DNA of 36,556 bases from a bacterium. GTDB lineage: Bacteria; Auribacterota; UBA3054. The DNA is taken from assembly GCA_017963805.1 (NCBI GenBank), contig JAGCTE010000064.1:1-36556 (forward strand). Direction: 5' to 3'. The notes below the pieces were generated by a model. The model saw nothing but the letters and a program-made list of their open reading frames with translations. It was not told the origin of the DNA and ran no database searches. Shown in pieces: positions 1 to 36,556 of this stretch; the first letter of the stretch is position 1; each line of letters opens with the position of its first letter. A program made the position numbers and the translations under genes.

Positions 1-392
1 AAGCTGCTGGGGAAGTCAAACTTGACGGGCACGAACATTTTGACGACTTCCTGCTGGAAAGCTTCCTGGCTGAAGACTTCCTCGTTGAGTTTCTTGCACC
101 AAACACACCAGTCGGAGCCGGTGAAGAGGAGGAGCAGATTGAGGTCTTTTTCCTTGGCGATCTTCTTCGCGAATTCAAAATTGACGGTCCAAATGCCTTC
201 GTCTTCCGGCATCACGGTGCCTTCCTCGGGCTCAACAGCGGTCTCGGCGGTTTCCGTGACTTCGACTTCAGTGTCGACCGCGGCGGTCTCTTCCTGAGCG
301 GGAGTTTTAACTTCGATTTTGTTCTTATCCTGCCCTTTCTGACAAGCGGTCAGAGTAAGGAGCATAGCCAGTAAGACTAAAAATGATTTCAT
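1..392 (-). CDS. Thioredoxin-like lipoprotein, 3' end cut by window
   Basis: The first 130 residues are visible; the C-terminus lies beyond the window. A lipoprotein signal (MKSFLVLLAM start, box LTAC, lipidated Cys17) is followed by an acidic, Glu/Thr-rich linker to about residue 65. A thioredoxin-like start follows, with SDWCVWCKKL at residues 93-102, so C96 and C99 form a CxxC pair. This pattern is known from thioredoxin_7/DUF255-like periplasmic proteins, which handle thiol-disulfide exchange or act as chaperones; the exact role cannot be read here. The ATG start is preceded by AAGGATA. It lies 28 bp downstream of the neighbouring lipoprotein gene on the same strand and is probably co-transcribed from the promoter near 1224-1232. 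The function beyond thioredoxin-like fold is inference. Confidence 0.8.
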   Translation of the reverse strand, partial: MKSFLVLLAMLLTLTACQKGQDKNKIEVKTPAQEETAAVDTEVEVTETAETAVEPEEGTVMPEDEGIWTVNFEFAKKIAKEKDLNLLLLFTGSDWCVWCKKLNEEVFSQEAFQQEVVKMFVPVKFDFPSS

Positions 393-420
393 ATCGTTTA
401 TCCTTGATTGATTGTTGTTC

Positions 421-1191
421 TTATTCAGCGATCTCTTTTACGGCTTCTTCCTCTTCTTCGCTCTTTTCCTGTTCGGTCTCTTCCTGCTCGGTCTCTTCCT
501 GGGCCTTCATCATCTGGCTGACGGCGGTCAATTGCGCGGAGATGTTCTGGGAGAGCTCGCTGGTCGGGTCGACGTCGATGGCGGCCTGCATGGTCTTTTC
601 AAAATTCTCGGAGTCTCCCGTCACGAGGAATTTCCTGGCTTTCAAAACCATCGCCATCTGCAGGATGGTTTTGTCCTTTTCCTCTTCTATTACGGATTCC
701 AAAAGGGCGTCGCCTTTTTCTTCCAAGCCGAGCTGGTAGCAGAGATTAGCCTTGGTTAAGTTGATGTTGCCCTTGGAGAAGGCCTGCTCTTTTTTCTCGC
801 TGATCTGCTTTTTCATTTCGGGATCGGGCAGGGATTCCAGCAATTTGTTGGCGGCGTCGAAATCTTCGGCGAAAAGAAGCGCGGTGAATTTCGCGCCGAG
901 CAGCGCTTTTTGGATGACAGAATCGTCGGCGTTCTCCTCTTTCAGGGCGTCGATCTTTTCGTTAAGAGCCTTGTAGTCGTCTTTTTCCAGGGCGTCCTTC
1001 ATCAGCTGCATGACTTCCATGGATATCTGCATGATCTTCTGGTTCATGGCGCCGGCCTGCTGGGATTCTTCCGAATTTTCGACCGCGGCTTCTCCGTTTG
1101 ACGGGGCTTGGGCGTTCGGCTCGTTAGTCTTAGCTTTGCAGGCGGCTAAGATGAAGACCAAAGAAAGGGCTAAAAGCAAAAGTTTTTTCAT
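421..1191 (-). CDS. Lipoprotein with helical (TPR-like) body and acidic tail
   Basis: The protein has 256 residues. A lipoprotein signal ends in LAAC (Cys18). A helix-rich body follows, with alternating Lys/Glu/Ala/Leu that looks like degenerate TPR units. The C-terminal tail (about the last 25 residues) is very Glu-rich. I chose the ATG at 1191 because GGAG lies 8 bases upstream; an in-frame TTG at 1203 would add only four residues and would overlap that ribosome site. A promoter-like TGCTAAAAT lies 33 bases upstream of the start. It is first in a two-gene unit with the thioredoxin-like lipoprotein. I do not recognise a specific family; an envelope scaffold or helper role is a guess. Confidence 0.8.
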   Translation of the reverse strand: MKKLLLLALSLVFILAACKAKTNEPNAQAPSNGEAAVENSEESQQAGAMNQKIMQISMEVMQLMKDALEKDDYKALNEKIDALKEENADDSVIQKALLGAKFTALLFAEDFDAANKLLESLPDPEMKKQISEKKEQAFSKGNINLTKANLCYQLGLEEKGDALLESVIEEEKDKTILQMAMVLKARKFLVTGDSENFEKTMQAAIDVDPTSELSQNISAQLTAVSQMMKAQEETEQEETEQEKSEEEEEAVKEIAE

Positions 1192-1223
1192 GTTTATCTC
1201 CAAATTTTTAGATTAACTTTAAT

Positions 1224-1232
1224 ATTTTAGCA
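1224..1232 (-). promoter_or_regulatory. Extended -10 promoter for the two lipoprotein genes
   Basis: Minus-strand TGCTAAAAT lies between the permease stop at 1253 and the lipoprotein start at 1191. The predicted transcript start is near 1217, giving a 26-nt leader that includes GGAG. No convincing -35 hexamer is seen at 17 bp. The same motif recurs upstream of cdaA, panB and the acetylesterase gene. Confidence 0.6.
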
Positions 1233-1252
1233 TAATTGGATATGGATTTGGC

Positions 1253-2929
1253 TCAATTGGATGATCCGCGGAATATTTCGCCCATCTTTTTCCCGAGCAG
1301 AGCCCCGGAAACGATAAGGCAGCCGCCCAAAAGGACCATGCCTATTACGCCCATGGCGGAAGCGATGCAGGGCCCGTCGCCTAAGCGCATGTTAAGGGCG
1401 TAGATGGTCTTGGATATGGGGTAATCCCACTCCCTGGCCGCCAGAAGGATGGTCGCCCCCACTTCGAACATGCAGAAGGCGAAAGTCAAGATCGCCCCGG
1501 CCGCTATGTGCGTCGAAAGCAGGGGGAGCGTTATGTCTTTTGTTACGCGCGCAAATCCGGCGCCCAGGCTTCTTGCCGCCTCTTCCATCGCCTCGCCTAT
1601 GTGCTGGAAGCCCGCGTAAACGGAACGCACGATATAGGGAAGCCTTCTGACGCTGTAGCAGATGATGAGCAGCGCGGTAGGATCCTTAAGGGGGTCCAAT
1701 CTCGTTCCGGAGAAGGCGGAAAGGTAGGAGAAGGCCAGCACGATGCCTGGCACCGCCAAAGGCAGCATGATGAGCGCGTCAAGCGCTTCGCGCCACCAGC
1801 CTTTGTTGCGGGCAAGGAGGTATCCGACCATTATGCCAAGAATTATGTCGCAGGATGTGGCCGCCGAACTAAGGAAAAGGGAATTGCGGATGCCGGAAAC
1901 GGCGAGCTTGTGCGTAAAGGCCCCGACGAAGTGGCGGGTGGTGTAGGTTTCCGGCAGGATCGACATGAACCATTTGTCGGATACGGCTACGAGAATGACG
2001 CTGATGTGCGGCATGAGGGCCAAAAGAGTGACTACCGCAAGGAAAGCGTAGACGAAAACGAGCGCGGGCACCCCAAGCTTTTTGCCAGCCGTCCCCTGCG
2101 CGCCCTTGGAAGTGGAGATGACCCTAACGTCCTTGGAAAGCGCCTTGCTGATCAAAAAGAAAACGCAGGTGCTGATAAGCATAAGGAGAACCAGGGCGTA
2201 GCCCACGGCGTTGGAGTGCATGTCTGTCACGCGGTCGAAAATGTTGACGGCCAGGCAATTTCTAAATTCGAAGATAAGGGGCGTTCCCAGATCCGTGAAG
2301 GCCCAGATGAAGACCAATATGGCGCCCGCGAAATAGCCAGGCAGGAAGAGCGGAAGAATAATTTTGCGCCAGATGGTAAGCGGTTTGGCGCCCGTCATCC
2401 TCGCCGCTTCCAAGAGCGATTCGTCAAGGCTCGCCAAAGAGGCCGTCACGTTAAGGTACATGATGGGATAAAGGTGCAGCGCTTCCAAAAGCACCACTCC
2501 GAAGAGTCCCCCGCCGCCCAGAAAGTCGACGCTCGGAATACCAAAGCTATTCAGGATCAGGTTGACGGAGCCGCAGCGCGCGAAAAGGTAGCGCATGCCA
2601 AGGGCGCCCACAAAAGGCGGCATGATCATCGGCAGAAGCACGAGCCCGGAAAACAGCCGCTGCAGAGGGAAAGTCGCGCGTGTGAAAAAATAAGCCAAAG
2701 GCAGGCTTATGAAGGTCGTGAGCGCCGTTACGGCGACGCCTATGAAAAGGCTGTTGAAAAAGGAGGCCCTGATGCTTTGGTTCTGGAAGACCGCCGCGAG
2801 GTAAGCGAAAGTAAAATGCTCCCCGTCCCAGACGGAGGACTTCAGTATCCCGAACAAAGGAAAGATCAGGAAGGCGAAGAAGAAGAGCGCGAGCGCCGAA
2901 ACAAAAATGTAAAAGGGAGCCTTGCGCAT
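1253..2929 (-). CDS. ABC transporter permease with two fused permease domains (iron(III)/FbpB-ThiP type)
   Basis: The protein has 558 residues and many hydrophobic segments arranged as two BPD_transp_1 halves in one chain, as in FbpB/ThiP-type importers. Both cytoplasmic coupling loops are visible: EAARMTGA at 174-181 and EEAARSLGAG at 449-458, each followed by the usual basic/proline stretch that docks on the ATPase. Such proteins import Fe(III), thiamine, phosphonate or similar small ligands handed over by a periplasmic binding protein; the sequence does not decide the substrate. The start lies one base after the stop of the ATPase gene, with GGGGAA just upstream. It is the last gene of the cdaA operon. 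No binding-protein gene is seen next to it, which is unusual for this transporter class. Confidence 0.88.
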   Translation of the reverse strand: MRKAPFYIFVSALALFFFAFLIFPLFGILKSSVWDGEHFTFAYLAAVFQNQSIRASFFNSLFIGVAVTALTTFISLPLAYFFTRATFPLQRLFSGLVLLPMIMPPFVGALGMRYLFARCGSVNLILNSFGIPSVDFLGGGGLFGVVLLEALHLYPIMYLNVTASLASLDESLLEAARMTGAKPLTIWRKIILPLFLPGYFAGAILVFIWAFTDLGTPLIFEFRNCLAVNIFDRVTDMHSNAVGYALVLLMLISTCVFFLISKALSKDVRVISTSKGAQGTAGKKLGVPALVFVYAFLAVVTLLALMPHISVILVAVSDKWFMSILPETYTTRHFVGAFTHKLAVSGIRNSLFLSSAATSCDIILGIMVGYLLARNKGWWREALDALIMLPLAVPGIVLAFSYLSAFSGTRLDPLKDPTALLIICYSVRRLPYIVRSVYAGFQHIGEAMEEAARSLGAGFARVTKDITLPLLSTHIAAGAILTFAFCMFEVGATILLAAREWDYPISKTIYALNMRLGDGPCIASAMGVIGMVLLGGCLIVSGALLGKKMGEIFRGSSN

Positions 2930-2930
2930 C

Positions 2931-3986
2931 TTATTCCCCGTAGGCCATGATGTCCTTGGTTTCAGGCCAGACTTTTACGGTTTCGCCGACTTTGAGACCG
3001 GACGCGGAGAGCGTTTCCAAAAGCAGCGTCTCCCCTTTCGCTTCCAGAACGAGCTGGGTGATGTCGCCGAGGAAATTGTTTTCCTTTATCTTCGCCGCGA
3101 AATGCGGGCTGTCCTCGTTGCCGGACAAGGAGAGATCCTCGGGGCGGACGCTTATGGTGAGCGCTTTCCCTGTCTCCAGTCCCACGGCCCGGTCAGAGGC
3201 AATTTCGCACGCGCCCCAGGGCGTCTCTATTTCCCAGGCGCTCTCTTTCTTCTTAAGGGCCCTGCCTTTCAGAAAGTTCGTCTCGCCCAGGAAGCCCGCG
3301 GCGAATTTGGTGGCCGGGGATCTGTAGAGTTCCGTCGGGCTGCCAAGCTGCGCAAGCTTTCCCTCGTGCATAAGGGCGACTCTGTTAGCCAGCGACAGCG
3401 CCTCCTTCTGGTCGTGCGTGACGTAGATCATGGTAAGTCCGAGCTCCTTGTGTATGCGCCTGAGTTCGGAGCGCATTTCCAGCCTAAGGTTGGCGTCAAG
3501 GTTGGAGAGCGGTTCGTCCAGAAGAACGAGCTTCGGCTCGATGACGAGCGCCCTGGCGAGCGCCACCCTTTGCTGCTGGCCGCCGCTCAGTTCGGCGGGA
3601 TAGCGCTTTTCCAATCCCTCCAGCTTCACGTCCCTAAGGACCTTCGCGACTTTTTTCTTGATCTCATCCTTGGCAAGCTTTTTGACCAAGAGACCGAAGG
3701 CCACGTTGTCATAGACCGTCATGTGCGGCCAAAGCGCGTAATTCTGGAAGACCAATCCGACTCCCCTTTTCTCCGCGGGAAGCTTCGTTACGTCCTCGCC
3801 GTCCATTATTATCCTCCCCTCGTCGGGATCGGCAAGGCCGGAAATTATCCTAAGAAGCGTCGATTTGCCGCAGCCCGAGGAACCGAGAAGGAAGAAGAAT
3901 TCGCCCTGCTCCACCTCGAACGAGATGCCCTTGAGGACCTCCAAACGGCCGAAGCTTTTCTTTACGTTTTCGATTATGAGACTCAT
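2931..3986 (-). CDS. ABC transporter ATP-binding protein (FbpC/PotA type)
   Basis: The 351-residue ATPase has all motifs intact: Walker A GSSGCGKST at 35-43, Q-loop Q81, signature LSGGQQQR at 133-140, Walker B VLLDEP at 154-159, D-loop about 160-164 and switch His191. The roughly 110 C-terminal residues look like the TOBE (OB-fold) regulatory domain of the FbpC/PotA/MalK group. It energises the two-domain permease that follows one base later. Its ATG overlaps the coaX stop (ATGA), so translation is probably coupled. Substrate class (ferric iron, polyamine or other) cannot be fixed without the missing binding protein; the pairing with a ThiP/FbpB-type permease favours iron or a similar ligand. 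Confidence 0.93.
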   Translation of the reverse strand: MSLIIENVKKSFGRLEVLKGISFEVEQGEFFFLLGSSGCGKSTLLRIISGLADPDEGRIIMDGEDVTKLPAEKRGVGLVFQNYALWPHMTVYDNVAFGLLVKKLAKDEIKKKVAKVLRDVKLEGLEKRYPAELSGGQQQRVALARALVIEPKLVLLDEPLSNLDANLRLEMRSELRRIHKELGLTMIYVTHDQKEALSLANRVALMHEGKLAQLGSPTELYRSPATKFAAGFLGETNFLKGRALKKKESAWEIETPWGACEIASDRAVGLETGKALTISVRPEDLSLSGNEDSPHFAAKIKENNFLGDITQLVLEAKGETLLLETLSASGLKVGETVKVWPETKDIMAYGE

Positions 3987-4750
3987 GATTTCGTTTCGTC
4001 GAGGTAAAACCTTTCCAGGGCCTTCAGGGTAAAGTCGGGATCGTACTCGGCTTTTCTAAAACTTTGATTCACGGCTTTGTGGTAAAGCTCGGCTCCGCCG
4101 CCCGTGAAAACGATCCTTTTGAACTTTCTTTTCAGCACTTCCTTTTCGGTCTTCCTTATCAGTTCGATCAAGCCGAGAACGAGCACGGAGCCTATGCCGT
4201 TCTTCATGGCGCGCTCGGAATTGTTCCCGAAAAGCCCGTCCGTGCTTTCGGGATATTCCAATCCTTTCAGCTGGGCGGTCTTCTCGCTTAGACTCTGCCA
4301 CTGCAAACGCGCTCCGGGAACGATGACGCCGCCGATGAAAGATCCCGATCGGTCCAATATCTCCGTTGTCAAAGCCGTGCCGGCGTCTACGCTTATGGCC
4401 GGGAATTCCCCCTTGCTGTAGAGCAGATAGGCGTTGGCGGCCCTGTCGGCGCCCGGCGTCATGCCCTTTACGGTTATTTTGTTGGGAAGCTTAAGGGATA
4501 CCTTCTCCCAAGTCAGCTGGACAACGCGAAGCCTAGGATCGAGCTTTTTCAAAGAGGCCTTGATCTCTTTGCTTCTTTTGGGAACGACGGAAGCGAAGAC
4601 GCAGCCGTCTATATTTTTCTCCTTGAGCACGGATCCCAAAGACTCGGCGGAAAGATCCTCAAGATGTCCCTTGCGGATCACCTTTCCATCGCGCAGAATC
4701 GCGTAGGAGACTCTCGTGTTCCCTATGTCAACGGCAAGAACGCGGCCCAT
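3983..4750 (-). CDS. coaX: Type III pantothenate kinase
   Basis: The 255-residue protein is an ASKHA-fold pantothenate kinase, which makes 4'-phosphopantothenate from pantothenate and ATP, the first committed step to coenzyme A. Visible motifs are the phosphate loop DIGNT at 8-12, GADR at 100-103, DAGTA at 122-126 and a C-terminal TGGG. Length matches the family (about 250-260). I chose the ATG at 4750; an in-frame TTG at 4756 would overlap the upstream stop and adds two residues. The stop overlaps the ATPase start by four bases. Type III kinases are typically not feedback-inhibited by CoA. panB, another gene of this pathway, lies 17 kb away in a separate operon. Confidence 0.93.
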   Translation of the reverse strand: MGRVLAVDIGNTRVSYAILRDGKVIRKGHLEDLSAESLGSVLKEKNIDGCVFASVVPKRSKEIKASLKKLDPRLRVVQLTWEKVSLKLPNKITVKGMTPGADRAANAYLLYSKGEFPAISVDAGTALTTEILDRSGSFIGGVIVPGARLQWQSLSEKTAQLKGLEYPESTDGLFGNNSERAMKNGIGSVLVLGLIELIRKTEKEVLKRKFKRIVFTGGGAELYHKAVNQSFRKAEYDPDFTLKALERFYLDETKS

Positions 4751-4752
4751 TC

Positions 4753-5139
4753 TCAAAGCGTCAGAGGGAAATCGAAAGTTAGAATGCCGCCGCCGCGGTA
4801 AATTTTCACCTTGGTCGTTTTCTGGCCTTCCACAGCAAGGAAAGCCCTGGCGAAAGACTCCTTGTCAAAGACCTGCTCGTCGCCTATCTGCAAAAGGATG
4901 TCGCCGGTTCTGATATGGGCGGCCGCCGCGGACGAGCCCTGCTCGACGTTGGCGATGTACATCCCGTCGATGCCGGGGAGCCCTGTTTCCTCCCTTAAAA
5001 CGGCGTCAAGCCCCACGGCCATCATGCCGCTTGATAGGCAGCGCTCCATGTAAATGGTGTTGTAATCAATGTTCTCGTCCGGCGTTGACGCGCAGCCGAA
5101 AAGCAGAAAAGCCAACAAAAGCAGCGTAAAAAATCTCAT
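4753..5139 (-). CDS. Small PDZ-domain lipoprotein
   Basis: The protein has 128 residues. A lipoprotein signal ends in LFGC (Cys16). A linker of about 35 residues follows, then a single PDZ domain covering roughly residues 45-128, with the typical motif IRTGDILLQIGDE and a hydrophobic C-terminal strand. No protease domain is attached, so it is probably a peptide-binding adaptor at a membrane. The ATG at 5139 has GGGGAG six bases upstream; an ATG at 5145, overlapping the sugar transferase stop as ATGA, is the alternative. The gene sits between the sugar transferase and coaX in the cdaA operon. Its partner is not evident. Confidence 0.82.
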   Translation of the reverse strand: MRFFTLLLLAFLLFGCASTPDENIDYNTIYMERCLSSGMMAVGLDAVLREETGLPGIDGMYIANVEQGSSAAAAHIRTGDILLQIGDEQVFDKESFARAFLAVEGQKTTKVKIYRGGGILTFDFPLTL

Positions 5140-5141
5140 AA

Positions 5142-6557
5142 TCATCTCCCCGATCCCTTGAGGACCGTTATGACCGTTTTGAAAAGTATCTTAACGTCCA
5201 AAAGAAGCGTCCAATTGTCAACGTACTCCAAGTCCAGGCTTATCCAGCGCTCGATTGGGAGCGTGTGTCGCCCGCTGACCTGCCAGAGGCCCGTCATGCC
5301 GGGCTTCATCGAGAGGCGGCGCCTTTCGCCGGGAGCGAAATGCTCGACTTCCTCGGGAAGACTGGGCCTCGGCCCCACAAGGCTCATGGAGCCAAGAACG
5401 ACGTTCAAGAGCTGCGGCAGCTCGTCCAAGGAAAAGCGGCGCAGAAAACGGCCGATCGGAGTCACCCTCGGGTCCCTTTCCATCTTGAAAGCCCAGCCCT
5501 CGACTTCGTTTCGGCTCATGAGCTCTTCTTTCATTTCCTCGGCGTCCGCGACCATCGAGCGGAACTTGTAGAGCGTGAAAAGGTGCCCGTTGCGCCCGAC
5601 TCTCGTCTGGCGCCAGAAGACCGGACCTTTGCTGCTCTGCTTTACCAATATCGCGATGATGAGGAACAAAGGCGAAAGCAAAATAAGCAGGATAAAAGCG
5701 AACACCTTGTCGAAGATCAGTTTCACCGTAAGGGCGCCGAGGTCCGGGGAAGTCTTGTTCAAAGACAGCGCGTTGACGCCTTCGCTTTTCGAGACCGCGA
5801 TCCTCTCGAAGCCCTTGTCGGTCGGGAAATAGCAGACCGTCTGCAGCCCCATGACGCCGCCGGCCTTGATAAGAGGCCAGAAGCGGAACAGCTCTTCCAA
5901 AGGACAGAAGCAGGCGATCTCGTCCACCTCGCCCTCTATGAGGGCCTTTGTCAGCGTCTCCTCGTCCAGTCCTTCCAAACTCAGGACCCTGACCTGCTTC
6001 GCGCCCCACTCGCTGTAGCGCTCAAGCGTCAGCCTTTCCTCTTCGCTCTCCAATCCCTTCCTCAGGATGAGCAGATGGAAATCGTCCTGCCTGTCTTTCA
6101 TGACGCGGTAGCGCCTCAGGAAAAGTTCTTTCAATTCCAAAAGCCCGGCCGTAAGGAAGGCCGTGCCGACGATAACGATACGGGCGGTGTATTCAAGCTT
6201 GAAGACGAAGATGAAGGTCATCAAAACGACCGTGGCGAGAAGCGAGCCCTGAAGGATCAAGATTCTCCTTCCCTTCCAGTCGCGCTGGCGCTCCGTGTCA
6301 TAAAGCCCGTAGTGCCCGAGGCAGAGCGGCCAAACCAGCATGCAGGAAGGCAGCGTCCACAAAAGCTCCTTCAAAAAGAAGCCCTCCTCGTAGGGCGGGA
6401 TGGCCGGGAACCAAAGCGGAATGCCGGACGCGTTGCTGGCGTACCAGCTCGACAAAGCGAAACGCAAAGCGTAGGCCAGCAGCAACCCTAAGGCGGCGCA
6501 GATCGCGTCGCTCCACATCATCAGACGGAGGTACGAATATTGTCTGTGGTAGAGCAT
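5142..6557 (-). CDS. Polyprenyl-phosphate hexose-1-phosphate transferase (exopolysaccharide initiation)
   Basis: The 471-residue protein has an N-terminal block of about four membrane helices, a cytoplasmic nucleotide-binding-like middle region (about 145-275) and a C-terminal bacterial sugar transferase domain (about 285-471). The last domain shows the hydrophobic hairpin, FWRQTRVG, LYKFRSM, then RDPRVTPIGRFLRR, SLDELPQ and SLVGPRP, all typical of the WbaP/UndPP-glycosyl-1-phosphate transferase family. Such enzymes load the first sugar phosphate on undecaprenyl phosphate for capsule, exopolysaccharide or O-antigen synthesis. The gene follows the cdaA stop directly (TAA then ATG), so the two are co-translated. 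No further glycosyltransferases or flippase are seen here. Confidence 0.93.
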   Translation of the reverse strand: MLYHRQYSYLRLMMWSDAICAALGLLLAYALRFALSSWYASNASGIPLWFPAIPPYEEGFFLKELLWTLPSCMLVWPLCLGHYGLYDTERQRDWKGRRILILQGSLLATVVLMTFIFVFKLEYTARIVIVGTAFLTAGLLELKELFLRRYRVMKDRQDDFHLLILRKGLESEEERLTLERYSEWGAKQVRVLSLEGLDEETLTKALIEGEVDEIACFCPLEELFRFWPLIKAGGVMGLQTVCYFPTDKGFERIAVSKSEGVNALSLNKTSPDLGALTVKLIFDKVFAFILLILLSPLFLIIAILVKQSSKGPVFWRQTRVGRNGHLFTLYKFRSMVADAEEMKEELMSRNEVEGWAFKMERDPRVTPIGRFLRRFSLDELPQLLNVVLGSMSLVGPRPSLPEEVEHFAPGERRRLSMKPGMTGLWQVSGRHTLPIERWISLDLEYVDNWTLLLDVKILFKTVITVLKGSGR

Positions 6558-7334
6558 TTAGGCGTAAACTTCCAAAAGACGCTTCAGAAGGCCGGAAGCG
6601 GGAACGTTCCTGTCCCAGCGCCCGTCCTCGAAAAGCGAGATATGCCCGGTCTCCTCGGAAACGCAGATGACCAGAGCGTCGGTCTCCTCGCTAAGTCCCA
6701 ATCCGGCGCAATGCCTCGTGCCCATAAGCTGGGCAAGCTGCTTGGTGCTAAGCGGCACGTGGCAGGCCGCCGCGTGTATCTTGCGGCCTATCACGAGGAC
6801 CGCGCCGTCGTGAAGCGGGGATTTCGGATAAAAAATGTTCAAAAGCAGGGGCGCGGAAATGTCGGCGTCTATCACTACTCCGCTCGGCGCGACGTATCCG
6901 TGCAGCCCGACGTGGCGCTCGATGGCGATCAAAGCTCCGCACTTCTGCTCGGAAAGGGCGACGACCGCGTTGTAGATCTCCCTGACGGGGGCGTTCGTCT
7001 GCTTCGTCCTCTTGAAGGTCGTGTTCTTGCCAAGCTCGGTAAGCCCGCGCCTGAGTTCCGGCGCGAACAGAATGACGATGCAGATGACGATGGAGGGCAG
7101 AAGATCGGATATGAGCGTCCTGATCGTCATAAGGGGCAGAACGTTCGCCAGAATATAGACCAAAGCCAGGACGCACAATCCCTTCAGCAGCGAGACCGTG
7201 CGCGTCCTGGAAGCGAACGAGATGATAAGGTAAAAGACCGTAGCCATTACCAATATCTCGACGATATCCCACATCCCGGGATGCAGGATAGCTATGAACC
7301 GGCGCAGCTGCGCCATAGATAGCAAATGATTCAT
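6558..7334 (-). CDS. cdaA: Diadenylate cyclase (c-di-AMP synthase), CdaA type
   Basis: The 258-residue protein has three N-terminal membrane helices (about 22-40, 46-66 and 78-90) and a DisA_N/DAC domain from about 115. The DAC domain condenses two ATP into cyclic di-AMP. DGA is at 176-178. The second active-site motif, normally RHR, reads RHC at 207-209 within [15 protein letters not shown]. The usual partner gene cdaR (YbbR repeats) is absent; a sugar transferase follows instead. The ATG at 7334 has no Shine-Dalgarno sequence and coincides with the transcript start predicted from the TGCTAAAAT promoter, suggesting a leaderless mRNA. A later in-frame ATG lies at 7316. Confidence 0.93.
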
Positions 7335-7340
7335 ATATAC

Positions 7341-7349
7341 ATTTTAGCA
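7341..7349 (-). promoter_or_regulatory. Extended -10 promoter of cdaA, predicted leaderless start
   Basis: Minus-strand TGCTAAAAT has its hexamer at 7346 down to 7341. Counting the usual six bases to the start of transcription places +1 on the A of the cdaA ATG (7334). No -35 match is seen 17 bp upstream. Confidence 0.6.
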
Positions 7350-7367
7350 AAAAATCGGCTCTCATCG

Positions 7368-7427
7368 CCCCCTTGAATTTGAAGGGGGATTTTGACACAA
7401 TTTTCCTGTATAACCAATCCCCCTTCA
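7368..7427. promoter_or_regulatory. Competing inverted repeats before guaA
   Basis: Three related C/G-run blocks lie between cdaA and guaA. CCCCCTT (7368-7374) can pair with AAGGGGG (7382-7388). The same G-run block, TGAAGGGGGATT (7380-7391), can instead pair perfectly over 12 bp with AATCCCCCTTCA (7416-7427), five bases before the guaA ATG. The two stems exclude each other. The 24-base loop of the longer stem holds TTGACA (7392-7397) and TATAAC (7409-7414), but they are only 11 bp apart. It could be a switch in the guaA leader or a DNA operator; the function is inferred. Confidence 0.5.
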
Positions 7428-7432
7428 CGACT

Positions 7433-8656
7433 ATGAACAAAGAACTTCTTCTCATCGCCGATTTCGGCGCCCACAACAACCAGAAAGTCGCCAAACAGGC
7501 CAGAGCCGCGCGCGTTTACTGCGAAGTTTTGCCCATAGAAAAGATCGACCCCGGATTAAAGCCCAAAGCCATCGTGGCGATAGGCGACGACGAGAGCGAA
7601 TACGACCTTTCCGTCCTTAAGCCCTTCGGCGTCCCCGTCCTCGAAAAGGGCAACCTTAAAACGAACGAAGAGGTTCTCGCCTTCATAAGATCCTGCGGCT
7701 TCAAGCAGGACTGGACCGTGGAAGCCTTCATCGACAACGCCGTCGAAGAAATCAAGAAGACCGTCGGCGGCAAGAAAGTCCTTTGCGCCCTCTCGGGCGG
7801 CGTCGACAGCTCCGTTTGCGCCGCGCTGGTGCACCGCGCCGTCGGCGACCAGCTTACCTGCGTCTTCGTCGACCACGGCCTCATGCGCAAGAACGAGCCG
7901 GAATCAATAGAGAAGATCTTCAAGGAGACCTTCAGGATGAACCTCATCATGATCGACGCCAAGGAACGTTTCCTGACCAAGCTGGCCGGCGTCGACGACC
8001 CCGAAAAGAAACGCAAGATCATAGGCGAGGAATTCATCCGTGTCTTCGAGGAAGAGTCCGCCAAACTCGGCAAAATGGACTTCCTCCTCCAGGGCACCAT
8101 CTACCCCGACATCATCGAGAGCTACTCCAAGAAAGGTATGGTGAAATCGCACCACAACGTGGGCGGGCTTCCCGAGGATGTCGACTTTGAGCTCCTGGAG
8201 CCCCTGAAATGGCTCTTCAAGGACGAAGTGAGATCTGTCGGCACGGCCCTCGGCCTCCCCGACGAGCAGGTCTGGCGCCAGCCCTTCCCGGGCCCCGGAC
8301 TCGGCGTTAGAGTGGTCGGCGCCATAACAAGGGAAAAACTGGCGGCGGTCCGCGAGGCGGACGCCATCTGGCGCGAAGAAATTAAGAACGCCGGGCTCGA
8401 CAAACAGATCTGGCAGTACTTCGCGGTCTGCCCGGGCTTCAAGTCTACCGGCGTGAAAGACGGCCGCCGCACGTTCGCGGAAGCCATCTGCCTGAGAGCG
8501 ATCTTATCAAGCGACGCCATGAGCGCGGAAGTCGCGCAGATCCCCTACGATCTGCTCCGCAAAGTGGCGGTCCGCGTAGTGGCCGAGGTCCCCGGCGTGA
8601 ACAGAGTGCTTTACGACATCACGCCGAAACCGCCGTCAACTATCGAATTTGAATAA
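7433..8656 (+). CDS. guaA: GMP synthetase with truncated, non-catalytic glutaminase domain
   Basis: GMP synthetase aminates XMP to GMP using ATP. This protein has 407 residues against the usual 510-525. The ATP-pyrophosphatase domain is intact (SGGVDSS at 121-127, [10 protein letters not shown] at 221-230, SHHNVGGLP at 239-247), as is the dimerisation domain up to the typical end PPSTIEFE. The N-terminal glutaminase domain is reduced to about 85 residues. Its first strand (IADFG) and the segment FGVPVL remain, but where the family continues with the nucleophile (G-[IV]-C-Y-G-M) this one reads [10 protein letters not shown] and passes straight into the linker before the ATP domain. The His-x-Glu pair is gone too. 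The remaining enzyme should need free ammonia or a separate glutaminase subunit. The ATG at 7433 lacks a Shine-Dalgarno sequence; an upstream in-frame TTG at 7373 would add sequence unlike the family. Confidence 0.92.
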
Positions 8657-8667
8657 TCTCCCTCTTC

Positions 8668-8739
8668 GCCAAATTGGCGTATATCCCTTGGCAAACAGGC
8701 TTCGCTAAGTTTGCTTACGGGATACACGCCACATTTGGC
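8668..8739. repeat. Long imperfect inverted repeat, about 20-bp arms
   Basis: The left arm at 8668-8687 (GCCAAATTGGCGTATATCCC) is almost the reverse complement of 8719-8739, with one bulge and one mismatch. Inside it a second pair, GCAAAC (8691-8696) with GTTTGC (8709-8714), extends the structure towards a small loop. It starts 12 bases after the guaA stop and has no T-run. It may protect the 3' end of the guaA mRNA, or be an intergenic repeat unit; no second copy is seen in this window. Confidence 0.6.
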
Positions 8740-8780
8740 TCAGAGCGCGTTCATCGCAAATTCTCGCGGAGCGAAAAAGA

Positions 8781-8866
8781 AGAACGCACCCCCAAGCGAA
8801 CTCACGGAGGACGCAAATCAAGGCAATGCACGCGTAGTCCGTGAGCGGGGGGTGCGTTCTTTTTTT
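8781..8866 (+). terminator. Nested hairpin with T-run, likely guaA terminator
   Basis: AGAACGCACCCCC (8781-8793) pairs perfectly with GGGGGTGCGTTCT (8848-8860), and seven Ts run from 8860 to 8866. A second inner pair, CTCACGGA (8801-8808) with TCCGTGAG (8838-8845), makes a two-tier stem around a 29-base loop. It is much larger than a usual intrinsic terminator. An A-rich run just left of the stem could let it work in both directions. It isolates hydE from guaA transcription. Confidence 0.7.
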
Positions 8867-8887
8867 CGCGCAGCGAACAGCGTTTTC

Positions 8888-8896
8888 TGCTACAAT
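8888..8896 (+). promoter_or_regulatory. Extended -10 promoter of hydE
   Basis: TGCTACAAT ends at 8896. The predicted transcript start is 8903-8904, at or one base before the chosen ATG (8904). The upstream ATG at 8895 lies inside the hexamer and so would not be in the mRNA. Confidence 0.55.
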
Positions 8897-8903
8897 GGAA
8901 TCG

Positions 8904-9962
8904 ATGGATATCAAAGCGATTATCGATGAACTAAAAGCGGGGCGCAGCATCTCGGACGCTGAGCTCACGGCGCTTCTTACAACGGAAGACGCAGATGCTG
9001 TCGCATACCTTGCCGCCTGCGCCAGGGAAGTCCGCGAGAAGATCTACGGCAAGGCCGTGTATATCCGAGGCCTCATCGAGTTCACGAACTATTGCAAAAA
9101 CGGCTGCTATTACTGCGGCATCAATTGCGGGAATATTAAGGCCGACCGCTACCGCCTTAGCGATGAGGAAATATTGGGTTGCGTAAAAGAGGGATATGAA
9201 CTCGGTTTCCGAACTTTCGTTCTGCAGGGCGGCGAAGATCCTTTTTACACCGACGACAAGATCATTCATTTGATCCGTGAGATAAAGGCGATGCATCCCG
9301 ATTGCGCCGTGACGCTTTCCATCGGAGAAAAGAGCGAAGCGAGCTACCGCGCTTTCTTTGAAGCGGGCGCCGATCGCTATCTCCTCCGCCACGAGACCGC
9401 CTCGCCCGAGCATTACGCGAAACTGCATCCCGCCAACCTCTCTTGGGAAAACCGCATGAACTGCCTTAAAACGCTACGCGAAATAGGCTTTCAGGTCGGC
9501 TGCGGCATGATGGTCGGTTCGCCTTTCCAAACGCTAGAAAACATTATCGCGGACCTTCGTTACATTGCGGAATTCAAACCCGACATGTGCGGCATCGGTC
9601 CTTTTATTCCCCATAAAGACACGATCTTCAAAGACGAACTCCAGGGCGGACTGCTTCTTACGCTGAAGCTTCTTTCCATCATCCGCCTTCTGCTGCCGGA
9701 CGTTCTGCTTCCGGCCACTACCGCGCTCGGCACGATCGATCCCGAGGGCCGCGAAAAAGGCCTGAGGCACGGGGCGAACGTTGTTATGCCGAACCTGTCG
9801 CCGGTAAGCGTTCGCGACAAATACGCGATCTACGATGGGAAGATCTGCACTGGCAGCGAATCGGCGGAATGCATCAAGTGTCTTTCCGCCCGGGTAGCCT
9901 GCGCGGGCTACGAGATCGTAGTCGACCGCGGAGACCATAAGAAAATGTTTGACGCTGTATGA
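8904..9962 (+). CDS. hydE: [FeFe] hydrogenase H-cluster maturation radical SAM enzyme HydE
   Basis: The 352-residue radical SAM protein has the cluster motif CKNGCYYC at 64-71 (C64, C68, C71) within the family-typical stretch RGLIEFTNYCKNGCYYCG. It is followed by LGFRTFVLQGGEDP, RHETASPEHY and GCGMMVGSPFQT, all strongly HydE-like. The enzyme helps build the diiron subcluster of [FeFe] hydrogenase together with HydF and HydG, neither of which is in this window. Length fits the family. I chose the ATG at 8904 from the promoter position; in-frame codons upstream (ATG 8895 and beyond) run into the terminator hairpin and look non-coding. BioB- or PylB-like enzymes are relatives, but the internal motifs favour HydE. 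Confidence 0.9.
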   Translation: MDIKAIIDELKAGRSISDAELTALLTTEDADAVAYLAACAREVREKIYGKAVYIRGLIEFTNYCKNGCYYCGINCGNIKADRYRLSDEEILGCVKEGYELGFRTFVLQGGEDPFYTDDKIIHLIREIKAMHPDCAVTLSIGEKSEASYRAFFEAGADRYLLRHETASPEHYAKLHPANLSWENRMNCLKTLREIGFQVGCGMMVGSPFQTLENIIADLRYIAEFKPDMCGIGPFIPHKDTIFKDELQGGLLLTLKLLSIIRLLLPDVLLPATTALGTIDPEGREKGLRHGANVVMPNLSPVSVRDKYAIYDGKICTGSESAECIKCLSARVACAGYEIVVDRGDHKKMFDAV

Positions 9963-9994
9963 GCAAGGAGATCGAAGCGATATCTTTAATCCAC

Positions 9995-10894
9995 TTACTC
10001 TTCCGTCTGCTTAGGTGGCAAAATATCCGGCAAAGCAGTTATAAGTTTCTGTCGCTCATTTATTGCCATAGCGAAAATAGTAAGGCGTTCCTCGTTTGAC
10101 GGCTGCCTTACCGCCAAATTCGTCAAGGCATAGTAATATTCAACGGCTGTCTGAGGGTATTTGGCGTCTATAAGCGTGGCGATCAGAGGCAAGGCCCTGG
10201 ACAACATCTTTTCCGAACCGGATCTGTTATTGTCTAACCACTCGCAGGCTCTCATCATCTTGGCCACAGGTTTGTCTTTGGAAGTTAATATTGCTGCCAG
10301 AAGGAGCTCTTCATGCTTTGTTCCGCCGGTTTTGGTATATTCCTTGATAAAGCCGTCCAACTCCCCACATTCCTTGGGAGATTCTTTCGCAAGGTCAATA
10401 AGCGGTAGGATCAAAAGATAATCTTTCGGATCGTAAAGAGCCGCTTCTTTTGCGACTTCCGCCGCATTCTTATAGCCTTTCAGACCGCTGTAACGTTTTC
10501 TCAACATCTGATAAAGCTGCTTGTAAGCTGTATATCTTTTGCCTTTCGCTCTTTCTCTATATTTGTCTAATAATGTTGTGGCTTCTTCGGCATCAGATAA
10601 TCCGTTATAATAAAGTTCCATGGCGTCCAATATGAGAGGCAGATCTTCTCCGTCTTTCATACTTACTGCCTTATCTTTTGTCTCTTCCCTTACTTTTCCT
10701 ATAAGCTTTATGGCTTTCTCCTTTTCACCGCTTTTTGCCAGCATTTCTATTTCCTGCAAGCTCATTCTGAGAGCATCGTTGCTTACGATATTCTCCGCAA
10801 CCAGCCATACGCCTCCGGAAATAGTCAGCGCTTCTGCAAAATTAGTATGCATTACAAATATAAAAACCAATATAAGCATCATTTTTATTTTCAT
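9995..10894 (-). CDS. Secreted helical protein of unknown function
   Basis: The protein has 299 residues: a signal peptide (hydrophobic 4-20, likely cleavage near residues 22-23) and then almost entirely helix-forming sequence with repeated Lys/Glu/Leu patterns resembling TPR-like solenoid units. No catalytic motif is recognisable. The ATG has GGAG about 10 bases upstream and overlaps the stop of the preceding gene by four bases (ATGA). It is the last of four secreted orphans in an AT-richer block, and converges on hydE 32 bp away with no obvious terminator between them. I do not recognise the family. Confidence 0.72.
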   Translation of the reverse strand: MKIKMMLILVFIFVMHTNFAEALTISGGVWLVAENIVSNDALRMSLQEIEMLAKSGEKEKAIKLIGKVREETKDKAVSMKDGEDLPLILDAMELYYNGLSDAEEATTLLDKYRERAKGKRYTAYKQLYQMLRKRYSGLKGYKNAAEVAKEAALYDPKDYLLILPLIDLAKESPKECGELDGFIKEYTKTGGTKHEELLLAAILTSKDKPVAKMMRACEWLDNNRSGSEKMLSRALPLIATLIDAKYPQTAVEYYYALTNLAVRQPSNEERLTIFAMAINERQKLITALPDILPPKQTEE

Positions 10895-12150
10895 TCCTCT
10901 TTCTCCTTTTCTTGCAATTTGCGAGAATCATATTTTTTATATTCCGCATCCTGTGGCGGTTTGAAAAAATTATTATTCAAGACCCTATTAGTCATAATGC
11001 TCTGCGGCAGCTGCTCGCAAGATGGCCATTTTATCGTGAGAGCGTCATAGAGGTCATCGAATTCCACTACGGAATTCTCGTTAGTCAAGGCTGATACTAT
11101 GGCGTTGTGCGTGTCGATATACTCAAGTCTGTTAGTCGCGCACCAATTCCACAGTTCCGTTTTGTCATAGCGGTAATTCATGGACCTTACGATTTCCGAC
11201 ACGTTGTAATGCGTGCTTGCAGCCGCTACCTCCTGCAAATGCCGCACGCAGTTAGTATAATCGCGCAAAGCGACGCAATAACGTGCCGCGTCATAATGCC
11301 TCATGGCTAAAACGGTGTCTCTATCCAAACTCGGCACATCTATGCTAGTCAAAGCTAACGCTGCTCTGTGGTCTCCCAAACAGGCCGCCTCTTGAGCTCC
11401 GTCTATATATGCGTAGGAAATATAGGTGAGACAGGTCGGATGTTTCGGCACTTTTATAAAATGTTCCAGCGCCTCTCTGGATACCTCGTCATATTCTTCC
11501 CTAGTCTTAAAATCTGTCCTCTTTGTAAGGCTTCTTCCCAGAAAATAATGCGCCGCGCCGCGAACGAAGCCGTCCTTGTTTTCCGGAAGAAGAAAAAAAG
11601 CCATGACAGTCACGGCTTTTTCGTAATTTCCGTTCCAATACAGCTTTTCAGCCAGCCAATAAAGTTTCCAAGGAATGCTTGATATGCCCAGCAAATCTCG
11701 ATATCTGACAACATCATTCAAACTGTCGCCAGAATCAGCCAACCTCTTCTGAAACTCTTCCAAAAGTCCCAATGACTTGATTGCCTTTTCCACTCCCAGA
11801 CCGTACGTTCCTCCCTGAGCATATCCCTTTCCCCAAGCGTTGCGTACAGAGGAAGCTATTTCTCCGTATCCCAAATCGGAAGGCGCCTGCCATCTATAGC
11901 ATTTCTCAAAAACGGCTCCATCGACCAATTTGTTGCTTATCTCTTCCTCCGCCCAAGCTAACCACCTGGCTCTGCCGTTGTAGAAACTATTACTTAACGA
12001 TTCATAAGAGAGTTCAATTCCTTCTTTTGTTTCCAAAGGGCTTCCCAAAAAGAAGTCCTTCATATACTCAAAAGAATAATGACCTACATTTTCGCCGCTT
12101 GACAAAAAAGCGTACAAAAAGACTAGCAGTATAAGTAATCTACTCTGCAC
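10891..12150 (-). CDS. Secreted TPR-like protein of unknown function
   Basis: The protein has 419 residues and starts with a short hydrophobic signal segment (3-18). The rest alternates aromatic/Ala-rich helices, for example LYWLAEKLYWNGNYEKAV and a later AAHYFLGRSL segment, that resemble TPR or Sel1-like repeats. The C-terminus is strongly charged. The start is a GTG at 12150 inside the end of the upstream gene (11-bp overlap); no good Shine-Dalgarno is seen, so translation may be coupled. No enzymatic motif is visible. It belongs to the four-gene secreted cassette and probably works with its neighbours outside the cytoplasm. Confidence 0.72.
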   Translation of the reverse strand: MQSRLLILLVFLYAFLSSGENVGHYSFEYMKDFFLGSPLETKEGIELSYESLSNSFYNGRARWLAWAEEEISNKLVDGAVFEKCYRWQAPSDLGYGEIASSVRNAWGKGYAQGGTYGLGVEKAIKSLGLLEEFQKRLADSGDSLNDVVRYRDLLGISSIPWKLYWLAEKLYWNGNYEKAVTVMAFFLLPENKDGFVRGAAHYFLGRSLTKRTDFKTREEYDEVSREALEHFIKVPKHPTCLTYISYAYIDGAQEAACLGDHRAALALTSIDVPSLDRDTVLAMRHYDAARYCVALRDYTNCVRHLQEVAAASTHYNVSEIVRSMNYRYDKTELWNWCATNRLEYIDTHNAIVSALTNENSVVEFDDLYDALTIKWPSCEQLPQSIMTNRVLNNNFFKPPQDAEYKKYDSRKLQEKEKEE

Positions 12151-13423
12151 TTGGAGTCAAAAACCTTGGATTGTAATTGGTGATATTCCGGTCGATCGAC
12201 AAAACGATCTTGTCATCGACTTCCAAGACATCGTCAGGAAGTTTGTAATACCAATATTTAGGAACCGTTGGATGGTTGGTGTAGAAGCATTTCAATTGAT
12301 CAGCGTATATCTTCATAAATCCGCGCCAAGCATCGCAAGTTCTTACAGTCATATATCCTGGAATATTAGGGTATAAGATTCCTTCAAATTCGTTCACATA
12401 ATTTGTGTCCGTGATCCTTAATTTAGCTGCTTCCAGTCCTTCGCAGGCAGGCAATTCGTATTGGCTGCCGTTCTGCTGATACCAGGCCAGATAATTCATG
12501 TTGGTGATTCCGCCTATTTCCAATTTTTCGGCCAGAGATTCCAGTACCGGTCCAAGTGTATTGTCTCCCCCTTGTATGGCGTCTTTAACGATCGGCAAAA
12601 GCGTAATTCCCATGCAGGCGATCTCATCAGCCAGCTGCTTCAAAACCGTCGGCCTAGGATTAGCTCTTGTCTGTTCATATCGCCAGCAAGCATAGAAATC
12701 ATTCCAGATGTTCGTGGCGTATTTCCTGCCGTCATACCACCAATAATAGTGGAAGTCGTATTGAGAAGGTTTTCTGCTCTGCGCTGTGGTTGCATTTCGG
12801 CTCGCCATCGACATCATTTTCCAATCACCAGATGTTTTTAATTTGAAATCATCGCATATATAACCGCCGATTGTCTCGTACAATTCAACAGCCTCTTCCT
12901 TTATTGATTCCCCATTATAGTTAAAAGCTATAGGTTCTGAATCGCCTTCATACCAGTTGCGATAAGCTTTAACAGTCTCATTCGTCCCAAACGATCCTTC
13001 CTCCAGTATTTGGAACAGTAAAGGGATTAATGTTGACGGGGGTATTGCTTTAAGATACGCATCCGCTGCCTCCGCCTCTTGTGTAAGCGTATTTATCCTT
13101 GCTTCCCAATAAGCGTTTGTTCTTTCTGATGAAGTTGGTTGGCCAGCTATTGCCAACGCGATGTCGTTGGATGAAAATCCATTCGCTAACAATAGTTTGT
13201 ATATGGCATTGGTTATTCCCTCCGCTATAACTATATTTGCCATATTTGTTTCGTCAAAACCGTCATAAACAGTGTTTAAACTATACGATGATACAGGTGG
13301 AGACGTATCATATACCGTTGGCTTTTTGGCTGCGATTCTTATTTTGTTCATTACTTCTTGTCTAAGCTCAGTGCCTAAACAACAGATACATGTTAAAACG
13401 CATAATGCTATTAGTTTTTTCAT
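12140..13423 (-). CDS. Secreted Trp/Tyr-rich protein of unknown function
   Basis: The protein has 427 residues. The N-terminus MKKLIALCVLTCICCLG is a signal peptide containing four cysteines; it lacks a clean lipoprotein box. The body is rich in Asn, Thr, Tyr and Trp, including YYWWYDGRKYATNIW, and shows no motif I can name. The ATG lies three bases after the stop of the preceding gene and is served by GAAGGAAA. Its 3' end overlaps the next gene by 11 bp. Composition (many Asn, Thr and aromatic residues) suits an extracellular protein in an AT-richer gene block. Function unknown. Confidence 0.72.
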   Translation of the reverse strand: MKKLIALCVLTCICCLGTELRQEVMNKIRIAAKKPTVYDTSPPVSSYSLNTVYDGFDETNMANIVIAEGITNAIYKLLLANGFSSNDIALAIAGQPTSSERTNAYWEARINTLTQEAEAADAYLKAIPPSTLIPLLFQILEEGSFGTNETVKAYRNWYEGDSEPIAFNYNGESIKEEAVELYETIGGYICDDFKLKTSGDWKMMSMASRNATTAQSRKPSQYDFHYYWWYDGRKYATNIWNDFYACWRYEQTRANPRPTVLKQLADEIACMGITLLPIVKDAIQGGDNTLGPVLESLAEKLEIGGITNMNYLAWYQQNGSQYELPACEGLEAAKLRITDTNYVNEFEGILYPNIPGYMTVRTCDAWRGFMKIYADQLKCFYTNHPTVPKYWYYKLPDDVLEVDDKIVLSIDRNITNYNPRFLTPSAE

Positions 13424-13426
13424 GGT

Positions 13427-15448
13427 TCATTTTCCTTCAAATTTGAAAGACATATATTTTTGTCCGTATACGGATGACTCCCCGCAAATTTGTTCTTCGC
13501 GATGGATAATAGCCTCCCAGTCGCCACATTTGCTAGCGAAAATATACCACCCAGGCGGCATATCCTTTTCTTCAACTTTTTCTTTGCCTTCTAGTGTCGA
13601 TGCGCGTCTCGCCGCATGAAAACCAGTGTAGAATGTTACTATTCTGTTTATATCATTTTGGCTGCACCATGTTAACTTTTTATTGTTCTTTTTCCAAACA
13701 TCGGAAGTAAAAAAGGCGTTAACGTCATTAAACCAGTCAAACTCATTAGTGCCATTAGAATTGAAATCATTCATCGTTAAGTAATAAGTCCAATGCGAAT
13801 TGTTGTTTGGAACAATATAATAGCGAGAATAAAAGCTTACCGCGTTTGCTTTGAAACATCCAGTATATCCAGAAATCCCAAAGCCTACTTTTATTTTTTC
13901 CACACAACCCTTAAATTCAGGGTTTTTATTTTTGAAGTAGGTTACTAGTCTGGCGATCTGATATTTTATTTTACTATTTGAAGAAAATAACAACCTAAAT
14001 CTATCGTTCTCATCATCAGCGTCAGTAGGCGGAGATATTCTTTCATGACCTATATCTTCAACCCTAAATGGATAAGGATATTTTGGATCAATATCCATAT
14101 TGTTTCTTATTTCATACTTGTTTGTATACGAAACATCTTTAAATGTTGTTAGATACGGATCAACTGAGAACGCTATGCAATTGTATGTTGGATTTTCCGG
14201 TCTTATGACGCACCATTCGCAATCAACCAGGTTTTCAAACCATCCATTAATTCTCTTTCTTGTTTCAAGATCAGGCTGAGTGGTCTCATCGCCAACAGAA
14301 CAAGTTTTATACTTTAGCGTTTTGGTGATTTTCCCAAAAGTAATCGTCAGCGTTTCATCTGAATTGTATTTTATTCCTTCAACGTATATTGTTTGTCCAT
14401 TAATGCTACTAACCGGCCAGCTTTTGGTTATAGATTTATCATTATTACCACCGCCCTGTAAAAAATCATTTTGGCTTCTATATTGACTTCTCCAAAGCCT
14501 TAGTCCTGACGGTGTCGTTATCGTAATCGGTTTGTCCAAATCATCAACTGTAAATTCGCCTTGAACAATTATGTTTATCTTTAATTCGCACAGATCATCG
14601 TCCAGTCCTCTTTTTGTGAATTCTTCTTGATCAAAATCACATTTATTATTTTCGTCATCGTCATCGATGTTGTAGTGGATATAAACCTGATGATTATCGT
14701 CCGCCGTGCTTCTGTCGTGTTCTATTATTCTTTTCCATCGTCCAAAAACATTGCGAATTGCGTTAGTTCCGCTATAGTCCCATCTTTTCGCAGTCATTGC
14801 ATATGTGTTAACATGTATCTCTGTTTGCGCTTTAAGAGGAATATCGCCAGCCTCTATATCGCAGTAGAGAGTAACATTCTGCCCGTCTGCTCTATCGAAA
14901 ATTGTTGTGAAGGTTTCAGAGTTGTTTCCGCTGCCTTGCGATTCTCCTTTGCGCCATTCGTATATGACACTTGGATTTGGGTTCCCTTCAATTGAGACCC
15001 AAGCCGTATATGTTTCTTCTATCCCGTCAAGCACTTCTGTGTTGCCATTTATTCCATAGGTTAATCTTGGACACTTCCAGGTCACATTTAAATGAGCGCT
15101 TTCGCTTTTTCTCTGATTACCATCCATATAGTACGTTTTGCACAAAATTGTTACCATCAGTTCGCCCTCACTAGTGGATGGGGCGCTTGTGAACTCGATA
15201 GTTGCATGCTTTCCTTGCGGAGTGCCTACAAAATTCGCATAAGGCGTGGATACGCTGATATCCCACTCATATTCCCCCGTCGAGGTAGCTCCAGTCAATT
15301 CCGCGGTGTATCCGCCGGAAGGGCGAATAATAGTGTCTGTGAACATTGTTGTCCCTTGTATATCCAGCTTTATCGGAACATTGGCAAAGCAGAATGAAGT
15401 TAACCCTATGACTAGGACTACGCCGATAATTATTTTTAGTTTTGACAT
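13427..15448 (-). CDS. Large secreted protein with Ig-like N-terminus and possible Cys/His C-terminal domain
   Basis: The protein has 673 residues. A signal peptide (cleavage likely after FCFA, about residue 22) is followed by two or three beta-rich segments (about 25-220) that look like Ig-like or PKD-like domains. A middle part is rich in Asp/Asn. The C-terminal region has NPTYNCIAFS near residue 420, HAARR near 610 and CGDWEAIIHRE with a final SVYGQKY. This spacing of YNCIA, HAAR, a W/SK/G segment, IxH and YG resembles the small DUF7689-type domain, interrupted here by a large insert; that assignment is from memory and tentative. A Cys/His catalytic site would be a guess. First gene of the secreted cassette; no Shine-Dalgarno is seen at the ATG. 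Confidence 0.72.
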   Translation of the reverse strand: MSKLKIIIGVVLVIGLTSFCFANVPIKLDIQGTTMFTDTIIRPSGGYTAELTGATSTGEYEWDISVSTPYANFVGTPQGKHATIEFTSAPSTSEGELMVTILCKTYYMDGNQRKSESAHLNVTWKCPRLTYGINGNTEVLDGIEETYTAWVSIEGNPNPSVIYEWRKGESQGSGNNSETFTTIFDRADGQNVTLYCDIEAGDIPLKAQTEIHVNTYAMTAKRWDYSGTNAIRNVFGRWKRIIEHDRSTADDNHQVYIHYNIDDDDENNKCDFDQEEFTKRGLDDDLCELKINIIVQGEFTVDDLDKPITITTPSGLRLWRSQYRSQNDFLQGGGNNDKSITKSWPVSSINGQTIYVEGIKYNSDETLTITFGKITKTLKYKTCSVGDETTQPDLETRKRINGWFENLVDCEWCVIRPENPTYNCIAFSVDPYLTTFKDVSYTNKYEIRNNMDIDPKYPYPFRVEDIGHERISPPTDADDENDRFRLLFSSNSKIKYQIARLVTYFKNKNPEFKGCVEKIKVGFGISGYTGCFKANAVSFYSRYYIVPNNNSHWTYYLTMNDFNSNGTNEFDWFNDVNAFFTSDVWKKNNKKLTWCSQNDINRIVTFYTGFHAARRASTLEGKEKVEEKDMPPGWYIFASKCGDWEAIIHREEQICGESSVYGQKYMSFKFEGK

Positions 15449-15750
15449 TGTTTGATTTTATTTCTGGCTAGAAAATAGTAGGTTTAAAAAACTGTAGGCT
15501 TCGCCCCCTAAACAAAACCAGGCGCTTTAAATATTTAACGCCATCAATTTACTATAACTTTGGCAAAAATCAAGGGACGGTTTTAATTTTCTTGTTTTAT
15601 TCTCGCGAATTGTGATATGTTCGATTAATTGTGTCAGCAGTGCTGACACTTTTTATCTATATCAGCGATTAAATGAATAAGGCTGAAACTTTACACGACG
15701 TTATTATAACTTGATAAGCAATTCTCTGTAGTGCTGTTTCTATCGCCTAT
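15449..15750. other. AT-rich gene-free stretch between pgi and the secreted cassette
   Basis: No coding sequence is supported. It must hold the promoter of the four-gene cassette. Candidates on the minus strand are a perfect TATAAT near 15701-15706 without a good -35, and TTGATT-16-TAAATT near 15545-15572. It also contains the 19-bp palindrome at 15631-15649 and a weaker repeat around GGCGCTTTAAATATTTAACG (15522-15541). No clear pgi terminator reads leftwards. Confidence 0.5.
15631..15649. promoter_or_regulatory. Perfect 19-bp palindrome, operator or hairpin
   Basis: GTGTCAGCA, one central base, then TGCTGACAC form a perfect inverted repeat. On the plus strand five Ts follow (15650-15654), as in a terminator, yet no plus-strand gene lies upstream. 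For minus-strand transcription (pgi, cassette) no T-run follows. An operator for the secreted cassette is the more likely reading. Confidence 0.45.
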
Positions 15751-17373
<1,623 letters not shown>

Positions 17374-17380
17374 TTAATGA

Positions 17381-19075
17381 TTAATCCGGGATGTAAAGGC
17401 GCTGGCCAACCTTGAGGGAGCTGGAATTCCTGAGCTCGTCCTTGTTGTAGCGCATGATCTTCTTCCACTGCTGGGGGTCGCCGTAAAACTTCTGGGCTAT
17501 GCCGTAGAGCGTGTCGCCGCGCTGGACCTGGTAGACCCTGGGACGGCGGGTGGGCCTGGGCTGCGGCGTGGGGTTCGTGGGAGCGGATTTGTAGGTCTGG
17601 ATGACTTGGGATCCGCCGATCGGCGTGAAACTGTCCTTTGGCGTCGTCTGCGGGACGTCGAAGGCGCTGCTGGCGACAGTCACGGGCTTAGACTCGAGCT
17701 GGCTGTCCATCGGCACGGGGGGCAGGGAGCGCAGGGCTTTTTCCTGGGCCGCGAGCTGCTGCTGAGCTTCCTCTCTCTTGGCCTTCTCGTCTTTCGCGGC
17801 TTCGTTGGCGGCCGCGATCCTTCTCTGGAGCTCCTCGTTCTCGCGCTTGATGTCTTCCGCTTCGATCCTGGTGACGCCGCCGTTTTCCTTGTTCAGTTCG
17901 CCTCTGAGGTAAGCGATCTGGGTGTCCTTGGCGGTGTTCTGCTTCTGCAGCGCGGCGATGTCTTTCCTAAGGGAAGTGATCTCTTCGGAGATGTCCTTGG
18001 CGCCTACGCCGTCGGGCAAAGTCAGGGCGGCCGTCTGGCTTTCCAGTTCTTTCACCCTGGCGTCTTTGATGGCCAGCTGTTTCTGCAGGGCCGCGAATTC
18101 GCTGTTCTTGTCAGCCAAAGCAAGAGCCAGAGCCTGGGCTTTCTCGGCGCTGTCCTGGGAAGTCTTGGCTTCGGAAAGGGCCTGGGCCGTTTCCGCTCGG
18201 AGCGCCTGGAGCTGGGCTTCGGTGGCGGCTTTGGCGGTGGCGAGCTCGGCGTATTTGCTTCTCAGCGTCTTCAGTTCCTCGGTCTGGGCCTTGCCGGCCT
18301 CGCCGTTTTTGAGGCGGGATTTAAGGGAGGCGTTTTCCTCTCTTAGCCTGGCGTTCACTTCGTCTAAGCTTCTTACCCTGGTGGCCAGTCCGCTGTTGTC
18401 GTTTTTAAGTTTCACGACCTGCTGGGCCAGTTCGGGGCCGAGTTCGGTGGAGCCCAAATTCTTAAGGAGCGCGGCGACGTCGTCGGTGTCTTTCAGGGCG
18501 ACGAGGCGCTTTTCAAGGCCTTCCTTTTGCTCCTGCAGCAGCGAGACCTGGTCTTTCAGTTCGCCGATCTCGCGCTTGAGCTTCCTGGATTCCTCTTTGC
18601 TTTCCTCAAGCAGCTTGGCGTTCTTCTCGTTGGCTTCCGCTACCGCGGCGGCCACGGCTTTCTCGCGCTCTTCTTTTATGGTCTCCTCGACGTTCTTGGT
18701 GGAGGCCTTTTCCTCTTTCTTCTGGGACTTTGAGAAGAGCTCAAGGTTGTGCTCGGCGTCCTGCTTCCAAGCGAGAGCTTGGCGGCGCATATCCTCGGAT
18801 TTCGTCACCTGGGCGAACTTGTCGTACCATTTGGCGGCGTTTCTGTAATCGTCCTCCTCCTCGTAAGCCTGGGCCATGGCAAGGTAGGCTTTGTCGTAGG
18901 CGGGATCGATGGCGATGGCCTTGGCGTAATGCTCCCTGGCGCCCTGGTAGTCGCGCTGGGTGGTCAAAAGCAGGTCGCCTTCGTTCATGGCCTTGTCGGT
19001 CTCGGGAAGCTCTTTTTTGAAACAGGCGGTGAGCCCTAAAAGAAGCCCTAGCAGAAGTATTGTGAGTTTAGGCAT
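17381..19075 (-). CDS. Lipoprotein with TPR, long coiled coil and C-terminal LysM
   Basis: The protein has 564 residues. The signal ends in LTAC (Cys18). Two TPR units follow at about 28-105 (for example AREHYAKAIAIDP). A long coiled coil rich in Glu/Lys/Ala/Leu spans about 115-430. A Pro/Thr-rich linker leads to a single LysM domain at about 513-564 (VQRGDTLYGIAQKFYGDP to VGQRLYIPD). The lipid anchor and peptidoglycan-binding LysM at opposite ends of a rod suggest a tether or ruler spanning membrane and cell wall. That role is inference. GAGGAAA lies before the ATG. It follows another TPR lipoprotein by 18 bp. Confidence 0.88.
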   Translation of the reverse strand: MPKLTILLLGLLLGLTACFKKELPETDKAMNEGDLLLTTQRDYQGAREHYAKAIAIDPAYDKAYLAMAQAYEEEDDYRNAAKWYDKFAQVTKSEDMRRQALAWKQDAEHNLELFSKSQKKEEKASTKNVEETIKEEREKAVAAAVAEANEKNAKLLEESKEESRKLKREIGELKDQVSLLQEQKEGLEKRLVALKDTDDVAALLKNLGSTELGPELAQQVVKLKNDNSGLATRVRSLDEVNARLREENASLKSRLKNGEAGKAQTEELKTLRSKYAELATAKAATEAQLQALRAETAQALSEAKTSQDSAEKAQALALALADKNSEFAALQKQLAIKDARVKELESQTAALTLPDGVGAKDISEEITSLRKDIAALQKQNTAKDTQIAYLRGELNKENGGVTRIEAEDIKRENEELQRRIAAANEAAKDEKAKREEAQQQLAAQEKALRSLPPVPMDSQLESKPVTVASSAFDVPQTTPKDSFTPIGGSQVIQTYKSAPTNPTPQPRPTRRPRVYQVQRGDTLYGIAQKFYGDPQQWKKIMRYNKDELRNSSSLKVGQRLYIPD

Positions 19076-19093
19076 ATTGTTTCCTCTTTTTGC

Positions 19094-20755
19094 TTAACGA
19101 GCCCCCGCCAGCCTCTGATAGCGGGCGGTAACTTGCTTCGTGAGGGTTGAGTTATCGTTTTCGTCGACGAGTTCCAGGTAGTAGGAGAAATTCTCCAGGG
19201 CCTTCTCCTCGTTGCCGAGCATCTCGTAGGCCACGCCCCTAAGGGCGTAGCTGTTCGGGTACGAGCTCTTCTTTTCCGTCACCACGTCGAAATACTGCAC
19301 GGCCTCTTCGCACCTGGCTCTGTTGATCTTTTCGTCGCCGCCGCCCCTGATCTGGGTGAAGGCGTTGAGCCCGAGCTGGTAGTAGGCCCTGTAGTCGTCT
19401 TCGTTCATCGCGACCGCTTTCTGCAGCACGTCGCGGGCTTCCTCGTACTTGTTCTGGTTCATGAAGCGCGTGCCTTCGGCCAGAAGCTGATCGTAGGATT
19501 TGACTTTGGAAAGCTTCTGCTCGACGTCCTTTTCGAGCGCCCGCTTTCTCTCCTCCTCTTCCTTCTGGGCAAGTTTTTTGGCTTCCTCCTCTTTCTCGCG
19601 CATCTGCCTCAGCTGGGTCTCGGCCTCGTTGTAGCGGGCCTGGATCTCCTTGACTTTCTGGTTGGCAGCGATGAATGCGTCGCTGTCTTTCTGGCACCAG
19701 TTGGCGTAGGATTGGTAGCTTCTGAGGGCGTTCAAAAGCTCGGTGTCCTGGAATTCCGTGGAGTAGATGTCGCCGATCTCGCCGTAGAGATATCCCCTGG
19801 AAGGATCGGCTTTCAGAGCCTTCTCGTAATTTCTGATGGCTTCCTTCATGCTGCCCTCGAGGCGGCAGAGCCTTCCGTCGTGCTCGAAGGTGTCGGCTTC
19901 AGACTTGGCTTTGGTCTTGGGGTCGACTTCTTCCGGCGGCGGATCCGGCTTGTCGACGATCGTCACGGAAGCGGCGCCTTCCTTCTTCTCGGGCTCCTCT
20001 TCCTCCACGTTCTTTTCAGGCAGCCTGAAAGTCGTGTACAGTGCCCTGGCGCCCTGGGGATCGAGTTCGGCGTATTTCCTGAAACTGTCGGCCGCCTTCA
20101 CCGGGTCGTCGAAATTCTCGCGGTAGATGTAGGCGAGCTGCAGCGGGATCTTCTTGTTCTTTGGGAGCTCGGCGGCGGCCTTCTCGAGGTAGCGGACCGC
20201 TTCGCGCCAGTTCTTGGCGCGCTTGTAGCAGTTGCCGATAACGGCGTACAATTCGCCCCTGGTGTCGCCGGCTTTTATGGCTTTGATGTAAGTGTCAGCG
20301 GCTTTCTCGTAATTGCCAGCCTTGAAGAAAGCGTTGCCGAGGTCGCAGAGCGCCTCCTTGCTGTCCGGCATGCAGAAGACGGCGTTTTCATAGCAGATCC
20401 TCGCCTCCTCGGCTTTCCTTAGGCGCTGGTAATAGGCGCCAAGTCCGAGCCAGGCGTATCCGTTGGTCTGCTGGCTGAGAGCTAGGACTTTGGAGAACTC
20501 TCCGCCCGCGTACTCGTCGTGGTTCTGCTTGAGATAGCAATAGCCAAGTCCCAGGCGGATCTTCTGCTCTTCGGGGAACTTCTGCTTCAGCTCGTAGTAT
20601 ATCTGCTGGGCCCTGCCGTAATCGCCTAGATTTATGGCTCTCTGGGCTTCGTCGAGGGCGCTCTTAAGGTTGGAGGCGGAGTCCCGGCAGGCCGAGACGA
20701 GCATGAAAGACACGCCGCTTATGATAATGATTAAGATTAAGACCAGTTTTTTCAT
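19094..20755 (-). CDS. TPR-repeat lipoprotein with charged coiled-coil insert
   Basis: The protein has 553 residues. A lipoprotein signal ends in VSAC (Cys23). About six TPR units occupy 30-250 (typical NLGDYGRAQQIYYELKQKFP and AWLGLGAYYQRLRKAEEA). A Pro/Glu-rich linker, a further TPR pair (about 290-360), a Lys/Glu coiled coil (about 370-420) and C-terminal TPRs follow. TPR lipoproteins of this type assemble envelope or secretion complexes; no enzyme motif is present. Its ATG overlaps the panB stop by one base, so the pair is translationally coupled. It probably acts with the LysM lipoprotein encoded next. Confidence 0.87.
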   Translation of the reverse strand: MKKLVLILIIIISGVSFMLVSACRDSASNLKSALDEAQRAINLGDYGRAQQIYYELKQKFPEEQKIRLGLGYCYLKQNHDEYAGGEFSKVLALSQQTNGYAWLGLGAYYQRLRKAEEARICYENAVFCMPDSKEALCDLGNAFFKAGNYEKAADTYIKAIKAGDTRGELYAVIGNCYKRAKNWREAVRYLEKAAAELPKNKKIPLQLAYIYRENFDDPVKAADSFRKYAELDPQGARALYTTFRLPEKNVEEEEPEKKEGAASVTIVDKPDPPPEEVDPKTKAKSEADTFEHDGRLCRLEGSMKEAIRNYEKALKADPSRGYLYGEIGDIYSTEFQDTELLNALRSYQSYANWCQKDSDAFIAANQKVKEIQARYNEAETQLRQMREKEEEAKKLAQKEEEERKRALEKDVEQKLSKVKSYDQLLAEGTRFMNQNKYEEARDVLQKAVAMNEDDYRAYYQLGLNAFTQIRGGGDEKINRARCEEAVQYFDVVTEKKSSYPNSYALRGVAYEMLGNEEKALENFSYYLELVDENDNSTLTKQVTARYQRLAGAR

Positions 20756-21543
20756 CAGAAAGCGTTCTCCTCGGAAGGCGTCGCCCCCTTCTTCACGTCG
20801 CTGACATAACTCTTGAGGGCGGTCAGGGCGGTTTCGCGCATTTCGGCGTAACGTTTGGCGATCCTTAGCTTCCTTGCGTTGAAACCGAGAAGATCATGCG
20901 TGACCAAGACCTGGCCCGAGCAATGGGGCCCCGCGCCGATGCCGATGGTCGGAATGCTGAGCATTTCCGTTATCTCGGCCGCCAATTTCGAGGGGATCAT
21001 CTCAAGGACGACCGCGAAAGCGCCGGCTTCCTGAACGGCCAAAGCGTCCTTTTTTATCCTTTCCGCATCCTCTTTGTCCTTGCCCTGGACGGAATATCCG
21101 CCAAGCGTCAGAACGGACTGGGGCTGAAGGCCTACGTGCCCGCAGACCGGGATGTGGGCCTCGGTCATGGCTTTGATGACGTGCGCTATGGAAGTTCCGC
21201 CTTCCAGCTTCACCGCCGTCGCGCCGCCTTCCTTGATGAAGCGGCCGGCGTTTATGAGAGCCTGTTCAACGCTGACTTCGTAAGACATGAAAGGCATGTC
21301 GGCGACAACGGGGACGTCATGAGCGCCGCGCACGACCATCTGCGTATGCCAGAGCATCTGCTCCATCGTAACGGGCAGCGTGCTGTCGTAGCCGGCGATG
21401 ACGTTGGACAAAGAATCGCCGACGAGAATGAAATCGACGCCGGCCTCTGACAAGAGCTCGGCCATCAGGGCGTCGTAGCCGGTCAGAAAGACCAGTTTTT
21501 CGCCCGCGAGATATTTTTCCCTAACTTTTTTTAAGCAACTCAT
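20755..21543 (-). CDS. panB: 3-methyl-2-oxobutanoate hydroxymethyltransferase
   Basis: The 262-residue TIM-barrel enzyme transfers a hydroxymethyl group from 5,10-methylene-THF to 2-oxoisovalerate, giving ketopantoate for pantothenate and CoA. Metal ligands D43 (VGDSLSNV), D82 (ADMPF) and E114 (KLEGG), and the catalytic E181 (VLEMIPS), are all present at the usual positions. Length is normal (about 264). The ATG follows a short A/T-rich leader without a Shine-Dalgarno. It is first in an operon with two TPR lipoproteins and pgi. panC and panD are not in the window. Confidence 0.96.
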   Translation of the reverse strand: MSCLKKVREKYLAGEKLVFLTGYDALMAELLSEAGVDFILVGDSLSNVIAGYDSTLPVTMEQMLWHTQMVVRGAHDVPVVADMPFMSYEVSVEQALINAGRFIKEGGATAVKLEGGTSIAHVIKAMTEAHIPVCGHVGLQPQSVLTLGGYSVQGKDKEDAERIKKDALAVQEAGAFAVVLEMIPSKLAAEITEMLSIPTIGIGAGPHCSGQVLVTHDLLGFNARKLRIAKRYAEMRETALTALKSYVSDVKKGATPSEENAF

Positions 21544-21581
21544 TTTCGCTAAAATAAAATTCTACTAGTTTGAGAATATTT

Positions 21582-21590
21582 ATTTTAGCA
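21582..21590 (-). promoter_or_regulatory. Extended -10 promoter of the panB operon
   Basis: Minus-strand TGCTAAAAT begins four bases after the mnmA stop codon. The predicted transcript start is near 21575, a 32-nt leader before panB with no Shine-Dalgarno. No -35 match at 17 bp. Confidence 0.6.
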
Positions 21591-21594
21591 AAAA

Positions 21595-22605
21595 TCAGCC
21601 TTTGATGATACCCGCTCCCAAAACTTCGCCGGAACGGTAGATAACGCCGGCTTGGCCCTTTGCCGCAGCCCTCTCCGGGGCGGCGAATTCCAGCTCTGTA
21701 AGCCCGTTGGGCAAAACTCTTACCAGACATTTTTTAGGGGCGCTTACGGACCTGATCTTGGCCTCCGCCTCGAAACTGTCCGATTCCGGATTTCTAAGCC
21801 AGCGCGTGTCGCTTAGCGTCACGATTTTCTGTTCCAGGTCTTCGTTGCCGCCTATTACGACGCTGTTATTTTCCTTGTCGATCCTGACGACGTATTTCCT
21901 GACCAAATGGGCGCCTATCTTTTTCCTCTGCCCTATGGTGTAGGAGGGAAGGCCGACGTGCTTTCCCACGACGTTCCCCTCGGTGTCAAGGATGTCGCCG
22001 GGAACGAACGATTCCGGCGCCCTTTCCCTTAGGAAAGCCTCGTAGTCGTCGCCCGGGATGAAGCAGATCTCCTGGCTGTCATGCTTGGCGGCCACCGGGA
22101 TGCCGTAGTCCGCGGCCAGCTTCCTGACTTCCTCCTTCGCGTATCCGCCTAAGGGGAAAACGATCCTTTTGAGCTGTTCGGCGCTCAAGCGGGAAAGAAA
22201 ATAGGACTGGTCCTTCTTTTGATTCTTCGCCTGGAAGAGGCGGCCTTCCTTTACGATGGCGTAGTGGCCGGTAGCGACACGGTCGCAGCCTTCTTTGTCG
22301 GCGAAAGCGATAAGCTGCTTGAATTTGAAATTCGGGTTGCAGTTGACGCAGGGGTTCGGGGTGCGCGCGCGAAGATACTCCTCTATGAAAGGCCTTACGA
22401 CGCAGCCCTCAAATTCGTTCCTTAGGTCAAGGAGAAAAAAAGGCCGTTTGAGATGCTCGGCCACGCGCCTGGCGTCGATTGCCCCTTTTTCCCCGGCGTC
22501 GCTCATCAAAAAGTGGCAGAGCACGACGTCGTGGCCCTGCTCGCTGAGTAGTTTGGCGCTGACAGCGGAGTCTACGCCGCCGCTTATCGCAACTGCGATC
22601 TTCAT
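21595..22605 (-). CDS. mnmA: tRNA-specific 2-thiouridylase
   Basis: The 336-residue enzyme 2-thiolates the wobble uridine of Glu, Gln and Lys tRNAs using ATP and a relay sulfur. Motifs: PP-loop SGGVDSA at 8-14, TPNPCVNCNPNFKFK with C89 in the catalytic position, KKDQSYFL, and DSQEICFI with C181 as the second catalytic Cys. A C-terminal barrel region follows (HVGLPSYTIGQRKK onward). It is slightly shorter than the usual 360. Its ATG overlaps the stop of the HD-domain gene as ATGA, so it is the last gene of the acetylesterase operon. Its place behind an exoribonuclease-like gene suggests an RNA-metabolism pair. Confidence 0.96.
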   Translation of the reverse strand: MKIAVAISGGVDSAVSAKLLSEQGHDVVLCHFLMSDAGEKGAIDARRVAEHLKRPFFLLDLRNEFEGCVVRPFIEEYLRARTPNPCVNCNPNFKFKQLIAFADKEGCDRVATGHYAIVKEGRLFQAKNQKKDQSYFLSRLSAEQLKRIVFPLGGYAKEEVRKLAADYGIPVAAKHDSQEICFIPGDDYEAFLRERAPESFVPGDILDTEGNVVGKHVGLPSYTIGQRKKIGAHLVRKYVVRIDKENNSVVIGGNEDLEQKIVTLSDTRWLRNPESDSFEAEAKIRSVSAPKKCLVRVLPNGLTELEFAAPERAAAKGQAGVIYRSGEVLGAGIIKG

Positions 22606-23672
22606 TGCTTGAAAAGGTCGTCCTGCATGGGTGAGGATGTTTGGACTTCCGGCTCTTTTTTGGAAGGCTCCTCTATTTTCCCGCCCTCCGGGAAGGCCAT
22701 GGAATAAAGGCCGCTCCCCTTGGCAGCCTCCGTTTTGTAGAGCGCGGTGTCCAAGCCCTTCACCCTCGAGGTGAATTCGCCCGGCTGCTCGCTCTCGTCG
22801 CCGATGGCGCGGAAAGCCTGGAAAATGTGGGAGTCGAACTCGTCGGCCCTGAAGAGAGCCATCGCTTCCGGCGTCTGGGGAAGGCAGGGAGAGCCGAATT
22901 CCTGCTTGCCGTGGTGGCTCACTATGATGTGCTGCAATTGCAGTTTTAAGCTTTCCGGGAAGCCCTTTATTTTGTCGCAGGCCCTGCCGACCAGTTCGCT
23001 GCCAATTACGATGTGTCCCAAAAGGCGCCCCGCGGTCGTGTATTCCGTCGCGACGAGGCCTCCCATCTCGTAGATCTTTCCGATGTCATGCAGCATGGCG
23101 CCCGCCAGCATAAGGTCGCGGTCCAGCTTCGGGTAAAGGTCGCTGAAAGCGTCGGCCAGTCTTACGACGCCAAGGGTGTGCTCCAAAAGCCCGCCCACGG
23201 TCGCGTGGTGCATGGCTTTGGCGGCGGTGTGCGTCTTGAATTCCTTGACAAATTCAGCGTCTTCGAAGAAAGAGGCCAGAAGCTTCGCGACGAAGGGATC
23301 CTTTACCTTCGCGCGGCAGCTTTCCAATTCTTTGAACATCGCCTCGCGGTCGTAGGGAGAGACCGGGCGCAGGGCGGAAAAATCCACTTCGTCCCCGTCC
23401 ATGACGGGGCGGGCGTCGAAGATCCTCAGCTGCGTTTTGCCCTCTCTGGAAGAGACGCTGCCCGTAACTTTGGCAATGGTGTTCGGCTCGAGCACGCCAA
23501 ACAGCCGTTCCACATCATCGAAGATCGTGGAGCCGATGGTCCCGGAAGCGTCGGAAAACGCGACGCTCAAATAAGGGCTGCCGTTCTTGGCTTCCCTTTT
23601 CTCCCTTTGCGAGACCACGAAAAAATCGTCTACCTTGTCCCCTTCGCGCAGTTCTTTGATAAATTTACTCAT
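22602..23672 (-). CDS. YhaM-like 3'-5' exoribonuclease (OB fold plus HD domain)
   Basis: The protein has 356 residues. An N-terminal OB-fold nucleic-acid-binding region covers about 10-100 (AFSDASGTIGSTIF, AKVTGSVSSREGKTQLRI). An HD phosphohydrolase domain covers about 145-300 with H165 (LLEHT), the H195-D196 pair (AMLHDIGKI), H220 (GHIVIG) and H253-H254 (VSHHG). This order and spacing match YhaM/CBF1, metal-dependent 3'-5' exoribonucleases. The C-terminal 50 residues are a charged tail. GAGGAA precedes the ATG, three bases after the upstream hydrolase stop; the stop overlaps mnmA. Substrate choice is inference from the family. Confidence 0.9.
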   Translation of the reverse strand: MSKFIKELREGDKVDDFFVVSQREKREAKNGSPYLSVAFSDASGTIGSTIFDDVERLFGVLEPNTIAKVTGSVSSREGKTQLRIFDARPVMDGDEVDFSALRPVSPYDREAMFKELESCRAKVKDPFVAKLLASFFEDAEFVKEFKTHTAAKAMHHATVGGLLEHTLGVVRLADAFSDLYPKLDRDLMLAGAMLHDIGKIYEMGGLVATEYTTAGRLLGHIVIGSELVGRACDKIKGFPESLKLQLQHIIVSHHGKQEFGSPCLPQTPEAMALFRADEFDSHIFQAFRAIGDESEQPGEFTSRVKGLDTALYKTEAAKGSGLYSMAFPEGGKIEEPSKKEPEVQTSSPMQDDLFKQ

Positions 23673-23675
23673 TAA

Positions 23676-25031
23676 TTATTCCTCGATGAATTCTTTGTAA
23701 ACGGCAATGGGCGCCAGATTGCCCCAGCCAGCGAAATCGCTGCCGGCCCCGGCCTTTTTCGGTTCCAGGCACTGCTCGGGGGAGATGTTCTCCCAGACGG
23801 TGCCGGTCTTCAAAAAGAGATTTAGGCAGGCGTTGTAGTAGCGCTTGGCGAAATATTTCGCCTCTTCCTTGGCGCCGGCGGCGGAGAGGCCCCTTAGGAC
23901 CATGTAAGTGGTGCAGGGCCAGTTCGAGCCGAGCCAGTAGCCTGTCTCCGGTTCGTAGGGCTTTTCGCAGGGGGGAAGGCACGGGAAGGGCACCGGGCGG
24001 TTGAAGATCTTTTCGTCCTTTAAAACGCTGATCACTTTCGGCAGGCGCTCCGGCGGAACGACCTCCGCAATAAGCACCCACAGCGCGCCGATATGGTAGC
24101 GCGGAACGATCTTGCCTTTGCAGCAGTCGAAATAGAAGCCCCGCTCCTCGTCGTAGCACAAATCGTTGATGACTTTTTTCAGCGCCGCGTGCCGTTCCTT
24201 GAATTCCCTGGCGTCCTCGCTAAGCCCGATCGCTTCCGCGATGCGGCTCATGCATAGGGCGTTCAGCGCCATCTGTGCGCTCATGTCGATCCAGTCCATC
24301 TGCTTGTTCCAGGAGTAGAGAGGATCGTTGGCAATCGAATTTCCGAAATTGCCGTCGAGCAGCCAGTATTCCGGCTTGAATTTGATGCCGTTTTCTATGT
24401 CGTCCTTCCAATTTTCCGGCATTCTGGGAAGGTTGTCCATGCCGCCGCCAAGGGCGTCGCCGAAGTAAAGCCCGGAAGGCTGGCGGTAAGTCTTTTCGCA
24501 GAAGAGATAGAATTTCTTAAGGCTTGGGTAAACTTTTTCCAGCCGTTCCTTTCCGGTCTTGCCGCACGAAAAAAGCTCCCATTCCGCCCATGACAGCAGC
24601 GGCGGGTTCCAGGAAATGGGATGTATTCCGTTCCAGGCCTGTTTCCCGTCGTAGGAGAATTCGCGGCAGATGGCGCCGTCCTCGGTCTGGAGATTGTAGA
24701 AGTTGTCCAGCGAGGTCGTGACAGGGAGGCTCATGTCGTACTTGGCCCACATGACGCAGAAGCAGGTGTCCCAGACGAAAAGACCCGAAAAACCGCCGCC
24801 TGTGGCCAAACGGGGCAGGATCTCCCTTTTCGGGGGATTGTTCTTAAGGGCGTTCTGCCCCTCCTCCATTTTCTTTCTGGCGATCTCGAAGGCGCCCTTG
24901 TAAAATTTTTCCTTAAGCTCTTTAGAAAATTCGCCGTTCACGGCCTTTTCCGTGTCGGCCACGTAGTTTGTGAAAACTGCCATGGATGTTCCCGTCCAGA
25001 TGATTAAAAGAAGAAGCGGCCAAAAGCGCAT
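23676..25031 (-). CDS. Secreted GH37/GH63-like glycoside hydrolase
   Basis: The protein has about 451 residues. The hydrophobic N-terminus (PLLLLIIWTGTSMA) is a signal peptide. The rest is an (alpha/alpha)6-barrel hydrolase of the trehalase/oligosaccharide-glucosidase group. FSGLFVWDTCF, ALGGGMDNLPRM with the likely general-acid Asp, GYWLGSNWPCTTYM, and TVWENISPE with the likely general-base Glu are in family order. It should cleave an alpha-glucosidic or mannosyl linkage outside the cytoplasm; substrate unknown. I chose the ATG at 25031, which has GGGA six bases upstream; in-frame ATGs at 25037 and 25043 overlap the upstream stop. A second, cytoplasmic member of this clan lies at 27860. Confidence 0.85.
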   Translation of the reverse strand: MRFWPLLLLIIWTGTSMAVFTNYVADTEKAVNGEFSKELKEKFYKGAFEIARKKMEEGQNALKNNPPKREILPRLATGGGFSGLFVWDTCFCVMWAKYDMSLPVTTSLDNFYNLQTEDGAICREFSYDGKQAWNGIHPISWNPPLLSWAEWELFSCGKTGKERLEKVYPSLKKFYLFCEKTYRQPSGLYFGDALGGGMDNLPRMPENWKDDIENGIKFKPEYWLLDGNFGNSIANDPLYSWNKQMDWIDMSAQMALNALCMSRIAEAIGLSEDAREFKERHAALKKVINDLCYDEERGFYFDCCKGKIVPRYHIGALWVLIAEVVPPERLPKVISVLKDEKIFNRPVPFPCLPPCEKPYEPETGYWLGSNWPCTTYMVLRGLSAAGAKEEAKYFAKRYYNACLNLFLKTGTVWENISPEQCLEPKKAGAGSDFAGWGNLAPIAVYKEFIEE

Positions 25032-25033
25032 GC

Positions 25034-25837
25034 TCATTCCCATTTGTTGGTGACGGCGCTCTTCATCTGACCTTTCTCGTCATAAGTGAACCTGACCGTC
25101 AGCTTGTTAGCCTCGTCTTTCATTTCCCAGTCGCCGACGCGCAATCCGCCCTTCATCTCGCCCTTTAATTCCGAACCGTTCTCGGGGTCTTTAAGCACCC
25201 AGACGCCGCAGCGCTCGCCCTTTTTGAAGTTGCCCCTTGATATTACGGTGCCGTTAGGCGCGTACATGTAGCTCGAGCCTTCCTGGAGGCCTCCTTTGTA
25301 GTAAGTCGTGGCGGCGAGGTAGCCGTTGGTGCCGTACTGGGTCCAAAGGCCCTCCTCCTTGCCGTTAAGGTACGAGCCCGTGCCGGCAAGCGTCCCGGTT
25401 TGATGGTAGCGCTTCCACTCGCCCGTCGCCAGGCCCTTCTCGTCAAATTCGCCTTCCGAGGAGCGTTTCCCGTTCTCGTGGTAATAGACCCAAAATCCGA
25501 CTCTGATGTCGTTTTTCATCTCGCCTTCGGCTTTGACCCTTGTGTTCGGATAGAAGAAGTGCCAGTAGCCCACTCTCTTGTCTTTCAGCGTGAAGCCGTG
25601 GACAAGAAGATTGCCGTTGGGATAATTGGCGGAGACTTCCTCCGCGCCGTCCGGCGGGGCGACCTGTTTCGGCATGCGCATCGGCTCCTGCGAAGGGGCT
25701 TTCAAAGGAGGCTTCTTGGCCTCGGCCTCATTAAGCAACGCCGCCGCGTCGAAATCCTCCCTTGTCGGGGTGTCCTTTGCGGATGCCGCCGAGGCAGCGA
25801 GGCAAAGGCAGACTAAAAGAAAAAGTTTATTCCGCAT
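25034..25837 (-). CDS. Secreted YwqK/MORN-type repeat protein
   Basis: The protein has 267 residues: a signal peptide ending near ASAASA (residues 15-20), a Pro-rich linker to about 65, and then seven or so short beta-hairpin repeats of the form (G/N)G-x-WxxYxxNGxxxxEGxF (examples: RVGFWVYYHENGKRSSEGEF, ATGEWKRYHQTGTLAGTGSY). These match the YwqK/MORN_2 repeats often annotated as an antitoxin-like family, though no toxin is adjacent and the protein is exported. It sits between the acetylesterase-like gene and the hydrolase gene, overlapping the former by 11 bp. A binding or scaffold role is inferred. Confidence 0.83.
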   Translation of the reverse strand: MRNKLFLLVCLCLAASAASAKDTPTREDFDAAALLNEAEAKKPPLKAPSQEPMRMPKQVAPPDGAEEVSANYPNGNLLVHGFTLKDKRVGYWHFFYPNTRVKAEGEMKNDIRVGFWVYYHENGKRSSEGEFDEKGLATGEWKRYHQTGTLAGTGSYLNGKEEGLWTQYGTNGYLAATTYYKGGLQEGSSYMYAPNGTVISRGNFKKGERCGVWVLKDPENGSELKGEMKGGLRVGDWEMKDEANKLTVRFTYDEKGQMKSAVTNKWE

Positions 25838-27773
25838 AACCGTCGTAAAGCTGTATCTCGTTAAAGCGGGAGCGCTGCCAGTTCAGGGTCTGGACGCACT
25901 GGAGCTTGATCTCGCTCACTTCCTGCCTGTTGAATTTATAGACGTATTTTTCCTTGGTGGCCCGATGATCGTCCTTTTTGCCGACTTCCTTCCATTCGCC
26001 GTCAGGGCCTTTCACGCTGACGACAAAACGCTGCCAGTCGCTTCCGTCGCTGAAGGGATAAACTACGACCGTGTCGGCTTCCTTGGGCTCCTTCATTTTT
26101 ACGATCGCTTCGCCCTCGTTCTTCTTGTAGCTTTCCCAGCCGTTGTGGCGGTTAGTGAGGCCGTCCGTCAGATAATAGCCGTCGCAGTCGAGGTAGCATT
26201 CCGCTTCCACAGGCTGATGGTAAGCAAGGTTCTTGACTCTCGGGTCAAAAGTCGTGAAGATGCTGGCGGGCAGGCCTACGCTGTTCCTAAGGTTCGGCTG
26301 GTCCGTCAGGCCCCTGCCGTAGCTCACGTACTTTATTTCCGGAAGCTCCGCGCTCGTCAGCGTCACTTCGTTCTTGCCGGTGATCTCGGCCGCGGCGTCG
26401 ACGAACTTGCCGTCCGGCCCGGCGACCTTGAAGAGATCGGGATCCTTGCCGTCGCTGGTCTTAAGCCCGTCGTAAACGTTGCTGAAATAAACTTTCGCTT
26501 CCGCGTTCCCGAATACGACTTTCTGCATCACGGGGCTGTAGGGCTTCAGATCCTCGTAGCCGTAAACTTCCTTGAGCGCGAGGTTCGAGAGCCTTTCCGT
26601 CAGCTGGCGTTTCTTTTTCGGGTGGATGTCGCCGAGATCGTCGACCAGGTCGTAGCTAAGCGCTATGCCGGTCTTCGGGATGTCCAGGGCCTTCATCTGG
26701 GCGTCTATGATGTCGGGCCTGTTCTGGTAGACCCCCGAGTGCGCCCAGGGGGCTATCTGGACGTAATAGAAGGGCAGCTCCTCGCCCCACAGTTTGCGCC
26801 AGCCTTCCACCAGGGCGTGCATCTTGTAATAATACGCGCGGGCGCAGGCGCGCTCGATCACTTCGTACTCTCCCTGGTACCAGAGGAAGCCCTTTATGGT
26901 GTAAGGGACCAATGGAGCGATCATCGCGTTGTAGATGGCGCAGGGATCTCCGGAACCGGGGTCTTCCGGGAAGGAAGGGGCGTATTTGATCTCGTTGTGG
27001 CCGGAGGCGAGTTTGCCTTTGAGGTCGCTGACCCAGTTCTGGGAATTCTGGATGAACCATTTGGCCTTGTCGGCATACTCTTTCCTCTCTTTGCAGAAGG
27101 TGTCCGAATTGCCTTTCACCTGGGGATATTCGTCGAAAATTTCGGGCGGGATGTAAGCCCTGATCGGCGTGCCGCCCCAACTACTGTTGATGACGCCGAC
27201 CGGCACGTCGAGTTCGGCTCTCAATCTCTGCGCGAAAAAGTAAGCGATGGCGCCGAAACCGTTGAAGGCGCCTTCACGTACGACTTCCGGAGAGCAGACT
27301 TTCCAGGTCGCGTCGATGTCGGTGGCGACGAAATACCTCGCCCTGACCTTCGGCTCGAAGACTCTGATCAAAGGATCGGTGGCGTTCTTTATCTCCTCTT
27401 CGCCGTTCTCTACGGCGCCCAATCCCATCTCCATGTTGCTTTGCCCGGAGCAGAACCAAACTTCGCCGACCAAAACGTCCTTAATTTCCAGCTTCTCGCC
27501 CTTGCTCGACTTAATGGTCAGCGTCTGCCCAACTTTTACGACCGGCATGGGATCGAGATCGACTCTCCACAAGCCTTCGTCTGAAACGGTCGTCTGTTTC
27601 GTCTGATCCATGAAGGTCACTTCAACGGTCGAGCCTTTCGTCCCCTGTCCCCAAACAGCCACGGGCTTTCCCTGCTGAAGGACCATGTGATCGGAAAAGA
27701 CGGTCGAAGTGGAAAGAGGCTGCGTGCCGAGGGCGACGCCGATGGAAACGAGAAAAGCGAAGAAAGCTTGCAT
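25827..27773 (-). CDS. Sialate O-acetylesterase-like secreted esterase
   Basis: The 648-residue protein has a signal peptide (2-16) and an N-terminal Ig-like strand region (STVFSDHMVLQQGKPVAVWG) typical of this family. An SGNH-type esterase core follows: FCSGQSNME with nucleophile Ser112, NSSWGGTP, GFLWYQGE, and a late GDIHP with the catalytic Asp-x-His pair. The last about 130 residues look like an F5/8-type C carbohydrate-binding domain (ECYLDCDGYYLTDGLTN onward). It would remove acetyl groups from sialic acid or other glycans. First gene of a five-gene operon; AAGGGATC precedes the ATG. Confidence 0.92.
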   Translation of the reverse strand: MQAFFAFLVSIGVALGTQPLSTSTVFSDHMVLQQGKPVAVWGQGTKGSTVEVTFMDQTKQTTVSDEGLWRVDLDPMPVVKVGQTLTIKSSKGEKLEIKDVLVGEVWFCSGQSNMEMGLGAVENGEEEIKNATDPLIRVFEPKVRARYFVATDIDATWKVCSPEVVREGAFNGFGAIAYFFAQRLRAELDVPVGVINSSWGGTPIRAYIPPEIFDEYPQVKGNSDTFCKERKEYADKAKWFIQNSQNWVSDLKGKLASGHNEIKYAPSFPEDPGSGDPCAIYNAMIAPLVPYTIKGFLWYQGEYEVIERACARAYYYKMHALVEGWRKLWGEELPFYYVQIAPWAHSGVYQNRPDIIDAQMKALDIPKTGIALSYDLVDDLGDIHPKKKRQLTERLSNLALKEVYGYEDLKPYSPVMQKVVFGNAEAKVYFSNVYDGLKTSDGKDPDLFKVAGPDGKFVDAAAEITGKNEVTLTSAELPEIKYVSYGRGLTDQPNLRNSVGLPASIFTTFDPRVKNLAYHQPVEAECYLDCDGYYLTDGLTNRHNGWESYKKNEGEAIVKMKEPKEADTVVVYPFSDGSDWQRFVVSVKGPDGEWKEVGKKDDHRATKEKYVYKFNRQEVSEIKLQCVQTLNWQRSRFNEIQLYDGYAE

Positions 27774-27812
27774 ATGATCCCTTAATTTTGAAAGGTTAAA
27801 GTTATCTTCTAT

Positions 27813-27821
27813 ATTTTAGCA
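27813..27821 (-). promoter_or_regulatory. Extended -10 promoter of the acetylesterase operon
   Basis: Minus-strand TGCTAAAAT gives a predicted start near 27806, a 33-nt leader carrying AAGGGATC. It lies between the upstream terminator (27843-27868) and the gene start at 27773. No -35 match at 17 bp. Confidence 0.6.
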
Positions 27822-27842
27822 AAAAAACACGCTTCTCTTTAT

Positions 27843-27868
27843 AAAAAAAGCCCTTGTCATCAGGCTTT
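27843..27868 (-). terminator. Intrinsic terminator of the lptD-hydrolase operon
   Basis: Read on the minus strand, AAAGCC (27868-27863) pairs with GGCTTT (27852-27847) around a 10-base loop, and the run of Ts continues to 27843. The loop contains the stop codon of the hydrolase gene, so the terminator overlaps the coding end. Confidence 0.7.
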
Positions 27869-29038
27869 CGGGAAAACTTCCGGGAAGTTTTCTTCCAGCA
27901 TGTCGACGATGAGGAGGTTCCAGCTAATGAAGCCGCCTTCCTTGCCCTTGTTCATGTCGGCGTCGGGCGCCAAGCCGCCTCCGCACTCCGCGCAATAGTT
28001 TTCGTGCAGGCTGCCGCAGTTGTGCAGGTCTTTCAGAAGCGTTTCGGCTAACCTTTTCGTGACTTCCCTCGCCTCCTCTTTGAGCCCGTAGCGATTCAGC
28101 GCGACAGTTTGAAGATAATTGGCGACCACCCAGACCGGGCCCTGCCAGTTGGAATACGGAACGATCATGCACTCGTTGTTGTAATCGGGGTCGTCCTGTG
28201 CGAGGCTTCTTACGCCGTAACGGGAAAGCATTTTCCTGTCCATCAGATGATCTTTCAAAAGCGCCCTGCCCCTCTCCTCGTCGAGGATCCCGAACGTCAA
28301 GGGAATGTAGTTACTGAAAGCGTTTCTTCTAACGATCCGCCCGTCCCTTCTCCTGTTCCAGAACATGTTCTCGTCCGCGTGATAGAGATGCTTTATGATC
28401 CTTGCCTTCAAGTCTTCGGCTTTCTTTTGATAAAGTTCGGCCTTGTCAGCGTAACCCAAGAGCGAGGCCATTTCTGAAAGCGCGAGATATTCCGTGTAGA
28501 TATAGGCGTTGACGTCGCAGCTAAGGACCTGGTTGACGTCCTCGGGTCCGTCACCGATGGCGGGGTTGTTGTCCGCGCCCGACATCATGGAATCGTACCA
28601 GAAGAAAAGCCCCGTAGGTTCGTCGCGCCTCACCTTTTCCCAGCGGGTGATCGTGCTCTCGACTTTCGGGAAAACTTCCCTTCCCCAGTCCTCGGCGTGG
28701 TTGTACTTCATGGCTCTTACGGCGCCCCTGGCTAAGAACGGCTTCAGGATAAGGGAGGGGTGGCGGATGACTTTCTCGTCGGCTCTCACGCAAGCGGGAG
28801 TGTCTTCGTTTGGATCGAAGATGGAAAGGAAATTGTCCACCCAGTATTTCAGATACTGCGGCTTGGGCTCGCGCCTGCTGCAAAGGTGGTTGGCCATGAA
28901 GTAGGCGTCCCAGTCCCACTGCTGAGTATAAAAGCCGCCCGGGATGAGGTAAGGATAAGGAATGGCGCCGAGGGCCGGCCTTATGATATTGGGATAGCTG
29001 CTAAGCAGATAGTCGACCAGCTCGCGGTATTTTTCCAT
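27860..29038 (-). CDS. Cytoplasmic GH37/GH63-like glycoside hydrolase
   Basis: The 392-residue protein has no signal peptide. (alpha/alpha)6-barrel signatures are present: TQQWDWDAYFMANHL, YDSMMSGADNNPA with the likely general-acid Asp, YSNWQGPVWVVANYL, and CGSLHENYCAECGGGL with the likely base Glu, ending in GFISWNLL. These resemble trehalase (GH37) and GH63 glucosidases/mannosylglycerate hydrolases. The substrate is probably a small intracellular glucoside or compatible solute, which is inference. AAGGAA precedes the ATG, which is 6 bp after the lptD stop, so the two are co-transcribed. It is only distantly similar to the secreted relative at 23676-25031. Confidence 0.87.
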   Translation of the reverse strand: MEKYRELVDYLLSSYPNIIRPALGAIPYPYLIPGGFYTQQWDWDAYFMANHLCSRREPKPQYLKYWVDNFLSIFDPNEDTPACVRADEKVIRHPSLILKPFLARGAVRAMKYNHAEDWGREVFPKVESTITRWEKVRRDEPTGLFFWYDSMMSGADNNPAIGDGPEDVNQVLSCDVNAYIYTEYLALSEMASLLGYADKAELYQKKAEDLKARIIKHLYHADENMFWNRRRDGRIVRRNAFSNYIPLTFGILDEERGRALLKDHLMDRKMLSRYGVRSLAQDDPDYNNECMIVPYSNWQGPVWVVANYLQTVALNRYGLKEEAREVTKRLAETLLKDLHNCGSLHENYCAECGGGLAPDADMNKGKEGGFISWNLLIVDMLEENFPEVFPKA

Positions 29039-29044
29039 ATTTCC

Positions 29045-31750
29045 TTAGTTGCCCAAATTGAGCTTGCTCTTCGGGTAGGCGGTCAGCCAGAAGGTGGCGT
29101 AGACCGAGTGATCGTTGTTGTCTCTCAGACGGTAGGAAACGGACGTGTCGATGCACTTCTTCCAGTTCTTGTAGAGCGTGAACTCCATTTCCTGGAGGTC
29201 GCCTTTCTGGGCCTCGAAGCGCATGTAGCTGCCGAATCCCCATCCTCTCGTGAGCTCTCTGGCCCAGGTCTTCTGCTGCATCTCCAAGGAGAGCCAAGGC
29301 GTGAAGTCATCGAACCAGAAGCGGCCGCCCGCGGAGATAAGATTGGAGTAATCGTAGAGATAACGGTAGCTGACGTTCAGGATAAGCTCGTCTTTCCTGC
29401 CTCTCAGCCAGCGCGGCAGAGAAGGATGGGAGAGGGCTTTCTGCAAAACTCTGGTGGCGTCCATATTGGCGCCGAGGTTCGCGAACGTTATGCGTTTATA
29501 CTTGTCCATGTCCCAAAGCAGGTCGCCCTGGATGTTGAGCCAGTCGGTGGGATCGGACTGGAAAGCTAAGCCGACGGCCGTACTGGCCTGATATTCCCTG
29601 AAGGCCTTGCCTTCGGTGTATTTCCTGCGGTACTTGTAGTGATGGCGGTAATCCTGGGACTTGTAGACCTCGTCGTGATAATAGCGCTGGCTGATGAAGG
29701 CCGTGAAGTCGATAAGGTTGGCGTTGTTGCCCTTCCTTTCGATCTGGAAGGCGTTCCTGATGCCAAGGTCGGCGCCGGCCGCCAGGCCGGACTCAGTGCC
29801 GAAGGCCGCGTTGCCGAAGATCTTGCCCTTAGGCTCAATGAGGTGGCGGATCTTCTCGCTGTCGGACTGCAGATATTTCCTCATCAATTCGCCGGCGTAG
29901 GTGCCTTCAAGATTGTAGGTGCGGTGCAGCTTGAAGTTCACGTCGACGCCGCCGTAAGGCATGGCGCGGAAGAAGGCGCCCTCGTCCTGGGGACGGTAGG
30001 CGTCGATGGCCATTCTCGTGTAGCGGTTGTAATCCTGGTTCCAGTGGTTGACCGGGAAGTTGACTGTCTTGTTCCTCAGTTTAAGCCTTCTGTTGAAGCC
30101 GCCAGGCGCCGAAGGATTGATCCTGCCGCGCTTCCAGACGTAGTCGTACTCTTCGCCGTCGTTGTAGTTGTTGATGTTGCCGAAGTCCATCGCGAAGCCG
30201 ACGTACGGCTCGACGTTGAGGAAGTTGAAGTAGCGCTTCGGCATCGAGATCTTATGGTCCGTCTGGGCCTGCCACATCGTGTAGCTGGCGTGCGCGTCCT
30301 GCTTGTCGCTCTGGACGTAATGGTAATAACCCGCGGTCGTCTTGCTCTCGTAGTAAACGGGGACTTTCAGGGCCGGCAGCTCCATTATCCTGCGCTTCCT
30401 GAAGACGTGCCTGAGTTCGGGCAGCCGCTCGTAAGTCGTGTAGAAGCTGTTGACCTGCTTGACGGCGTAGAAGCTGACTTCGTTGTCCTCGCCAATGGGG
30501 ATAGTGAAGTCGAGCCAGGTGTCGCGTTGACCGTAGCGGTTGTAGTCCTCGCGGTAGAATTCATGCACGACGTCCATGTCTTTCATGACGTCGATCTGCC
30601 AGGACAGAAGCCCCCTGTTAAGCCAGCCGGCGCCCGGGCCGAAGGTCTGGACATGGTTCCAGAGGAAGCGGTAGCGGAACTGTTTTTCGTCCTTATTGTT
30701 GTGCTTGTCCTTTTCCTGGATGAAGCGGCGCGCGGTGTCGTCGATGAAGAAGGATTCCCATTCGCCGGCGATCGTCGTGACGTTCGTGAAGACGACGTTA
30801 TAAGAGCCGTCCAAACCGAAACTGACGCCGTGCTTGGAGTAGTAGCCGATGTGCGGCGTCAGCCTAAGCTCCTTGCTGTGATAGACGTCCAGCGCGAGAT
30901 CAAAGAAGCCGCCTTTCCTGGAATCGTAGCCGGCCTTGACCTGGACCGGGAAGGGATTGTCGTCCTCGCTCGGAGTGTAGGTGACCTGCGGCAGCCACAG
31001 GAAGGGCACGCCCTCGAATTTCACAAGGCAGTTCCTCGCCGTGACGCGGCTCTGCTCCATGGGATTGTTGAGGTCCGGGACCGCGACGGTGATGTCTTTC
31101 GCCTCGAAGCTGTAGAGGGCGGACTTGTATTCCGGCGGGCAGGTGGTGCAGCGGCCGTCCGTCACGTGCAGGACGTTTTCATAGGGGTCTTTGACGAGCG
31201 TCTTGCCGTAGATGTACCATTTCTTCTCGTACCAGCGGCCTTCCTCCGTGTCCTTGAAATTGCCGAAGTCAACCTTGGCGTGCGCGTTCTCGAACTGTCC
31301 GGCGTAGTTTTCCAAGTTGAAGATGACGTTTTCGCCCAAGATCTCGTAGCAGAAGGGACCCATCTCGTTGTCGACCGCGATAGAGGTCTTGTTCATCGCC
31401 TCGTAAAGGTCTTCGGGCGCTGTGTAAGTGACGCGCGTCCAGCCGGGAGAAGTCAGTATCTTCGTCACCGTGTTGTACTCGACGGAATCGGAATAGACTC
31501 TGTAGTCGCCGTAAGCCATGACAACGTTTCCTGTGGCGCGCAGGATGGTGTTGCTCATGTACGAAAACTCCAAAGCTTCGACCACCGCCTGTTCCCCTTC
31601 GGGCACGGGAGTGATGAACCAGGGTTCGGTTCCCAGGGCGAAATCAGCCGGCGCGCCATTGCCGGCTGCGTAGGCCGACTCTTCGGCGGCCATCAGCGTT
31701 AGGCAGGATAAGCCCATCGCCAAAATAAAACTCAATATGCGGTCACTCAT
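29045..31750 (-). CDS. lptD: LptD-like outer-membrane LPS-assembly protein
   Basis: The protein has 901 residues. A signal peptide (about 1-28) is followed by an OstA/LptA-like beta-jellyroll region (about 50-250: RATGNVVMAYGDYRVYSDSVEY, YGKTLVKDP) and then a long run of amphipathic beta strands with many Tyr/Trp/Arg, typical of a large barrel (about 260-901). A Cys pair in TDGRCTTCPP may form a disulfide. LptD inserts lipopolysaccharide into the outer leaflet with LptE. The residues MEQSRVTARNCLVKFEGVPF match the region before the barrel in LptD. Its promoter is 54 nt upstream (31811-31819). Presence of lptD implies an LPS-type outer membrane. Confidence 0.88.
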   Translation of the reverse strand: MSDRILSFILAMGLSCLTLMAAEESAYAAGNGAPADFALGTEPWFITPVPEGEQAVVEALEFSYMSNTILRATGNVVMAYGDYRVYSDSVEYNTVTKILTSPGWTRVTYTAPEDLYEAMNKTSIAVDNEMGPFCYEILGENVIFNLENYAGQFENAHAKVDFGNFKDTEEGRWYEKKWYIYGKTLVKDPYENVLHVTDGRCTTCPPEYKSALYSFEAKDITVAVPDLNNPMEQSRVTARNCLVKFEGVPFLWLPQVTYTPSEDDNPFPVQVKAGYDSRKGGFFDLALDVYHSKELRLTPHIGYYSKHGVSFGLDGSYNVVFTNVTTIAGEWESFFIDDTARRFIQEKDKHNNKDEKQFRYRFLWNHVQTFGPGAGWLNRGLLSWQIDVMKDMDVVHEFYREDYNRYGQRDTWLDFTIPIGEDNEVSFYAVKQVNSFYTTYERLPELRHVFRKRRIMELPALKVPVYYESKTTAGYYHYVQSDKQDAHASYTMWQAQTDHKISMPKRYFNFLNVEPYVGFAMDFGNINNYNDGEEYDYVWKRGRINPSAPGGFNRRLKLRNKTVNFPVNHWNQDYNRYTRMAIDAYRPQDEGAFFRAMPYGGVDVNFKLHRTYNLEGTYAGELMRKYLQSDSEKIRHLIEPKGKIFGNAAFGTESGLAAGADLGIRNAFQIERKGNNANLIDFTAFISQRYYHDEVYKSQDYRHHYKYRRKYTEGKAFREYQASTAVGLAFQSDPTDWLNIQGDLLWDMDKYKRITFANLGANMDATRVLQKALSHPSLPRWLRGRKDELILNVSYRYLYDYSNLISAGGRFWFDDFTPWLSLEMQQKTWARELTRGWGFGSYMRFEAQKGDLQEMEFTLYKNWKKCIDTSVSYRLRDNNDHSVYATFWLTAYPKSKLNLGN

Positions 31751-31810
31751 GATATTCCCAAAAGGGGGTGGAATTTTTAAGTCAAATTTTAGTTCAAAAT
31801 TATATGTGTC

Positions 31811-31839
31811 ATTCTACCATAGCGCAGGGTAAAAGTAAA
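31811..31839 (-). promoter_or_regulatory. Promoter of the lptD operon
   Basis: On the minus strand TTTACT (31839-31834) is 17 bp from TAGAAT (31816-31811), which has an extended TGG in front. The predicted transcript start is near 31804, giving a 54-nt leader before lptD. Confidence 0.6.
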
Positions 31840-31915
31840 GGTTGATTTTGAGTTCACGGGCCTTTCCCGGCCTAAGTCTTTACAAGCTAAAAAGTAAGGC
31901 AAGCAGCGAGCTAAG

Positions 31916-31958
31916 TGTGGATATTTTCGTGACTTTCCTGTGGATAAGTTGTGGATAG
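31916..31958 (-). other. Cluster of three DnaA-box-like 9-mers
   Basis: TGTGGATAT (31916-31924), TGTGGATAA (31939-31947) and TGTGGATAG (31950-31958) read on the minus strand as ATATCCACA, TTATCCACA and CTATCCACA. The middle one is the perfect DnaA consensus and the others differ in the first base. All have the same orientation; the last two are 11 bp apart. They lie next to an AT-rich tract and at the point where gene direction diverges. Confidence 0.6.
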
Positions 31959-32006
31959 TTTGTTAGCAACCGGTTAATTAAGCCCCCTCCCGGGGCCCCT
32001 TCCAAA

Positions 32007-32024
32007 TGGGAAAATATTTTCCCA
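32007..32024. promoter_or_regulatory. Perfect 18-bp palindrome
   Basis: TGGGAAAATATTTTCCCA is its own reverse complement. It lies 30-50 bp upstream of the promoter of the WYL-type regulator gene, so it could be an operator for that gene, or part of a replication-origin-like region with the DnaA boxes to its left. No T-run follows on either strand to suggest a terminator. Confidence 0.5.
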
Positions 32025-32051
32025 GCAAGCCTATTGATTTTTTTTAAAATA

Positions 32052-32060
32052 TGGTAAAAT
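32052..32060 (+). promoter_or_regulatory. Extended -10 promoter of the WYL regulator
   Basis: TGGTAAAAT ends at 32060, giving a predicted start near 32067 and a leader of about 25 nt. It overlaps an in-frame ATG at 32059, which therefore cannot be the true start codon if this promoter is used. Confidence 0.5.
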
Positions 32061-32091
32061 GGAGACAACCACTATTAAATTAGGTAGCACC

Positions 32092-33093
32092 ATGACAAAG
32101 AAATCAGAACGCACGAAAAAAGACGGAAACAAAATTAAGCTCCTCTACATGATGGAACTGCTGCGCAGCTCGGCGACCGAAAAGCATCCCCTTACCATGG
32201 ATGATATTACGTCCGAACTGAAAAAGCACGGCATCATGTGCGAGAGAAGGACCTTCGGCAACGACATGCGGCTCCTTATGGAGACCTTCCACGTGAAAAA
32301 GACCAAAGTCGGCCGCAAGAACGGCTACTACATCCTGAACAGAGCCCTGAACGACACCGAGATAAAGATGCTCATCGACACGGTCCAGGCCGCCTCCTTC
32401 CTCTCCGAGAGCATGACGGAGTTCTTCGTCAGGAAGCTATCCAACATCGGCGGCAAGGATCTGGCCAAGAGGGTGAAGGAAAACTACATCCTCTTCAACG
32501 TGAAGAAGCGCAACAACATTGAGATATTCGATTCCGTCGAGGCCATAAGGCTGGCGCTGACAAAAGAGAAAAAGATCTCTTTCGTTTACAACGACCTTAA
32601 CTTCAAGGGCGAGCGCGTGGCGAGGAAAGGGGGCGAAAGGTACGTCGCCACTCCCCTGACGCTCGTCATAAACGACGACAAGTACTACTGCATGTGCCGC
32701 GGCGAGAAAGACAAGATCATCAAATTCCGGGTGGACCGCATGACCAACGTCGCGGTCGAGGAGAAGCTTGCCGCCAAAAAAGAGGATCTCAAGCAAAGGA
32801 AAGACGTCGCGAAATACATGTCGGAAGTGATCAACATGTTCACGGGCGAGACCGAGAACGTGAACCTGCGCTTCCGGAAAAATCTCGCGGAAATGATCTT
32901 CGACCAGTTCGGCGAACTTGTGGAATGCAAGGAAGTAAACGAAACGGAAGCCGAGACCGTCGTGGCCGTTTCCGTTTCCACGACCTTCTTCTCCTGGCTT
33001 GCGACTTTCCAAGGCGGCATAAGGATAGCGGGCCCCATAAAGGTCGCCGCCGCCTACAAGGAGTTCCTGAAGAGCAACCTCGCGACAGTCTGA
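32092..33093 (+). CDS. WYL-domain transcriptional regulator
   Basis: The 333-residue protein has a helix-turn-helix N-terminus (about 12-85: KIKLLYMMELLRSS, LTMDDITSELKKHG, ERRTFGNDMRLLME), a WYL-type ligand-binding region (about 150-230: ISFVYNDLN, VATPLTLVINDDKYYCMCR, KFRVDRM) and a C-terminal extension (about 255-333) like WCX. Such regulators often sense nucleic acid or small ligands. I chose the ATG at 32092 (weak AGGT upstream) rather than the in-frame ATG at 32059, which lies in the -10 element. The gene is first on the plus strand after the strand switch and stands alone before the trp promoter. Confidence 0.87.
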   Translation: MTKKSERTKKDGNKIKLLYMMELLRSSATEKHPLTMDDITSELKKHGIMCERRTFGNDMRLLMETFHVKKTKVGRKNGYYILNRALNDTEIKMLIDTVQAASFLSESMTEFFVRKLSNIGGKDLAKRVKENYILFNVKKRNNIEIFDSVEAIRLALTKEKKISFVYNDLNFKGERVARKGGERYVATPLTLVINDDKYYCMCRGEKDKIIKFRVDRMTNVAVEEKLAAKKEDLKQRKDVAKYMSEVINMFTGETENVNLRFRKNLAEMIFDQFGELVECKEVNETEAETVVAVSVSTTFFSWLATFQGGIRIAGPIKVAAAYKEFLKSNLATV

Positions 33094-33106
33094 AAACATC
33101 CCCCGC

Positions 33107-33135
33107 TTGCAAAATTCAAAAATAAGTGCTAATAT
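33107..33135 (+). promoter_or_regulatory. Promoter of the trp operon
   Basis: TTGCAA (33107-33112) is followed after 17 bp by TAATAT (33130-33135), which has an extended TGC directly in front. The predicted start is near 33142, 25 nt before the leader peptide start. The promoter begins 13 bp after the regulator stop codon. Confidence 0.65.
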
Positions 33136-33166
33136 TTTCGGCGAACAATCGAGGAAATGATTTTTC

Positions 33167-33247
33167 ATGAACGCTAAATTAAACAACTTCTGGTGGTGGT
33201 ACGCTTTCGCCGGGCTTTTTCAAGCCGGGTCGTTTCCTCGCAGCTGA
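33167..33247 (+). CDS. trpL: trp operon leader peptide (Trp-Trp-Trp)
   Basis: A 26-residue peptide, MNAKLNNFWWWYAFAG and 10 more residues. Three tandem tryptophan codons lie at 33191-33199. GAGGA (33151-33155) is 11 bases upstream of the ATG. The peptide ends at TGA (33245-33247), just before a strong terminator and trpE. By analogy with known trp attenuators, ribosome stalling at the Trp codons when charged Trp-tRNA is scarce should allow read-through into trpE. Too short for routine gene finding, but position and codon content make it convincing. Confidence 0.9.
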   Translation: MNAKLNNFWWWYAFAGLFQAGSFPRS

Positions 33248-33315
33248 AAGCAGACCAGATTAGGAGTTGAAGCAAGAGGGCCCCGCTTGGAAAAGCGGGG
33301 CCCTCTTCTTTTTTC
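33209..33315 (+). terminator. trp attenuator with mutually exclusive hairpins
   Basis: The terminator is a perfect 15-bp stem, AAGAGGGCCCCGCTT (33274-33288) with 33293-33307, a GGAA tetraloop and TTTTTT at 33309-33314. Upstream, GCCGGGCTT (33209-33217) can pair with CAAGCCGGG (33221-33229), forming a protector hairpin with one bulge. The second of these can instead pair with CCCCGCTTG (33281-33289), the terminator's left arm, forming an antiterminator. A ribosome stalled on the three Trp codons ending at 33199 would cover the first segment and favour the antiterminator. Confidence 0.85.
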
Positions 33316-33342
33316 GCTTAACTATCAACCCAAATAAAAATT

Positions 33343-34830
33343 ATGAAACCAAGTTTTGATGAATTCGCTAAGATGGGGACAGGCAGTGAATACGTTCCTG
33401 TCTACCGCGAGTTCCTTGCCGACCTCGAGACCCCGGTCTCGGTGCTTCGGCGCTTCGCGGAGGAAAAGCACGTCTTCCTCCTTGAATCGGTGGAAGGCGG
33501 CGAGCGCTTCGGGCGCTACTCGATAATAGGCGTGAACCCTTACGGGATCTTCACGGTGGAAGACGGCCAAGCCTACCTCTCAATTCCCGGCAAGCCGAAA
33601 GAAGCGATCGGAGAAGCCGGCAAGGGCTTCTTCGCGCTGCGCGATCTTATGAAGGAAGCCCGCGCCCTGACTTATCCCGGCCTTCCTCCCCTTTTCGGGG
33701 GCGCCGTCGGCAGCCTCGACTACGAAATAGTTGGCGAATTCGAAAGGATCCCGCTGCGAAATAAAAAGGAAGACAGGCCGGAAGCGCTCTTCATGCTGAC
33801 CAGGGAGATGATCGTCTTCGATACGATGAAGCACACCGTCATGATCATAGTCTCCGTAAAAAAGAACGATTTCAGCGACAGCAAGAGCGCTTACAAGTAC
33901 GCCGAAGAAAGGATCGCCGCGATAAGGGAAAGGATGACCGCTCCGCTGCCCCAAACCGAACTGGAGCCGGAAGTCATGAGAAGCGAAGAGATAAAACTGA
34001 AGAGCAACATGACAAAGGAGGATTACTGCCGGGCGGTCGAAAAAGCCAAGGAGCTCATAGCGGAGGGCGAAGTGATCCAGGTCGTGCCGGCCCAGAAATT
34101 CTTTGCGCCCGCGCCGAAGAACTCTTTCCAGATCTACCGCGCGCTGCGCCTCATCAATCCTTCCCCTTACCTTTTCTACATCAAAACGGGCGGCCGCATC
34201 CTTATCGGCTCCTCCCCGGAAACGATGGTGAAATTGGAGAACGGCGCGGCGGCCATCCGCCCTATAGCCGGCACAAGGCCAAGGGGCGCCGATCCAAAAG
34301 AGGACGCCTTGCTGGCTGACGAGCTCTTAAAGGACGAAAAGGAGCGCGCCGAGCATTTGATGCTCGTGGACCTCGGCAGAAACGACCTCGGCCGCCTCGC
34401 CATGCCGGGCAGCGTGCAGGTCAAAAGCTTCATGCAGGTCGAGCGCTACTCGCACGTCATGCACCTCGTCTCCAATATCGAAGCGGAATTGCGGCCGAAT
34501 TACGACGCTTTCGACCTGGTCGCCAGCTCCTTCCCGGCCGGAACTCTGTCCGGCGCGCCGAAGATCAGGGCGATGGAAATTATTTCCGAGCTCGAGCCGG
34601 AAAGACGCGGCGCCTACGGCGGCGCGGTCGGCTACTTCAGCTCGACCGGCAACATGGACCTTGCCATCACGATAAGAACTTTGGAAATAAAGGACGGTAC
34701 GCTCTCCTTCGGAGTGGGGGCCGGCATCGTGGCAGATTCCGTGCCAGAAAACGAATATCAGGAAACCATAAACAAAGCCGGGGCGATCATGAAAGCGCTG
34801 CGCTTCGTTTCACAAGGGCTTTCGCTCTAA
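33343..34830 (+). CDS. trpE: Anthranilate synthase component I
   Basis: The 495-residue enzyme makes anthranilate from chorismate, using ammonia delivered by TrpG. The N-terminal feedback site is intact: LLES with RYS (FLLESVEGGERFGRYS). The chorismate-utilising core shows QVVPAQKF, LIGSSPETMVK, RPIAGTRPRG, DLGRNDLGR, VMHLVSNIE, FPAGTLSGAPK and GVGAGIVADS. Length is normal. The ATG follows an A-rich stretch with no Shine-Dalgarno, 28 bp after the attenuator T-run. First structural gene of trpEGDC; regulated by the attenuator and, by family rule, by tryptophan binding. Confidence 0.97.
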   Translation: MKPSFDEFAKMGTGSEYVPVYREFLADLETPVSVLRRFAEEKHVFLLESVEGGERFGRYSIIGVNPYGIFTVEDGQAYLSIPGKPKEAIGEAGKGFFALRDLMKEARALTYPGLPPLFGGAVGSLDYEIVGEFERIPLRNKKEDRPEALFMLTREMIVFDTMKHTVMIIVSVKKNDFSDSKSAYKYAEERIAAIRERMTAPLPQTELEPEVMRSEEIKLKSNMTKEDYCRAVEKAKELIAEGEVIQVVPAQKFFAPAPKNSFQIYRALRLINPSPYLFYIKTGGRILIGSSPETMVKLENGAAAIRPIAGTRPRGADPKEDALLADELLKDEKERAEHLMLVDLGRNDLGRLAMPGSVQVKSFMQVERYSHVMHLVSNIEAELRPNYDAFDLVASSFPAGTLSGAPKIRAMEIISELEPERRGAYGGAVGYFSSTGNMDLAITIRTLEIKDGTLSFGVGAGIVADSVPENEYQETINKAGAIMKALRFVSQGLSL

Positions 34831-34839
34831 GGAGTAATT

Positions 34840-35415
34840 ATGCTGTTCATACTCGACAACTACGATTCCTTCACTTACAACCTGGCCCAGTACTTTCAAA
34901 TGCTGGGCGAAGAAGTGGTCGTGAAACGCAACGACGAAGTGACGCCGGAGGAAGTTTTGAATTCCGGCTTATCGGGCCTTGTGCTCTCCCCCGGCCCGGG
35001 GCGCCCGGAAGCGGCCGGCATCATGCCAAGGCTCATCCCGATGCTAGGCGACCTTCCGACTTTGGGCGTCTGCCTTGGCCACCAGGCGATAGGCTACTGC
35101 TACGGAGCCGAAATAGTGCGGGCCAAGCGCCTCATGCACGGAAAGCTTTCCCCCATCACGCACAACGGGGAAGACATTTTCCAGGGCATCCCGCAGCAGA
35201 CCAAGGTCGTAAGATACCATTCCCTTGTAATAAAAAGGGAAACGCTGCCTGATTGCCTTGAAATAACGGCCGAATCCGACGACGGCGAAATTATGGGCAT
35301 CCGCCACAAGACCAAACCGATCTTCGGCATCCAGTACCATCCTGAGTCGATCCTGACGACGACCGGGAAAAGGCAGCTGAAAAACTTTTTGGAAATCATC
35401 AATAAGGAGAAATAA
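34840..35415 (+). CDS. trpG: Anthranilate synthase component II, glutamine amidotransferase
   Basis: The 191-residue class I glutaminase supplies ammonia to TrpE. DNYDSFTYNLAQYF at the start, LSPGPGRP at 49-56, nucleophile C78 in GVCLGHQ, and H167/E169 in YHPES complete the catalytic triad. It might also serve as PabA for folate synthesis, as in some bacteria, since no separate pabA is visible here; that is inference. A strong AAGGAG lies five bases before the ATG, nine bases after the trpE stop. An intact glutaminase here contrasts with the degraded one in GuaA. Confidence 0.97.
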   Translation: MLFILDNYDSFTYNLAQYFQMLGEEVVVKRNDEVTPEEVLNSGLSGLVLSPGPGRPEAAGIMPRLIPMLGDLPTLGVCLGHQAIGYCYGAEIVRAKRLMHGKLSPITHNGEDIFQGIPQQTKVVRYHSLVIKRETLPDCLEITAESDDGEIMGIRHKTKPIFGIQYHPESILTTTGKRQLKNFLEIINKEK

Positions 35416-35418
35416 GTT

Positions 35419-36432
35419 ATGCTGAACAAAGAAATAAACAAGGCCTTGGCGAGATCTAATTTCAGCGCCGGGGAAATGGAAGAGATCCTCTCGAAACTGG
35501 CTTCCAAAACGGAAAGCCCGGAACAGATGGCGGCCTTCCTGATCGCTTTGCGAATGAAGGGCGAAACGGTCGACGAGCTCGTCGGCGCGGCGCGCTTTTT
35601 GAGGCGCAAAGGGCAGTTCATCGACACCGGCGCGGCGGAAGTCATGGACATCGTGGGAACCGGCGGCGACGAATCGTATTCCTTCAACATCTCCACGACC
35701 TCCTCTTTCGTGGCGGCCGGCGCCGGCGTCGTCGTCGCCAAGCACGGCAACCGCTCCGTCTCGAGCAAGTGCGGCGCGGCGGACGTGCTCCAAAATCTGG
35801 GCTTCAACCTCGAGACTTCCCCGGAGAGCATGGAGGAATGCATCCGCGAGAACGGAATAGGCTTCCTTTTCGCGCAGCGCATGCATCCTATCCTTGGCAA
35901 CGTCGCTCCCTTGAGAAAAGCCCTGGGCGTCAGGACGATCTTCAACATGATAGGCCCGCTTACGAACCCCGCCGGCGCGACCACGCAGTTGACGGGCGTT
36001 TACGACGGCGCCATCACGGAACTGGTGGCCGGCGCTCTTCGTGAGCTCGGCGTGAAGCGCGCGATGGTCGTGCACTCCCTTGACGGCATGGACGAGATCA
36101 GCTGCAACGTCCCGACACGCGTCTCCGAACTCAAAGACGGGCTTATTAAAACTTACGACCTCGAGCCTTCGCTTTACCTCGAAAATTTCGAGGGCGGCGA
36201 AATAGGCGGCGGCACCCCGGATGTGAACGCCAAGATCCTGCTCGACGTTCTGGAGGGCAAAGATAAGGGCGCCAACCGGGCCGTGACGCTCATCAATTCC
36301 GGCGCGGCCATCATGATCTACGGCCTGGCCAAGGATCTAAGGGAAGGCGTAAAGATGGCGGAAGAGTCCATAGACAAAGGCTTGGCCAGACAGAAACTCG
36401 ACGAACTCGTAGCGGCTAGCAAAAATGCGTGA
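35419..36432 (+). CDS. trpD: Anthranilate phosphoribosyltransferase
   Basis: The 337-residue enzyme joins anthranilate and PRPP to phosphoribosyl-anthranilate. The PRPP-binding GTGGD is at 80-84, followed by FNISTTSSFVAAGAG; KHGNRSVSSKCGAAD is at 108-122. The NMIGPLTNPA segment and the VHSLDGMDE segment are also family-typical. Length matches the usual 335-345. AGGAG lies about nine bases before the ATG, three bases after trpG ends. The stop codon overlaps the trpC start by eight bases. Confidence 0.97.
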   Translation: MLNKEINKALARSNFSAGEMEEILSKLASKTESPEQMAAFLIALRMKGETVDELVGAARFLRRKGQFIDTGAAEVMDIVGTGGDESYSFNISTTSSFVAAGAGVVVAKHGNRSVSSKCGAADVLQNLGFNLETSPESMEECIRENGIGFLFAQRMHPILGNVAPLRKALGVRTIFNMIGPLTNPAGATTQLTGVYDGAITELVAGALRELGVKRAMVVHSLDGMDEISCNVPTRVSELKDGLIKTYDLEPSLYLENFEGGEIGGGTPDVNAKILLDVLEGKDKGANRAVTLINSGAAIMIYGLAKDLREGVKMAEESIDKGLARQKLDELVAASKNA

Positions 36433-36556
36433 CATTCTTTCAGAGATAGCAATGAGATCGGCCCGCGATCTTAAGGCGAAAAAAGAGGCGCGCCCCGAAG
36501 CGGAACTGATCAAAGCGATAGAGCGCCGGGAAAGAAGGCCGCTTTCGCTTTACTCC
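36425..36556 (+). CDS. trpC: Indole-3-glycerol phosphate synthase, 3' part beyond window
   Basis: Only 44 codons are visible, starting MRDILSEIAMRSARDLKAKK. The opening (I-L-x-x-I-A followed by a basic helix) and the place right behind trpD, overlapping it by eight bases, fit TrpC, which closes the indole ring of CdRP. The stretch RERRPLSLYS at the window end corresponds to the segment leading into the barrel. No catalytic residues are visible yet, so the call rests largely on gene order. Confidence 0.8.
   Translation, partial: MRDILSEIAMRSARDLKAKKEARPEAELIKAIERRERRPLSLYS

Follow-up and report, generated by a model that had tools for sequence, protein, structure and literature searches.

A putative DnaA double-box array near lptD in a ruminant-gut bacterium of the Auribacterota

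The array and its neighbors

Does a cluster of DnaA boxes at a switch in gene direction mark a chromosomal origin, or a site at which DnaA acts on a neighboring gene? The question is raised by positions 31916–32060 of the window, by which we mean the whole 36,556-nucleotide stretch analyzed (contig JAGCTE010000064.1 of assembly GCA_017963805.1). There, the original prediction read three same-strand boxes within 43 bp, one of them perfect, as a possible oriC or DnaA-controlled site. The boxes are as described: all lie on the minus strand, at 31916–31924 (ATATCCACA, one mismatch to TTATNCACA), 31939–31947 (TTATCCACA, an exact match and the presumed anchor of the array), and 31950–31958 (CTATCCACA, one mismatch). 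The latter two, which share their orientation, are separated by exactly 2 bp and thus have the spacing of a “double DnaA box” (2–3 bp apart, same orientation, at least one box near-perfect). Two weak boxes on the same strand continue the 11-bp register, at 31961–31969 (TGTTAGCAA on the plus strand, 6/9) and, last and weakest, at 31972–31980 (GGTTAATTA on the plus strand, 6/9). The array is intergenic, lies outside oriC, and is kept between species, as an extra-oriC cluster would be; the box cluster that characterizes an oriC is likewise present.

Genome-wide box counts, which the original prediction had proposed as a check and which we obtained by searching across the genome contigs, revealed no enrichment of single boxes but a rare tandem arrangement. 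The window contained 10 single boxes against 12.4 expected, with seven boxes of at most one mismatch in the remaining 31.75 kb to the left of the site, and exact TTATCCACA occurred nine times in the genome against seven for the reversed control. The tandem arrangement, in contrast, was found in two places in 2.05 Mb and never for the control, and three same-strand boxes in 43 bp never arose when the intergenic region was simulated 5,000 times with a first-order Markov model.

To the left of the array, the minus-strand gene at 29045–31750 encodes a 901-aa LPS-assembly outer-membrane protein, LptD, recognized via distant homologues and fold. Its product had no direct Pfam match, and PDB sequence searches with it returned nothing useful; phylum-level homologues (E about 1e-30) match PF04453 above the cut-off. 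The best 15 Foldseek matches were all LptD (best E 1e-12), obtained with a low-confidence predicted model (mean pLDDT 36) and therefore taken as supporting evidence only. The LptD of this order is too diverged for direct Pfam recognition; its homologues in the phylum have the Chlamydia CT351 family as a further match, a hint of the PVC group. A predicted lptD promoter on the minus strand (31811–31839; −35 TTTACT at 31834–31839, 17-bp spacer, −10 TAGAAT at 31811–31816) is among the best-conserved intergenic blocks in both subclades of the genus. The array lies 77–130 bp upstream of this conserved −35. With 77 bp to the nearest box, regulation of lptD could only work from afar; the position is compatible with such control or with titration of DnaA.

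To the right, the predicted switch in gene direction is real, with only four genes beyond it: a WYL-domain regulator (PF13280, plus strand, 32092–33093), which probably starts at 32092 (the open reading frame from 32059 begins inside the −10), and trpE, trpG, and trpD (plus strand, 33343–36432), neighbors outside the element. The C/G-rich tract and the 18-bp palindrome of the original prediction are both present. The former (31982–32000) can form a hairpin and, in some relatives, has A and T runs on its flanks in a terminator-like manner; across window positions 31976–32010, the equivalents in G001 and G004 are A/T-flanked hairpins resembling a bidirectional terminator, and nothing obvious is transcribed into the hairpin. 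A search for known RNA elements gave no Rfam match. The perfect palindrome (TGGGAAAATATTTTCCCA, 32007–32024) closely precedes the WYL −35. It occurs a single time per genome, in five of the eight genus genomes, and is confined to those whose WYL gene has the window's orientation, which fits a candidate WYL operator. The AT-rich tract that had been proposed to melt (about 32032–32060) does fall within the least stable 0.1% of the window's 50-mers. It holds TTGATT at 32034–32039 and TAAAAT at 32055–32060 on the plus strand, is not kept as such where the WYL gene is inverted, and is most likely the promoter of that gene, not an obvious unwinding element.

The dnaA-dnaN locus and the probable position of the origin

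The absence of dnaA and dnaN near the site, already remarked in the original prediction, was borne out: the two genes follow each other on another contig (C22), with box clusters of their own. The dnaA-dnaN gap holds the densest boxes that we found, five in 392 bp in the window's genome (G000:C22, L001:2848–3239; also L048–L052) and six in 450 bp in G005, and is thus a region of the kind that had been named in advance as speaking against an origin at the lptD site. It also contains a very unstable AT-rich stretch and an invariant CATAATGATAATAAT that resembles DnaA-trios (PMC8287927). As plain GC skew over 36–200 kb was too noisy, we used per-gene GC3 skew and a full 542-kb contig; that the contigs derive from metagenome assemblies is a caveat. 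GC3 skew shows a replichore-type switch at dnaA-dnaN: to the right, the genes richer in G are those of the plus strand (p 0.0016 in G000, 0.021 in G005), with an opposite, non-significant tendency to the left. These features suggest that the origin of the genus is likely the dnaA-dnaN locus, and the gap together with the array upstream of dnaA looks like a bipartite origin of the B. subtilis kind (PMC5295017). No origin has been described for this lineage in the literature we found; this bipartite locus with its DnaA-trio-like motif would give its likely position. Two equal-scoring dnaA copies in G005 (G005:C4:35887 and G005:C6:26352), identical in their aligned upstream sequence, are probably an assembly duplication within one MAG.

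The equivalent of the lptD array in G005, on the 542-kb contig C1, showed no GC-skew switch. On either side of it, the minus strand carries the G-richer genes (p 6e-10 to the left, 0.035 to the right). Cumulative skew, the measure proposed with the original prediction, runs from 0 to about −6,000 with local fluctuations only and no reversal, in agreement with the lack of skew change noted at the outset. By eye, no run of three DnaA-trios follows the boxes at the lptD site. The suggestion that this site is oriC was accordingly set aside: an ordinary dnaA-dnaN origin lies on another contig, and skew passes in one direction through the site's equivalent in a relative.

Conservation of the array and its recurrence at dnaA and bamA

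Conservation of the boxes beside lptD, another check that had been suggested, was found throughout the genus: each of the eight genomes has the array next to lptD, with its register unchanged, and the box at 31939 is kept in every one, with a single change in G004. The box at 31916 aligns as TGTGGATA or TGTGGACA across a five-genome subclade and is unaligned in G005–G007. The weak register at 31961 reads TGTTGATAA in G001, G004, G005, and G006, and that at 31972 is TTGTTGATAAC-like in G005–G007. In these last three genomes, the WYL homologue is inverted and only ~50% identical, lptD is 90% identical, and the array persists as TGTGGATAAAATTGACGACATTTTGTTGATAACTTGTTGA, which ties the array to lptD or to its position and not to the WYL gene; we therefore disfavored the WYL gene as the array's owner. 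Between species that have the array, lptD differs by 2–10%, and much of the intergenic region has diverged. In order-level relatives, the array is absent upstream of lptD.

A sequence-only profile built from the lptD, bamA, and dnaA arrays (R1) found exactly three strong arrays in seven genomes, upstream of dnaA, upstream of bamA, and in the region separating lptD from the WYL gene, all at E ≤ 6e-7, the next match being at about 0.01 or above. In G001, whose assembly lacks dnaA, only those at lptD and bamA appeared. The profile also recovered arrays outside its training set, at bamA of G002, G004, and G005 and at dnaA of G003. The genome would thus hold just three strong putative DnaA-binding arrays, namely that at lptD and those preceding dnaA and bamA. 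In three order-level relatives, the best R1 matches (E about 0.01) are located immediately before dnaA, so the profile recognizes DnaA sites in another family. To avoid circularity, we built a second profile (R2) solely from dnaA arrays. Among its matches outside dnaA at E ≤ 1, 16 of 28 are the lptD and bamA arrays, each in 8/8 genomes; these matches are weak (E 3e-4 to 0.5), and the window's own array scores E 0.45, so the support rests on recurrence across genomes. Such recurrence at orthologous places would not be expected by chance.

Each of the seven genus genomes whose dnaA is assembled has the dnaA-upstream array, and all eight have the bamA-upstream array (G000:C60:136673–136715; L003, L017). 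A 2-bp double box is common to the upstream regions of lptD, dnaA, and bamA in every genus genome in which those genes are assembled. Upstream of bamA, up to five DnaA boxes including the 2-bp-spaced pair occur across the genus, and the cluster is kept although the upstream sequence differs. In several genomes, five boxes stand ahead of a conserved promoter (TTGATT-17-TASSAT), with a box-like copy 2–3 bp from the conserved −35. The orientation of the array relative to the gene is opposite at lptD and bamA.

Probable DnaA binding: regulation or titration

In E. coli, DnaA occupies nearly all of its targets pairwise, on boxes with 2 or 3 bp between them, a spacing that it needs in vivo (PMC11317965). 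At oriC, it binds cooperatively to low-affinity sites that run in the same direction, exactly 2 bp apart (PMC4451416). The lptD array shares this design of a perfect anchor, a near-perfect partner, and weaker steps, and DnaA binding is therefore likely; we rate occupancy of the array by DnaA as probable. The perfect box at 31939 and its partner 2 bp away would nucleate cooperative binding, which would extend over the weaker boxes every 11 bp (31950, 31961, and 31972) along one helix face. DnaA, probably as DnaA-ATP, could then influence the lptD promoter, as at bamA, and two outer-membrane insertion machines would thereby follow the replication-initiation cycle. The original notion of a DnaA-controlled site thus holds in part: the conserved 2-bp double box supports a putative DnaA-binding site well, whereas control of a gene is a plausible proposal.

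DnaA-box clusters outside the origin are already known, from the B. subtilis clusters, E. coli datA and DARS, and the DnaA regulon. The extra-oriC DnaA-box clusters and strong in vivo DnaA-binding regions of B. subtilis are likewise few, intergenic, composed of several boxes, and additional to a bipartite dnaA/dnaA-dnaN origin (PMC5295017, PMC4447404). Unlike them, the arrays outside the origin region number two here, share a strict 11-bp register with the dnaA array, and lie beside lptD and bamA. The E. coli double DnaA boxes (nrdA, polA, purH, rpoH, dnaA, and DARS2) are pairs 2–3 bp apart upstream of genes, as here, but neither bamA nor lptD is named in the text of that report (PMC11317965). 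The E. coli oriC arrays R5M-tau2-I1-I2 and C3-C2-I3-C1 also have same-direction sites exactly 2 bp apart (PMC4451416), whereas the lptD site lacks an unwinding element, a trio run, and a skew switch. E. coli datA, DARS1, and DARS2 are non-coding DnaA-box loci outside oriC as well (PMC5295017), from which the lptD site differs in box layout. The outer membrane goes unmentioned in a review of genes under DnaA control (PMC8203912), and the literature we found, of incomplete coverage, describes no link between DnaA and lptD or bamA. The candidate tie of DnaA to outer-membrane assembly in a ruminant-gut genus, at which the arrays hint, would be the point of interest here.

On balance, with somewhat more than even confidence, we read the site as an extra-oriC DnaA double-box array that would load a DnaA oligomer near lptD and likely influence the lptD promoter; taken by itself, control of lptD transcription by DnaA has roughly even chances. 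The main rival is a titration or reactivation site that buffers free DnaA or changes its nucleotide state, with no role in lptD expression, which we consider unlikely yet worth serious attention. It would share the anatomy of the B. subtilis clusters, few per genome and intergenic; B. subtilis without six such clusters initiates early (PMC5295017), and the array stands 77–130 bp from the lptD promoter and not on it. However, the arrays outside oriC number only two, of about three to five boxes, and would bind little DnaA. Both adjoin outer-membrane assembly genes and are kept when the other flank changes, which makes us lean toward regulation. At bamA, the boxes ahead of the promoter and the box-like copy near the −35 also favor transcriptional control.

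The remaining readings are less probable still. The 11-bp repeats might be operators of another regulator or of the divergent WYL gene, their likeness to DnaA boxes coincidental; in favor are the degenerate registers after the anchor and the WYL gene's own promoter nearby. This explanation seems quite improbable, given the same array upstream of dnaA in 7/7 genus genomes with that gene assembled, the best model matches just upstream of dnaA in another family, and an array that outlasts the WYL inversion while the palindrome, a better operator candidate for WYL, does not. A chance cluster without function is disfavored and would be very surprising: the unenriched single boxes would allow it, but the simulations never produced it, the cluster is kept across species while much intergenic sequence diverged, and it recurs in 8/8 genomes under R2, a model never shown the site. 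Most remote of all is an oriC or second active origin. The boxes, the AT-rich tract, and the divergent gene direction speak for it; a complete dnaA-dnaN origin region elsewhere (boxes, unstable AT tract, CATAATGATAATAAT, and GC3-skew switch), skew without reversal across 542 kb in G005, and the absence of the array in order-level relatives speak against it, and the unstable tract belongs to the promoter region of the WYL gene, whose inversion it does not survive as such.

It is an open question how bacteria coordinate the growth of their envelope with chromosome replication. The only strong non-origin arrays lie beside bamA and lptD, so the favored reading of the lptD array as regulatory offers a concrete and testable link between DnaA and outer-membrane assembly. 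The wider proposal, that DnaA directly controls the essential BamA and LptD machines via dedicated double-box arrays like the one at its own gene and that the replication initiator thereby sets the timing of outer-membrane growth, is possible but tentative, the outer-membrane link having been noticed after the fact.

Weaker DnaA-box clusters (TGTGGATAA...TGTTGATAA; R1 E about 0.03) occur at G005:C1:121655 and G000:C16:22023–22044. Elsewhere in the window, an AT-rich block at 9995–15448 (GC 0.38–0.48 against about 0.56 around it) carries four consecutive minus-strand open reading frames, three without a Pfam match and one with a sub-threshold match to DUF7689, and was possibly acquired.
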